Shown here in pieces: positions 1 through 64,000 of a DNA stretch of 64,000 nt (its first letter is position 1; the number at the start of each line of letters is the position of its first letter). This DNA comes from Deltaproteobacteria bacterium (GTDB taxonomy: Bacteria > Desulfobacterota > Desulfarculia > Adiutricales > Adiutricaceae). The notes beneath the pieces were generated by a model. It ran no database searches. It was not told the DNA's origin and saw only the letters and a list, made by a program, of their open reading frames with translations. The translations under genes and the position numbers were made by a program. The stretch lies in contig JAISFS010000116.1 of assembly GCA_031263485.1 (NCBI GenBank), positions 22,976 through 86,975 on the forward strand, written 5' to 3'.

Positions 1-3000
1 GCCAGAGCGTTGCCGTCCCGTCTCGCGGCTGTCAGGCAGAGTTCGGGGGTCTTCAGGCTCTCGGGGATCCAGGCGAGCGCGTTGCCGTCCTGTACCGCGG
101 CCGCCAGGCAGAGTTCCGGGGTCTTTTGATCTTCGGGAACCCAGGCGATGGCGTTCCCGTCCTGGGACACCGCCGCCAGGCAGAGCGTCTGGGTCTTCAG
201 AGACTCCCGCGCCCAGGCGAGGGCGTTGCCGTCCTGTTCCGCGGCCGCCAGGCAGAGTTCCGGAGTCTTAAGATCCTCGGGAACCCAGGCGATGGCGTTA
301 CCGTCCTGGGACACCGCGGCGAGGCAGAGTCGCGGGTTCAGGTGTTCTTCCGGCACGTGCTCGAGCGCATTGCCGTCCTGAGACACTGCGGCAAGGCAGA
401 GTTCGGGGGTCTTCAGATCCTCACGCATGTGCCTGAGTGCCATGCCGCAGCACTGGACGGCGGCGAGGCGGATTTCGGGGGTGGCTAGGTCGCCGGGCAC
501 GTCCCGGAGCGCCTCGCCGTTCTCGCGGACTGCGGCGAGGAGTATTTCCGGCTTGGCGAGGGCATAAGGCACGTGCCTCAGCGCCGTGCCGTCACTGCGG
601 ACCGCCGCCAGGCAGATCTTTTCCGTCATTAGCCTCTCAGGCACGTCGTTGAGGCTATGGCCGTCTTGCCTGACGGCTTCGAGGCACAGTTCCCGGTTTA
701 TGAGCCCGTCGGGGACGAGCCGGAGCGGAGTCGCCATCACCCCGAGGCCCGTGTGGCCGAAGGGATCGGCGGGGTCGCGGGGGACCAGGCGGTAGTCTTG
801 ATCCCGGTATGCATCGGTCCGGGCGGAATCGGAGGGGGACGTCGCGTGTTCGCGCCAGGATGCGGCGTTTCCTTTGCGGATTGCCTCAAGACAGAGCTCG
901 GGAGTGACTAGCTTGCGGGGAACGAATTCCAGCGCCATGCCGTCGTTCATCACGGCCGCGCGGCAGATTTCGGGAGCCCTCAGGCGTGGGCTGACAAGCC
1001 CGAGCGCGAGCCCGTTCTCGCGGACGGCGGCGAGGCGAACTTCAGCGGACTGGAGCCTTCGGGGCACGAACCTTACCGTCAGGCCCGATCCCCGGACGGC
1101 CGCGAGGCACATCTCCTCAGTCATCCGTTTCCCCGGAACGAGCCTGAGCGTCCAAGGGTTCCTCGAAACGGCGGCCAGGCGGAGTGCGGGCCTGGCCAGG
1201 AGCGCCGGTGCGCCCGGGAACGACGCCCCGGTTCGCATCGCGCCCGCGAGGCGGATTTTCGGCGTCACGAGCCGGACGGGAACGTGTCTGAACGCGAGGG
1301 GCGAATCGAGGACGGCCGCGATGCAGATCTCCCTTGAGGCCAGCCGCGCGGGGACGGAAAAGAGGGCCTCGCCGTCGCTTCGGACGGCGGCAAGGCAAAG
1401 CTTGGAGGTGACACGCCTCTCGGGCACTCTTGCCAGGGCCTCGTAGGACTGCTGCACGGCGTTCGTCAGGATTTCCGGCGTCAGGAATCTGGGCGGGACG
1501 TACATCACCGCCTGGCCTTCCGAAATGACGGCCGCCTTGCAGATTTCCGGAGTCAGGAACCTTTCGGGGATGCAGGATATCGCACCGCCATGCGAACGGG
1601 CAGCGGCGAGGCGCATCTCCGGGGTCTCGATCGGTACCGGCACGTGCATCAACGCAAGCCCGTAATCCCGCACGGCGGCGAGGCAGACGTCCGGGGTTCG
1701 CATGCCCTCGGGCAAGTGTTCCAGGGCCTCGCCGTGCTCGCGGACGGCGGCGAGGCAGACGTCGAGTGTCCTTCTGTCCTCCGGGGCGTGCCAGATGACC
1801 TGTCCGCACTGGCGGACGGCGGCGAGGCAGACTTCAGATGTCCTCTTGCCCTCCGGAACCTGATCCAGGACCGTTCCGTCCCGGCGCACTGCGGCCAGGC
1901 ACACTTCCCGCGTCCTAAGGCCCTCCGGCACGAACTCCAGCGCCTCGCCGTCCTGCCGGACTGCGGCGAGGCAGATTTCCCGGGACTTCAGCCGCTCAGG
2001 AACGCTTTCGAGCGCCAGGCCGTCGTCCGTGACGGCGGCGAGGAGAAGTTCACCGGTAATGAGGTTTTCCGGAACGAGAGAGATGGCCTCTCCGGACTCC
2101 CGAACGGCGGCGCGGCACAGCTCCGGGGTCACCATGGCGGCGGGGACGAGTCCCAGCGCCGCTGGGTTGCCCTGTACGGCCGCCCGAATGAGCTCCGGCG
2201 TGACGAGGCTTTCTGGGACGTGCTCGAGGGCGAGGCCGTTCTGGCGCACGGCCGCCAGGCTCATCCCACGGTCAATCATTTCTTTAGGCGCGTGTTCGAG
2301 GGCCAGGCCGTTCTGCCGGACGGCGGTCCGGCAGAGTCCGGGGGTGACGAGCCGGTCGGGCACGTGACATAGCGCCTCGCCGTTCGACCTGACGGCCGCG
2401 AGGCACATGCCGCGGGTCCTCAGGTCGTCCGGCACCTCCCAGAGAGCCGAGCCGCCAGTGCGGACTGCTTCCAGGCAGAGGCGTCCGGACATTTGACTTC
2501 GGGGTACGTAGCTGATGGAATCGCCTTCGATGCCGGCGGCTTCCATGCAGATCTCCTTAGTATGCCTCTCTTCGGGAACGTACGCCAACGCGTATCCGTC
2601 ACCGCGCACTGCGGCAAGACAGATCTCCTCCTTCCTTTGCCGGTAACGCATGCTCATGATAGCCATGCCGAAGGAGCGGACGGCGGCGAGCAGAATTTCC
2701 GGCTTCAGGAGCCACGGCGGCGCGTGGAGGAGAGCTTCGGTGCCGAAGCGCCCCGCGGCGCGGACGATTTCGGAGGTCGCGATATTCTCCGGGACGTGCT
2801 CTAACGCGTCTCCGCAGGCATGGACGGCGGCCAGGCAGATTTCATGCGTCCTGAGGTTTTCGGGGATCCTTTCGAGAGCCAGGGCTTCATCGCGGACTGC
2901 AATTAGACAGAGCTCGGGCGTCAACAGCTCTTCCGGGACGCGCGAGATCATCCAGCCGTTCTTCCGGATCGCGGCAAGGCAGAGATCAGGCGTGACGAGA

Positions 3001-3608
3001 TGTCCGGGGATACGCCCGATCGCACCGTAGGAACGGCTGGCGGCGGAGATGACGAACTCCGGTGTCCTGATCCTCTCAGGCACATACGAGATGGATGAGG
3101 CTTCCTGGCAGAAGGCGGCTAGGCAGACATCCGGAGTCTTGAGCTCCTCACTCACAAATTTGAGCGCGGGGCCGAATTTGCGAACCGCAGCAAGACAGAC
3201 GTCGGACGTCATGGCTCGGTCAGCGACAAACTCGAGGGCAAGGCCGTTTTCCCGGACGGCGGCGAGACAGACGTCCGAAGCCTTGAGCGTCTCAGGGACA
3301 TGTTCCAGGGCTCGGCCGTCTTGACGGACGGCCACGAGGCAGAGGTCCGGAGCCTTGAGCGTCTCAGGGACATATTTCAGGGCCCGGCCGTCTTCTCGGA
3401 CTGCGGCGAGGCAGACGTCGAACGTCTTAAGCTCTTCCGGGACTTCCTTGAGCGCCATGCCATTTTTGAGGACTGAGGCCTTACAGGCCTCAGGCGTCGG
3501 AACTGTCGCCGCGGTGCCCTTGGGGGAACCGGATACACCGGCCTTATCCAAGGTTTCCTGGATGCGCTTGCGGAGGTCGTCATGCGGCGTTCTGAATGGT
3601 TTCGTCAT
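1..3608 (-). CDS. Giant DUF4116-like tandem-repeat protein (N-terminal part; C-terminus beyond window start)
   Basis: Own reverse-strand translation from ATG at 3608: MTKPFRTPHDDLRKRIQETLDKAG... then dozens of ~25-aa units such as DVCLAAVREDGRALKYVPETLKAPDLCLVAVRQDGRALEHVPE, still open at position 1. The ORF track omits it, probably because no stop lies in the window. Confidence 0.88.
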   Translation of the reverse strand, partial: MTKPFRTPHDDLRKRIQETLDKAGVSGSPKGTAATVPTPEACKASVLKNGMALKEVPEELKTFDVCLAAVREDGRALKYVPETLKAPDLCLVAVRQDGRALEHVPETLKASDVCLAAVRENGLALEFVADRAMTSDVCLAAVRKFGPALKFVSEELKTPDVCLAAFCQEASSISYVPERIRTPEFVISAASRSYGAIGRIPGHLVTPDLCLAAIRKNGWMISRVPEELLTPELCLIAVRDEALALERIPENLRTHEICLAAVHACGDALEHVPENIATSEIVRAAGRFGTEALLHAPPWLLKPEILLAAVRSFGMAIMSMRYRQRKEEICLAAVRGDGYALAYVPEERHTKEICMEAAGIEGDSISYVPRSQMSGRLCLEAVRTGGSALWEVPDDLRTRGMCLAAVRSNGEALCHVPDRLVTPGLCRTAVRQNGLALEHAPKEMIDRGMSLAAVRQNGLALEHVPESLVTPELIRAAVQGNPAALGLVPAAMVTPELCRAAVRESGEAISLVPENLITGELLLAAVTDDGLALESVPERLKSREICLAAVRQDGEALEFVPEGLRTREVCLAAVRRDGTVLDQVPEGKRTSEVCLAAVRQCGQVIWHAPEDRRTLDVCLAAVREHGEALEHLPEGMRTPDVCLAAVRDYGLALMHVPVPIETPEMRLAAARSHGGAISCIPERFLTPEICKAAVISEGQAVMYVPPRFLTPEILTNAVQQSYEALARVPERRVTSKLCLAAVRSDGEALFSVPARLASREICIAAVLDSPLAFRHVPVRLVTPKIRLAGAMRTGASFPGAPALLARPALRLAAVSRNPWTLRLVPGKRMTEEMCLAAVRGSGLTVRFVPRRLQSAEVRLAAVRENGLALGLVSPRLRAPEICRAAVMNDGMALEFVPRKLVTPELCLEAIRKGNAASWREHATSPSDSARTDAYRDQDYRLVPRDPADPFGHTGLGVMATPLRLVPDGLINRELCLEAVRQDGHSLNDVPERLMTEKICLAAVRSDGTALRHVPYALAKPEILLAAVRENGEALRDVPGDLATPEIRLAAVQCCGMALRHMREDLKTPELCLAAVSQDGNALEHVPEEHLNPRLCLAAVSQDGNAIAWVPEDLKTPELCLAAAEQDGNALAWARESLKTQTLCLAAVSQDGNAIAWVPEDQKTPELCLAAAVQDGNALAWIPESLKTPELCLTAARRDGNAL

Positions 3609-5319
3609 GTGGGATCATCTTTCCGGTTACGGGGTTTCGTGATGGTATGCGGTTCCGGTTGGCAACGGAGGCAGGGAGTCCCGGAATGGCCGGGAAGCCG
3701 GCGAGAGAGAGGCGCGTGAAAGGCGAGGTCATGGCGCGGAGGGGCGATCATGGCCGCCAAGGGTCCGGGGGTGGGTCCGCAAGGCTTATCGAGTTGAAAT
3801 GTCCAGAGCATCGTCGCAGCGAGGGACACAACGGGGCCATAAGCCTTGCCTCAGGGCAGAGCGTATCGGGCCGTAATCGTCTGGCAGGGGACGGCCCCGA
3901 TCCCCTGATTGGCGGGTCGGTCCAACCGCGCCTCCGGGCCAATGAATGGCGCTTCACGGACTCGCGACGAATTCGCCGGCCGGTTCGGTTCCGGCAAGGG
4001 GAGGCGGCACGGGTCAGGTTGCGAGCCGATCTCCGGATAGTGGGGGGGCTACCAGAGGTCAAGGGGGGGGGTGGCTTCCTCCTACACGGACAGGTTGGCG
4101 CTCTCAATCCCGACTCAATCCCGATGGCGGCAAGGGGCCTCTTCGGCCAGAGTAGGCTGGCGTTGCGCTTCCCGGAGCCAGGGAGTCATCTTCGCCGGAA
4201 GGATCGTCGGGTTTAGGGTTGCCCTCAGGCCTTGGGATCCGGTATCGTAGCCGACCGGTGACCTCCCGGCTTCCCGTTGCCACGCGATCATGCGGATCCG
4301 CGCTGCATGGAAGCCGTCGGGGAAATGGACGGTAAGGAAAAGGCGCCCGGGAGCGGCGCCTTGAGGTCTCGCTGCACGGATACGATCTCATTGTATCCGA
4401 CCGTAACCTCGGCGGCAAGGGGGCTTTGCGGAGGCGAGGGAGCTCAGGTCTCACTTCGGGCGAAGGTCCAGGGCCGAATCCCGGGGCTTAGTCGGTCCGA
4501 TCGCGCTCCGTGGTATCGGGTACCCTTGGATGGGCATATAATACAGCTTGTGCCCAGGCAGTCATTTTCGCTTCAGTGTTCGGCAATGGGCCGGAGGCGA
4601 CCAGGCAAGCTTCCAGCTGCAGAGTTGAGGGTTGTTTGCGGAGCAGGTACGATTCGGGCGCCCCAGTGCAGGAATGGGAGGTTTAGTGATCCGGCCTGCC
4701 TTCGAGGAGGGGACGGCTCGTTTGTCGCAGGAAAGGCTCACGGGCTAATCTGCCCGAGCCTGGCCGTGCCGGACAGTATTGGTTCAACACAAGGCAGGCT
4801 AAGGATGGATCGGAGAAATCAAGTCGATGCAGGCGGGGCCGGGCGAGCAAGTCGGGGGCCCCGGGCGGGCAGTCCAGTCAGGCCCGGGAGCGGCGGTTCG
4901 GGCAAGACTGGCAATATCAGGCGTGGCAGGCTGCTCAAAGCGCAGGCAGGAGGCATGGAGTTTCGATGAAATGATGTACGCGGAATGAAATGATGTTCGC
5001 GGAAATGATTAAGGTGGAGGGGCGAAGATATCCAGGGCAGGGTGGAGAGATGCCGGGAAAAGCTATGGGGATCAGGGCAGGAAAAGCTGGAAGTTCAGCG
5101 CTTGGAAAGTGAGAGAAGGGACGGGAAGTGAATTGCGGGAAGATGAAGGAAGGGCCGAACAGATATAGAGGGTGGCGAATTCGGAGAGGAGATGCAAGTT
5201 GTCGCATCATTCGCTTATCCCTTAGGTTTAGGACTTGTCTCGTCGGCGTCCGCGGGATTGACGGATGCCCGGCCTTCGACGGGGACATACGCCGTGTGCA
5301 TGGCGCGGTGCGGGTGGCG

Positions 5320-7240
5320 GCTTAAGGAACCGTTCGGAAAAAATGCGGCGGTGCCCCCCGCCTGACCAGCTGATTTCCTTGAACGTGACCGCGATGTCGG
5401 AATTTTCGGCAGCAGCGGCTATGGCAGCTACGAACCAGTCGCGGCCCGCGAAGCGGGGCGCGTCGAAATATCTGGCGACTATCCTGGAAAAGGCCCTTTC
5501 TCTGGCGCGGATCCTCCCTGCGGCCGGGGCACCTTTCCGTTCCGGGCGTCGTTGGCTTGAGCAATCGGAACCCCGTACAGGCCCTCGTATGGTTCAGGTT
5601 CATCATCGAGGATGAAATCCGTCGTTGCTTCCACGGTCGTCCCGTCGCAGTTGGGGGTTTTCGGGATGATTTCGTGGTCGAACAGTAGCACCTCGAGAGC
5701 GCAGCCGGAACGGCGCGGCAAGACGATCAGGAAGCGTAAAGGAGGATGCCGAAGATGTCCATGCAGCCCTTGAACTCTGGCGTAATCCCCGAGAACGGGA
5801 TCCCGAGAAGGCGTCTCGCCACATCCGTGTCCCGTCCGTGAAGAGAGCTGAGAAGCTCGCGTGCTGACGAGTCCAGGAACGCCTCGCCGTCATGCCCGTC
5901 ACTCCCCTTCAAGGCGAGAGCACGGGTATTGTCGACGTAGATGGCGCCGCCACCGCCTATCCCGTCGAATCCGTGTTCCCAGAACGGCAAAGGCCTGAGC
6001 CGCTCCTGCATGGATTTGTCCCCCTGGAGCGTCTGTCGGCATGGGAGCCCCCCTGACCGCCGTGACGGGCGCCTAGGTGCGGGTTTCCGCCTCCCGTGCC
6101 TTCGGCAGGCCCTTTCCCTCTTGAAGAATCTCGTTGCGGCGTAAGCGTTCGAGACCTTGGGCGTAGGGTCATCGCGGGAAGAAAAGGTATATCTGAAAGA
6201 AGCGGCCCAATGGGCCCGGCCAGGGCCCGCGAACCAGTCGAGGAGCGCTTCCGCGAGATCCCTTTTCATCGACTCCTGCCCGAGGCAGCCCGCCTTTTCC
6301 ATGGCGGCGAGCGCCGGGGCCAAGCGTTCCCTGAAGGCAATGCGGATTTCCTGTAGGGTGAAGCCGCAAAAGGTACGATATTCGGGTTTGTCGTCCATGT
6401 CTCTCGCGTTGATGATCACGAAGAACTGGTTGTGGCGTTCAGTATTACCGGTGGCCGTTACCAGCGGGAAATCCAGCTCAATGTAGTTGCCTTTCAGATT
6501 GCGGAAAACATGCGACAATTAACTCTATATCTCCAAGGTCTTCCTTCAGTCGCCGTTGTTGTGGCGCAGGGCGTAGTCACACTCGCCAATCAGGAGGATT
6601 ATTTTTTCCCGTATTGGTCAATTCAGCGATCCGCCATTCTTTCTTCGGGGACTTCCGCCGCCGCGGCCAGCAGATTTCTGCCAAGTCTGTTTATCAGGTC
6701 GCGGATCACGAAGCCGCAGGACATCGAGCTTCACCCCGAGCCGCCGCTGCCGACGGCGGCGATATGCGATGCCAGGCTCTGGCAGAACCGTTCAGGATCC
6801 GGGTTCGGAGCCGTCTCCGCGTATCCGGATACGTCATGCTCATGTCGATTCTTATCGCGACATAAGGCTTCCATTCGTGATTCAGACCGGGATCGGAAAT
6901 CCCTAGGCTTTAGAAAGGTCGCCGGTAGCTTCGGGCTACTGCCTTGACGTTATCCTCAGGAGCGTCTTGCCGTAGCATCTCGGCCTGGCCAGAAAAGGAG
7001 TATCCCACCTGTACTGATACAGGCGGCCGACAATCCTGTCTTGTCGATTTTGACAGCACCATTTTTATCAGGAAGTCCATGGAGTTCTGTTCATCAGCGG
7101 GAAGCGGGGTAAGGCTTTGGCTCATGCGTTTTGACCTCGTGTTTAGCGACCACACGACCTCAATATCCCGAAACCAGCGCGTTGGGTTTCTTGCGACCCT
7201 GCGGGCCGAGATCACGCATCCTTGCGGTTTTTGAGCGGCC
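5320..7240 (-). pseudogene. Degenerate AAA-ATPase-like (PF09820 type) family gene remnant
   Basis: Fragments in several minus frames: IILLIGECDYALRHNNGD (~6600), MSHVFRNLKGNYIELDFPLVTATG...RDMDDKPEYRTFCGFTLQEIRIAFRERL (from 6518). They resemble the core of the intact copy at 11043 and the relic at 48890; frameshifts and stops between them. Confidence 0.55.
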
Positions 7241-8179
7241 AAAATGACGGGTCAACTCAAAAATCTTAGAGATTAATTCGGAAAATATTCCAAATATTCC
7301 CACGTTAATCAACTGTTTTACTGAATTATGATTTGATCGGATATCTGACTTCTTCCTGAAATGGAGTCAAACCAATTCAATAATTTCAAGATAATGTCTG
7401 AACAATTTTCACGATACGTCAAAATCTACGATGTCGTCATCCGGCTCCCCCAGCAGCTGCCGCGGTACAGGATTTCGGATGCGTTCGCCAAATGGCTGTT
7501 GAGCCTGCGGAGCTTCGAAGGTCACATCTTCCGTATGTTCCAGACACCTGCCGGGGCCGCTGGACTTAAGGGCAGGGATTTCCGATCGACGGTCTTCGAT
7601 GTCGTCTGTTCCTGAGGCCGACTGATGATCCGAGGATCACCGGCTGACAGAGTTTTCACACGAAGAGAGCGATTGATACCTCCTCCCCGAGCGGTGACGG
7701 CTGAACCTCAACCGGACAGTGTCCTCCGCGGGCCACCCCGTACCGAAGTCTGGGAGCCATCGTGGACCTGTTTGACCTTTCTCGAATGCCTGAAGGATGA
7801 CAACGGTCTGTGAGATCGCGTGCCGCACCGACCGGCGCGTTTTCTGCACCTGTTTCCAAGCATTTTCGCGATAACTGACTCAACGTTCGGTATTCCCTTA
7901 CCCGTCTGCCGCCCGCAGGGAGGGTAGAACCGACCGGCCACGCGGAATGGGAGGGCGACCGGCTCGGCCCTGTCGGGACTAAGCCAATACCCGCCGGGAC
8001 GGACTGCCGCGGCGGGCCTGCAAACGCTTCGGTATCGGCAGGGCAGCGGGATCGCGCCTCGAGTGTTTCGTAACAGACCGGGGTAACCCGGGAATGACAT
8101 TCCGTGCCGAAAATCCATTTGACTTGCAGACTTTCTGATCATATTATTCGCTTTCGGGTTCCGATTCCTACGCCTGACC

Positions 8180-8292
8180 CTTTTCGGCAGGAATCACTTC
8201 CGCCAAGAACCCCTTCCGGCAGGAATCAATTACGCCAAGAACCCCTTCCGGCAGGAATCATTTACGCCAAGAACCCCTTCCGGCAGGAATCT
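8180..8292. repeat. 32-bp direct tandem repeat, about 3.5 copies (cggcaggaatc...cgccaagaacccctt)
   Basis: cggcaggaatc recurs at 8185, 8217, 8249 and 8281. Confidence 0.9.
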
Positions 8293-8528
8293 CAACGGCA
8301 CTGTTTCCGCCAACACCGCGACCCGCCGCGAGCGACGGCGGAGCTTGCCAGGCATCCTGGCCCCCCAGCATTATCGACCATGATTATGGCCGGGGCCTCC
8401 AGCTGGCTGGGCAGAGCCCTCCATCCTGCCAACCGTTGTTTCCGATGCCCGTCGTCTTAGATAGGGCGACGTCGGGATTCCTTCGGCATCCGCCCGTTCG
8501 ATGAAGCCCCGTCATTTTCTCTGGAACT

Positions 8529-9479
8529 ATGCATAGTACCGCTTTCACGCGCGACTCTCTCGCCGTCTTCCTCGCCGCATCGGCTCTTGCGTCCGCACTG
8601 GCCTTAGGTTTCGCCTGGCTCGCTACGGGAGGCAAGGACGCTTCCTTTCCGAGCGCGGCGCCAACTTCGGAACTGCCGCTTGCCTTGCCGGGCCAACTGG
8701 CTGATTTGCCTCCTGGCGCTCCCGGCTCCGGTGCGTCGACTGACGAAGTTGCCCGCCCCGTATCCGCCGACGAGTCTGGCTTGGCATCCGGGAGGTCCGG
8801 CCCTTCACCGTGCCCGGTGGCCCTGTGCGCCGCTCTTCTGGCTGCAGGGATCGCGGTCTTCCGGCGCTTGCGGTCCCGCCTGCGCCCCCGGCCCGGCAAC
8901 TGCCGACTGGGCCCCGGCCCGACCGGGGGAACCAACGACCTGACTTGCAGGGGTGCGCCGTTGCCCGTCCGCAAGCTCCCGCCTCTGCCCGATGCCGTCG
9001 ACGTGTCTGCCGGGGTAGCCATGCCAGGGAAGGACGCTGACGAACCGGAGGGGAACGATGGCCCGCTGGTGGATAGGCTCGGCTATCCTGCGCTCTTGAA
9101 GCTGATGCTTTCCCTCGACCAGAAGGTGACTCAGGAGAAGACCAAGGACGGTCACACCGTCCTGCTTTGGCGAATGTTCGGCGGGCTCCCATGTCTCGTT
9201 TTCTCCCTCGACGGCACGATCCTCATCATGAGGCACACGACCGAAGAGCCTCGCATGGCCCAAGAAAGGGTCAACGACTGGAACCGAAATCGCTTCTGCT
9301 CCCGCTCGTACTCCGATGCCGACGGCGTCCCGGTCATCGAGTGCGACGTCTCCCTTGAGGGGGGCGTGACCCGCAGGAACATCGTCGCCTGGATGGCACG
9401 TTGCATTTCCTCCGTGGCCACCTGGTACGAGGAGGTCGTGGAGAACCCTCTCCTTTTCGAGAAAAGGACGTCCCACTGA
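8529..9479 (+). CDS. YbjN-domain protein with N-terminal hydrophobic segments
   Basis: C-terminal half ...VNDWNRNRFCSRSYSDADGVPVIECDVSLEGGVTRRNIVAWMARCISSVATWYEEVV matches the YbjN pattern; N-terminal signal/TM-like segment plus a second TM-like stretch. Confidence 0.75.
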   Translation: MHSTAFTRDSLAVFLAASALASALALGFAWLATGGKDASFPSAAPTSELPLALPGQLADLPPGAPGSGASTDEVARPVSADESGLASGRSGPSPCPVALCAALLAAGIAVFRRLRSRLRPRPGNCRLGPGPTGGTNDLTCRGAPLPVRKLPPLPDAVDVSAGVAMPGKDADEPEGNDGPLVDRLGYPALLKLMLSLDQKVTQEKTKDGHTVLLWRMFGGLPCLVFSLDGTILIMRHTTEEPRMAQERVNDWNRNRFCSRSYSDADGVPVIECDVSLEGGVTRRNIVAWMARCISSVATWYEEVVENPLLFEKRTSH

Positions 9480-10349
9480 CCCAACCGAGCCTTGCCCGAT
9501 GAATGGGGGCCCAGCTGTCGGTACGCCCGGGGCGGCCAGGGTCGGTCAAGGGACCTCCGGTACGGTGTCAACCGTGCCCCCCCCCGGACGCGTCCGGGGG
9601 AAGGCTTTCCGGAAACGTCTATTTCTGTCTCGTGGGGCCCCCGTCCTGACCGAAAGAACGTCTGGCGCGTCAGTTTGCAGGAACTGAACCTTGAAGCCGT
9701 TATCGATTCCATGCGGCGGCATGGCGGATGACCCCTTTGTCGCGGGCGAACCCATCATGGATGCCCGAGACCGTCCGAGCCCCAAATAGAGCGCAAGTGG
9801 CCTTGACGCATATTTTTCAAAAGTCTGGTCGCACATCGGGGCAGTTCCGCTTTGCGCCGCCACTTTTCCAAAACGATGAAAATGTTCGGCCCGTACGCAA
9901 TGCCGTGTGAACCGACAGAATTCCATGATCGCGCACGCAGATTCCGTTAACCGTACGGTCCTGCCACTATCCCTCAGGAAATGCCGTTTGCGAAGAGAGC
10001 TGATTGGTTTTGGGATGCCGCGCATGGACCCCGCGTCATAATGCCCAGCCCGTCCCAAAAGCGGGAGGCCGAGGGCGGCGGATCAGGTCATGTTCAGTGC
10101 CCGACGTCTCGACGGGCACATATGCATGATTTTCGCGATCCACGTAAAAACTCAAATGTAGTTAAAATTTTTCAAGTATCTTTTATCACCCAACTGTTTG
10201 CTGAAAAATTTATGGCGTCCCGAAACCAAATAGGTTTATTTCGGTTGACAATTTCCCGGGTCATATGATAGATTCCGGGATTGGAAGATACCATCGGTCG
10301 GAAGACGGTCAGGTTTCATTGTCCTCCGATACCATAAGAGGCTTATGAC

Positions 10350-10425
10350 GGCCTGCGCAAGTTGCTTCCTAGGGCCTGCGCAAGTTGCTAAGTTGCTTCC
10401 TATGGCCTGCGCAAGTTGCTTCCAA
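10350..10425. repeat. Imperfect tandem repeat (cctgcgcaagttgcttcct)
   Basis: gcctgcgcaagttgct occurs three times with a short internal duplication (aagttgctaagttgct). Confidence 0.85.
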
Positions 10426-10899
10426 CGGCGTGAGCCGGTCATGTGACCGGCGCTCGGGACGGATGTCTTGCTGAGCCGCTCACGACATCCCGCCATGACT
10501 GGCTCTTTCCGCCGATTGCCGGCAGTCGTGTCGCCGTACACAAGGGAATCTCGCGAATCCTCAATGACTGTCCCGGTTTGACGTAGATGCCGGTTCGCTC
10601 CGGTCTGCAGGAACTCCTGCTCCGTCAGTCGGCAATCCCGGTATCGCCGTCCTGCGGACACGGGATGTTTTCCCCGGCTAGGCCGAGTCCTTCTGCAATC
10701 ATGCCTTTGACTCCGCAAACACGATGGCAGGCATTTGGACTGGCGTCCGCGTGAGTGCCGCAGGCATTTATGTCGGGTCTGTCAGGGCCATCCCTTCCTA
10801 ACCGTAAACATGAACTGCAGGGATCTTGACCTGCCCCCGACGCGCAATGCATCTCTCGGCCATAATCCGTGTAGCGATGGCAGACGAGCGAGGCAATTA

Positions 10900-10924
10900 G
10901 ATGCGATGCGATGCGATGCGATCC
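10900..10924. repeat. (GATGC)n pentanucleotide microsatellite
   Basis: gatgcgatgcgatgcgatgcgat read directly. Confidence 0.9.
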
Positions 10925-11042
10925 GGTGCCAGGTTACTCGACACGATAGTCAGGGGCCACGGCGGCCCTGCAACCGAAGAAAGGAATACGCGATAATCCT
11001 GGCGGTGATATGCCGCTGATTTTTCGTGCTGGAGAAAAGACA

Positions 11043-12296
11043 ATGATCGAACCGATTCGAAAGGACAGGGAGAACGGGTTCGCCAGGCTCCTTGCGCACG
11101 GCGGCTGCTATGCCGACAAGACGGGCCTGATTCGTAAGCTTTTCGACGAATGCGGCGGACCGTTCGTGTTCGGCAGACCCCCCGGCTTCGGCAAGACCCT
11201 TCTTCTGGACGCCATCCAGATGGTCGCCGAAGGTGACCCCGTTCCGTTTTCCGGACTGGAGATAGGGAAGCCGGACTCAGGTCACAAATGGAAATCCTAT
11301 CCCGTCATCCGGATCGACATGAAGGACATCGATCCGGATCCCGACGGTTTCGACTCGAGCCTGAGCTCGGAGCTGAGAAGGATCAGGGACGGCTTCGGGC
11401 TCGAAAGTTCACCTGACAGGGAGCTGTACGACCTTGGCGATCTTCTCTTTGAAATCGCATACAGGGACGTCTTTGCCGCCCGCGCCCGCGGAGAGGACGA
11501 GAAGGGCATCCCGCACCTGGACTCCGTGGTGCTCGTGGACAATTTCGACTGGCACCTTACGGATTTCGGCGCGGAACCGAAATCCGCCGAACGCATATGG
11601 CACAAACTCCTGCATTTTTTCACGCTTATCAAAGCCTGTAGCGAACATGTGGAGATGGCGTTCATCGCCGGCGTGTCCAGATTCATGCTGGTCACCATAT
11701 TCGGGGGCATGAACACCAAGAACGACATCTGCCTGGACGACAGCTACGCCGCGCTCTGCGGCATTACCCGAAACGAGCTCCTGTCGGCTTTCGCCGGCCC
11801 GCTTGATGCGGCCCTCTCGGCGCTGAAGAGGAGCGGAGAGTTCGGGCAGGACGCGACCGCCGAGGATCTAGCTGACAGGCTCGAGGAATGGTACGGCGGC
11901 TACAGCTTCGATGGCAGGACCAGGCTTATCAACCCCGGATCGCTCGCGGCATTCCTTGAGCATGCTTCCTTCAGGGACTACTGGAGCCTTTCGTCGGCCC
12001 CGGTACTTCTCCGCAGGCTGGGCCTCGGATCCGGGGACTACAAGGCCGCCCATGGCAAGGACCTGCTTCTCGGCACGCATTATCCCGACATCAACGAGGA
12101 TAGGCGCCTCACCAGCACCCAGGCCCTGACTCTGGCCGGCTGCCTCGCCGTTGGGCGCGAGGACGATCGCCACGGCATGATGCCGAGCTTCTACCATCTG
12201 ACGATACCCAACCGTGAGATAAGGGAAGCAGTGCACGCCGCCGAGGCGTCAGGGGCCGCACCGGCGCGAGGGCCGAGGAAGCCTAAACGCCCTTGA
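11043..12296 (+). CDS. AAA-ATPase-like domain protein, apparently lacking the C-terminal PD-(D/E)XK nuclease region
   Basis: MIEPIRKDRENGFARLLAHGGCYADKTGLIRKLFDECGGPFVFGRPPGFGKTLLLDAI: N-terminal DKT motif and P-loop GRPPGFGKTLLL of the PF09820 family. Ends soon after the IPNREIREAV segment with a basic tail. Confidence 0.75.
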   Translation: MIEPIRKDRENGFARLLAHGGCYADKTGLIRKLFDECGGPFVFGRPPGFGKTLLLDAIQMVAEGDPVPFSGLEIGKPDSGHKWKSYPVIRIDMKDIDPDPDGFDSSLSSELRRIRDGFGLESSPDRELYDLGDLLFEIAYRDVFAARARGEDEKGIPHLDSVVLVDNFDWHLTDFGAEPKSAERIWHKLLHFFTLIKACSEHVEMAFIAGVSRFMLVTIFGGMNTKNDICLDDSYAALCGITRNELLSAFAGPLDAALSALKRSGEFGQDATAEDLADRLEEWYGGYSFDGRTRLINPGSLAAFLEHASFRDYWSLSSAPVLLRRLGLGSGDYKAAHGKDLLLGTHYPDINEDRRLTSTQALTLAGCLAVGREDDRHGMMPSFYHLTIPNREIREAVHAAEASGAAPARGPRKPKRP

Positions 12297-12629
12297 GCCC
12301 TTAACCCGAGCGACACCGTTGGGTTGTTCCGCGCCGGGACCTGCTCCGGCGCAGATCGAGGCGAGGACTCCTTCGAGACGCCGTCCCGGCCTTCACCCTT
12401 CAGGCAAGCTCTCCCGTGCCTTAGCGCACGGGGCCTTCAGAACGTGCATCCGGTCTGTGCGGGCCTTTCGGTGCCATGAGAATTGCTGACAATCTCGAGA
12501 CCCCTCCCTCTAGCCGTCTGCTGAGGGCGTAACTCTAGCGCGCGGAACCCGCGCGCGAGACTTCCGCGGATGACGGGCAGGGCACCGGCTACGGCGCTTT
12601 GGGGCAGGGCTTCGGCATTGCGGGGCGCG

Positions 12630-15600
12630 TCAGCCGACCCGCCTGCAACCCGGACCGGTCAGGACCGATCTTCCGTTCCTGACCGGCTCCACGGTAATCT
12701 GGGCGAAACGGTTCTTGAGCGCGGCTACGTGGGTGATGAGGCCGACCAGTTTCCCGGAGCTTCCGGGGAGCTCGGCCAAGGCGTTCACCGCGAATTCCAG
12801 GGACTCGTCGTCCAGAGTGCCAAAGCCCTCGTCCAGGAACAGCGACTGCAGCCGGAAGCCCCGTCCTTTCATGTCTGCCAGGCCCAGCGCCAGGGCAAGG
12901 CTCACTATGAAGGTCTCGCCTCCGGAAAGCGTCTTCACGGGGCGCGTCTTGCCTGCGTTGAAGTTGTCGATCACGGCGAACTCCAGGGAATCGTCCCTTT
13001 CCCGGGCCAGGAGGTAGCGGTTCGACATGCCCCTCAGCTGGCCGTTGGCGTTCTGGATGAGCGCCCCCAGCGTGAGGCCCTGGGCGAAGTTCCTGAACCT
13101 GTCCCCGCTGGCGCTGCCGATTAGGCTGGAGAGCCTGCCGAAGCGGGCGGCCTTCTTCTCCTGCTCCTTGAGCTCCGCCGCCAGGCCGGCGGATTTCTCC
13201 CTGGCCTCCGTGTTGGCCTTGAGCTTCTGCTCCCGGGCGCCCACTTCGCCCAGGATCACGTCTATCCTCCCCTTCAGCTCCCTCGCGGCATCGAGCTCCT
13301 CTTCGAGGGTACCGGCCGTTGCCTCCTCGGCTTCCCTGAGCTTGGCGGCGCCGTTGCGGGCGTTGTCCTCGACGAGCGAGACGAGCCGGGTCCTTTCGCT
13401 CGCCAACGCCTCGGACGCCTCCTCGAGGGCCTTCCTCTCGTCCTCGGCCAGCCTCGCGGCCAGGAAGGCAGGCAGATCCGGGGCGCCTTGGGCGTCCGTG
13501 AAGCCTTTCGCGGCGAGGCCCTCGTCAAGCTTGGCTTCCCGCTCGCCCAGCTCGGCCAAGGCCTCCGCCGCCCTCGTCTCGGCTTCGGCCACGCCGCGCG
13601 TGAGCCCCTCCAGGGCGTTTCGGGCCGAGGCGGCGGAGTCCTTGAGGCTTGCGGAGCTTTCCTCGGCATCCTTCACCGCCCGCCGGAGCCTCTTCTCCTC
13701 CGACTCCGGGTCCAGCTCCCCGAAGAGGCCGTTCCTTTCGGCCTTCAGGGCCGCGGCCTTCGCCCCGGCGTCCTCCAAAGGCAAGCGGCCGTCCTCTATC
13801 TCCTGGAGTTTCGCCTTTTCCCGCTCCCTTTTCCCCTCCAGTCCCTTGGCGTCCTCCGCGCAGCGCCTGTCGAGGGTCTGGTGGTCTTCCGCGAGTGACT
13901 TCCGTAGCGCGGCCTTCCCGGAGAGTTCGGCCATGATGCCGTCCAGATCCGCTTTCGCCGGATCCGAGCCGGTGTAAGGCCGGATCCTCCCCGTCAGGGC
14001 CTCAGTCTTCCCTGCGGCCAGCCCCTGGAGATCCTCCAGTTCCCCCGTGAGCCGCTCGAGCTCGCGAACTGCCGCGTCGTTAGCCTTCTCGGCCTTAGCC
14101 AAGGCCACTTTGGCCGAGGCTTCCTCGTCGGCGGCCTTGTCGCGTGCCTTCCGCGTCTTCTCGGCCTCCCGGTCGATCCGCTGGCCCGACTCGAGGGCCG
14201 CGCCGGCGTCCTTCGCGGCGGCGGCGCACTCTTTACTGGAGGTTGCCAGGCTCGCCCTGAACTCGTCGGACGCTTCGGCCAGGCCTGTCAGAGACTCGTC
14301 CCGGCATAGCCTTTCGAGCTCGGACTGGAGACTCGCCTCCCTTTTCCTCAGATCCGGGAGCTCGCTTTCCGCGAGCCTGAGCCTCGTCTCGTAGCCCGCC
14401 GTCTCGGAGGCCAGCGCCGAACGTGACGCCTCGAGTTCAGAAATCTCGCGGTCGATCCCGTCCAGTCTTGCCTTCGCCTCGTCCGGAGCCGGTCCGGCCA
14501 GTTCCCCCAGCGGGTGGTCCCTGCTCCCGCACAGCGGGCAGGGCTCACCGTCCGCGAGTCGCCTGCGGTGCTCCTCGAGGGTCAGGACGGCGTTCCGCAG
14601 CAGAAGGTTCTCGTTTGCGAGCGCTCTGTTCTCGCCCAGTTCCTTTCTTTTGCGATCTCCCGCCTCCTTGCGGGAGGCCGCGTCCTCAAGCGAGTCTTTC
14701 AGCTTGAGCGTCAGGGTCTCATTGACTCTTATCCCGTTCAGGGCTTCCCTTCTCCCGTCGAAGGCGTCCAGGGCCCTGGAAAGCCTGTCCGCTCGGGCGG
14801 CCGAGTCCCTGCTCGCCGAAAGCCAGTCCTCGACCGTTCTGCCCTTGAGCGCTTCCAGGCGCTCCCGATCAAGCCTGGCCAGCCCGTCCTGGGCCTCCCG
14901 GAGCTTCGCGGACTTCAGCTCGAGGGTCTTCCGGGCCGCCGTCAGGGACCGTCCGATCCCTTCGTATTCCGTCAGCGCCGCCTGGGCCTCATTCCTCTTC
15001 GCCTCCTCGTCTTTGCGGATCCCCTTGAGCGCCTTAGCCTCTTCCCGGATCCCGGCCAGCTCCTCGATCAGGGCGGCTCCGGAGGGATCGGAGTCGAGCC
15101 TCGCCTAGAGGCCGTCCAGGGCGATCCTGTTTTCGGCGAGCGTGACCCCGTCCGCGGCGATCCCTCGCCGCAACGAGTCCAGCTCCCTCCTGAGCCTTCC
15201 GTCCGCGTCCCGGAGGGTCTTGAGGGTCGCCTGCGCGGCGGCGAGGCTGCCGTCCAGCTCACGGGCACGGGCAATCAACGGCAACCCGCGCTCGAGCTCG
15301 ACCTGGGCCTTTTCCAGAACTGCCGCCGCAGTCCCGCGCTTAGCCTCGGCATCGACGAGTGCCCGTTCGGCCTCGGGAAGGCGTCCCTTGAGCCCGGCCA
15401 GGGCCTTCCCCTCGGCATCGGCCACCGAGCGCGCGCGGGCGGCGAGTCCCCAGAGGCCTTCCAGCCCTGCGGCGGCGTTGGCACGGGCAAGCCTCGCGCG
15501 GTCCGGCGCGAAGGCCGATTCCCTGGCGTCCAGCTCCGCCTCCTTTGCCCTCAAGCCCCTCAGTCCATCTTCAAGTGAGCGGATCTCAGCGCGGAGCTTG

Positions 15601-16337
15601 GCCTTGCCCTCGCGGACGGCCTTCGCGGCCTCCAGGCTCACGGCATCCCCCCGGAGCCTCGCGATTTCCGCGGCTATCTCGGCTTCCCGGTCGGGGTCGA
15701 GTAGCTCCAGCATTTCGAGGCCGGCTTTCAGGGACTCCAGCCGCTCGGCCTCGCGGGCCGCCCTGCGGTAGGCCTTCTGGGAGATCGTCCCGTATATCCC
15801 CGTGTCGGTTATCTGCTCCATGATCCTGGAGCGCTCGCTCGCGCCCGAGTGCAGGAACGCCGCGAACGCGTTCTGGGGCAGCACGGCGCAGCGCGTGAAG
15901 CGCCTGAAGTCCAGACCCGTCAGCCTTTCCGCCTCCTCGCGCGCGTCCTCGAACGCCTCGGGCGCCGGTTTGCCCGTTTCCGCGTCCACGAGCGAGTGGG
16001 CGTAGACCTGCAGGGCTTCCCCGGGCCTCTTGCGCGACCTGTGCTGGTAGAAGCTGGAACGCCAGATCCGGCCCTTCGCCTCGAAGGTGAGTTCCGCCCG
16101 GCACTCGCCCGTGCCGCGGGTCATGATCTCGTTCGTCTTGCCAGTCACGGCGCCCAGCCGCGGGGTCTCGCGGTACAGGGCCAGGCAGGCGGCGTCCAGG
16201 AGCGTGCTCTTGCCGGCCCCAGTGTTGCCGGCTATGACGAAGAGCGGGCTGTTCCGGTACGCGGGGTCCGTGAAGTCGATCTCCCACTGGCCCTCGAGCG
16301 AGTTGAGATTCATGATGCTCAGTTTCAGAAGCCTCAC
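12630..16337 (-). CDS. sbcC: SbcC exonuclease subunit, one reading frame interrupted by a single in-frame TAG at 15107-15105
   Basis: N-terminus MRLLKLSIMNLNSLEGQWEIDFTDPAYRNSPLFVIAGNTGAGKSTLLDAACLALY; C-terminus LSGGETFIVSLALALGLADMK...LFLDEGFGTLDDESLEFAVNAL; CPLCG zinc-hook motif in between. ORFs 15105..16337 and 12630..14108 share a frame; manual codon reading of 14109..15104 finds no other stop. Confidence 0.88.
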
Positions 16338-18430
16338 TGCTTGCCTCCGTCATCCTTGCGGCGCACGGCGTCCGTCTGCGGCACGGCGTGCGTCTGCGGC
16401 ACGGCGTCCGTCTGCGGCACGGCGTCAGCCTGCGGCACTGCGTCAGCCTTGGGGGGAGCGCACGGCACGCCCAATGTCATCCCGGCATCGAACAGCGGTC
16501 GGGAATCCGGTCGCGGTGTCGTGCCCGCCTGCGGCGGGGCAGGCGCGCGCGGCACGCCCAACACCAGCCCGCCGTCCAACAGCCACTGGGGGGTCGGCAC
16601 CGGTTCCATGTCCGCCTGCGGGGGGACGGTCGCCTGTTGCGTACCCGATTTAGTTCCAGCATCCGACGACAACGTTTTGGAGTCCGCCTGCGGCGCGGTG
16701 TCCGCCTGCGGCGCGGCGGGTGCCTGCGGAGCCGCGTCACCCTGCGACCGGGTGGGCGTGAAGGCCGCGCCCGGCATCGCCCCGCCGTCCTGCGGCGGGA
16801 AGTCCTGTTGAACAACGGCGCCAGTCTGCCGCAGGGCGTCCCCCGGACCGGCATCTTCCGTCCGGTCGGCCTCCCGAGCGTCCGCCTTCGCGGGCTTCCG
16901 CCTCTTCCCCTTGGCAGGGGCGGGGACATCGGCGCCTTCTGCGGGGTCGTCCCCGTCGTTCAAGGTCAGCATGATCTCCTCGAATGCCGCCCGGAGTTCC
17001 GCACGGTCCTCAGGGTCGAGCTCGTCGCCCTTGCCGTCGAGCAGGCGCTCGAACACCTGGCGCTCGTCCAGCTCGGAGAGGTACACGAGGGCCGTCCCGT
17101 CACCCGCCGCGAGGCGGTTCGCCAAGGCCCGGTTCCGCACAGCCGTCACCTCGATGCCGCTCTCCCTCACGATGGAGTCCACGGTCTCCCTGGCGGAGGA
17201 GTCGAGCGCCGCGCCGTCCAGGGTCACTTCCACGATGGCGTCGGAGCCCCTGGCCTTGAGGCTTTTCAGGGCGGCGCCCACGGCCGCCATGTCGCCCTCG
17301 AGCCGGACGAGCTCCCTGAAGACCGGCACCGGGATGGCCTCTATCTTCCTCCTGCCGCCGCCCAGCTCGACCAGGACCACCGTCTTTTCCGTCCCCGCCT
17401 CGCTGAAGCGCAGGGGAATGGGGGAGCCGCTGTAGCGGACGGTTTCCGCCCCGGCCCGCTGGGGTCGGTGGATGTGCCCCAGCGCGGTGTAGTCGAAGAG
17501 TTCGGCCCATGGTTTCGTGTCCACGCTCCACGCGCCCGCGTACCTGAACTCGCCCGGGTCCCTCGCGGCCCCCTCCGCGCGGCCTGCGGCGGGCTCGTGG
17601 TACTCGGCGGGGTACAGGGCCCTTAAGCCGTCCCCTTCCATGAAATGCGCGCCCTTGGCCATGAGGTGGCCGGTCGCGACCAGGGGGAGCTCGCGGCCTA
17701 ACTCCGCCATGAGATCCCTGGCCGCCGCGGCCGAGTCCCGGTAGCGTTCGGCTATGCCCAGGGCCACCGCGCGCCCCTGCACCTGCGAGTCCTCGCCCTC
17801 GATGGCGGCCCGCACGTGGTGATCCTTCAGGAAAGGCACCGCGGCGACCAAGAGCGCGGGGTCGCCCCCCCCGCGCGGGGCTATCGCCACGAGCTCGCTT
17901 CGGCGGTCGCCCTCCGCCGGAACGGCGGAGACGTGTATGTCTATCGCCTTCAGGACCGTCCTGGGGGCTTCCAGGAAGGGGGCGGAGTCGTGGTTCCCCG
18001 AGGTTACCACCGCGGCGACCCCCATCCGGCTCGCCCTGGCCATGAAACCGTAGTAGAGATCCTGCGCCCAGACCGGCGGGGCCGGCACGTCGAAGACGTC
18101 GCCAGCGACCAGGAGCGCGTCCACCGCCTCGGCCTCCATGACCTCCAGGAGCCAGTCCAGGAACGCCTGGAACTCCCGCTGGCGCTGCACCTGGTCCAGG
18201 GTCTTGCCCAGGTGCCAGTCCGAGGTGTGGAGGATCCTAATCTTCCTGCCCTGAAGCGAGGGCCTGTCGCTCGGCTCGTCAAGGATCGTCGTCCTTTTCG
18301 GGGCGCAGGGCATAGCCTCCTCGACCGGGGGCCAGTCCGCGGGGGCGCCCGTTTCCGAAGGGGCGACGGCGGCGGGCTTGGCAGGGGAGGGCGTCTGAGT
18401 GCGGGTAAACCCGTCGAAATCCAGAGGCAT
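16334..18430 (-). CDS. sbcD: SbcD nuclease subunit with long repetitive C-terminal tail
   Basis: KIRILHTSDWHLGKTLDQVQRQREFQAFLDWLLEV...LLVAGDVFDVPAPP...TSGNHDSA; 4-bp ATGA overlap with sbcC. Probable start 18430 (MPLDFDGFTRTQ). Confidence 0.88.
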   Translation of the reverse strand: MPLDFDGFTRTQTPSPAKPAAVAPSETGAPADWPPVEEAMPCAPKRTTILDEPSDRPSLQGRKIRILHTSDWHLGKTLDQVQRQREFQAFLDWLLEVMEAEAVDALLVAGDVFDVPAPPVWAQDLYYGFMARASRMGVAAVVTSGNHDSAPFLEAPRTVLKAIDIHVSAVPAEGDRRSELVAIAPRGGGDPALLVAAVPFLKDHHVRAAIEGEDSQVQGRAVALGIAERYRDSAAAARDLMAELGRELPLVATGHLMAKGAHFMEGDGLRALYPAEYHEPAAGRAEGAARDPGEFRYAGAWSVDTKPWAELFDYTALGHIHRPQRAGAETVRYSGSPIPLRFSEAGTEKTVVLVELGGGRRKIEAIPVPVFRELVRLEGDMAAVGAALKSLKARGSDAIVEVTLDGAALDSSARETVDSIVRESGIEVTAVRNRALANRLAAGDGTALVYLSELDERQVFERLLDGKGDELDPEDRAELRAAFEEIMLTLNDGDDPAEGADVPAPAKGKRRKPAKADAREADRTEDAGPGDALRQTGAVVQQDFPPQDGGAMPGAAFTPTRSQGDAAPQAPAAPQADTAPQADSKTLSSDAGTKSGTQQATVPPQADMEPVPTPQWLLDGGLVLGVPRAPAPPQAGTTPRPDSRPLFDAGMTLGVPCAPPKADAVPQADAVPQTDAVPQTHAVPQTDAVRRKDDGGKQ
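16355..16450. repeat. 18-bp in-frame minisatellite encoding (PQTDAV)n in the SbcD C-terminus
   Basis: gcggcacggcgtccgtct-type unit repeated; protein ...PPKADAVPQADAVPQTDAVPQTHAVPQTDAV. Confidence 0.88.
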
Positions 18431-19372
18431 GGGCGCGATCCTTTCGGCTCGGTTTTTGCTGGCCCGACCGCACGTGCAGTCATGGGACCAACACGCGGCA
18501 GGCGCCGTCCGGGCGCCGTGACCTTGCAGCGGGTCGGCTTCCAGGCATGCCGCGCCCTGCCAGATGGCTGACTCGCGCCATGGTTCAGGCCCTAAAACGG
18601 CATCGGGCCGAAAGGCGATGCCGCGGCGTGGAGGCCACAGGACCTGGCGAGGAGGTCTCAGGTACTGACGCGGAGAGGCAGGGGCAGGCAGGCTTCTCCG
18701 GAAGTTCGGTCGAAGGGACGACGGCGGCGGGGCGACAGGGAAGTGCGGACTGTTCCGGTCGAAGTGAGGTGCCGTCAGGTCGGTCGCTCCGGGCTGACCT
18801 GTTTCACGGCAAGGCGATGGCCCTCTCCCCCTTGTGGAGGAAGGGCGCCGATAACCACATATGTGGAAGATAATCACATCCAATCGGATTTCAAGCCCTG
18901 GCCCGAAAAATTCCTCAAGCTACCCCCTGGTTTGGCCTGGGGTTCCCTGAACGCGGGCCGGTGTCTCCACCGAGACGATCTGAGCGCCCGGTCGGCGAAA
19001 GTTCAGGGGGGTTCTGTCCCGGCCTTTATGTTTGTCGGCCAGGTCCCGGCGGTACGCTTCGGCGGAACCGCCCGGGGCAGACTTCCCCCGTAAGCGGTTT
19101 CGCCTGTCCCGAATCCTGACGATTATTTCCCGCTTTCGGTGGCATGCACGTCAGGGGCACGCGCAGTGGTCGCGAGAGAAGGCTCGGCGATCCGCCGTCT
19201 CCGGGCCGCGAGCGTCGGCTCCGCTCCGGGCCGTCTCCAGGCCCCGGAGCGTCAATGGAGACTCGTCTCGCGATGTTCCTGCCGCACGGAACGCGATCCT
19301 GCGGCCCGCCCAAGTTCCCGCGTCACGGCCCGCCAAGGCGGCCAGGACGGGCGTGGGAGCGGGCGGCCGCTC

Positions 19373-20368
19373 TCAATCCCTGCCGATGGTTTTAGGCGGC
19401 TCTCCGGAATCCGTGGATTTCGGCGACCCTCCGGAACCCTTGGATTTAGTCGGCGGTCCGGAATCCGCGGATTCGGGCGCTCCTCCCGAATCCCCGCTCG
19501 TCGGCCCCGGAGGGTCCGAAAAGGCCACCCGGAAGCCGAGGTCCGTGTCCCACATGGACGTGCCCTGCTCCTCGCCGGCGGGGGCGAAGGGGCAGCTCCC
19601 GGCGTAGTCCTGATAGGAGTAGTTGCCGCGTTTGGTAAGGCTGCTGGAGGAGGCATCCCAGGGCCAGGCGCCTCCCCTGAAGATCCTTGAGCTGCCGCGG
19701 TCCGGGCCCTGCGGGTCGTTCCGGGGGGATTTCGCGTAGTAGTCCGGGTCGTAGCGGTCGGCAGTCCACTCCCAGACGTTCCCGAGGACGTCGTGGAGCC
19801 CCCAGGCGTTGGGCGCCTTGAGGCCGACGGGGCGGTGCCCGCCCCCAGAGTTGCCGCCGTACCAGGCGTACGGGCCGATGCCCCCCGGGCCGCTGCCGCC
19901 AAGGTAGCTCTCTTTGGTGCCGGCCCTGGCCGCGAACTCCCACTCGGCTTCGGTAGGGAGCCTGAACCCTTCCGCGCCCTCCAGCCTGCCCAGCTTCCGG
20001 GCGAACTCCTGCGCGTCCTCCCAGGAGACGCACTCCACCGGGCGATCGGGGCCCACCGCCGCGCTGGGGTTGTTGTCCATGACGGCCGCGTACTGGGTCT
20101 GGGTTATCTCGAACCTTCCGATGTAGAACGGCCGGGTGATGTCAACAGCGTGCAGGGGGCGCTCGTCTTCGTAGCCCAGGCCGTCGCGGTCACCCATAGT
20201 AAAGCTCCCCGGCTCCACGAGCACGAGCTCTATCGCGCCGACGGTCGTGATGAAGTCTTCCGCGCGGACGGCCGAAGGGGCAAGGAGGGGGAGGGCGGCG
20301 GCCAGGAGGAAGGCGGTCGCGGAGGCGGCCGTGGGCGAGGGCCCCGGGAGGGGGGACGGGTACTTCAT
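19373..20368 (-). CDS. Exported SUMF1/formylglycine-generating-enzyme-like domain protein
   Basis: Signal peptide, then VLVEPGSFTMGD...YIGRFEITQTQYAAVM...PVECVSWEDAQEFARKLG...FRLPTEAEWEFAARAGT...GLHDVLGNVWEWTADRY...RGGAW; low-complexity C-terminal tail. Confidence 0.88.
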   Translation of the reverse strand: MKYPSPLPGPSPTAASATAFLLAAALPLLAPSAVRAEDFITTVGAIELVLVEPGSFTMGDRDGLGYEDERPLHAVDITRPFYIGRFEITQTQYAAVMDNNPSAAVGPDRPVECVSWEDAQEFARKLGRLEGAEGFRLPTEAEWEFAARAGTKESYLGGSGPGGIGPYAWYGGNSGGGHRPVGLKAPNAWGLHDVLGNVWEWTADRYDPDYYAKSPRNDPQGPDRGSSRIFRGGAWPWDASSSSLTKRGNYSYQDYAGSCPFAPAGEEQGTSMWDTDLGFRVAFSDPPGPTSGDSGGAPESADSGPPTKSKGSGGSPKSTDSGEPPKTIGRD

Positions 20369-20629
20369 GTCTTTCTCCGGTGGCGGTCGGTAATGGGTGC
20401 GGGGAGGCGGGGCGAGGCCGCCGCCGGGCCGGCCGCGGTTCGGCTGATTATAACATCACGCCGGAGGCGCCTGGTCAATAGCGGAAATTCCGGGCACCCT
20501 GGCCCCCGGCGCCTGCGGCGTGAGTCAGCGGAAGCGCGCGGCGCTCCGGGGCGAGGCGTCGCGGCCTCCTGGCGCCCCGACCCCGAATCCCGCCCCTCCA
20601 GGTCTCTGGTTCCGCAGCGTTTGCCCCAG

Positions 20630-20722
20630 GGAAAACCCGGACCCCGGAAAACCCCGGAAAACCCCGGAAGAACTGGAAAATTACGGAAAAACCCTGAACC
20701 CGGGAAACCCGAACCCCGGGCC
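20630..20722. repeat. Short degenerate repeat (ccccggaaaa)n upstream of the SUMF1-like gene
   Basis: accccggaaaaccccggaaaaccccggaag read directly. Confidence 0.75.
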
Positions 20723-20830
20723 GACAGGGCACTGAAATCGTAGGCATTCGCGAGGCCCGTGCCTCAAGGTCGCCGGAGCCTGCCATTGCGGCTTGAGGCG
20801 AAAGCCGCGGCGGCGAGTCCCTTCACTTTA

Positions 20831-20878
20831 AGAGGAAAGGCCGGCCTTCCGGGCATTACCGGACGGCCGGCCTTCCAA
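20831..20878 (-). terminator. Inverted repeat, possible intrinsic terminator downstream of the NMT1-type binding protein
   Basis: ggaaaggccggcc...ggccggccttcc, 3' of the gene ending at 20969. Confidence 0.45.
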
Positions 20879-20968
20879 GGTCCGCAAGGCGCGAGCTCGT
20901 GGTTCGCGGCAGCTGGGGGTTCCGCGGCTCTGGCGGCCCCTGCGCGGCGCACGGGAGCGGGCGCGGGG

Positions 20969-21982
20969 CTACTCCACCGTGTCGGGCACCCCCGGCAGGT
21001 CGGTGAACGCCGTGCGCTTAAGGGCCTCCACGTCCACCCGTTCGCCCAGGACGCCAATGTCCTTCAGCTCCCCTGCCGTGACTGCGAAGGCGTCCCTGGC
21101 CCCGGAAACGGAGGGGGTGTAGCGGAAGGTCCTGAGGACCGAAGCGTTGAACTCCGCCTCTCCGGCCACGTACTTGCCCTCCACCTGGATCCTGGCCGTC
21201 TCGTCGGGGTTCTTCTGGATCCAGGCCGCCGCCTTCTGCATCGCCCGCGTGTACCTGGCCGCCGCCTCGGGGTCGGAGGATGCCAGCCTGTCGGACACGA
21301 AGGAGGCGCAGCAGTACTGATCCGAGAAGGGCTTGTCCCTGGCGGAGTCCAGGAGGACAGTGAGGCCATCGTTCTTTGCCGCCAGCGACGCCACCGGGTC
21401 GTTGGCCGAGATGGCGTCAATCGCCCCGCGCTGGAGCGCAAGGGGAAGCTCCGCGTTGGTGAAGACCAGGAACTCCACCTCGGAGTCCTTGTCGCCCACC
21501 TTTACTCCGGCTGCGGCGAGCGCCCTTCTCGCGAACATGATTGGGCTGGAGTTGAGGCTGGGCACGCCGATCCTCTTGCCCTTCAGATCGGCCGCCGTCA
21601 CGATCCCGGAGTCCGGCTTCACCAGAACCTTGTCGCATCCGGTATGGAGCCCGGTCGTGATCTTGATGGGAAGCCCGTTGGAGAGCGGCTGGATGAGGGT
21701 GGCGAGGAGCCCGAAGCTCGCGTCTATCTGTCCCGCCGCGATGGCTTCGAAGTTCGCGCCCGGTTCGAGCTTGACGAGCTCGACTTCAAGGCCCTCGTCC
21801 CTGAAGAAGCCGCGCTCGTGGGCGATGTGGATGGGGCCTTCGCAGAGCCCGCCGGTATAGCCCGCCTTGATGCTGATGACCTTCGGGCCGTCCTCCTCCT
21901 GGGCCGCCAGGGGGGCAGAGGCCGCGGCTGGCAGAAGGGCGGCCAGGGCCGCAGCGAGCAGGGTCTGGTGCAGGATCTTCAT
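20969..21982 (-). CDS. NMT1/SsuA-like ABC transporter substrate-binding protein
   Basis: Signal peptide; SIKAGYTGGLCEGPIHIAHERGFFRDEGLEVELVKLEPGANFEAIAAGQIDASFG...LKGKRIGVPSLNSSP. Confidence 0.85.
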   Translation of the reverse strand: MKILHQTLLAAALAALLPAAASAPLAAQEEDGPKVISIKAGYTGGLCEGPIHIAHERGFFRDEGLEVELVKLEPGANFEAIAAGQIDASFGLLATLIQPLSNGLPIKITTGLHTGCDKVLVKPDSGIVTAADLKGKRIGVPSLNSSPIMFARRALAAAGVKVGDKDSEVEFLVFTNAELPLALQRGAIDAISANDPVASLAAKNDGLTVLLDSARDKPFSDQYCCASFVSDRLASSDPEAAARYTRAMQKAAAWIQKNPDETARIQVEGKYVAGEAEFNASVLRTFRYTPSVSGARDAFAVTAGELKDIGVLGERVDVEALKRTAFTDLPGVPDTVE

Positions 21983-22165
21983 GTTGTCCTCCCGTTATCC
22001 GTGCTTGGGATAACTTTTTGCGGTTAGGTGAAGCCGGTGCCCGCCGTCCGGACTGATGGGGGAGTCGTCGGTGCTTCGGGCAAGGTCGCGGTCGGGCTTG
22101 AGGCTCGGTCGCGGTCGCCATAATTTAGTGGCGGCGTCCGGGTTGGAGGCCAGGTAGCTTCCGGG

Positions 22166-22212
22166 TTGGATGTGCGGTCGCGTCAGGGTTGGATGTGCGG
22201 TCGCGTCAGGGT
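22166..22212. repeat. Approximately 24-bp tandem repeat (ggttggatgtgcggtcgcgtca)
   Basis: Two near-perfect adjacent copies plus a partial copy. Confidence 0.75.
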
Positions 22213-22392
22213 TGCCGGAATGAAGAGCTTCGGGTCTGAAGCCTCGGTGCGTAGAGGTTTCGGGATCGTGACGGCTGGCGATCCGGAGCAGCCGTGCAAG
22301 GGGTTCGGAAAGATGCGTCCGGGAAGCCTGCTCCAAGTTTCCTTTCGCCCTGTTCGGAGCCGCGGGAGCCCCAGGCGCCGCGGAAGGAGTTC

Positions 22393-22970
22393 GGGGCGAA
22401 GGCCCAGAATTTCATTTCGCCCGAGTCTCGGCATCGGCGGTGACGTTACTGAGACGACTGCCTGACGCATAGTGTCAGCCGGTCAGTCAGCCTGGGATAT
22501 GGCATCGCGCGGAACCGAACGCCTGGGCAAGGCGTCCGGGGCGACGGCCCTAAATTTCATTTCGGCCGGGTTTTGGCGTCGGCGGCGGCGTTCAGGAGAC
22601 GACGGCCCGACGTAAAGTGTCAGCATGTCCGTCGGCCTGAGGCATGGCATCGTGCGGGAGCTAACGCCTGGGCAAGGCGTCCGGGGCGACTGCCCTGAAT
22701 TTTGTTTCGGCCGGGTTTTGCCGTCTGCGGCGGCGTTCCGGCGACGGAGGCCAAACGGACTTTCCCGGTCCGTCGGGCGACGTGTGGCGTGTGGCGTGTG
22801 GCGTGTGGCCTCTGGATAACGTCCGGGACGCCGGCCCTGAGTTTCTTTTATGCTCGGGGTTCGCTCCTCCTCCGGCGGCGTGGGAGTCGGCTGATGCCGA
22901 CATGAAATTTCCTTCTCTCTCGGCCGCTGCGCCCGCGGCGGCGGCGGATGGTCTGACCGACGCGACGGGT
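22393..22970. repeat. Degenerate ~145-bp tandem repeat, about four units
   Basis: Anchors ggggcgaaggcccagaatttcatttcg (22393), ggggcgacggccctaaatttcatttcgg (22538), ggggcgactgccctgaattttgtttcgg (22683) and a diverged copy near 22825. Confidence 0.8.
22781..22810. repeat. 7-bp microsatellite (gtgtggc)n
   Basis: cgtgtggcgtgtggcgtgtggcgtgtggc read directly. Confidence 0.9.
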
Positions 22971-23241
22971 GGCGCCGGCATGCCAGTTTCTCGGGAGCAT
23001 CCGGGGGAACCGGTCCAACGGAACGCTCTGGGAACAGGTTCTTATGGATGGCCAGTTCGGGACGGCGGCCTGCCTCTGAGTCCTGGACGGAGGCGAGTGT
23101 GTCGGAAGTGTGGTCCGGACAGATCCGGGCGCGACGGGTGGGGCCTGACCAGCCTTCCGATGCGGAGCGGGAAAAGATTTTGGGTGCATTTGAGCTTTCG
23201 GGGTGGTAAAATCGCCCTCGCGGAAAAAGGAGGCCGCGCCG

Positions 23242-24291
23242 ATGGGCGCCAAGTACAGGGTAGAGCTGACCGATGATGAGCGGGACGAGCTTGTCCGCCT
23301 CACCGGCAGCGGCAAGTGCCTTACACGCGAGTTCGTGCATGCCAGGATCCTCCTACTGTGCGATTTCGCCGCCGGGGCTCCTGGATGGTTGGACGGCAGG
23401 GCCGCCGATGCGCTGGGCATTACCCCCGCGACGGTCCTAAAGGTGAAGAGGCGGTTCATCGAGAATGGGCTGGAGGCGGCCGTGGACCGCAAGACTCACG
23501 TGTTCGCCAAGTTCGGAGGGGGCTTCGAGAAGAAGCTCCTCGCGCTGGCAAGTTCCTCTCCCCCGAAGGGCAAGTCCAGGTGGACGCACCGCCTGCTCGC
23601 GAGGACGCTGGTCGAGCGGGGCGTGATAGACACCATCTCGCCCACGACCGTGGAGAAGATGCTGAAGGCGCGGGGCATAAGCTTCGCGGAACGGGGTGAG
23701 GGGAACCGCGATGACCAAGGGCGGTGGATAAGGGTCCGCAACCGGCGTATCAGGCGCGCATCTGACGGAAAGCCCTCCAGGGCTGCCGCCCGTGTCACGG
23801 GATCGGCGCGGAAGGCGGCGCCCAAGCGTGGCACCGCCGCATCCGGAACCGCGCCACGTAAGCTCCGCGCGAAGGCCGAGACCTCGCCCGCGCCCCGCAA
23901 GCGCGCTTCCAAAGCCGCATCGGCCGCCTCGCCTCGCAGGCTCGGCGCGAAGGCATCGGCGGCGCCCCGCAAGTCCCCGGTCTCTGCCGCGCCCCGCATG
24001 GGCGGCTCGGAGGCATCGCCCGCTTCCCGAAGGCCAGCCGCGAAGGCGTCGCAGAGCTCCGCTCCCCGAAGGCCAGCCGCGAAGGCGTCGCATGCGCCCG
24101 CTTCCCGAAGGCCAGCCGCAACGGCGTCGCAGGGCTCCGCTCCCCGAAGGCACGCCTCGAAGGCACCGGCGTCCGCTTCCCGAAGGCGCACAGCGAAGAC
24201 TGCACCGGCCTCCGCGCCCCGAAGGCACGCCGGGGAGTCCTCCCGCAGGGTAGCCCCCCGGAAGACCGCCGCCGTGTCCAGGAAGCGATAA
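23242..24291 (+). CDS. IS630-transposase-type HTH N-terminus joined to a long Lys/Arg/Ala/Pro-rich (histone-H1-like) tail
   Basis: SD aaaaaggagg then MGAKYRVELTDDERDELVRLTGSGKCLTREFVHARILLLCD...ADALGITPATVLKVKRRFIENGLEAAVDRK...SRWTHRLLARTLVERGVIDTISPTTVEKMLKARG (IS630 N-terminal pattern), then ~190 aa of ASRRPAAKASQ/APRRPAAKASH repeats. No DDE catalytic domain. Confidence 0.82.
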   Translation: MGAKYRVELTDDERDELVRLTGSGKCLTREFVHARILLLCDFAAGAPGWLDGRAADALGITPATVLKVKRRFIENGLEAAVDRKTHVFAKFGGGFEKKLLALASSSPPKGKSRWTHRLLARTLVERGVIDTISPTTVEKMLKARGISFAERGEGNRDDQGRWIRVRNRRIRRASDGKPSRAAARVTGSARKAAPKRGTAASGTAPRKLRAKAETSPAPRKRASKAASAASPRRLGAKASAAPRKSPVSAAPRMGGSEASPASRRPAAKASQSSAPRRPAAKASHAPASRRPAATASQGSAPRRHASKAPASASRRRTAKTAPASAPRRHAGESSRRVAPRKTAAVSRKR

Positions 24292-24373
24292 ATCTGGTGT
24301 GCGCCGCACCGTCCGTGCCGCCCGGGGGGTCCGGGCGGCCAATTATGCCCTGCGGGCTAAGGAGGCCTGATAA

Positions 24374-24880
24374 GTGGCCGAGAATCACGTTGTCACCCTG
24401 AAAGCTAAGGAGAGGGTCGAGCTTCGCCGCATGACGTCCATCGGCAAGACCCCGGCCCGGAACTACGTGCATGCCAGGATCCTCCTGCTGTGCGACAGCG
24501 GGTCCCAAGGGCCTGCCTGGCCTGACAAGAATGTCTGTGAGGCCCTCGGCATCACCCGCGGCACCGTCGGACGCGTCAAGACCCTGTTCGCCGAGGGCGG
24601 CCTCGATAGCGCCGTGGAACGTAAGCCCCACAAGCATGCCAAGTTCGCCGGGGACTTCGAGGCTTCCGTTCTGGAGACAGACCGCACCCCGCCGCCCAAT
24701 GGAAGGGCCCGGCGGAAGGCCGGCATCGCCATGCAGGCGTCCAAGTCCCGCCCGCGCAAGGCCGCGAAGCCGGCGACCGAGTCCAAGCCAGGCACGCCAA
24801 AGCCCAAGGCCGCGACCCGCAGGACCGCGAGGCCCGAGGCCAAGGCCGTTAAGCCCTCGCGCGTGGCGCGGGGGCGCTGA
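24374..24880 (+). CDS. Second, shorter IS630-HTH plus basic-tail protein
   Basis: GTG start after aggagg; AENHVVTLKAKERVELRRMTSIGKTPARNYVHARILLLCDSG...VCEALGITRGTVGRVKTLFAEGGLDSAVERKPHKHAKF, then KSRPRKAAKPATESKPGTPKPKAATRRTARPEAKAVKPSRVARGR. Confidence 0.8.
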   Translation: MAENHVVTLKAKERVELRRMTSIGKTPARNYVHARILLLCDSGSQGPAWPDKNVCEALGITRGTVGRVKTLFAEGGLDSAVERKPHKHAKFAGDFEASVLETDRTPPPNGRARRKAGIAMQASKSRPRKAAKPATESKPGTPKPKAATRRTARPEAKAVKPSRVARGR

Positions 24881-24932
24881 AGAATCTTCCCCGCCGCGCC
24901 TTCGCGCGAAGGCGTCCGCGGCCCGGGGCGTC

Positions 24933-26012
24933 TCAGATCTGGTAGGCGGGTTCCTCCAGTCTTCCCGCGAAGTTCAGATGCTCCAGGATCCTGCCGCGCA
25001 GCCCCAGGAAGTCAGGGGTATTCCTGGCCCTGGGCCTCGCGAAAGGCACTGCAATGGCCGTCTCGACCCGCCCCGGTCCCGCCGTCATGATCACGATGCG
25101 GTCCGAGAGGTAGATGGCCTCGTCCACGTCGTGGGTGACCATCACCATCGTGATGCGCTCCTCCTCGCGGATGCGCAGGATCTCGTCCTGCATGTTCATG
25201 CGGGTGAAGGCGTCCAGGGCACCCAGCGGCTCGTCCAAAAGAAGCACCAGGGGGCGGTTGATGAGGGCCCTCGCGAGCGCCGCCCTCTGCGCCATGCCGC
25301 CCGAGAGGTGGTGGGGGTAGACCTTGCCGAAGCGCTCCAGGCCCACAAGTCCCAGGTAACGGTCCACCAGCCGCTTTTCCGCAGCGTAGCGGCCGCGGGC
25401 CTTGAGCCCGAAGGCCACGTTGCCACGGATGTCCAGCCAGGGGAAGAGGAATGGGTTCTGGAAGACGAGCCCGCGTTCCGCGTCCGGGCCTTCGATTCGC
25501 CGCCCGTCCAGACGCAGGACGCCGGAACTCGCCTCGTCCAGGCCGGCCACGAGCCTCAGGAGGGTGGATTTCCCGCAGCCGGATGGGCCGATGAGGCTCA
25601 CGAACTCCCCCGGGGAAATCGAGAGGTTCACCGCCGATAGCGCCGGGACAAGGGAGCCGTCCGGGTGGGGGAAGCTCTTGGAGGCCTCGCGGATCTCTAT
25701 GGCGCCTCCCCGCCAGCCGGGGGAGTGACGTTCCGCGATAGACGCCGCTGTAGACGCCTCCGCGGCGGGCGCGGCGGATATTGCGGAATCGTCGCCGCCG
25801 ATAGCCGTTGCGGACTCACCCGCTCCGCCGGCGTTAGCGGATGCTCCGGAGCCGCATGTCGCGGGGGCGGGTACCGCGCCTCCGGCGGCATATGCGTCGC
25901 CGCCGCAGCCGAACGCCTCGGAGCGGACGCCGGCGGCGAACGTCAGCGGCGGATCGGCGGACGACGCGGCCCGCCCGTGTCGCCCTACCACTTGATCATG
26001 CCTTTCTGCCAT
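24933..26012 (-). CDS. ABC transporter ATPase (nitrate/sulfonate/taurine type) with Ala-rich N-terminal extension
   Basis: SLIGPSGCGKSTLLRLVAGL; HHLSGGMAQRAALARAL; LLLDEPLGALDAFTR; VTHDVDEAIYLSDRI. Start 26012 inferred; overlaps the permease end. Confidence 0.85.
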   Translation of the reverse strand: MAERHDQVVGRHGRAASSADPPLTFAAGVRSEAFGCGGDAYAAGGAVPAPATCGSGASANAGGAGESATAIGGDDSAISAAPAAEASTAASIAERHSPGWRGGAIEIREASKSFPHPDGSLVPALSAVNLSISPGEFVSLIGPSGCGKSTLLRLVAGLDEASSGVLRLDGRRIEGPDAERGLVFQNPFLFPWLDIRGNVAFGLKARGRYAAEKRLVDRYLGLVGLERFGKVYPHHLSGGMAQRAALARALINRPLVLLLDEPLGALDAFTRMNMQDEILRIREEERITMVMVTHDVDEAIYLSDRIVIMTAGPGRVETAIAVPFARPRARNTPDFLGLRGRILEHLNFAGRLEEPAYQI

Positions 26013-27397
26013 ACGAGCACCCGGTCCCGCGCCTTGAAAAACAGCGTGATGAGCGAGTAGAAGGTGAGGGCCACCACGATCAGCCCGGCATAGACGTTCG
26101 CGTAGGCGAGCATCTGCCTTTGCCAGTGGATGTACCACCCTATGCCGTTCTTGACGCCTATCATCTCCGCGGTCATGAGCGTCAGGAAGGACGCGCATGC
26201 CCCGCTGAAAAGACCCGTGAAAATGAGCGGCATGGCGGCAGGGATGCCCACCCTGAAGATCTGGTAGAGCCTCCCCGCGCCCAGGGTCCGGGACACCTCG
26301 AAATAGGAGTTCTGTACGTTGATTATCCCGCTGGAGGTCATGACCGAGGTGGGGAACCACACGGAAAGCGCGATAAGGAATACCGCCCCGGTCCAGGTGG
26401 TCGGGAAGGCCACGAGCACGATGGGGATCCATGCCGTGGGCGGTATCGGCCCCAGGAACTTGATGAGCGGGTTCAGCCAGTAGGCGCAGCCTCTGGAGAA
26501 GCCGATGAGGATCCCCGTGGCCAGCCCCGCGAGGGCCCCGGAGAAGAAGCCGGCCACGAGGAGCTTCGCCGACGAGCCCAGGCAGTCGACGATGAGGTAG
26601 CGGAAGTCCTCGGCCAGGACCGCGAGGATCCTGTCCGGGGTCGGGAAGAAGAGCGTGGGGAGCACGGTCGCCTTGGCCGTGAGAACGTCCAGGAGGGCCA
26701 GGAGCAGGAATGCCGCGGCTGTGAAGAGGTCCTTGGACCTCATGCGTTCAAGCGTCTCGGGCCTCCCCCTGAAGACCGCCGGCCGCGCGAGGAGGAACGC
26801 CGCGCAGAGCGCCAATGCATAGGCGCAGTACGGCCTCTCGGTAGCCGGGTGTCTGCCGCTGTCCGGCCAAAGAAGCTGGACGCCCAATGCAGTGAGGATA
26901 GCGGCGAGCGCCTTTTGCCTCCAGACGAAGGCGGCCAGTGACGCGACCGCCCGCGTTGCCGCTGATTTGCGCGGCGCCTGAGGCTGTATCCGCGTTTCGC
27001 GATCACAGTCTTCGCCTTCAGCGCAGGAAATCCCTGAAGCTTCGTCCGCTGTCATGGCGACGGAGGCGGCATCCGTTGTAAGCGCGACCGGAGTACCGTC
27101 GAGATAAGGTTCGAAGCGCGCGTCGTCCGCCAAAGACTCGACAGGCGCCGCGTCCGCGTCGACGGCGACAGGCGCTACGTCCGCGTCGACGGCGACGGTC
27201 TTCAGCGTCGCCGGGACCGTGTCGGCCTGCGCTGCTTCTTCGCTCGCCGATCGCGATGCCTGGGGACCTGCGGCGAGCGCGAAAGCTCCCGGCCGAGTTT
27301 CCCGGCCTCGGGCCGACGCGTGACGGGCATCGCGCGCCGGCGCGGCGGCGGGATCGGAGGCGAACGGGGCGGACGTGGCTGAAGTGGCGTCTTTCAT
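25985..27397 (-). CDS. ABC transporter permease (SsuC/TauC-like) with long low-complexity N-terminal extension
   Basis: TM segments and EAA-like region (FSGACASFLTLMTAEMIGVKNGIGWYIHWQRQ). N-terminal ~150 aa includes repeats VAVDADVAPVAVDADAAP. Confidence 0.82.
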   Translation of the reverse strand: MKDATSATSAPFASDPAAAPARDARHASARGRETRPGAFALAAGPQASRSASEEAAQADTVPATLKTVAVDADVAPVAVDADAAPVESLADDARFEPYLDGTPVALTTDAASVAMTADEASGISCAEGEDCDRETRIQPQAPRKSAATRAVASLAAFVWRQKALAAILTALGVQLLWPDSGRHPATERPYCAYALALCAAFLLARPAVFRGRPETLERMRSKDLFTAAAFLLLALLDVLTAKATVLPTLFFPTPDRILAVLAEDFRYLIVDCLGSSAKLLVAGFFSGALAGLATGILIGFSRGCAYWLNPLIKFLGPIPPTAWIPIVLVAFPTTWTGAVFLIALSVWFPTSVMTSSGIINVQNSYFEVSRTLGAGRLYQIFRVGIPAAMPLIFTGLFSGACASFLTLMTAEMIGVKNGIGWYIHWQRQMLAYANVYAGLIVVALTFYSLITLFFKARDRVLVWQKGMIKW

Positions 27398-27399
27398 CT

Positions 27400-28740
27400 T
27401 CACCTGCCCGCGATGCAAGCCGAGACGAGATCCTCGGTCAGGGCGATCCCGCCGCTGAAGCCCGTGTAGCCTCGGTCAAGTACGGCGCGGTTGGCGACGG
27501 GGTAGGATACGCTCAGGTGGCCGGCGCCCAGCTCGGCGGCGAGTGAACGATCCAGAGAACTCCCCAGGACGAAGGCGGGCCGCTTGGGGTCGCGGTATCC
27601 GTCCCCGTCCGCTTCGGGCCAGACGGCCCGGGCGGCCTCGCGGATGGCGTCCCGGTCTGAGGCGAAGACGAGGTTTTCCGGGGGCGGGGTGCCGGTGAGC
27701 TCCCAGTGCGTGCGCAGTACGGCCTTCTGGGACTCGTCCAGATCGTTCACGATCACCGTGAGCTCCGGGACCCAGCCCAGGTCCTCGCGGACGAAGGCCG
27801 CGAGCGCGGGGGCGTGATTGGCGTCCCCGATCACTGCCGCGTGGCGCTGGGACTCCATGTCGTTCAGGAGGTCTATCGCGGGTTCCAGCGCCGCGTAGTG
27901 GGCGCGCCCTGCGGCATCGCAGGCCCGGCGGATCCGCGATGGGGGTAGGCCGAAGGCGCGGCCCGCGATTTTCAGGAACCTCTCCGAGGCCGCGGCGCCG
28001 TAAGGAAGGGGCGCCTGGACCCACGGGATCCCGTGGAGGTTCCGGAAGGCCTCCGCGGCCTCGATCCCGTAGAGCCCGGAGACCACTATGTTAACGGCGG
28101 CCGCGCCAGCCCGGCCCACGTCTTTCTCGTCCGCCGCGGGCCCGAAGAGCACGTTCGCGCGGATGCCCAAAGCCGCCAGGAGCCTGCGCACGCCCTCCAG
28201 GTTGCCGCGCCAGAAAGGGTCCATGCCGGGGGGCACCCCCCAGACGTTGGCGAGATTCCTGCGCGTGCGCCTGCGCTTCACCGCCCTTTCGCACACCGCC
28301 TTGACGAGCTCCCCGTAGCCCCGGTACGAGTCCCCGGAAAATCCCGGCACGGAGGCGTGCAACACCGGGCGCTCAGGGGTGGAGAGCTCGTCCGCGAGCC
28401 CGCGGACATCGTCCCCTATAACCTCAGGGAGACAGCCTGTGAGGATTATGAACATCTCGCCGTCCATGATCCGTTCCGCCTCCCGGATCTCCTCGCGCAG
28501 GCGCTCGATGCCCCCGAAGACCACCTCGTTCTCCTGGAGGTTGGTGGACGGGACGCTCAGGGCCTGGCACTGGCCCGTCACCTGCAGGGCGGAGGCGCCG
28601 TTGGCGGTCCACGCGAAGTTGCCGGCGCAGCCGGGCCCGGCGTGCAGGACCGGCACGGCCCCGGGAATGCTCCCCGCGGCCCAGAGCGCGCCGCCCAAGG
28701 CGCAGCTCCACCGCGGCCTTTCGGCGAAGGGGGCCTTCAT
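27400..28740 (-). CDS. Nitrogenase component 1-like protein (NifK/BchB-like subunit)
   Basis: CALGGALWAAGSIPGAVPVLHAGPGCAGNF...LTGCLPEVIGDDVRGLADEL; ATGA overlap with the upstream partner. Confidence 0.82.
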   Translation of the reverse strand: MKAPFAERPRWSCALGGALWAAGSIPGAVPVLHAGPGCAGNFAWTANGASALQVTGQCQALSVPSTNLQENEVVFGGIERLREEIREAERIMDGEMFIILTGCLPEVIGDDVRGLADELSTPERPVLHASVPGFSGDSYRGYGELVKAVCERAVKRRRTRRNLANVWGVPPGMDPFWRGNLEGVRRLLAALGIRANVLFGPAADEKDVGRAGAAAVNIVVSGLYGIEAAEAFRNLHGIPWVQAPLPYGAAASERFLKIAGRAFGLPPSRIRRACDAAGRAHYAALEPAIDLLNDMESQRHAAVIGDANHAPALAAFVREDLGWVPELTVIVNDLDESQKAVLRTHWELTGTPPPENLVFASDRDAIREAARAVWPEADGDGYRDPKRPAFVLGSSLDRSLAAELGAGHLSVSYPVANRAVLDRGYTGFSGGIALTEDLVSACIAGR

Positions 28741-30221
28741 GACGACGCCTCCCCGCCGCGGATGCGGCTGAACGGCTCCTCGGCGTACCAGGACTCCCTG
28801 TAGGGGAGACGTCCGAACTTCCCGAGGCGCCTGTAGAAGCCGGGGTGCGTGAGCTTTCGGGCGAGCCTCCTGGCAAGATCGAAGGCCCCGCGGTACCCCA
28901 GATACCCGTAGCCCGCGTTGTAGATGACCTGGGACGGTATGCCCAGCCTCGCCGCGGTGGAATTCCCGTGCATGTGGCCCAGAAAGACGTCGGGCCTGAG
29001 GCGCCTTAGGAGATTGGCCTCTTCGAATGGCTGGACGTTGGCCACGTTGAAGACGAAGCCGCGGTCCCCCCCGGCCAGGGCGAGCTTCTCCAGCTCCACT
29101 TCGGCGAAGGAGTCGAAATGGAAGCTCCTGATCCCGCAGACCTCGAAGCCGAGTTCCTGCAGAAGGGATGCGGTCGCGAGCGAGCGGTATTCCCCCGCCG
29201 AGACGAAGGCGCGCTTGCCCGCGAACAGCGGCAGAAATCCGCTCAGGCCCTCCCAGAGCTTCCGTTTCTCTTGTATGGCCAGAGCCTCGGCTTCCGAGGC
29301 CGTCCCTGTCGCCTCGCCCAGATCCCTAAGCCACCTGGTAGTGTTCGCGATCCCGATGGGCATGTGCCGGATCACGTACGGCACCCCGTATTTCTCTTCG
29401 AGATGCGAGAGGAAATAGTCGTCGTGGGTGGGGCAAACAGAGACGGACAGCGAGGCCGAGGCCGCCCGCGCGAAGGCGTCCGGGTCCGCGAAGACCGGGA
29501 AGAAGTTCACCTTGAGCCCCAGCCCCTCGGCGAGACGCCTGAGCTCCCGCTCGTCCGCCACCCCCATGGACCCCACGTTCATGAGATTCACGGCCCGCGG
29601 ATCCTTCGGCGGCGCGTCCGCGGGGTCCGGCATCAGGTGGCGGCCCACCGCGTGGTAGACTACGTCGTAAGCGGTCGCCATGAACCGCGACTTGAAGCCC
29701 TCGCAATGCACGGGCAGGATCCTGGCCTTCACCTCGTCCTTGACCGCCGCGGCCGCGGCGTCGATGTCGTCCCCTATGACCCCCGGCAGGCAACCGGAGA
29801 CCGCGAGTATGACCTTGGGCGAGTACCTGCGGTCGGCTTCGATTATCGCCTCGCGGAGCTTCGCGTCCCCGCCGTTGATGACGTTCATCTCGTCCAGGGA
29901 CGTGGAGAGCCAAACGACGTCCTCCAGCGGCCTGCCGCGGGCGGCCAGGCCCCCGCGGACGTTGACGTTGTTTCCCGCGGCGCAGGTGCCGCATCCCACC
30001 GAACCGTGCAGGAGCACCACGGTCTCGGGCAGGCTGCACATGATGCCCAGCGCGGGCAGGAGCGGGCAGATGGATCCCTGCGTGAAGGTCCTGTCCGCCC
30101 GGCTCATTATGGGGCACTCGCCCCGGGCCGCCTTCCCGCCGAAGCGGGATCCGTGGGCCAGCGAGGTCTCGGGGTGGCGGTGCTCACGGACCGGGGGAAT
30201 CTTGGAGTCAAGGTAGCTCAT
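28737..30221 (-). CDS. Nitrogenase component 1-like protein (NifD-like subunit)
   Basis: CSLPETVVLLHGSVGCGTCAAGNN...AVSGCLPGVIGDDI...VSVCPTHDDYFLSHLEEKYGVPYVIRHMPIGIANTTRWLRDL. Confidence 0.82.
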   Translation of the reverse strand: MSYLDSKIPPVREHRHPETSLAHGSRFGGKAARGECPIMSRADRTFTQGSICPLLPALGIMCSLPETVVLLHGSVGCGTCAAGNNVNVRGGLAARGRPLEDVVWLSTSLDEMNVINGGDAKLREAIIEADRRYSPKVILAVSGCLPGVIGDDIDAAAAAVKDEVKARILPVHCEGFKSRFMATAYDVVYHAVGRHLMPDPADAPPKDPRAVNLMNVGSMGVADERELRRLAEGLGLKVNFFPVFADPDAFARAASASLSVSVCPTHDDYFLSHLEEKYGVPYVIRHMPIGIANTTRWLRDLGEATGTASEAEALAIQEKRKLWEGLSGFLPLFAGKRAFVSAGEYRSLATASLLQELGFEVCGIRSFHFDSFAEVELEKLALAGGDRGFVFNVANVQPFEEANLLRRLRPDVFLGHMHGNSTAARLGIPSQVIYNAGYGYLGYRGAFDLARRLARKLTHPGFYRRLGKFGRLPYRESWYAEEPFSRIRGGEASS

Positions 30222-30523
30222 CTGGAAAATGATCCTGTGGTTGCCTTCCGGGCGTCGAAGACCGCAGGCGAGGCCCGCCGCGGTCGCGCGGCCGAAGGCG
30301 CGGGAGAAGGGAAGGTCCCGGCTGGGCGTAAGGTCAGGGTCGGAGGCTTCAGGGATGCCATGTCCTGCGTGACGCCGCTCCGGGCAGTCCGGGGATCCGG
30401 AAGGACCCGTCCGTCGAAAAGCCCTGCGGACCGGGAGATCCCGGAGGGAAAGTCCGTGAAAATGGAACGGCCCGAGGGAGGCCGTGAAAACGGAATGCCA
30501 AGAGGGAGGCCACGGAAAAAGAA

Positions 30524-30562
30524 AAGGCCCCGGACGCGGCGCGTCCTGGGGCCTTCAGGGAT
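30524..30562. terminator. Inverted repeat, possible intrinsic terminator
   Basis: aaaaggccccggacgcggcgcgtcctggggccttc hairpin. Confidence 0.45.
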
Positions 30563-31439
30563 CTGATCGGCTTATGGGGTTGGGGCCTTGCGCGGCGGGT
30601 GCCGCTCTGGCGATGAGCGCCGTCCGGGACGGGGAAAGGTCGCGGCGGGGGACCGACGGCCCGGCGGCTTTATGCGTGCCGTCAACTTAGCTCCCACAAG
30701 GCGTCATGTCAACGCTTTTCGTGATCGGGCTAGCCGCCGTCCGCCCCCCCCGCTCGCCCATTATCGCGAGCGGCTAGGATTGACGCGCCCGTTTGAGGAA
30801 ATAGTGTCAACATGCAGTTTTTTCTAGTTTTTTCGGGACAAGTCCTCTGAGTCGCTGATTGAGGCGTGAAATTGCCAAAAAGGAAGCTATGCGGAATGAT
30901 TTATAACTATTATCTTGATTTTAATGCATTATTGTATCTGTTGTTTCGAGTGGCCGCCCGGGCACCTGTCCCCGTGCCCGGCGTGTTTGCCTCGCATTGA
31001 GCTGAAGTCAAGAAAAGTAAGCAAAATCAAGGTTTTGAGAGAGATATTCCCTCTGGCATTTGTTATGTAATTATGTTTCCTCCCCCAGTGAAAATTATTA
31101 ATGTGGCGGTGAAGTAATTGTTTTTCAGGCTGTTTTAGGATTGCGAAGAGATACGCCCCGGCACCTGTAGCCCTGTTCCTCCTGGAGACTTGTCTTGTCG
31201 GCAGGGTACTCGAAGCCGATGCGGGTACCCGTCTTCCGCCCCGGGGCTTCCAGCAGTCCGAGGAGGCGTCGGAGCGGGGGGGGCCCTGCCGGGGCAGTAC
31301 GCCCGTAGGAGTTCCGTGCCCGGACGGCGGTCGGAGTGCCTCGGCCCGAAACCTTTGACATCAACCTCGGCGGCGGGCAGAATGTGTCCTTGCGGCGCTT
31401 CCGGGGAACGGAGGGCCGTCCCGTTCCGGGAGGTGTCAT

Positions 31440-33344
31440 TTGGCAGGCTTCAGTCTCCTCGCTCTTCTGGACGACGTGACCAGCGTCCTTGACGACGTTA
31501 CCGTCCTCGCCAAGATGGCTGCCCAGAAGACCGTGGGCGTGGTGGGGGACGACCTGGCGCTCACGGCCGAACAGCTCTCCGGGCTTTCGGCGGCGCGGGA
31601 GCTCCCCGTGGTCTGGGCGGTCACCAAAGGCTCGCTCGTCAACAAGCTCTTCATCATCCCCTTCGCTCTCGCGGTGAGCGCCGTAGCCCCCGGGCTCATC
31701 CCCCCGGTGCTGATGGTCGGGGGATCGTATCTGTGCCACGAGGGGGCCGAGAAGCTGGCCGGCAACCTCAAGGAAAAGTTGCGGCGTCGCGAGGCGGGCC
31801 TTGTCCAGGCTGACGGTGAAGGGGAGGGCGCCGGATCCTCCCGGAACGTCGCGCTAGCCCCTTTGAGCCCCGCTTCCGCCGTGGCCGCGACCCTCACGGA
31901 ACTTTCCGGAAGCCCTGAAGCCACTGAGAGCTTCGCCGTGACCGATGGCCGGGACGGGCCTGCCGTCCCGTCTGCCGTTGCCGCCGCATCCGTATCCGAT
32001 GGGACGGAGACGTGCGGCGCCGCCCGGTCGGGCCCCGAATCCCCGCCACCCGTGAAGCTTGAGGGTCCCGTTTCGGCGGCGATGCCATCGTCCTCATCAC
32101 CGTCCTTTTCGACGTCATCGACTTCACCGGCATCTTCACCATATTCATCATCGACGGCCGACGCGGCGGCGCCCGCCGATACCCAGGCGTCCCAGTCGTA
32201 TATTGCGGCGGTGGCGCCGGATGCCGGGCAGGCCGTCCAGGCCGCAGGGCCTCAGGAGGCCTCACCCCCCGTTGCCTCGGGGATGCGGGGCGCAACTGGC
32301 GTTCGGGATACCGTGACGAAGTCCCAGGCGGCATCGGCATCGGGGACTTCCGGGCCCGTCGATCCTCGGGAGCTCTCCCCGCTTTCCGCTCCTGCCGCTT
32401 TGCCGGAGGTGCCCGCGCCTTCAGCCCCCTCGGAGGTTCCGTTGCCTGCGGCGGCGGCCATGGCGCCGGAAACGCCAGTGTCCCCGGCGATTCCGGACAT
32501 GGCCGGGCGCAGGGCATCCCCGTTGCCCTCGCCTATTGACCGCGGGCTCGACCATGCGCAGGGCCGTCCAGGCGATGCTCCGCTTGGGGCGGGAGACGCC
32601 CCGTCCTCCCCGTCCGCCTCGGCCGCCCCGTCCATGCCGTCCTCCCCGCCCGCCGCGGCTTCCCCGTCCGCCTCGGCCGCCCCGTCCATCCCGTCCTCCC
32701 CATTCGCCGCGTTTTCCACGTCTGCCGCGGCTTTCCCGTCAGCCGCAGCCCGGGCGGCGGACGCGGTGAGGGACCCCAACTTGAAAAGGATGCTTCTGGA
32801 GCGTTTGTCCGGGGAGGAGCTCAAAAGCAGCCTGATGCAGATGGAGAGGCGCAAGATCAAGGGTGCCGTCCGCACCGATCTGGTCCTCTCTACCGAGATA
32901 GTCATCATCGCCCTTGGCGCGCTCCCGGCGGGCATCGGCCTTTTGGAGAGGGCGGGGGCCCTGGCGGCGATAGGCCTCGTCATGACCTTCGGGGTTTACG
33001 GCTTCGTGGGGGCGCTGGTGAAATTCGACGACGCCGGTCTCTATCTTCTCAGAAAGGAGTCGCGGGGGAGGCTCAGGGACCTGGCGGGCCGGGCGCTCGT
33101 GGGTGCGGCTCCCCACTTCGTGAGGGCGCTGGGGATAATCGGCACGGTTGCCATGTTCCTCGTGGGTGGAGGCATCATGATCCACGGCCTGCCTTTCCTT
33201 GGGTTCGCGGGGCATCTCGGAGGGCTCGCGGGCCTGGCCGTGAACGTCCTTGGCGGTCTGGTCTGGGGGTTTGCGCTCCTTGCGATCGTGGGCCCCCTGG
33301 CGCGCCTGATCGAAAGGCGCAGGAAACCGGAAACCCCGCGTTGA
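31440..33344 (+). CDS. DUF808-family inner-membrane protein with a large Ala/Ser/Pro-rich insertion
   Basis: N-term MAGFSLLALLDDVTSVLDDVTVLAKMAAQKTVGVVGDDLALTAEQLSGLSAARELPVVWAVTKGSLVNK and C-term KIKGAVRTDLVLSTEIVIIALG are DUF808-like; ~300 aa low-complexity segment between. Confidence 0.85.
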   Translation: MAGFSLLALLDDVTSVLDDVTVLAKMAAQKTVGVVGDDLALTAEQLSGLSAARELPVVWAVTKGSLVNKLFIIPFALAVSAVAPGLIPPVLMVGGSYLCHEGAEKLAGNLKEKLRRREAGLVQADGEGEGAGSSRNVALAPLSPASAVAATLTELSGSPEATESFAVTDGRDGPAVPSAVAAASVSDGTETCGAARSGPESPPPVKLEGPVSAAMPSSSSPSFSTSSTSPASSPYSSSTADAAAPADTQASQSYIAAVAPDAGQAVQAAGPQEASPPVASGMRGATGVRDTVTKSQAASASGTSGPVDPRELSPLSAPAALPEVPAPSAPSEVPLPAAAAMAPETPVSPAIPDMAGRRASPLPSPIDRGLDHAQGRPGDAPLGAGDAPSSPSASAAPSMPSSPPAAASPSASAAPSIPSSPFAAFSTSAAAFPSAAARAADAVRDPNLKRMLLERLSGEELKSSLMQMERRKIKGAVRTDLVLSTEIVIIALGALPAGIGLLERAGALAAIGLVMTFGVYGFVGALVKFDDAGLYLLRKESRGRLRDLAGRALVGAAPHFVRALGIIGTVAMFLVGGGIMIHGLPFLGFAGHLGGLAGLAVNVLGGLVWGFALLAIVGPLARLIERRRKPETPR

Positions 33345-33635
33345 GCCTTTTCCGGGCCTTTCGGTTTACAACCTGGCCCGCGTGGGGTAGACTTTTTCCA
33401 TTCACTCCTCCGACCGACCGAGCATCGGCGGCCCCGCCGAGGCGCACGGGTCGCCCCCGACCCGGGATGCCCCCCGAAGGCGCGGCTCTCCGGGCGACAG
33501 TCTTCCTCGCTCCCCGATACGTTACGGCAGGTTAATTTCTGAGGCCCTCGGGTGCGCCCCCGCGGGCCCCGGCACGCCCTTTGACGCGCCCGGCTTATGG
33601 CCGCGCCGGGAGGGCGACCGAGGAAGGCCACACCG

Positions 33636-34757
33636 ATGACAGAAACGACCGCCCCCGACGCCGCCCTTCCCGCGGCCGGCGAGGCCGAAGCGCCCGAGGC
33701 CTCCGCCGCCGCCCGCCGCATGAACCCCTGGGTCCTGGCGGTTTGTCTCGCGGTCGGCATATTCATGGTGTTCCTGCTTTCGCTCTCCTCGGGCTACATG
33801 CCATTCACGGCCGGGGAGATCTGGGACATTCTTCGTTTCAAGCTCCTGGGCTGGAGCGGCGCCGACCTGGACGAGTCCAGGGTGATGGTGCTCTGGGACG
33901 TGAGGCTCCCGCGGCTAGTGACCTCGCTCATGGCCGGCGCGGCGTTGGGCCTTTCCGGCGCGGTATTCCAGGGGATACTCCTGAATCCCCTGGCCGACCC
34001 CTACACCTTGGGGGTCTCCTCCGGTGCGGCCTTCGGGGCGTCGGTGGTGATAGTGGTCTCCATACTCGTCCCATCCGCGACCTTCCTGGCCAAGCCCGTC
34101 ACCGCCGCGGGCGGGGCATTCGTCGCGTCGGCCATGACGCTGTTCGTGGTGATGCTCCTTGCCTCCGACCGGGAGGGGAGGCTCCCTCCCCCCAACCTGA
34201 TCCTGGCCGGGGTCATCATGTCGGCCATCCTTTCGGCCGCCATCTCGTTTATCAAGTACCTCGCGGGCGACCAGGTGAGCTCCATCATCTTCTGGCTCCT
34301 GGGGAGCTTCCAGGCGCGCACCTGGACCGACGCCGCCATCGTGACGGGCTTCTTCGTTCCGGCGCTCATCCTCGTTCTCCCGTCCGCCGTGGACCTTAAC
34401 ATCATGACCCTGGGCGTCAGGAGCGCCGAGACCCTGGGCGTCAACACCGGAGCGGTCCGCATGAGACTCCTGGTGTCCGCCTCCTTCGCCGCCTCGGCCT
34501 CGGTGGCCGTGGCGGGCATCATCGGCTTCGTGGGGCTCATCGTGCCTCACCTCGTGAGGCTCTCGACCGGCCCCGACCACCGCTCGCTCCTGCCGCTTTC
34601 GACCTTGGGCGGGGCGTTGCTCCTGTCCCTGGCCGACACCGCGGTGAGGGCCTTCCTGCCCGGCGAGATTCCGGTGGGCGTCTTGACCGCGCTTCTGGCG
34701 GGGCCTGCCTTCCTCGTGATTTTCCGCCGCAAGATGAAGGATCTCGCCCATGTCTGA
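33636..34757 (+). CDS. FecCD/BtuC-family ABC permease
   Basis: VRLPRLVTSLMAGAALGLSGAVFQGILLNPLADPYTLGVSSGAAFGAS; GFVGLIVPHLVRL. Confidence 0.9.
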   Translation: MTETTAPDAALPAAGEAEAPEASAAARRMNPWVLAVCLAVGIFMVFLLSLSSGYMPFTAGEIWDILRFKLLGWSGADLDESRVMVLWDVRLPRLVTSLMAGAALGLSGAVFQGILLNPLADPYTLGVSSGAAFGASVVIVVSILVPSATFLAKPVTAAGGAFVASAMTLFVVMLLASDREGRLPPPNLILAGVIMSAILSAAISFIKYLAGDQVSSIIFWLLGSFQARTWTDAAIVTGFFVPALILVLPSAVDLNIMTLGVRSAETLGVNTGAVRMRLLVSASFAASASVAVAGIIGFVGLIVPHLVRLSTGPDHRSLLPLSTLGGALLLSLADTAVRAFLPGEIPVGVLTALLAGPAFLVIFRRKMKDLAHV

Positions 34758-35865
34758 CAACTGGGACGGCCCGGGCCGTCAGGATCGGGGCCAGCCCGGC
34801 GCGGCGGCGGATTCGGGAGGGGCTGCAGGGCCCGTGATGCCCGTGCCGCCCGATGCCGGTGCGGAAGGCCGCGTATGTGCGGCGGCATCCGGTGCCGCTC
34901 CGGTCGATGCCGAGGCCAGCGGGGAGGCGGCTCCCGATATCGATTCCGTCGCGGCGCCCGGCGCCCGCGTGGCCGGGATCGGCTCGTCCTTACCGCGATT
35001 CGGCGGTTGCGGCCCCGCCTTCCGGGGAGGACGAGCCCGGGACGGGGACGGGCCCATCCTGTGCGTGAAGGGCCTGTGCTTCAGCCACGCCGGCGGGGCG
35101 ATGGTCGTGCGGGACCTGAGCCTGGACTTCCGTCCGGGTCGCCATTACGTGCTTGCCGGGCCCAACGGGGCGGGCAAGAGCACCGCGCTGGATCTCCTCT
35201 CCCGGCTCAAGGTTCCTGAGAAGGGCTCGGTCACGGTCTTCGGGAGGGAAGCCGGATCCTACCCGCCTGCGGAGCTCGCGCGCTCCCTGGCCCTGGCCCC
35301 CCAGAATTTCCAGTTCAACTTCTCGTTCACCGTGCGCGAGATAGTCTCGCTGGGCAGGCGCCCATACCTGGGCCGCTGGGGCAGGCTCACCCGCGAGGAC
35401 AGGCGCGTCGTGGAGGGGGCCATAGAGTTCCTGAACCTGGGCCGCCTGGCCGACAAGCCCGTGACCGCCCTGTCCGGTGGCGAGGCGCAGAGGGTGGTGC
35501 TCGCGCGGACCCTGGCGCAGTCCACCCCGATCGTCCTCCTGGACGAGCCCACGGCCAGCCTGGACGTGGCCCAGGCCCTGGATCTCATGGACCGCGTCCG
35601 CGTGCTGACCCGCGAGGAGGGGGCGCTGGTGGTGACGGTCACCCACGACCTGCATCTGGCTGCGGTGTACGCGGACGAGATGGTCTTCATGAAGAAGGGC
35701 CGCCTGGCGGCCGCGGGCCCCACGGCCGAGACCCTGAACCCCGGGCTTTTGAAGGAGGTCTTCGATGCCGAGGCCGAGGTGAGGCCGGACTCCTTCTCCG
35801 GGGGACTCAACATCTCCTTCAGGCACGGCAGCGACTGGGAAGGCCGCCTCCGAAAGGCCATGTGA
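34750..35865 (+). CDS. FecE/BtuD-family ABC ATPase with low-complexity N-terminal extension
   Basis: LAGPNGAGKSTALDLLSRLKVP; TALSGGEAQRVVLARTLAQ; LLDEPTASLD; overlaps the permease stop. Confidence 0.88.
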   Translation: MSDNWDGPGRQDRGQPGAAADSGGAAGPVMPVPPDAGAEGRVCAAASGAAPVDAEASGEAAPDIDSVAAPGARVAGIGSSLPRFGGCGPAFRGGRARDGDGPILCVKGLCFSHAGGAMVVRDLSLDFRPGRHYVLAGPNGAGKSTALDLLSRLKVPEKGSVTVFGREAGSYPPAELARSLALAPQNFQFNFSFTVREIVSLGRRPYLGRWGRLTREDRRVVEGAIEFLNLGRLADKPVTALSGGEAQRVVLARTLAQSTPIVLLDEPTASLDVAQALDLMDRVRVLTREEGALVVTVTHDLHLAAVYADEMVFMKKGRLAAAGPTAETLNPGLLKEVFDAEAEVRPDSFSGGLNISFRHGSDWEGRLRKAM

Positions 35866-35934
35866 ACGTGCCCCCGCTGGCGCGGCGTTCTCGGGCCTGC
35901 GGCAAGGAGGCTCTTCGCCGAGTCCCGCGAACCT

Positions 35935-36125
35935 ACGGCAAGGCGCACCTTGCCTTTGCTAGGCGCATTGACGTTTTAGTGAGGCGCATTGACGTTTTAG
36001 TGGGACGCATTGGCGTTTTAGTGGGACGCATTGACGTTTCAGTGAGACGCGCCTCAGCCTTTGCGAGGCGCCCTGGCGCTTTGGCAAGGCGCATCTTGCC
36101 TTCGCGAGGCGCACCGGCGCTTTGA
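35935..36125. repeat. 21-bp tandem repeat array (aggcgcattgacgttttagtg and variants)
   Basis: Roughly eight degenerate units read directly, between btuD-like gene and riboswitch. Confidence 0.88.
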
Positions 36126-36489
36126 GCAATGGGTGCCGATACTTCCGTTTTGAGCGCGGTTGCTCCATGCCTGGAGGGGGGACACTTTCGCTTCGGATGC
36201 GGAAACCTTGGCCAGCAGCGGGGACGATTCCGCGAATGGCGAGGCTGCCCCGTCAAGTCGCGCCGCCTGAACCGCCGCCGCAATCGCCCTTCGCGGTCGC
36301 ATCCGGCCGGATCGCCCTGGCGTTCCGGCTTCGGACGGCTTATGCCGGCGCGTCGCGGCGCACCGGGCGGGATGCCCCCAAAGGCCGGGGATTCCGCCGC
36401 GTGGTCAGCGCGCGGGCACTTGACAACGGGAAGGAGTTTCCCTACAGTGACTTGAGAAAGAGAGCCATCAAAAATTTCCCGCATGACCA

Positions 36490-36697
36490 CCGTGTGCCGA
36501 GGCGCCCGTTGAGGGCTTAAAAGGGAAGACAGTCCAAGTCTGTCACGGTCCCGCCGCTGTAACCGGGGAGCGGGGTCTCTTGCGGCCGTAAGGCCGGCCA
36601 CTTCCTCCGGAGAGGTTTTTGGGAACGTCCGGGGGGGGGAAGGCGTGGGACCCGCAGCCACGATCCGGAAGTCAGAAGACCTGCCCTGGCACCGCCG
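36490..36697 (+). ncRNA. Cobalamin riboswitch (class I-like)
   Basis: gtgtgccgaggcgcccgttgagggcttaaaagggaagacagtccaagtctgtcacggtcccgccgctgtaaccggggag...gccacgatccggaagtcagaagacctgccctggcacc matches conserved B12-box and core segments. Confidence 0.9.
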
Positions 36698-36776
36698 ATG
36701 TCCCTACGGGACGGCGCCGGACGGCGCCGCGCCCTGCGGACGTTAAGGCGCCTCAGTGAACCCGTAAAACGGATCG

Positions 36777-36818
36777 CGGTTCCGTCGCATACTCATGCGG
36801 CCGGAGCCGTTTTTTTTG
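36777..36818 (+). terminator. Intrinsic terminator ~80 nt downstream of the cobalamin riboswitch
   Basis: cggttccgtcgcatactcatgcggccggagccgtttttttt: GC-rich hairpin followed by T8. Confidence 0.8.
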
Positions 36819-37743
36819 TCCTGTAAGGCGTTTCCGGCACCGTCGGCCGCGTTTCTGACCGGCGCCTTGAACCTCCGAAGCCCGAAGTGATGCGGCGGGC
36901 AATCGCCGGAATCCCCCGGGTCTCGCGGGGCCCTGGTCGCCTTGGGCCGGACGGGCGTCCGTTCAGGCGCCGGGCGGTCACCGGCAGACGGGTTACGGTC
37001 TACGTTCGGCGGTCAGGCGGCCGGTTGCGGGTCAGCGGTTCAGCCGATGGAGGATCGCCTCGCCCGAGGATCATCGGCGACCTTGCGGGGGTCAGCCGAT
37101 AGTTTGCCGTGGATAGCCGATATTTTCATTGGGAGATCGGACGCGGCCCGTTCGGGCCCTCCGATCACATCCCTGGAGGCGGGCCCTGACGCCCGCCGGT
37201 CGCGTCGCCTTTCGGATCCGGCGGCGGCCTTGACCTTATGCCGCCGCGTCCGTCTAGTCCCGGAGGCGCCTAAGCGTCGCCGGGCGCTCCGTCGCATCGC
37301 CAGTCGATGTCCACCGCTTCACTTGTCGAATACACCCAGGCCTTATAGGCCACGGAGCGGACGCGCGCCTCGCTCGTCGGCTCCCCCTCGATCGCCCCCG
37401 CCGCCCGGGGCCGGCCCAGCCCGGCGCGGCGGGGAATTTCGCCGCGGCGCCGTCTCGGCACCGCCCCGCCTGACCGCGCGGGACGGGCGCGAGGGACGCG
37501 CGTCCGGCATGCCGGGCAATTCGCCCGGCTGCGGACCCCTTCGCGCCGCGGTCTCCGCGGATCCTTTCCGGCGGCTTGCCGCGTCCGCGCGGTTTTCCTG
37601 CCGGCGTCCATCGCCTATAATCCGGGCGGACCCCATCCGGCCAACCGCATCGGCGCCCGCCCAGCCTGCACACACACCTATGAGGTGCCGAAAACATGAA
37701 ACCGATTACGCTTTCGAATCGTCTTATGAGGAGAGACTTAAGC

Positions 37744-38739
37744 ATGATTCCCGTTCTGCTGACCGTGCTGGCGTTCCTGGGCGCGGCGACCCTGGCCTTG
37801 CTGGCCTCGGACGCGCAGGCCTTCGAGCGGAAGCCCCAGAAGCCGGCCATCGTCCTTGCCGGCTTCGGCACCACCGAGGTCGAGGCGCTGGGCGCCATCC
37901 TTAACATCGAAAACAGGGTCAAGGCCGCGTTCCCCGGCTACGACGTGCATCTGGCCTTCACTTCCAACATCATCAGGGACATCTGGCACGGCCGCGCCAA
38001 CGATGCCGCCTTCAAGCGCGCCAACCCGAGCATCCCCGCCGAGATCTACTCCATCAACAACGCGCTGACCGAGCTCGCCAAGATCCAGGAGGAGGGCGCC
38101 AGGCTGATCCTGGTCCAGTCCCTCCACGTGACGGACGGCGAGGAGTACACCGATCTCGCGAAGCTCGTGGACGCCCTGGACAAGTACAATACCGTGAAGC
38201 CGGTCCTGAAGCCCTTCCCGTGGATCGGCATCGGCGACCCGGCCATGGGGACCGGCGACGGGCAGCCCCGGTTCATCGACCGCGCCGTCCAGGCCCTGGC
38301 GCCGCTGGCCCAGCAGGCCAAGGACGCGGGCGCCGTCCTGGTGCTCATGGGCCACGGGAACGAGCACCTGACCCAGAAGATCTACGGGAAGCTCGAGGCC
38401 GCGCTCCGCAAGGCCTACGGCCCGCACATCTACATCGGCACGGTCGAGTCGCCGCCCCATGCCGCCCAGATCATCGAGGCGATCGGCAAGGTGGCCGACT
38501 CCCCCAAGAACGTGGTCATGGCCCCCCTGATGGTCGTGGCTGGCGACCACGCCCGCAACGACATGGCCGGGGACGAGCCCGACAGCTGGAAGAGCGAGTT
38601 CACCGCCGCCGGCTTCACCGTCACCCCCCACCTGGAAGGCCTCGGGTCCCTGGACTCCTTCGCCGACATCTACGTCGAGCACCTGAAGGCCCTGGAGCCC
38701 ACCGTCAAGGCCAAGTACGACAAGGATCCCAACAAGTAG
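37744..38739 (+). CDS. cbiK: Periplasmic sirohydrochlorin cobaltochelatase, CbiK family
   Basis: SD gaggaga; signal peptide MIPVLLTVLAFLGAATLALLASDAQA, then KPAIVLAGFGTTEVEALGAILNIENRVKAAFPGYDVHLAFTSNIIRDIW...LVQSLHVTDGEEY. Confidence 0.88.
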   Translation: MIPVLLTVLAFLGAATLALLASDAQAFERKPQKPAIVLAGFGTTEVEALGAILNIENRVKAAFPGYDVHLAFTSNIIRDIWHGRANDAAFKRANPSIPAEIYSINNALTELAKIQEEGARLILVQSLHVTDGEEYTDLAKLVDALDKYNTVKPVLKPFPWIGIGDPAMGTGDGQPRFIDRAVQALAPLAQQAKDAGAVLVLMGHGNEHLTQKIYGKLEAALRKAYGPHIYIGTVESPPHAAQIIEAIGKVADSPKNVVMAPLMVVAGDHARNDMAGDEPDSWKSEFTAAGFTVTPHLEGLGSLDSFADIYVEHLKALEPTVKAKYDKDPNK

Positions 38740-39000
38740 GATCGGGCGGGGGATCCCGACAGGCTGGATCCCCGTACGCCGGATCCCGTCCGGCCTAAAG
38801 CGAGGCCCGGGCGGGATCTCGAACGGCAGGGGCGGCCGCCCGCCGGCCGCCCCACCCTCCCGACATGGCCCGGCAACCGCGCAGGGGCGCAGGACCCTCG
38901 CGCGGCCGGCCCCGCCTCAGCCCGCCGCCGCGCCGGGCCGGGCATGACGCCCGGGACCCTGCGGCCGGCGGGCTTTTTGGTCCTGAAAGTGAGGGCTTCC

Positions 39001-40104
39001 ATGAAGACAGCATCCGAACGCGGCGGCCCCGGCGCAAGCGGGTCCCGCAGATCCGCCGCGCTCCTCGCGGCTGCGGCCCCGGCCCTGGCGTTGCTCGTGG
39101 CCCTGCCGTTCGTCCTGTCCCCCTCCGTGTCGGCGGGCGCCCAGGACGGGGCGGCCGGGACCGGCGCCCGGTCGGAGGCGGGAACGTCATCGTCGCCAGT
39201 AGCCTCGGCGGGCGCGGCCATGCCTGGCGCGGCTTCATCGGCTGCGGCTCAGCAAGCCGTCTCCGGCGAGGCGTCCAAGCCCCTGCGGATCATCAGCCTG
39301 TTCGCCGCCCACACGGAGATAGTGCTCCGCGAAGGGGGGCGCGACAGCCTGGTGGGGATCTCCGAACAGGAGACCTACGACGGCCCGGAAACGGACGGCT
39401 GGGACCGCCCGCCCGCCTTTTCCATCCATGACGACGTCGAGAAGTTTCTGGCCTTCAAGCCGGATCTGATCCTCGTGCGGCCCCAGCACCTGAACGCCGC
39501 CCCGAACCTCTTCGAGACCCTGGAGGGCACGGGGATCAGGATCTGGTCGCGCCAGATCACCGAGGCCGAGGGACTCTTCGGCTACTGGCAGGAGCTGGGC
39601 TCGCTCATCGGTCGTCAGGCCGAGGCCGAGCGCATGACCGAGGGCTTCAAGGCCGCGCTCGTCCCCTTCGAGGCGAACCTTAACCGCCCCGGCAGGCCCG
39701 GGGTGTTCCTGGAGTCCATCCACAGGGAAATCAAGACATTCACCCCGGACTCAATCCCCGTCTGGATCCTGGGCTATGCCGGGGGCCGAAACGTGGCCTC
39801 CGACGCCGAGCCGTCCAGGGCGGGCTATATTGTCGCCAACTACGGCCCGGAGAGGCTCCTCTCCAAGGCCTCCGAGGTGGACGTCTACCTGAGCCAGGAG
39901 GGCCCCATGAACCGGGTCCCCCTTAGCGAGATCACCGGCAGGGACATCTTCCGGACCCTCCCCGCCGTCAAGAACGGCAGGGTCTTCAAGGTCCCCGAGA
40001 ACCTCATGTCGCGGCCGACCCCGAGCCTTCTGGACGGGAGGCGCTATCTGGAGGGCTGCATCCGGGACGGGAAGCCCCCGGCGGACCTGGCGTTGCCGGA
40101 CTGA
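39001..40104 (+). CDS. FecB/BtuF-like ABC transporter substrate-binding protein
   Basis: Signal peptide; RIISLFAAHTEIVLREGGRDSLVGISEQETY...FLAFKPDLILVRPQHLN; start could also be upstream (38944). Confidence 0.82.
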   Translation: MKTASERGGPGASGSRRSAALLAAAAPALALLVALPFVLSPSVSAGAQDGAAGTGARSEAGTSSSPVASAGAAMPGAASSAAAQQAVSGEASKPLRIISLFAAHTEIVLREGGRDSLVGISEQETYDGPETDGWDRPPAFSIHDDVEKFLAFKPDLILVRPQHLNAAPNLFETLEGTGIRIWSRQITEAEGLFGYWQELGSLIGRQAEAERMTEGFKAALVPFEANLNRPGRPGVFLESIHREIKTFTPDSIPVWILGYAGGRNVASDAEPSRAGYIVANYGPERLLSKASEVDVYLSQEGPMNRVPLSEITGRDIFRTLPAVKNGRVFKVPENLMSRPTPSLLDGRRYLEGCIRDGKPPADLALPD

Positions 40105-40149
40105 GCGACCTGCCGGGTCGTAGTCCCGCTCTGCAACGGTCGAGGCTAA

Positions 40150-40355
40150 ATCGCGGCGGCAGGACTCTTTCCCGCGCTGCACGGGACTCGTCTCAGAGCG
40201 GCGGCAGGACTCTTTCCCGCGCTTCACGCGACTCGCCTCAAAGCGGTGGCAGGACTCTTTCCTTCGCTTCACGGGACTCGCCTCAGAGCGGCGGCAGGAC
40301 TCTTTCCTGCGCTTCAGGGGACTCGCCTCAAAGCGGCGGCAGGACTCGCATCGGA
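40150..40355. repeat. 45-bp tandem repeat array, about 4.5 copies
   Basis: agagcggcggcaggactctttcccgcgcttcacgggactcgcctc and variants. Confidence 0.9.
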
Positions 40356-40373
40356 GTGACTCGCCGGAATGCC

Positions 40374-40407
40374 AAAGGCCCGGATCCCTTTGCGGATCCG
40401 GGCCTTT
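40374..40407. terminator. Perfect inverted repeat, probable intrinsic terminator
   Basis: aaaggcccggatcc-ctttgc-ggatccgggccttt: 14-bp perfect stem, 6-nt loop. Confidence 0.75.
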
Positions 40408-40701
40408 CGTGTTCCGTTGTCCGGCCCGCAATGAAGTTTCATGCTCGATCGCCGCCTCGGGCTCTCGCTGGCCAACAATGAACCGCGCGTTCCCCGCACG
40501 GGGGCAAGACCGGCAAGGGTTGCGGTCGCCGGGCTTGGAGGCTGAGCCGTCGCGCCATGCGCGGCCGGTCCCCTTTATCATGAAACGATTCTTGGGCATC
40601 ACGGCATTGGGTATGCATCATATTGCGATGCCCAGAAAGGTTTAATGCGCCGGGGTGTTGATAATCAATATGAACGTGTTGGGGCCGCGCCTCCGGGTTA
40701 C

Positions 40702-41529
40702 CTATTGGATCGGTCCGCCCGGCCAGAAATCAGGCTCTTCCAGCAAAGCGATGATGTCCCTCTCGCGGAGGACGCGCCTCTGTATCTCGTGCGCCTCCCC
40801 TCGCCCGCCGGTAAGCTCCAGCGCGTAGGCGAGGGTTTCGAGGGCTCGCAGCGTGTCCGGGTCCCCCTCGCCCAGGGTCCGCTCCAAGGCCTCCGCCGCC
40901 CGGCGGACTAGCGCGATGCCCCTGAGGCGATCGCCCGCGATGAAGACGGCCAGCCCGAGGTTCATGGCTGAGGCGAGGGCGTCCCGGCTCTCAGGCCCCT
41001 GGGCCTTCTCCCTGCTTGCCAGGGAGAAGGAGAGGAGCTCCTCGGCTCTCGCGCGATCGCCGGCATCCGACAAGGCGCAGCCGAGGTTTCCGGCCGCAGA
41101 CACGGTCTCCGGGGATTCCCGTCCGAGAGTCCTGTTCCTCCGCTCCCACACCGCCGTGAGCAGTTTCCTGGCCTTCTCGGGGTCCCCGTCCGCGAGGAGG
41201 GCGCATCCCAGATTGTTTGCGAGTCTCAAGGCGACCGGGTGGGCCACGCCGAGGTTCCCCCTGAAAGCCAGGTAGGCATCGGAGACGAATTCAATCGCTC
41301 TCCTGGTGTCGCCCAGTTCAATGAGCCCCAAGCCAGCGACGTCGGCTCTTGCCAGGAGTCCCGCAAGGTCCGGGGCGCCTGCGGTCAGGTCCGGAGGGGG
41401 CGGATCGGGGACGAGGTGTCCGGTCGACTGCGGGGCTTGCGGGCTATAGGCTCCTGGCCCGCGCTCCAAAGAGAGCTTCCAGTTGGCTTCAAGGTCATAC
41501 CTCGTAGAGTACTTCCGTTTCTTTGGCAT
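40702..41529 (-). CDS. Tetratricopeptide-repeat protein
   Basis: Repeated HPVALRLANNLGCALLADGDPEKARKLL / SPETVSAAGNLGCALSDAGDRARAEELL / SRDALASAMNLGLAVFIAGDRLRGIAL. Confidence 0.75.
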   Translation of the reverse strand: MPKKRKYSTRYDLEANWKLSLERGPGAYSPQAPQSTGHLVPDPPPPDLTAGAPDLAGLLARADVAGLGLIELGDTRRAIEFVSDAYLAFRGNLGVAHPVALRLANNLGCALLADGDPEKARKLLTAVWERRNRTLGRESPETVSAAGNLGCALSDAGDRARAEELLSFSLASREKAQGPESRDALASAMNLGLAVFIAGDRLRGIALVRRAAEALERTLGEGDPDTLRALETLAYALELTGGRGEAHEIQRRVLRERDIIALLEEPDFWPGGPIQ

Positions 41530-41994
41530 TTTGGTCTCCGGGATGAGGCGCCCGGACACGGGGCGGCGCGGCGAAATCCAGGGTGAGGCGATGATACGGC
41601 TGACAGATGCCTTGCAACATGATACGGCTTCTTGGAGCATGACTGGGATTTGTTCTCGTTCCCGCGTCAGCGGCAAGGCGCCCGGTGCGGATGCGATCCG
41701 CCGTCCTCCCGAGAGGCCGGCGGCGCCTGACCGGAACTGTCCGTTCCCGCATCGGGGTCGGCGCGGTGCGGACATGCGCCGGTGGACGCCTTGGTTCGTC
41801 AAGGCGTCAGCCTTGACCGGCGCTGGCGGTGCCCATAAAATGGCTGGATGGACGCCTTCCGGACAAGGCTCGGGCGGAGATTCCTGGCCGAGTCCGGCAA
41901 CGTCGCCGTCGGGCCCTTGCCCGGAGAACGGCAGGGGCAGCAAGCTTTTTCCCGCGCTGCGCGGCGGGGAGACTTCGGCGGCGGGGAGACTTCG

Positions 41995-42567
41995 ATGGAA
42001 GCCAAATCGGACGGCTACAACCTGGAGATTAAGGAACTCCCGACCCTGAAGGCCATGACCAGGAGGTTCGTGACCTCCGGGGGCCGGGTGACAGGGGATG
42101 TGGCGGATAACTTCGGGATCGTCATGCGCCACATCGTCGCCAGCGGCGGCGCGGCGGAAGTGTTCTTCCTCATAAGCCACGACGAGGCCTTCGATCCTGA
42201 ACGCATGGACCTGGAAGCGAACATCTCGGTCCCCGAGCTATTGCCGGACTCCTCCGAGGTTCGGGGGAGGGAGATGCCCGGCGGATCGTTTGCGGGCGTT
42301 ATCCACAAGGGGCCTTATGAGAGCCTGGGCGGCGCCTACGAGGAGGCTGCCCTGCTCATGGGCGAGAAGGGCCTAAAGAGCCTCCCGCCCATGCGGGAGA
42401 TCTACCTGAACGACCCGGACGACACGCCCCCGGAGGAGCTCCTCACAGAGGTTCTGTTTCCCATAGACTCACGGCCTAAGGCTCTCGGCGGACGTGACGC
42501 CTTGCCGAAGGACGGCGCTACCCACACCGGACACCGCACCTCAGGGGCCCAATCCTGTCGGAGCTAG
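41995..42567 (+). CDS. GyrI-like / effector-binding-domain protein
   Basis: YNLEIKELPTLKAMTRRFVTSG...DLEANISVPELLPD...EMPGGSFAGVIHKGPYESLGGAYEEAALLMGEKGL. Confidence 0.7.
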   Translation: MEAKSDGYNLEIKELPTLKAMTRRFVTSGGRVTGDVADNFGIVMRHIVASGGAAEVFFLISHDEAFDPERMDLEANISVPELLPDSSEVRGREMPGGSFAGVIHKGPYESLGGAYEEAALLMGEKGLKSLPPMREIYLNDPDDTPPEELLTEVLFPIDSRPKALGGRDALPKDGATHTGHRTSGAQSCRS

Positions 42568-42660
42568 GGACAGCGATGTCAGTCCTGGCGCCGCGCCTGT
42601 CGGCGCGGCGAAGCTCTGACGTCAGGGCTTCGCCGCGCCGGAGGGCCCCGCGATGCCGTG

Positions 42661-43518
42661 CTACTCCGCCACGCGGAACGTGACGTTCGCGACGTGCATC
42701 GTCTCCGATGCCTCGGAATCGTCGGCCTCGGGGACCGCGTGGTGGACCGACAGGATCCAGAGTCCTCCCTTGACCGGCAGGAAGTCGGCCTTGCCATCCT
42801 TGTCGGTCAGGCAGTAGAAGGCCTTGGCCGGCCCCCAGCCGTCGGGCGGGTTGAAGCCCCGGAAATCGCCCAACAAGGTGGCCCTGGGGAGCGGCTTGCC
42901 GTCGAACAGGACCAGAACCGGAAGCGATCCGCCCGCCTTGAGGGCCGCCGGGTTAGCCAGGGGCACCAGCTCAAGCGCGGCCTTGCCCAGGGGCTTCGTC
43001 GGGAAATCCCCGGAGGCGCCGCCTACGTTCACGACGGCCTTGGCCGTCATCAGGTAACGGGTCTTCTTGGCGCCCTTAGCACCGTGGGAGGACATGACCG
43101 GATCGTACTCGCTCCAGGCCACGTAGCTGCCGGCCGCGACGTCAGATTCGGTCGTGAACTCCCAGTTCTTCTCGCCCGCGAGGGCCGTCGGGATCTCCCC
43201 GGACTCAGTGGCGAGCATCGGGGCCTTGATCTTCGGGATCGCCACCGGAACGATTTCGTTCACCGTGAAGCCGTCGTTGAAGCCCACGTCTATCCGCGCG
43301 GGCGCCCCGGCCGGGACGTCTGCTTCCGGCGTCTCCAGCCACAGGGAGTGGGCTAGCGCGGGAGAGGTGGCCGAGAGAGCGAGAAACGCAGCCGCGGCGG
43401 CGATAAGTGCCGCCGCGGGGATGATGGCGCGGATCCGGCTGAAAGGCGGGCGGGCGGCGGACGGCTTTCGCGTGGCACGGGCCGCGACGGGCGTAAGTGA
43501 AAATTCTGGCGTTGGCAT
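42661..43518 (-). CDS. DUF4198-type periplasmic protein
   Basis: Signal-like N-terminus then AHSLWLETPEADVPAGAPARIDVGFNDGF...YCLTDKDGKADFLPVKGGLWILSVHH. Confidence 0.75.
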   Translation of the reverse strand: MPTPEFSLTPVAARATRKPSAARPPFSRIRAIIPAAALIAAAAAFLALSATSPALAHSLWLETPEADVPAGAPARIDVGFNDGFTVNEIVPVAIPKIKAPMLATESGEIPTALAGEKNWEFTTESDVAAGSYVAWSEYDPVMSSHGAKGAKKTRYLMTAKAVVNVGGASGDFPTKPLGKAALELVPLANPAALKAGGSLPVLVLFDGKPLPRATLLGDFRGFNPPDGWGPAKAFYCLTDKDGKADFLPVKGGLWILSVHHAVPEADDSEASETMHVANVTFRVAE

Positions 43519-43630
43519 CGGGATGAGGCTCCTTTCTCGGTAGGCTAGCGCGGCCCGGAGCCGCGCGGTGTGGCCGGGAACATGGTGGAAGGCTCGTGCC
43601 GCGTCGCGGGATGCCCTTATCCGTCCCCGG

Positions 43631-43660
43631 ACTCGGGACTCGGGACTCGGGACTCGGGAC
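43631..43660. repeat. 7-bp microsatellite (gactcgg)n
   Basis: gactcgggactcgggactcgggactcggg read directly. Confidence 0.9.
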
Positions 43661-43744
43661 GCGAGGCGGGCGGTCCGCGAAGGTTCACGGGGTTGCCGAT
43701 CGCGTCACGGGTACGGGTAGCCGGAAACGATGAGGAAAACAGTC

Positions 43745-43797
43745 GCGAGACGCGGAGACGCGGAGACGCGGAGACGCAGGGACGCGCAGACGCATAG
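43745..43797. repeat. 8-bp microsatellite (gagacgcg)n
   Basis: gagacgcggagacgcggagacgcggagacgca read directly. Confidence 0.9.
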
Positions 43798-43879
43798 CGA
43801 GGCGCGGAAACGCGCCTCGAGGATTCGTCTGTCGCCTGGCTCAAGTGGCGGGCGAATGGAATTTCGGAGTGAGATCGGC

Positions 43880-44250
43880 TGGCGGGACCTTGCGGAGCGG
43901 CGGGGGAGGCGAAGCGTTCGGTCGCGTCGTGGCCAATGCAGGGACGATGCGATCGGCTAAATGCACGTCGTTGCCAGGCCTCGGTTCGGACGCGGCGAGG
44001 CGGCCGGCGAAGGCGCGGGGGAAGCTGTCGGCACGGCATTGGGCGATGAGGAGCTAGCCGGAATCTAGCACCGGGCGATGCCTTTTGCAAGGGAAATCTA
44101 CCTGGCGTAACCTGTCGGGAGCTGGAACGGGGCCATGGGGGCAGGACTGCGGGTTAGGGGGGAGTGTAGCTCGCCGAGTTGAGTCGGTGGGAAAACGCTT
44201 TCGGGGGGGGGGACGGCTCCCCGTGCCGGAACCCGCCCGCCCATGATCTG
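43880..44250. repeat. Dispersed repeat copy A (paralogous to 47340-47710)
   Basis: Collinear anchors: ggcggg-acc-ttg...ggcgggggaggc; ccggaatctagcaccgggcgatgccttttgcaagggaaatct; ggctccccgtgccggaa. Confidence 0.7.
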
Positions 44251-44598
44251 AAGTGACGGCAAGCGGCACGTAGAGGAGGCCTTCCGACCGTCTCGCCCGG
44301 ACATAGGTAACCTACGGCGGATGACTTCGATAGAGGGGGCGGCGGTGTAGACGCGGGATGCTCCACTCTTGCGCGTTGGGGGGGGGATCGGCTTGGGGCT
44401 ATTGCAGGTACAGTGACCCGGATGAGGATGCCGACTTTCCAGGCAGGCTCGGGGAAGCGTGGTACGGCATCGGCGGAGATGCTGCCGTGCCGCGATGGAG
44501 TGCTGGAGTGATGCGGCTATGCCAGGCAGGGGCGGTGTTTGCGCAGACGATTCTGAGGATGACGCGAGTCCTTGCGGACAGTCTGATTGCCGTTTAAA

Positions 44599-46314
44599 TC
44601 AACAGGTTACTATATTAATCTTTTTGCCGTTCGGTTCATGGATATGAATATCCCAACCTATCCTTTCCGAATCGGAATCCGCGTCTCCCCTGTCAAAAAA
44701 TACAAGCCATCCCTCTTCGGCCTTGCAGCTGTCCATATATCCCAACAGTTGCTCTATGCTATTTTGTACCGTCATTGCCCCTTTTATCTTCAATTCGATG
44801 GGATAGTGACTGTTTTTGTATTTTATGCAAATATCGACCCTTCCTCTCCCTAAAGCGTATTCCCTGGCGACAAATTCAGCGCCTCCGTTCAGAACTCTTT
44901 GCAAAAATGCGAAGATGACCAGCATGCAATAGGCTTCATTCGTCAATGAAGAGAAAACCTTGCGAATTTCATCTGAAAATTTTGTGATGGGCACATTATT
45001 TTGATCTGAGAGGCTTAATTTTTGATAAGCCTGGCTGATGCTGAGTTCCAGTCGTGTAATCAGATCCTTTTGGGAGAAGATGATTTTGTAATTTTTCAGC
45101 CAAAAAATCTGGAAAGCTTCAAGAAGTCCGGTCATGTCAAGGTATTTGCCGTCCATCCACTTCCCTATGTGTTCTGGTGGAATATTAAGCGGTATGCCCG
45201 ATGACAGTACCCTGGCTATGACTTCCTTATACATGGGGTTGGCAGGGCGCAACCCCCTATCGGCGTCGTTGTCTCTTTTCAAAAGTCCGAGATCGATGCA
45301 AAGCCGAATATCGTCCTCCAGGATATTTGTCGGAAATTCCGGATCGCCGATGATGACGGCTTCCATGACTCTCCTCACCAGAGGCTGTTTTAGCCGTTCG
45401 GCGAGGGAGTCGAAATGGGTACGGTTTCTGATATACAGTTCGTTGGCCGCAGAATCGACAAGTGTTCCATCGATATCTATGGAGTAATCATTTTTCAAGA
45501 GGACCCTGACGGTAAGATTGGCCAATGCGTTGACAATCCAGGGCTGGCCCTCTGACCAGAACCATGCCTGCTCTAGGGCACTTTGTTTGAATATTTGGCC
45601 GCTTGCATCAGTATGTTGGGTATATAGGTTACGGATATCGTCTATAGTGAAATTTTGAACCGATAATGATTCGTATTTAACGTTGAATGGGCTGGCCGTG
45701 CCGACTGATTGGCCGTCAGATCTGATTTTTGTGCGGTAATCCATGATATCGCTCATTCCGACAAGGGCCAGCGATCTGGGAAACTTGAATCTGTCCCACG
45801 GACGGTTGAGATATCCGTCTCTCAGTTGTGCCAGTAAAGACAATATGACTGATTCGGTCAGACAATCGAATTCATCGAAAAAAACCACCACGTCTTTCTC
45901 GACGTATGAACATATGAATGACAGGATGTTCCTGATTCTTAAGCCGTTATCGAACCTCTCCAGTGCTTTGACCGGTTCGTACAGCCGATTTAGGGCCGAT
46001 ACCCTTGAAGAATACAGAGAATGCGCGATTAATGCGGAGAAACGGTCAAAAGCCAGATTTTCGTCATAAACCTCCCGCAATCCCCCTAAAGAGCAGTCGA
46101 AAGCAAAATATTTTCCTTCGGCATTGATTTTTTCAATCAATGCCTTTAATATCGTCGTTTTTCCTGATTGTCTGGGACCGTGAATGACAAAAAACTTCTT
46201 GTCGTCAATCAGTGCCGACACTGCAGTATTCCGCCCAAGAGGGGGAATCATATAGTGCTCTAAAGGGTTGCAGGTGCCGACGATGTTGAATTCCTTGATT
46301 CCGGATAATGTCAT
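44599..46314 (-). CDS. AAA-like ATPase with C-terminal PD-(D/E)XK-like nuclease region
   Basis: FFVIHGPRQSGKTTILKALIEKI (Walker A), KDVVVFFDEFDCL (Walker B); C-term ALGRGRVDICIKYKNSHYPIELKIKG. Confidence 0.8.
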   Translation of the reverse strand: MTLSGIKEFNIVGTCNPLEHYMIPPLGRNTAVSALIDDKKFFVIHGPRQSGKTTILKALIEKINAEGKYFAFDCSLGGLREVYDENLAFDRFSALIAHSLYSSRVSALNRLYEPVKALERFDNGLRIRNILSFICSYVEKDVVVFFDEFDCLTESVILSLLAQLRDGYLNRPWDRFKFPRSLALVGMSDIMDYRTKIRSDGQSVGTASPFNVKYESLSVQNFTIDDIRNLYTQHTDASGQIFKQSALEQAWFWSEGQPWIVNALANLTVRVLLKNDYSIDIDGTLVDSAANELYIRNRTHFDSLAERLKQPLVRRVMEAVIIGDPEFPTNILEDDIRLCIDLGLLKRDNDADRGLRPANPMYKEVIARVLSSGIPLNIPPEHIGKWMDGKYLDMTGLLEAFQIFWLKNYKIIFSQKDLITRLELSISQAYQKLSLSDQNNVPITKFSDEIRKVFSSLTNEAYCMLVIFAFLQRVLNGGAEFVAREYALGRGRVDICIKYKNSHYPIELKIKGAMTVQNSIEQLLGYMDSCKAEEGWLVFFDRGDADSDSERIGWDIHIHEPNGKKINIVTC

Positions 46315-47339
46315 GTTCTCTCCTGGATCTACCTTCTTAAGCGGTGAAGCGGATGACTGTATGAAGGAAAATGAACTGAGCTTTTGATGACGGATGCCGA
46401 AAAGATATCAACAGGGCGGTATTGAGGGCAAAGACGGATCGAATCGGCTTCCTCGTCGCACATCCCGATGATCATAATGTATCACTTTCTAATCATCGGT
46501 TCAAGTTAAATATCTTCCTGGATGGTCCTGGATACCATGCATTCCCTCCTTGAACCTTGCACCGATACTTGCGTTCTGAATTTTCGACAGTTCTGGCTCG
46601 GATCGGAGAAACAGAAGAAACCGGACTCGCTGGACCTTCTACGGGCATCCGCGAGCCGGTCAGGCCCTCTCAAGGTCCTGCACGCCTCCCATGGATGACG
46701 CCACCGTCATAAGCCGGCGAGGGATTTATGATGGAGAGATGGATAAGGCGGCGGTATCCCAATCAGGGTGACTGGACGGTCACGATCCTATAAGTGGTTG
46801 TGTTTGTCTACCCTTTAGCCTCCCAGATGCCAATGACCAGGGGGCGTTGGTTGCCTCGGGTTGCCGTTCCGACTTATTACGGTTTCGTCATGGATGACCG
46901 GGGCAAGGTGCCGTAAGAGGTTCATTTCCCGACTGTGCTGTTGCGGCCGGGCCGTGCGTAGGTTGAACATGTCGTAGGCAGTCGTGCGAAAATATCGTAG
47001 TTATAATATAAGAAATTCATTTTCTTGGGTATCGGAGTTTATGTCGCTCATCATATTGTTTGTGACGCCCATTAGGATTTCATGAGCCGAGGTGTCGATA
47101 AACAACCGAACGTGGAGGGCGCGTGACGCGTCATATGCCGAAGACGGGTGCGGCAAGGGCTGTTTGAGACTAGACTCTGGCTGGAGCTGAACGCGGGAAA
47201 GGATGCTCGGCACGTTCAGGGCAGGAGACTCGATGGCGGGAGGCATGGAGTCGCATATGCGTTCAGGTTCGGCATCGCGGCTTCGAGAAGCGTCTGCGGC
47301 CCGGCATCGTGTTGAGGGCGCGTAGGATTATTTAATGAA

Positions 47340-47710
47340 ATTGCCTGGCGGGACATTGAAGAGGGGCGGGGGAGGCAAAGACTTTTCGCTTTTGGGGTCG
47401 TCAGTGCCTGGGCGGCGCAATCTGCAAGGCATGGCGTGCCCCTGGCCGGCCCTGGGCCTGACGCGGCGAGAATGTCGGACGAAGGCGCGGGGTGATGCTG
47501 TCGACACTGCATGGGGATGGGGAACTATCCGGAATCTGCCACCGGGAGATCCCTTTTTTCAAAAGAAATCTTAAGCGTTATATCCTGTCCGGCACGGAAA
47601 CCTGGCCGTGGAGGCTTAGGGGGATGGATGACCTTGCGGGAAGGCCTCAATGCGGGATAAGGATTCCTGGGTAGGCTCCCCGTGCTGAATCCGGACACCC
47701 AGTTCCGGAA
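47340..47710. repeat. Dispersed repeat copy B (paralogous to 43880-44250)
   Basis: Same anchors in the same order and spacing: ggcgggacattg...ggcgggggaggc; tccggaatctgccaccgggagatccctttttt...aaatct; ggctccccgtgctgaa. Confidence 0.7.
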
Positions 47711-48889
47711 GAGACAGAAATCCGCATGACGGTGGCCAGGCATCCCGTCCTTCCCGCCCAGACTTCTACCGTGTGCCGCAGGGGTACGGGCCAAGGTGGC
47801 GGCGGGAGGGGTAAGGGACCCCGCCGGTGACTGAACGTCACGTTGCCATGGTGGGATTGCGGTGGTTCAGGGTCCCGAGACATGAAGATGTGAGCCAACT
47901 GCGGAGAGATAGGCGGTCGTGCGGCGGGTCCACGCTACGGGATACAGTATCGATGATGAAGCGATGATAGGGCGAAGCAACGATGCGGGCAGTGGCGGTT
48001 CGGCAGCCGCAAAAGTCTTTGCCACGGCAGCAAGTTGCAAGATCCTGGGCATGAGGCGCTCCGAAGGTGAAACTGCAGGCACGGATGATACGCGGTGGGG
48101 ACAGCGGTCAGCGTCAGGCGTTACTCAAGCCAGGTGGCGGATGGCTTGCCGGTAACTCATGAGGTTCTGGAGGCTCATCGGCCATGGCGGGGCATCATTT
48201 AGTGGAAGATGATGTGGAAGATGGAGGGGTGCTTATGGCTGGCGTAAAGCAGCTGATATGACGGAAGCGGCTGAGATTGAGATAGCTGTTGAAATGGCGG
48301 AAGTAGTGAAAGTTGATGAGGCAACAGAGGCAACAGAGGATGCAGAAGATACGAGGCGTACGGTTGAACCGTGAAGAATGTCGTTGATTTTGCCATTATT
48401 GGAGTTCCCTCCGTGTTCAAGCGGTCGAACATGAAGTGGTCCAGGCACGAGAGGTGTTGGGTAAGGCGTCAGGGATCTTCGGGAGTATTCTGCGTGGGAA
48501 ATTTTTTCCACTACAATTTTTTTGAATATGTCGGTGATCCGCAACAAATTTGTCGCCGCTGAAATCGCTTTGTGGTATGGATAATCTTCTGGACAGATTA
48601 CCTGCGGAAAAATTGTTGACATCGATATTCATCGAATATTGAATGTGCCTTTCGTCCTTTTCGTTAGACGTTCTGAGTCGGCAAACGAGAATCGGCTTCA
48701 TCGAAAACGCGTTACGAGACGGGAGCGCCGTGCGGGTCATTGCCGCTTTCCGTACGGAAAGACAGATGAGTCGCGGAATCCTGTGCCGATAGAGGAGTGT
48801 AGGGGAGCAAAGGGAGATGGAGATAATGATCCGTGAAGGAAAACCAAAAGCAAGCTGTAGATGATTCCTGAATTGCCGGGGAAAGCCAG

Positions 48890-50798
48890 ATGTCTCGGCA
48901 GAAACAGCCCAAGTCGCTTGGGACTTACTCTGACAGCATCGGATATCTCGTCGAGCATGGCTTCGCGTACGTGGACAAGACGGCGTTTGTCCGCGAGATT
49001 CTGAAGGAGGACGGAGGAGCCTTCTTCCTGGCCAGGCCGAGAGGCTTCGGGAAGTCGCTTGTTGCCGATACCGTGAGGCAGGCCCTCGCCGGCAAACGGA
49101 AGCTTTTCAGGGGCCTGGCCATAGATGATCCCGAGTTGGGATACGCCTGGAATCCTCACCGGGTGCTCCATCTTTACATGAGCAGCTACGGCTACCGCTT
49201 CGAGGGACTGGACGAGAATATATGCGAAACCCTCCAGAAGATCGGAAAATCAAAACGGGGTCGAGATATCGAGCAGGACGCCAGGACCGGCCCTGGTCGA
49301 GCTTGTGGATTCCCTCTGCGGCGCCACGGGAGCGGAGAACGGTTGGGGAGGAGGGAAGAATGGCTCCCGAGTGGCCGTAGTCATAGACGAGTACGACCGT
49401 CCCCTCACTAGGCAGCAACAGAACGAAAGCAAGGAAGGTGCGAGTTCGTCATGGAATTCCTTGGCTGGATCTATTCGGCCCTTGAATCATACAGAGACAA
49501 GCTGAGCCACATCTTCATTACCGGATTCACGAGATTCAGGGAACTGCCGCTCGTGGAGTCGCTGGATGGGATGACTGACATGACGTTCTACCCGAGGTTC
49601 AAGGCAGTTTGCGGCTTTACGGTGGACGAGATAAAGCTTACGTTTCGGGAGCACCTGGAAGCCGACATCAGGGAGTCCCGGCAATGGAAAGTCTTTGATC
49701 CTGATGCCACGACTGATCATAATTTTAGGCAGGATCATGGAAAAGTACGACGGGTACAGCTGGGACGCCGAAACGCTGGTACTCGATCTGCATGAGGATC
49801 TGCGCGGTTTCGAACATCCGTGTTCCAGGGTCAGCTGGTACGGGTATCGAGGCGGTAATTTCATGGGGGTAATCCAGCTCGAATACGGCGACTGCGCCGA
49901 TCTCTTCGAGAAGGCCCCCGCCGCGAACGGCACGCTCTCCCTGGACGACATGTACAGGCTGACGCCACGGACACTTCTGTCCCAGGCCTGCTACCTGACC
50001 GTTCACGGTACTGCAGGCGACGGCTCTCGCGACCTCATTCTCGGGATCCCGAACAGGGACATAAGGGTCAGGATGGCTGAGGAGTATTTTCCCGATCGCG
50101 TCTTCCCCGATATAGACCGGCACCACCATGATGAGATCGTGCAGCTGTGGAAGGAATTGAGCGATGCCTTCGTCGCGCGGGACGCAGGTAGGGCCGAAAA
50201 GGCGCTTGAAGCCATTTACATTGGCCATTATCACGAATTTTTTACCGGCAACCGGTGTTTCATGCTCTCGATTCTGAAAGCGGCGCTTGTCTTCTTGGGC
50301 TCCGTTACTGACAGGAGTTCAGAGACAGTGACACTGGCCGATATCGCTGTCGAAACTTACGGCGGCAATGGCGCGTACGCCATAGCCTTGAATGTCGATG
50401 AATCATCCTGTCCGTCCGAATTGGCCGCCGGTCCGTCAGAGGTTGCCGCCCGACGAGTGAAGAAGCGCGGAAATCGGAAGACCGACGGAAAGGTCAGGCC
50501 CCCCCTCGACATGGTAGCCGATGAGGCTATTGCCGGGTCGCGGAAGATGATATCCGCTTGGGGGCTTCTCGCCAGGCATACGAAGGCGTACGCGGTAGAC
50601 GCGGTCGTGTCTGGCGTTTCGCAAGTTATGATCAGGTTCGAAGAGTTCACGCCGAGATCCCCATCGATATTCCTTGGAACATTGTTTGGTGACGTCCTGA
50701 ACGCGGTCGCCTATCCAATACTTCTTGTTATATGCTTCTTGCCGCTGCTATTCAATGACGCATCGCGGTGGTTTTGCACAGTTCCATTATCGCCATAA
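48890..50798 (+). pseudogene. Multiply frameshifted AAA-ATPase-like (PF09820 type) gene
   Basis: Consecutive family segments in changing frames: SDSIGYLVEHGFAYVDKTAFVREIL...FLARPRGFGKSLVADTV (48890); SRVAVVIDEYDRPLT (49305 frame); SHIFITGFTRFRELPL...AVCGFTVDEIKLTFREHL (49451 frame); LGIPNRDIRVRMAEEYF (49695 frame). Confidence 0.82.
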
Positions 50799-52614
50799 CA
50801 TCACTGCAGATTGTCGTCTCTCGGTGCCGCGACATCGCTTCAGACTCCGATCTCCGGATGTTTTGGTATCGAGATTTATCGATGATCAGTTTCATCATGT
50901 ATCGATATCCTACCGAACAACTCGAACATGGAGCTATCCACATGACATGTGACACTGCCTTCAGGGCATGGAATTTGCTTCGATATTAAATTTAAAATTT
51001 ACCAGACTTAAATAAGTCTGACTTCTGGATCAGCTGACATCCGATGGCATTGGTCACTCCTCCGGTCGTTTCATCATGCTTGTGGATGTCCAGCAGTTTG
51101 ACGAGATGGGTCAGAGGTACCGCTCACTTCAGTGATTACAAGCCTATCCGCCTTGGTCCTCGGAGCTACGGGTTTGACCAGGCAGGTTTCCGATTCTTTC
51201 TTGATCCGTCGTTAGCCAGTTTATCATTGATACGATTGACCGGTATCTGGCCATTTGTAGTCATCACCAGAGTCACTGTAATGGTCGATTGCATGCGGTT
51301 TAAGGTCGATTGCATGCGGTTTAAGAATGCTTAACCCTCATGTTTCCGAATGAAAGTCTATAGGAATAAGTTCTGGACAATTTAAGCAATATCAAACATT
51401 AATTGATTGATTGTCTGATATAACACGTAAGATAATCTTGCACAATATTTTTAGATTCACTTAACATAAAGAATGGCAATATCATACAAATATATTTTTT
51501 GGTTGCTTTATCTGCATTGAAATATTGAATATTACGAAAATTCTCTGTTATTTTGCGTATCCAAAGAAAATATAATTTGTTCCAAACGTAATATCGTAAA
51601 TCCCATGAGATTATATCAAAAATTAATACATAAAATTTCAATATATCTCTTGGGAAGCATGTCAATTTATTTTTGCAATATTTTTGACGTGCGAATTATA
51701 CCCAAATGAATTTCAGCTCATTCACTCCTGTCAAATCGGGGTTTAACTTGATGGCGTGAATAATTTCGCGCTCCGAAGGATCAGCGGTACCCTTAAACCA
51801 AAGCTCCATTACTAATGCTAATACCAAGATAAATCAGTTCTATCAATCTATACATACAATTTTTTTATACTCTGATAGTTGTTGCTATTTATAACATTAT
51901 TTATAATTATTTGTTTGTTTGTGTCTTTTAATTTTCTTGATATGGCATTCATCTATAATAATATTTTAAAATCTGTTTCTTTTAACTTTTAAATTTTCTG
52001 TTTTCTACGATATTTATATTCTTCAATTTTTTTTTCCTTTCTTTTGTTTGATTTTTGATCATTATCAAAATGCTATAATACTGATTATAACGTAAATTGT
52101 CAATATGGTGCAGGTTCAAGTACTCCATTTTTCGTGTTGGCTCGGCTTTTCCTTATTCGCCGCTCTTGCTGGCCTGCCACCATGATGCGGTAGCCGTGAC
52201 GGGATACGGTTGACGGTGAGGGCGCCAACTGCAAGCGGATGGATTTAGCGAATGAACTGGCAAGACCAACGCCAAAAGTTGTTTTTTTACAGAACTCCTT
52301 GACATCGCAGGAACTTCCAATATAATTAATCCATATCCATTTGCGCGACTCTTTCCCTTTTCTCTCCTATGTATGACGCCCTGCTCACGGCTAAGTCATC
52401 GACAGCCGATACGTCGTACTCACGTCCGTTGCCTTCCCCAACTCGCTCCCCACTTTGCCCCCCCCACGGCGCATTCCACCGCGGTTCGGCGGCGCCGGGC
52501 CGATACCCGTTACCGTTGACTCATCGGCGAGACGCCGGAACGTGACGTTCACGGCCCTTTCCCGCTTGCGGCGGTCGTCATTTTTCCTCCCCGAATCCTT
52601 GTCCAGGAGTCCTT

Positions 52615-53991
52615 ATGTCGGATAACCAGACCCCGTCCCCTTCCATGGCGGGCATGCCTTTCGCTGACGTGTCCGACCCGGATCCGGACAGGAACCTGGC
52701 CAGGGTAGGACCCGACCCCCTCGCTGACGCGTTCCTGGAAAAGTTCACGATCCACGCGGGTCAGGCGGGCCCGATGCTTTCGGGGACGGAGGCTGGAGAG
52801 GCGTACCGTGCCCGCCTCGTTTCCCCGGGAGGGCCATTGGCATTCTACGTCCATTTCCCGTTCTGCAAGGGTCGCTGCCTGTTCTGCGGCTTCGCGGGCA
52901 AGAGCCCGGCGGGCGGCCTGGGGGAGTCCTACTGCAGGGCGGTGGCAAGCGAGATCGAGCACCTGGCCCGCGCGACCGGTCCCCGTGGCCCGGCCAGGAC
53001 CGTCTACTTCGGCGGGGGCACGCCCAGCTCCCTGGACCCGGCAGATCTCTCGCGAGTGCTTTCGGCCGTGCGCTCCTGCGTACCTCTCGCCAACGACTGC
53101 GAGATTACCCTGGAAGGCGCGGTCCACGACTTCACGCCCGCGAGCATGGACGGCTTCCTGAAGGCCGGCTTCAACCGCTTCTCCATTGGCATCCAGAGCT
53201 TCGACACCGCCGTCCGCCGCGGCATGGGGAGGGTACTGTCAGGGGACGAGGCGGCCGCGCGGCTTTCCGAGGTCTGCTCACTGGACATGGCAGCCGTGGT
53301 AATCGATCTCATCTACGGGCTTCCCGGACAGACGCCCGAGGTCTTTTCGCGGGATTTGGAAGTTGCTGCAGAGACCGGCCTGGACGGCCTGGACACTTAC
53401 CAGCTGAACGTCTTCCCCGGAGGGGAGCTTGAGAGCGCGGCCAAGGAGGGCAAGGTGCCCCCCCCGGTCCCCCTCTCCGGACAGGGCCGCTACTACGCCC
53501 TGGCGTGGGAACGGCTGGGGCGAAAGGGTTTCAGAAGCCTCAGCCTCAGCCATTATGCCCGGAGTTCGCGCGAACGCAACATTTACAACCCCTGGGCCAA
53601 GCGTCGCAGGGACTGCCTGGCCGCAGGCGCTGGAGCCGGGGGTTTTCTGGCAGGCTGGGCCTCGTACCGGCGTCCTGACCCCAAAAGTTACGTGGATGCG
53701 GCCGCCCGTGGCGAGTTCGCCCCCGATTTTGTGACCGCCCCGCCGTCTTCCGGGGCCATCATCTCATTCATCGTAGGTGAGATGGAAGAGGGGCGCCTGG
53801 ACCTGAGGGAGCTTGTCTCTCGCTTCGGCCCCAGTCCGGACGCTCTCGCGCGACTCCTGGACAACTGGGTGGAGGCTGGGCTGGCGGAGATTCGTGACGA
53901 GCTCTTGACCATGACAGTGGCCGGTCGCTTCTGGGGCGTGAACTTGACCCAGGCCGTCGTAGAGACGCTCGCGGCTGCGTCAGGGAGTTAG
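52615..53991 (+). CDS. HutW/ChuW-like radical SAM protein (anaerobic heme degradation type)
   Basis: PDPLADAFLEKFTIHAGQAGP then YVHFPFCKGRCLFCGF (CxxxCxxC), VYFGGGTPSSL, NRFSIGIQSFD; the DPLxDAF...HAG N-terminus matches the ChuW/HutW pattern rather than HemW. Confidence 0.82.
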   Translation: MSDNQTPSPSMAGMPFADVSDPDPDRNLARVGPDPLADAFLEKFTIHAGQAGPMLSGTEAGEAYRARLVSPGGPLAFYVHFPFCKGRCLFCGFAGKSPAGGLGESYCRAVASEIEHLARATGPRGPARTVYFGGGTPSSLDPADLSRVLSAVRSCVPLANDCEITLEGAVHDFTPASMDGFLKAGFNRFSIGIQSFDTAVRRGMGRVLSGDEAAARLSEVCSLDMAAVVIDLIYGLPGQTPEVFSRDLEVAAETGLDGLDTYQLNVFPGGELESAAKEGKVPPPVPLSGQGRYYALAWERLGRKGFRSLSLSHYARSSRERNIYNPWAKRRRDCLAAGAGAGGFLAGWASYRRPDPKSYVDAAARGEFAPDFVTAPPSSGAIISFIVGEMEEGRLDLRELVSRFGPSPDALARLLDNWVEAGLAEIRDELLTMTVAGRFWGVNLTQAVVETLAAASGS

Positions 53992-54484
53992 CCCCTGCCG
54001 CATGGCTGGCATCGTCCCTCACGGGGTTGCCTTCTTCAGTTCTTGCCTTCTCCCGTTCTTTTTATTCCGGCTTTCCCGGTCTTCATCTTCAAGGGTTCCC
54101 GGTCTTCCCATCCCTTGCTTTTCGTTTCAGATTTCATTCCTTCCGTTCGGTCTTCCCGGTCCGGTCAGGCGACTCCACTTCATAGGGCTTTCCTGAACCT
54201 TTCCGGCCAACGCTCTCGCCAGGCCTAAGCCCTCGCCAGGTCTCTGCTTTCTGACGGCATGTCTTGAACAGGTTCATACAGCGGGGTTCGTTAGCCGCAA
54301 CCACCCGCCCATGCCAGGAATGCCTTTCCGGCGCTCCCTGCGGCAAGCGTACTGGTACCTGTCCCCGTGCCTCACGCGGGCCGGGAATGGCATGGACGCG
54401 AGTAAGCTGTCCAACTCACATGTTTCGAGGTGCTGGTCCAATCGTCCTGAAATCGGCGTAAGTCTGAGCCTTGGAGGTTTCCCG

Positions 54485-54740
54485 CGTTGAAGGCCGGATT
54501 TCGTTTGCCGGAAGCTTCGTGCCCCGGCGAGGGGTTTCGTTTGCCTGAAGGCTTGCGCATCGCAGAGAAATTCTGCGCGCGGGAGCCCCGAGTCTGGATG
54601 AGGCATTTCATCTGTTGGCGGTTTCGGGCGCCTGGGGGCGATTCGGTTTGCCTGAGCGATTCGGTTTGGCGGGGCGATTCCTTTTCCAGGAGGGTTTCCG
54701 TTTGCAGGAGGGATTTCGTCAGGGGGATGGATCTGTGTTG
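54485..54740. repeat. Degenerate ~18-24-bp repeats (ggcgattcggtttgcctga-like) upstream of the ECF operon
   Basis: gatttcgtttgccgga, ggtttcgtttgcctga, gattcggtttgcctga, gattcggtttggcggg, gattccttttccagga, ggtttccgtttgcagga. Confidence 0.75.
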
Positions 54741-54751
54741 CGTGAACCATC

Positions 54752-55399
54752 ATGCTTCGAGGGGGGATTAAGTTGGGAAATGGGGGCTCGCTCAGTCAGG
54801 GGGACGCTGTGAAGGACGGGACTCGCCTGGAGCGGGCTTTCGGCGCAGTGAAATCATTCCTGGACGGGAAGGGCATCTTCGAGACCCACGAGCTCGTGAC
54901 CATTGGGCTCTTCGCCGCCGGCTCCAGGGCAGCCACCCTGATGATAGCCCTGGTCGGCGGCGGCATGAACCCCGTCACCATCGTGATCCGGAGCGCGGTC
55001 CACGCCGCGCTTCTGGTGGTGCTCCTCTGCAAGGTGCCGAAGACCGGGGCGCTCACGCTCTTCAACGTCCTGGGGGCGGTGCTGGCCTTCTTCCTCATGG
55101 GCCAGGGCATGCTCACCATCCCCGCCATGCTGGTCGGCACGCTCCTCACGGAGCTGGCCTTCAGGGCTGCTGGAGGCCTGGAGCGCCGGCCTGGCCTCGT
55201 CCTGCCGATGGTGGCGGCAAGCGAACTCATGGTGCGCTTCGCCAACCTGGGCGTGAGCTGGCTCGCGGTGCGCGAGCAGCCCGGGCTCATGGTGTTCGTG
55301 ACCGCTATCACCGCCTTCAGCTATCTGGGGATCCTGATAGGCCTCCCCTGCGGCTGGAGGATGGCCAGGGAGCTCCGCCACGCGGGGCTCATTCGCTAG
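54752..55399 (+). CDS. ECF transporter S-component-like membrane protein (MptS/Trep_Strep-like)
   Basis: Hydrophobic ~200-aa protein, FETHELVTIGLFAAGSRAATLMIALVGGGMNPVTIVIRSAVHAALLVVLLCKVPKTGALTLFNVLGAVLAFFLMGQG, directly upstream of T and A components. Confidence 0.75.
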   Translation: MLRGGIKLGNGGSLSQGDAVKDGTRLERAFGAVKSFLDGKGIFETHELVTIGLFAAGSRAATLMIALVGGGMNPVTIVIRSAVHAALLVVLLCKVPKTGALTLFNVLGAVLAFFLMGQGMLTIPAMLVGTLLTELAFRAAGGLERRPGLVLPMVAASELMVRFANLGVSWLAVREQPGLMVFVTAITAFSYLGILIGLPCGWRMARELRHAGLIR

Positions 55400-55608
55400 G
55401 GGGGTTCCGCCATGGCCATTTTCGTGCTTCCGCTCGCCTGCCCAGCCGCGGCCCGCCCGGTTTCCGCCCTCCCCTCGTCGCCATGCCCCATGGCGGTCGG
55501 CGCCGAATCCGGCGGCCCCGAAGCGACCCGCTCCCCGACGGCCGTATCCCCTCCGTCGGTCCCGTCCGCGACGGGCTCGCACTTCGCGGATAGGGGCGGA
55601 TGCCCGGC

Positions 55609-56394
55609 AGGATGTCCGGAGGTGCTCCTGTGAGTCACCGCGGTCTGCTCGCGAGGCTCGGGGCCGGCGGGGCCAGGAAGGGCCTGGGGCTCCTCCCCGA
55701 GACGAGGGTCGTCATCACGCTTGCGGGCTCCGTTCTGTCGCTCGTCTACGGGGACCCGTTCCCGCTGGGGGTGCTCTTCGTCGCGACTGCCCTGTACCTC
55801 CTCTGCGAGGTGCGCCTCAAGGCCGTGGCTGCGGTCTACCTCATAGCGGCCGCGATGGCGGCCGTGGCCATGCTCTGCGTGGAGCTCCTCATCCACGCGG
55901 TGCCCGCCATGCGGGCCCAGTCCCCCATCCTGGCGCTGCTCCCGTTCCTGAGGATGGGGATCGCGGTCAATACCGTCCTGCCGCTGGCCTTCCACGCCAG
56001 GCTGTCGGATCTGGTCACCACCCTGAGGCGGGCGAGGCTTCCGGGGCTCTTGAAGCTCCCGCTCCTCATTACGGTGAGGTTCGTGCCGACGTTCCTGGGC
56101 GATGTTGTCCAGATCCGCGAGGCAGTGAAGCTCAGGTTCAGGGGGCGCGGGGGGATCCGCTTCTGGGTCGCCCGACCGCTTCTGTGGTGGAGGGTCTTCT
56201 TCATGCCTCTGGTCGTCCGGCTCATCCGATCCGCGGACGAGCTCGCCCTGGCGGCCGAGCTTAAGGGGCTCAGCCCCGAGACGGACTTCGGGAGCGCCCC
56301 CCTCGTCTGGAGCAAGGCCGACCGGACCGCCCTGGCGCTGGCCCTGCTCTTCTTCTCCCAGTCGCTTCTGGCGTGGAGCCTTTACCATGCTTGA
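55609..56394 (+). CDS. ECF transporter T component (EcfT-like)
   Basis: Hydrophobic N-half, then LVTTLRRARLPGLLKLPLLITVRFVPTFLGDVVQIREAVKLRFRGRG. Confidence 0.82.
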   Translation, partial: RMSGGAPVSHRGLLARLGAGGARKGLGLLPETRVVITLAGSVLSLVYGDPFPLGVLFVATALYLLCEVRLKAVAAVYLIAAAMAAVAMLCVELLIHAVPAMRAQSPILALLPFLRMGIAVNTVLPLAFHARLSDLVTTLRRARLPGLLKLPLLITVRFVPTFLGDVVQIREAVKLRFRGRGGIRFWVARPLLWWRVFFMPLVVRLIRSADELALAAELKGLSPETDFGSAPLVWSKADRTALALALLFFSQSLLAWSLYHA

Positions 56395-57802
56395 GGCCAA
56401 GGGGCTCGGGTACCGCTATCCTGGGGCGCGGCGCCCGGCGCTCTCGGGCGTGGGCTTCGAGCTGGAGGAAGGCGAGGGTCTCCTGGTCGCGGGGGAGTCC
56501 GGCGGGGGCAAGTCCACGCTCCTGCTCCTTTTGGCGGGGCTCTGCCCGCGATTTCTTAAAGGCGACATGCAGGGCGAGATCCTGCTGGAGGGGAAGCCCA
56601 TGGCGGGGTTCCCGGAATGGGCCGCCCGCACGGGGCTCATGACCCAGAACCCGGAGTCCCAGTTCCTTGCCGGGAGCGTGGAGGACGAGCTGTATCTGAC
56701 GCTCCGTTGCCGCGGGATCTCCGGGCCCGAGGCCCGCGCTGCCGCGGAAGGGCGCCTTCGGGCCTTCGGGATCGAACACGTCCGCCTCAGCCCGGTCCTG
56801 AGCCTCTCCGAGGGCCAGAAGCAGAGGGCCGTCCTCGCGGCGCTTACCGCCCTGAGGCCCAGGGCGCTCCTCCTGGACGAGCCGTCCGCGAACCTGGATC
56901 CCCGAGCGCTGGAGGATTTGGCGGGGCTCCTGCAAGCGCTCGCTGCGGAGGGAGTGTCGATCGTCGTGGCCGATCACCGGCTGTATTGGCTCAAGGGCGT
57001 CTGCTCCAAGGTCCTGGTCCTGGCCGGCGGCGAGCCTGCGGCCTACGGCGGCTGGGAAGTCCTTTCCGATGCCCGTGAGCGCGTGCGGCTGGGGCTGAGG
57101 GGATGCGAGCGCCCGGAACGCCCCGCGCTCCCGGACGCGGGCGGGAGCGCGGAGGGCCCGGGCGGCGATACCGGAGGCGCGGGCATCGAGCGCCTGTGCT
57201 TCCGCTACCCCGGGGGCCCGACCGTGCTGGACGGCTTCTCCGCCTTTCTGCCCTCCGGGAAGGCCTGCGCCCTTTCCGGGCCCAGCGGCAGGGGCAAGAC
57301 CACCTTGGGGAGGCTTCTCTGCGGGCTGGAAAGGCCGCTTTCGGGAAAGGTGCTGTTCAACGGGGTCCCCGCCGGGCCGGATCTGGGCCAGGCGGTCCTC
57401 CAGAACTCCGATCACCAGCTCTTCATGCCCAGGGCCATAGACGAGGTGGCGACGGCCCTGGGCGGCGGGCGCCGCCGCGCGGAGGCCGAAGCCATGAGGA
57501 TCCTGGAATCCTACGGCCTGGGCGAGCTTGCGGCCAGGCACCCCCAGTCCCTTTCCGGCGGGGAGAAGCAGCGGCTGGTGACGGCGGCGGCCCTCGCGCG
57601 GCCCTCCCGCCTTGCCGTCCTGGACGAACCCACCTCGGGGCTCGACGGTCGCAATCTCCTGCTCATGGCCCGCCAGATCAAGGCGCTTGCCGATTCCGGG
57701 CCTGCGGTGCTGGTCGTGACCCACGACGAGGAGCTCGTGGCTCTTGTCGGGGACCTTTCCCTGGATCTGGGCCCCTGGCCTGAGACGGCCAGGGGGCATT
57801 GA
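56387..57802 (+). CDS. ECF transporter ATPase with two fused ABC domains
   Basis: Two Walker A motifs (GESGGGKSTLLLLLAGL; GPSGRGKTTLGRLLCGL) and two signature regions (SLSEGQKQRAVLAAL; SLSGGEKQRLVTAAAL). Confidence 0.9.
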   Translation: MLEAKGLGYRYPGARRPALSGVGFELEEGEGLLVAGESGGGKSTLLLLLAGLCPRFLKGDMQGEILLEGKPMAGFPEWAARTGLMTQNPESQFLAGSVEDELYLTLRCRGISGPEARAAAEGRLRAFGIEHVRLSPVLSLSEGQKQRAVLAALTALRPRALLLDEPSANLDPRALEDLAGLLQALAAEGVSIVVADHRLYWLKGVCSKVLVLAGGEPAAYGGWEVLSDARERVRLGLRGCERPERPALPDAGGSAEGPGGDTGGAGIERLCFRYPGGPTVLDGFSAFLPSGKACALSGPSGRGKTTLGRLLCGLERPLSGKVLFNGVPAGPDLGQAVLQNSDHQLFMPRAIDEVATALGGGRRRAEAEAMRILESYGLGELAARHPQSLSGGEKQRLVTAAALARPSRLAVLDEPTSGLDGRNLLLMARQIKALADSGPAVLVVTHDEELVALVGDLSLDLGPWPETARGH

Positions 57803-58427
57803 CCGGTCCGGCCCTCGGCAGGGAGTGGCCACCGGTCAGCCGTCGCCCTTGGTCGTCAGCGGTTTTGGGGGCCGCAGGCCCCGGTCAGCCGCTGACATCC
57901 GGCAGAGGCGGGCTTTGAGCCGCCGGGGATTTCGGGCCGTCTGGCCCTTGGAGAGACGTGAATTCCGGACGTCCTCATGGCCTTGGCGGGCGGGTATTAG
58001 GGAATGTTTCCGGGTCGTGTCGCCTTTCGTTTCAAGATGCAGCGCCTTATCGCGGCTTCGTCATATTCGCCCGTTCTTTTGCCGCAAGATGTATCACCTT
58101 GTCGCGGATCCGGCGGATTCGTTGCGGGAAACGTGTGGGGCGGATGAAACGGGTAGCGATGCCTGAACCCTAACCGGATAGCGTTCCTCCTCGATATCCC
58201 CCGGCGGTTCGGCGGAGGTCTCCGGCGCGGGCGGCGCGTTGAGCGCGGCTGTCTGCCGGAGGCAGCGGCGTGCGGGCGCGTGGGCCGCAGTCGCCGGATT
58301 CCGAATCATGCCGCCGCCGGCTGCCGGCGCCCCCTCTCCGGGGCTCCGCATCATGACCAGAGGCGCAAGTGTGCGCCGCCCCCGCAGGGGGAGAAGGCCT
58401 CCCGGAAGGGGGGAAAGGACAAAAAAA

Positions 58428-58946
58428 ATGAAATCGCTTGTCGCATACTCGTCTCTCACCGGCAACACGAAGGCTGTGGCGGAGGCCGTGGCCAAGGGCC
58501 TGGGCGAGGGGGCGTCCCTGGTCCCGGTCAAGGAGGCTCCCGCCCCGGAGGGCTTCGATCTGGTCGTGGTGGGCTTCTACGTGGACAAGGGCAAGGCCGA
58601 TGCCGACTCGCTCAGGTACCTGGAAGGGCTCAAGGGCAGGAAGGCGGCGTTCCTCTTCACCCTTGGGGCATACCCCGACTCGCCACACGCCGACAAGGTG
58701 GAGGAGGGTACCCGCGAGCTTCTCGCTAAGGGCGGAAACGAGGTGCTGGGATGCTTCCGCTCCCAGGGCAAGGTGGACCCCGGGCTCATCGAGGTCATGA
58801 AGAAGAAGCTCGGGCCGGATCACCCCCACGCCCAGATGACGGAGGAGCGCAAGGCGCTCCTGGAAGAGGCGTCAAAGCATCCGGACTCGGAGGACATCAA
58901 GAGGGCAGAGGAGTTCGGCGTCGGGCTCCTCTCCAGGGACGCCTGA
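58428..58946 (+). CDS. Flavodoxin-family protein
   Basis: MKSLVAYSSLTGNTKAVAEAVAKGL (FMN phosphate loop SSLTGNT); FDLVVVGFYVDKGKAD. Confidence 0.88.
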   Translation: MKSLVAYSSLTGNTKAVAEAVAKGLGEGASLVPVKEAPAPEGFDLVVVGFYVDKGKADADSLRYLEGLKGRKAAFLFTLGAYPDSPHADKVEEGTRELLAKGGNEVLGCFRSQGKVDPGLIEVMKKKLGPDHPHAQMTEERKALLEEASKHPDSEDIKRAEEFGVGLLSRDA

Positions 58947-59019
58947 AAGCCCCTGCGGCCCGGGCCCCCGCCGGGGAATCGGCCGCAGACGGGATTGGGG
59001 GCCCCGGGCGGGGCTCGCG

Positions 59020-59100
59020 CCGTGCCGCGCGGCGCGACGGAGAGCCTTTGCCGCAGACGGCGCGATGGAGAGCCTGTGCCGCAGACGGCGCGACGGATAG
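59020..59100. repeat. 28-bp direct repeat, two copies plus partial
   Basis: gcgcgacggagagcctttgccgcagacg / gcgcgatggagagcctgtgccgcagacg / gcgcgacgga. Confidence 0.88.
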
Positions 59101-59139
59101 AGCGCAGACGCCGAAACGGCGCCTTGAGGAGGACTTAGC

Positions 59140-59607
59140 ATGCGTTCCATGACCCCGGAGGAGATAGACATCCTGGCCGTCAAGGCCAAGTGGGCGACCA
59201 TAGTCACGGTCAGTCCCGACGGGCGTCCTTACGCCATAGAGGCCACGCCGTTTTTCATGGACGATTCGGTCTGCTTCATGATTAACCCGGACGGCGCCAC
59301 CCGCTGGAACCTGGAGTCGAACAACCGGGTGCTCCTGAAGATTACCTTCGCCTCGAAGGACGTCTCCATGTGGGCCGGGGTGAGCCTGGAGGGGACAGGG
59401 GCGTTCTCCCGGGACCCCGATGTCATCGTCCGGGGCTGGAGGGCGCTGGGGGCGCTGATGGACGAGGACTACTCCGACTCGGCGGCGAAGTTCAGCAAGA
59501 CCCCAGAACGGTCGCCGCTCCTGATGGTTAGGGTGGACGGGAAATCCGGCCGCTGCAGCGCGAAGCCGGGGGAGCCCATGCCGGCCTACTGGAAGTGCAG
59601 ACCCTGA
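59140..59607 (+). CDS. Pyridoxamine-5'-phosphate-oxidase-family (FMN-binding split barrel) protein
   Basis: KAKWATIVTVSPDGRPYAIEATPFFMDDSVCFMINPDGATRWNLESNNRVLLKI. Confidence 0.8.
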   Translation: MRSMTPEEIDILAVKAKWATIVTVSPDGRPYAIEATPFFMDDSVCFMINPDGATRWNLESNNRVLLKITFASKDVSMWAGVSLEGTGAFSRDPDVIVRGWRALGALMDEDYSDSAAKFSKTPERSPLLMVRVDGKSGRCSAKPGEPMPAYWKCRP

Positions 59608-60144
59608 GACCATCCCCGGCTGAAATAGGACATGGCCTTCGGCGGCGCCAGGCCGCCGAAGGCGACCTACTTGCGGTTTCCCCGCGTATGTCAGGGGAAC
59701 TTGCCATCACTGGAGCGCGCTAGGGGTGGTCGGGGGAAGACACCGGGCCAGGAAACGGCGGCATCGGAGTCGGCCGCGAGACCGCTTCGCGGTCTCGCGC
59801 TGGGCGTCCGGGCCTAATTGCAGGCGTGGCTGAACGCCGCAAACTCGAGAGTTGCCGTGGCGGAACGCCTCTGGCGTATCTGTTCGCGGAGGGGGCCAGG
59901 AGGTCGGGGGAAGTGCCCACACCCCCTCTTCATGAAAGTCAATGGTATAAGGAAGGCGATAGTGGCCCAAAGTGAATAATTGATGCCTATACATTGATTC
60001 TAGTGTGTAGCAGTATTAGGACATAGAAGAATAAATAATTATAATTATGCTTAATTATGTACAGTTCCGATGCAGGATATAGGCGGTTTGGGGCAGCCGG
60101 CTTAGGGGTAAGATACTATGGTTCGGGCTGAAAGGAGACACAAG

Positions 60145-61226
60145 ATGTCACGCACGGCCGAACGCTCCTACATCAACCCCTTTGTGATGGTATTCTTGAT
60201 TGGCTGGGTCAACGGCAGGAAATTGCCTGTCTACCTTGTCGAACTCGCCAAGATAGTGCTCCTGAGCCGAGAGGGCATGAACGACACCGACATCGGCAAG
60301 GCTCTCCGGATGGACCCGGACACGGTCGGGAAGTGGAGGAAACGATTCATCGAGCAAGGGGGCGAGGGGCTCCTGGACAAACCCCGTTCCGGCAAGCCGA
60401 GGAGCTACGACTGTAAGAAGGTCGCGCTCGACGTCCTCAACACGCTCGGCAGCAAGCCTACCGACGGGACTTCCCTCTGGACCGCCAAAACGGTGGCGGA
60501 GGAGATTGCCGTATCCGAGGACATCGTCGGGAGGATACTGCGGAAGGCCGGCATAAGGCTCGGGGCGCTCCGGACCTGGTGCGTGAGCAAGGACCCCAGG
60601 TTCCACGAGAAGGCGGCGGAGGTCATATGGTGGTACATGAACGCCCCCGAGAACTGCACGGTCATGGCGCTCGACGAGAAGACCGGCATCCAGGCCCTCC
60701 AGCGCGCGACCCGCTTCGTCCGCACCCGGAACGGGGGGTTCGCCAGGGCCATGGACAGCACGTACAGGCGCAACGGGGTCGTCAACCTGTTCGCCGGCCT
60801 GGACATCAAGAAAGGCATCGTCTACACCCAGAAATACGAGAGAAGAGGAGGATCGAGTTTCTTCGGTTCATGGATCAACTGGTTGACGAGGTCCCGGGCA
60901 TCAAGGACATGACCCGAGAGCTCCATATTGTCATGGACAACTACTGCATACACAAGGGATGCGTCGAGTGGCTCAAGGATCACCCGAACGTCCACTTCCC
61001 CTGCACGCCCACCTCCGCCAGCTGGCTCAACCTGTGCGAGGTGTTCTTCGGCAAGCTCTCCAGGACGATGCTGAAGGGAGGGAACTTCCAGTCCACCGAT
61101 GAGCTGTCTCTCGCTTTGGATGCCTTCATAAGGAACCATAACGCCAAGCCCAAGGCGTACGTCTGGCGGGCAAGGGGGGTGAACGGGACCCAGCTCCGGA
61201 ATAAGCTGGCAAACTTCTGCGATTGA
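60145..61226 (+). mobile_element. IS630-family transposase, two frames joined by a -1 shift near 60845
   Basis: HTH N-term GKALRMDPDTVGKWRKRF; catalytic segments MALDEKTGIQA (frame 1), then LHIVMDNYCIHK and PTSASWLNLCEVFFGKL in the -1 frame. Confidence 0.85.
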
Positions 61227-61434
61227 ACACTAGTTTAGGCGTCTACACTGCGAATGCGTAATATTTCGTGGCATAACTAATAGTGACGCCAACAGTCGTG
61301 TGGGGAGCCGACAGGCCGAGGGTGAGCCCCTGTTGTGGGCGTTGGCATTGACGATGCAACTATATCTGGAGTGCCCACATTGTAGGCTCAAACGGCTGCG
61401 AGGCGGACGCCCGGAGCGAAGGGAGGCGCGGAGT

Positions 61435-61880
61435 GACGGATGTGACAAAAAAAAAGGACCGGGTGGGGGCAAGGCCCGCAAGCCCTGTGTGGCATTCGAC
61501 TCCCGGCACCAGGACGCGTTCCTCGAGACGTACCGCACCTCCGGCAACCATGCTGCCGCATCCAAGGCCGCCGGGGTGACCCGAAAGACCGTCTACGCCC
61601 ACATGTCCCGCAACCCCGAATTCAAGGCCCGCGTCCTGGAGGCCAGGACGGAGATAGAGGCCATACTGGCCGACGAGCTGATACGCCGGAGCCAGGTGAT
61701 CGATGCCAAGAAGTCAGGACACGATGGCGCTCATATTCGCCCTTAAGAACCTGTGCCCCGCCAGGTGGGCCGACAGGCGGCAGACGGACCTCACCTCTTC
61801 CGACCGCTCGATGTCGCCCCCCCGACCGTTCGCCCGACGAGCCAGGAGGACCTGGCCAGGCTCAGGACCATGTACAGGGA
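61435..61880 (+). pseudogene. Terminase-small-subunit-like HTH protein fragment, apparently frameshifted
   Basis: FDSRHQDAFLETYRTSGNHAAASKAAGVTRKTVYAHMSRNPEFKARVLEARTEIEAILADELIRRS, continued in another frame as DTMALIFALKNLCPARWADRRQTDLT. Confidence 0.55.
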
Positions 61881-62111
61881 GCTAAGGGAAATGGGCGGCG
61901 ACGAGCCCGCTCCGTCGGGATGGAAGGCCAGATGACCTTATCGACGTTGGCCAGGGCCTGGCGGACGGTTCGCCATAGGCGGGAGAGCCCCTGGAGCCCG
62001 ACTGCCGCCAGGGAGTAGGCAGGTACATTTGACCCCGGTCAAGCGGCGTGTCAGAATAGAGGGAAAACCGTTCGCCCGAATCCGTCCCGAATCGTATGAA
62101 TGGACTCCTCT

Positions 62112-64000
62112 ATGCCGCCGCTGAAAAAGACACAGAGAAACATGCTCGAGACCGCCGTCCGCGAGGCCCGCGACCTCGCCGAGGCCGGAGCCAGGGCCGT
62201 CCTGGAGTACCTGGGCGTGGCCCAGGCGTCCCCGCCGGAATATCTGGACGGGGCGCAGGAGGCTCTGAGGGAGCGTCTGAGGCTTCACGGGCGCCAGCTG
62301 GGCGACTGCCTTGACGGCGATGCCGCCCAGACGACGGATCGCCTGGCAGAGGAGATCGCCTACGAGCACTGGCACAGGATGCTCTTCGCCCGCATCCTCG
62401 CCGAAAACGGGATGCTGATGTACCCGTCCGCGTCCGGCCCAGTCCCGGTTACGCTGGAGGACTGCGCCGATCTGGCTGCCGAGGAGGGCGCGGCGGACGC
62501 CTGGGAATGCGCCGCGAGGTACGCGGCCATGATGCTGCCGCAGATATTCCGGGTGGGCTCTCCGGACTTTGACGTCGTGTTTCCGCCAGAACACCGACAG
62601 GGCCTCGAGAAGGGGATCGCGTCACTCCCCCCGGAGATATACGCGGCTCAGGATACACTCGGCTGGGTGTATCAGTACTGGCAGTCTAAAAGAAAAGACG
62701 AGGTAAACGCGTCGGAAGTCAAGATAGGCGCGCGGGAGCTCCCGGCGGTGACGCAGCTCTTCAGTCCCTCGTATATGGTCAGCTTTCTGCTGGACAACTC
62801 CCTGGGCGCATGGTGGGCTGCGCGGACGTTGTGCGAGTCCGATCTGGCGACCGCCGGAAGCGAGACAGAGCTGCGGGGAATGGCTTCGCTGCCCGGAGTC
62901 CCGCTGGAGTACCTGCGTTTCGTTAAGTACGGGGACGGCCCCTGGACCCCTGCGACGGGAACGTTCGATGGGTGGCCGGACGGCCTTGCGGAATTCAGGA
63001 TGCTGGACCCCTGCTGCGGGTCCGGACATTTCCTGACTGCGGCGTTCCGGATGCTTGTCCCGATGCGCATGGTGGCCGAGGGGCTGTCGGCCAACGCGGC
63101 GGTCGATGCGGTGCTGCGCGATAATATTCACGGCCTGGAGCTTGATCGCCGATGCGTTGAATTGGCCGCGTTCGCTCTGGCGATGGCCGCCTGGACGTAT
63201 CCGGACGCGGGCGGGTACCGCGAGCTGCCGACGCTTGACCTGGCGTGTTCGGGAACCGCCGTTGGTGCCGACAAGGACGCCTGGACGGAACTGGCAGGCA
63301 GGGATGCCAGATTGCAGACGGCGCTGGCACTGCTATACGACGCGTTCAGGGACGCGCCCGTATTGGGGAGCCTGATAGACCCGCGGGCGAGCGCGGACGA
63401 CGACGGGCTCTTTGGGGCCGACTGGGCCGACGTCAGGCCGTTGCTGGACAAGGCGCTGGCCGCCGAGGCGGCGTACGAGCGGACGGAAGTAGCCGTGGCC
63501 GCCAGAGGGATAGCCGAGGCCGCTTCGTTGCTTGGCCGACCTTATACGTTGGTAGTAACGAACGTGCCGTATCTGTCAGGCGGCAAGCATTGTTTGGCTC
63601 TCAAAGAATTTTGCCAGCTCTATCACACGGAAGCCAAGGGAGATCTCGCTACCGCTTTCATCGACCGTTGCCTACGGCTCTGTTCGGAAGGCGGGGCAGT
63701 GGCCGCCGTCACTCCGCAGAACTGGCTATCCCTTTCCAGCTACACGAAATTTCGGGTAAAGCTGCTTAAGAACGATGCATGGCAAATGCTGGCTCGCTTA
63801 GGCCCCGGCGCGTTTGAGACGATATCCGGCGAGGTGGTGAAAGTCGTATTGATTGCCATAAGCAGGGGATTTAATGACGGACAAATGCTCAGTTGCATCG
63901 ATGTCTCTGGACATAGGTTGGCAACGGACAAATCCAAAGCTCTTGCCGCCTCCGAAGTCGCAAGCGTCGCCCAGGCGAGGCAGCTGGACAACCCGGACGC
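62112..64000 (+). CDS. PglX-like adenine-specific DNA methyltransferase (N-terminal part, runs off window)
   Basis: Own translation: MPPLKKTQRNMLETAVREARDLAEAG...LGWVYQYWQSKRKDEVNASEVKIGARELPAVTQLFSPSYMVSFLLDNSLGAWW...MLDPCCGSGHFL...TLVVTNVPYLSGGKH; open to position 64000. Not in the ORF track. Confidence 0.85.
   Translation, partial: MPPLKKTQRNMLETAVREARDLAEAGARAVLEYLGVAQASPPEYLDGAQEALRERLRLHGRQLGDCLDGDAAQTTDRLAEEIAYEHWHRMLFARILAENGMLMYPSASGPVPVTLEDCADLAAEEGAADAWECAARYAAMMLPQIFRVGSPDFDVVFPPEHRQGLEKGIASLPPEIYAAQDTLGWVYQYWQSKRKDEVNASEVKIGARELPAVTQLFSPSYMVSFLLDNSLGAWWAARTLCESDLATAGSETELRGMASLPGVPLEYLRFVKYGDGPWTPATGTFDGWPDGLAEFRMLDPCCGSGHFLTAAFRMLVPMRMVAEGLSANAAVDAVLRDNIHGLELDRRCVELAAFALAMAAWTYPDAGGYRELPTLDLACSGTAVGADKDAWTELAGRDARLQTALALLYDAFRDAPVLGSLIDPRASADDDGLFGADWADVRPLLDKALAAEAAYERTEVAVAARGIAEAASLLGRPYTLVVTNVPYLSGGKHCLALKEFCQLYHTEAKGDLATAFIDRCLRLCSEGGAVAAVTPQNWLSLSSYTKFRVKLLKNDAWQMLARLGPGAFETISGEVVKVVLIAISRGFNDGQMLSCIDVSGHRLATDKSKALAASEVASVAQARQLDNPD

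Follow-up and report, generated by a model that had tools for sequence, protein, structure and literature searches.

We consider it rather probable that two adjacent genes in the window (the whole 64,000-nucleotide stretch of DNA that was analysed), here called P1 and P2, are host genes made from the orfA half of an IS630 insertion sequence, which serve as local regulators and possibly have a wider role in the nucleoid. They descend from orfA and have a single origin at a fixed site, and, as the earlier note had supposed, they appear to have been domesticated rather than randomly truncated, a reading that is supported because tailed orthologues stand at the same site in related species, the ancestral site is empty in other relatives, the N-terminal domain has been under purifying selection, the leader is conserved and the DDE catalytic domain has been lost.

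The two proteins and their locus

The features of the locus are as follows, with the basis for each in brackets.

20969-21982, minus strand: SBP, an NMT1/SsuA-type ABC substrate-binding protein, divergent from P1 (profiles, synteny)
21983-23241, no strand: 1.26-kb divergent intergenic region between SBP and P1, holding a degenerate tandem repeat
22384-22746, no strand: degenerate 145-bp tandem repeat upstream of P1 (repeat search)
23204-23233, plus strand: P1 leader, with extended -10 TGGTAAAAT (23204-23212) and Shine-Dalgarno AAGGAGG (23227-23233) (sequence)
23242-24291, plus strand: P1, two-HTH protein derived from IS630 orfA with a long basic tail, 349 aa
23242-23742, plus strand: N-terminal bipartite HTH region of P1 (Pfam HTH_32, NCBIfam IS630, AlphaFold2)
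23743-24288, plus strand: tail of P1, rich in Arg, Lys, Ala, Pro and Ser, net +45 (composition)
24013-24228, plus strand: 39-bp minisatellite within the P1 tail (Tandem Repeats Finder)
24359-24365, plus strand: Shine-Dalgarno of P2, AAGGAGG (sequence)
24374-24880, plus strand: P2, tandem paralogue of P1 with the first HTH only and a basic tail, GTG start, 168 aa
24374-24712, plus strand: HTH region of P2, second HTH deleted (alignments A1/A2; Pfam HTH_29)
24719-24877, plus strand: basic tail of P2, net +14 (composition)
24933-26432, minus strand: ABC ATPase, convergent with P2, the open frame being longer than the real gene (profiles, synteny)
25985-27418, minus strand: ABC permease (profiles, synteny)
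27400-28740, minus strand: nitrogenase-like component 1, K type (profiles, synteny)
28737-30221, minus strand: nitrogenase-like component 1, D/E type (profiles, synteny)

P1 matches the NCBIfam profile transpos_IS630 (NF033545) over residues 34-150 (E=1.4e-11) and Pfam HTH_32 in its N-terminus (E=1.5e-7), whilst P2 matches the same NCBIfam profile over residues 34-113 (E=4e-6) and Pfam HTH_29 (E=1.3e-6); the Pfam matches of the pair fall in HTH_32, HTH_29 and HTH_23, and most of the profile scores lie below the curated cut-offs, as is expected with half of the protein missing. The earlier note had given both proteins an IS630-type N-terminal HTH region, which holds in full for P1, where both HTH units of orfA are kept (to about residue 150), and in part for P2, which has the first unit and has had the second deleted. 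AlphaFold2 models the N-terminus of P1 as two clusters with eight helices in all (mean pLDDT 75); the best fold matches of this model are TnsB and the paired domains of PAX-6 and PAX-5, none of them significant, and a PDB sequence search gave nothing useful. Behind the HTH region stands a tail of about 182 aa in P1 (net charge +45, K+R 27%, D+E 2-3%) and of about 53 aa in P2 (net charge +14), and the growth of the P1 tail is partly that of the 39-bp minisatellite. The strong Shine-Dalgarno sequence that had been noticed on each gene is AAGGAGG in both cases.

The tandem pair is present only in this genome, and the duplication that gave P1 and P2 may have come either before or after the split of the species. 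Because the pair is confined to this genome, the earlier argument that two paralogues speak against random truncation is weak, and it is orthology that carries the case for domestication.

The neighbouring operon of NifD-like, NifK-like, permease, ATPase and SBP genes (20969-30221 of the window) is conserved throughout the family, and a scan of adjacent frames brought up neither a NifH nor a radical-SAM partner. As a lead only, the operon resembles the nfl/isr (isethionate-reductase) sulfonate locus of Rhodobacter capsulatus, in which a nitrogenase-like enzyme is paired with Ssu-type transporters (PMC11423573). A search of Rfam gave no match.

Loss of the catalytic half

In the same bacterial family autonomous IS630 copies measure about 1.2 kb and have ends CTAGTACCTTGTAACA, and they encode an orfA of about 175 aa followed by the DDE domain in another frame, with an overlap of 30 nt. 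This change of frame can be read as a -1 frameshift, with a separate orfA product made before DDE, which makes an orfA-only DNA-binding protein a natural starting point; the two-ORF frameshift layout suggests why this element yields stand-alone DNA-binding proteins. One IS630 copy, L043 (1942-3081, minus strand), has orfA and DDE fused in a single frame of 380 aa, the middle of which has diverged.

A DDE profile built from the autonomous copies of the family found nothing convincing in the six frames of 21900-25000, nor anything beside the orthologues of P1 and P2; its positive controls gave 1e-18 to 1e-72, and it detects intact and broken DDE elsewhere. The claim that a Lys/Arg/Ala/Pro tail has replaced DDE in both proteins is therefore upheld, and a DDE domain in another frame of the tail region, which had been considered as a case against it, is absent from every frame with the controls working. 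Terminal repeats of IS630, as defined from the autonomous copies, were not found in the window even when as many as 3 mismatches were allowed. The HTH region of P1 and P2 is homologous to that of the two-ORF, -1 frameshift IS630 transposase and falls in the same tree as autonomous orfA, and the promoter and Shine-Dalgarno leader of P1 is similar to that of orfA; P1 and P2 differ from IS630 in having no DDE, no terminal inverted repeats, a single fixed site and a basic tail.

Orthologues and a probable single insertion

The orthologue search covered 60 related genomes, where G000 denotes this genome and G002 to G005 belong to the same genus; all genomes are MAGs, those of the genus being 74-86% complete. 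Frames with an HTH and a basic tail were found in G005 (L034, a complete frame of 271 aa) and G004 (L035, truncated where the contig ends), which are also the only two genomes found by an alignment-based scan of contigs; a contig scan with full-length P1 gave no match, probably because several of the query patterns fell in the tail. Orthologues without tails had been raised in the earlier note as evidence against its reading, and both of these orthologues have tails.

The tailed gene of G000 and G005 stands on the opposite strand (antisense) between the ATPase and SBP genes, and in G004 it adjoins the SBP gene at the end of a contig that holds one flank only. The site is empty in G002, G003 and seven outgroup genomes, in which ATPase and SBP are adjacent (about 45-410 bp). 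A five-gene tree places G000, G004 and G005 together (100/100) with G002 and G003 as their sister group, and in a tree of 51 family copies, several of them with an intact DDE, the tailed proteins group as one clade (99/98). Because both the carriers and their proteins are monophyletic, the simplest history suggested by the sequences would be a single ancient insertion in the stem lineage that the three species share. Among the species searched the tailed gene is restricted to these three of one genus, and across 297 surveyed genomes of the phylum the frames found outside this genome were only of orfA length (144-187 aa), none of them long-tailed. Relatives of P1 and P2 were found neither in viral contigs nor in PHROGs, and there is therefore no sign of a phage origin.

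It might be thought that P1 and P2 restrain related IS630 elements by binding to the element ends and preventing transposition, thereby acting as a brake on the transposon and not as regulators of the host. The orfA product of autonomous elements is made alone before the frame change, and G004 and G005 have no other close IS630 orfA copy, with G000 having only remnants or distant copies, all of which would fit such a role; however, a correlation would need more than the six genomes of the genus, and in G003 both the tailed gene and IS630 orfA matches are lacking. Furthermore no terminal-repeat match was found in the window, and the tailed clade is far diverged from the autonomous copies (stem branch 0.53), and we regard the explanation as unlikely.

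The basic tails

All four proteins have a basic tail of Ala, Arg, Lys, Pro and Ser, that of the orthologues carrying a net charge of +17 to +20, and the tails align poorly between species with only their composition conserved. Alternative frames of the GC-rich sequence are basic too, many of them at +9 to +32 per 100 aa, so that an Arg-rich basic composition is weak evidence; the sole distinctive feature is lysine, which makes up 7-15% of the tails read in frame against 0-4% of other frames. What remains is a low-complexity basic tail, Arg-rich and unalignable between species, that is partly explained by GC content. Tails of the ARKPAARKTA/KKPAAKK type are also found in the same genome on unrelated proteins (L155, L156, L157, L159 and L160, sampled with an HC2 profile), the bearers being an acidic protein, a small protein and two whose sequences were named by eye as pyruvate phosphate dikinase and TSCPD-type. 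These weaken the chromatin reading, and on this analysis a chromatin role for P1 and P2 is not established.

A general nucleoid-associated protein of the histone-H1-like kind, which compacts DNA everywhere and uses its HTH merely as an anchor, would account for the long cationic tails (net +45 in P1 and +17 to +20 in the orthologues) and would have precedents in AlgP and PhaF, whose KPAA tails bind DNA (PMC9239181). In these proteins a disordered cationic C-terminal tail of KPAA type follows a folded N-terminal domain, an arrangement to which the basic low-complexity tails of P1 and P2 may correspond, and by way of analogy only, the tail of AlgP can bind DNA and matters in vivo (PMC9239181); in P1 and P2 the N-terminal domain is instead an IS630 HTH, and the tail is Arg-rich with no regular KPAA. 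We think such a general role improbable, since with similar tails on unrelated proteins the tail alone is no sign of a chromatin role, its composition is partly the product of GC-rich DNA, and among the species searched only three, all of one genus, have the protein.

Leader and intergenic region

The layout of the P1 leader is that of the autonomous IS630 orfA leader, and its counterpart in G005 and G004 reads TGTTACAAT...AAGGAGG. Upstream, the three species have TGnTAnAAT, GCGGA and AAGGAGGCCGCG in common amid poorly alignable sequence. In G005 and G004 the promoter motif TGTTACAA occurs a single time in each contig stretch. Being identical to the inner portion of the terminal repeat of IS630, it was considered as a retained operator; this was rejected, as the motif coincides with the extended -10 in an orientation opposite to that of the left end of the IS, and P1 has TGGTAAAA at that position. 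No operator shared across the carriers was found. The intergenic sequence between SBP and P1 (21983-23241) is unique in the genome, and repeats of unrelated sequence are present in the matching regions of G005 and G004 too; the idea that these repeats are binding arrays was dropped, as they are unique in the genome and not common to the three species.

Selection on the N-terminal domain

The N-terminal domain is about 44% identical between orthologues, against 89-92% in the flanking SBP. The NG86 ratio between orthologues is 0.5-0.67; synonymous sites are strongly GC-biased, and pairwise fits of the GY94 F3x4 codon model, which allows for codon bias, give an omega of 0.10-0.12 (2dlnL 50-63 against omega = 1). 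The dN/dS of the HTH, which the earlier note had proposed as a check, thus points to purifying selection with omega about 0.11, and as the site is a single orthologous one this selection acted after immobilisation. The constraint is modest and far below that on SBP, the omega of which (0.007-0.035) is exceeded several-fold by that of the HTH protein. The frames are open in three lineages across a synonymous divergence of 0.5-0.9, and in simulations that took account of stops alone at least one of three neutral copies was broken in 93-99.9% (p about 0.001-0.07). A decaying IS630 remnant under little constraint, which has not yet acquired a stop codon, would be in keeping with the fast divergence, the NG86 ratio and the greater ease with which GC-rich DNA keeps frames intact by chance, but is very unlikely given that the codon-bias-aware model strongly rejects omega = 1, that the frames have stayed open in all three lineages over such divergence, that the leader and Shine-Dalgarno are conserved and that no trace of DDE or terminal repeats lies alongside.

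Proposed path from insertion sequence to regulator

The history that we favour would have begun when a two-ORF IS630 element inserted once, between the ATPase and SBP genes, in the ancestor of the three species. Its terminal repeats and DDE half would have been lost, and the orfA frame, kept with its IS-like promoter and leader, would have acquired a basic, disordered tail; the orfA-derived gene would then have been duplicated in this genome, and the P2 copy would have lost the second HTH. We infer that the proteins are expressed and bind DNA, with the bipartite paired-type HTH of P1 binding particular DNA sites and the cationic tail adding non-specific DNA affinity or bridging, and that HTH and tail would act as a local transcriptional regulator, the targets of which would be its own gene and perhaps the divergent SBP gene; a wider nucleoid role is possible beside this local one. 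Such a regulatory role is plausible, although the fixed position also follows from plain vertical descent and is no proof that neighbours are regulated.

Domestication of the DNA-binding domains of transposases is well known in eukaryotes (pogo/CENP-B, PAX), and the TldR proteins, which are TnpB-derived RNA-guided transcription factors, are a case of a transposon protein without catalysis that was taken up as a bacterial regulator. TldR resembles what is proposed for P1 and P2 in being a catalysis-less transposon protein that serves as a host regulator, and differs in that it comes from another transposon protein and is RNA-guided and not an HTH protein. The PAX paired domain, which is derived from a Tc1-like transposase (PMC4901127), works alike in that the bipartite HTH of an ITm-group transposase has been kept without the catalytic domain, PAX-6 and PAX-5 also being among the best, though non-significant, fold matches of P1; P1 and P2 differ in being bacterial and of independent origin, with a tail instead of a homeodomain. 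Ner/Nlp and the Xre antitoxins are mobile-element DNA-binding proteins that have been recruited as host regulators (reviewed in PMC8987985), and unlike P1 and P2 they have no basic tail; IS630 is not mentioned in that review of prokaryotic mobile-element transcription factors. In the open-access literature eukaryotic domestications of ITm transposases were found, and such domestication of bacterial DDE insertion sequences is scarcely described there; subscription literature was outside the scope, so priority is not claimed. The empty site, the single origin, the lost catalysis and terminal repeats and the selection are all visible in the sequences, and this opens the proposed route from IS element to host regulator to testing.

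Further orfA genes without DDE in the family

Many IS630 orfA copies of the family are without DDE. One clade of such genes, at gpmI (iPGM)-nadA, is found in ten genomes of several genera (L117, L118, L119, L142, L143, L144, L151, L152, L153 and L053), mostly between the two genes, and purifying selection was found in the four members tested. A second clade lies upstream of nuoE/nuoF-like genes and is represented once in each of five genomes that belong to a single genus (L128, L130, L131, L132 and L133). Omega is well below 1 in both clades; however, autonomous orfA shows similar values, so that synteny is the stronger evidence for both.

Exaptation of the IS630 orfA domain therefore looks, from these sequences, to be recurrent in this bacterial family. 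We would tentatively suggest that the family has at least three times made the IS630 paired-type orfA into host regulators at fixed sites (the nitrogenase-like/ABC operon, gpmI-nadA and nuoE/F-like), with one lineage tailed and partly histone-like. If this is true, the repeated conversion of orfA would parallel, in prokaryotes, the way in which PAX and CENP-B arose from transposases.

Short basic C-termini are also seen on related orfA proteins without DDE, namely L121 (3652-4287, minus strand; KRGRKPKRTS) and, in this genome, L029 (3531-4094, plus strand; PRRRKKKPVR).
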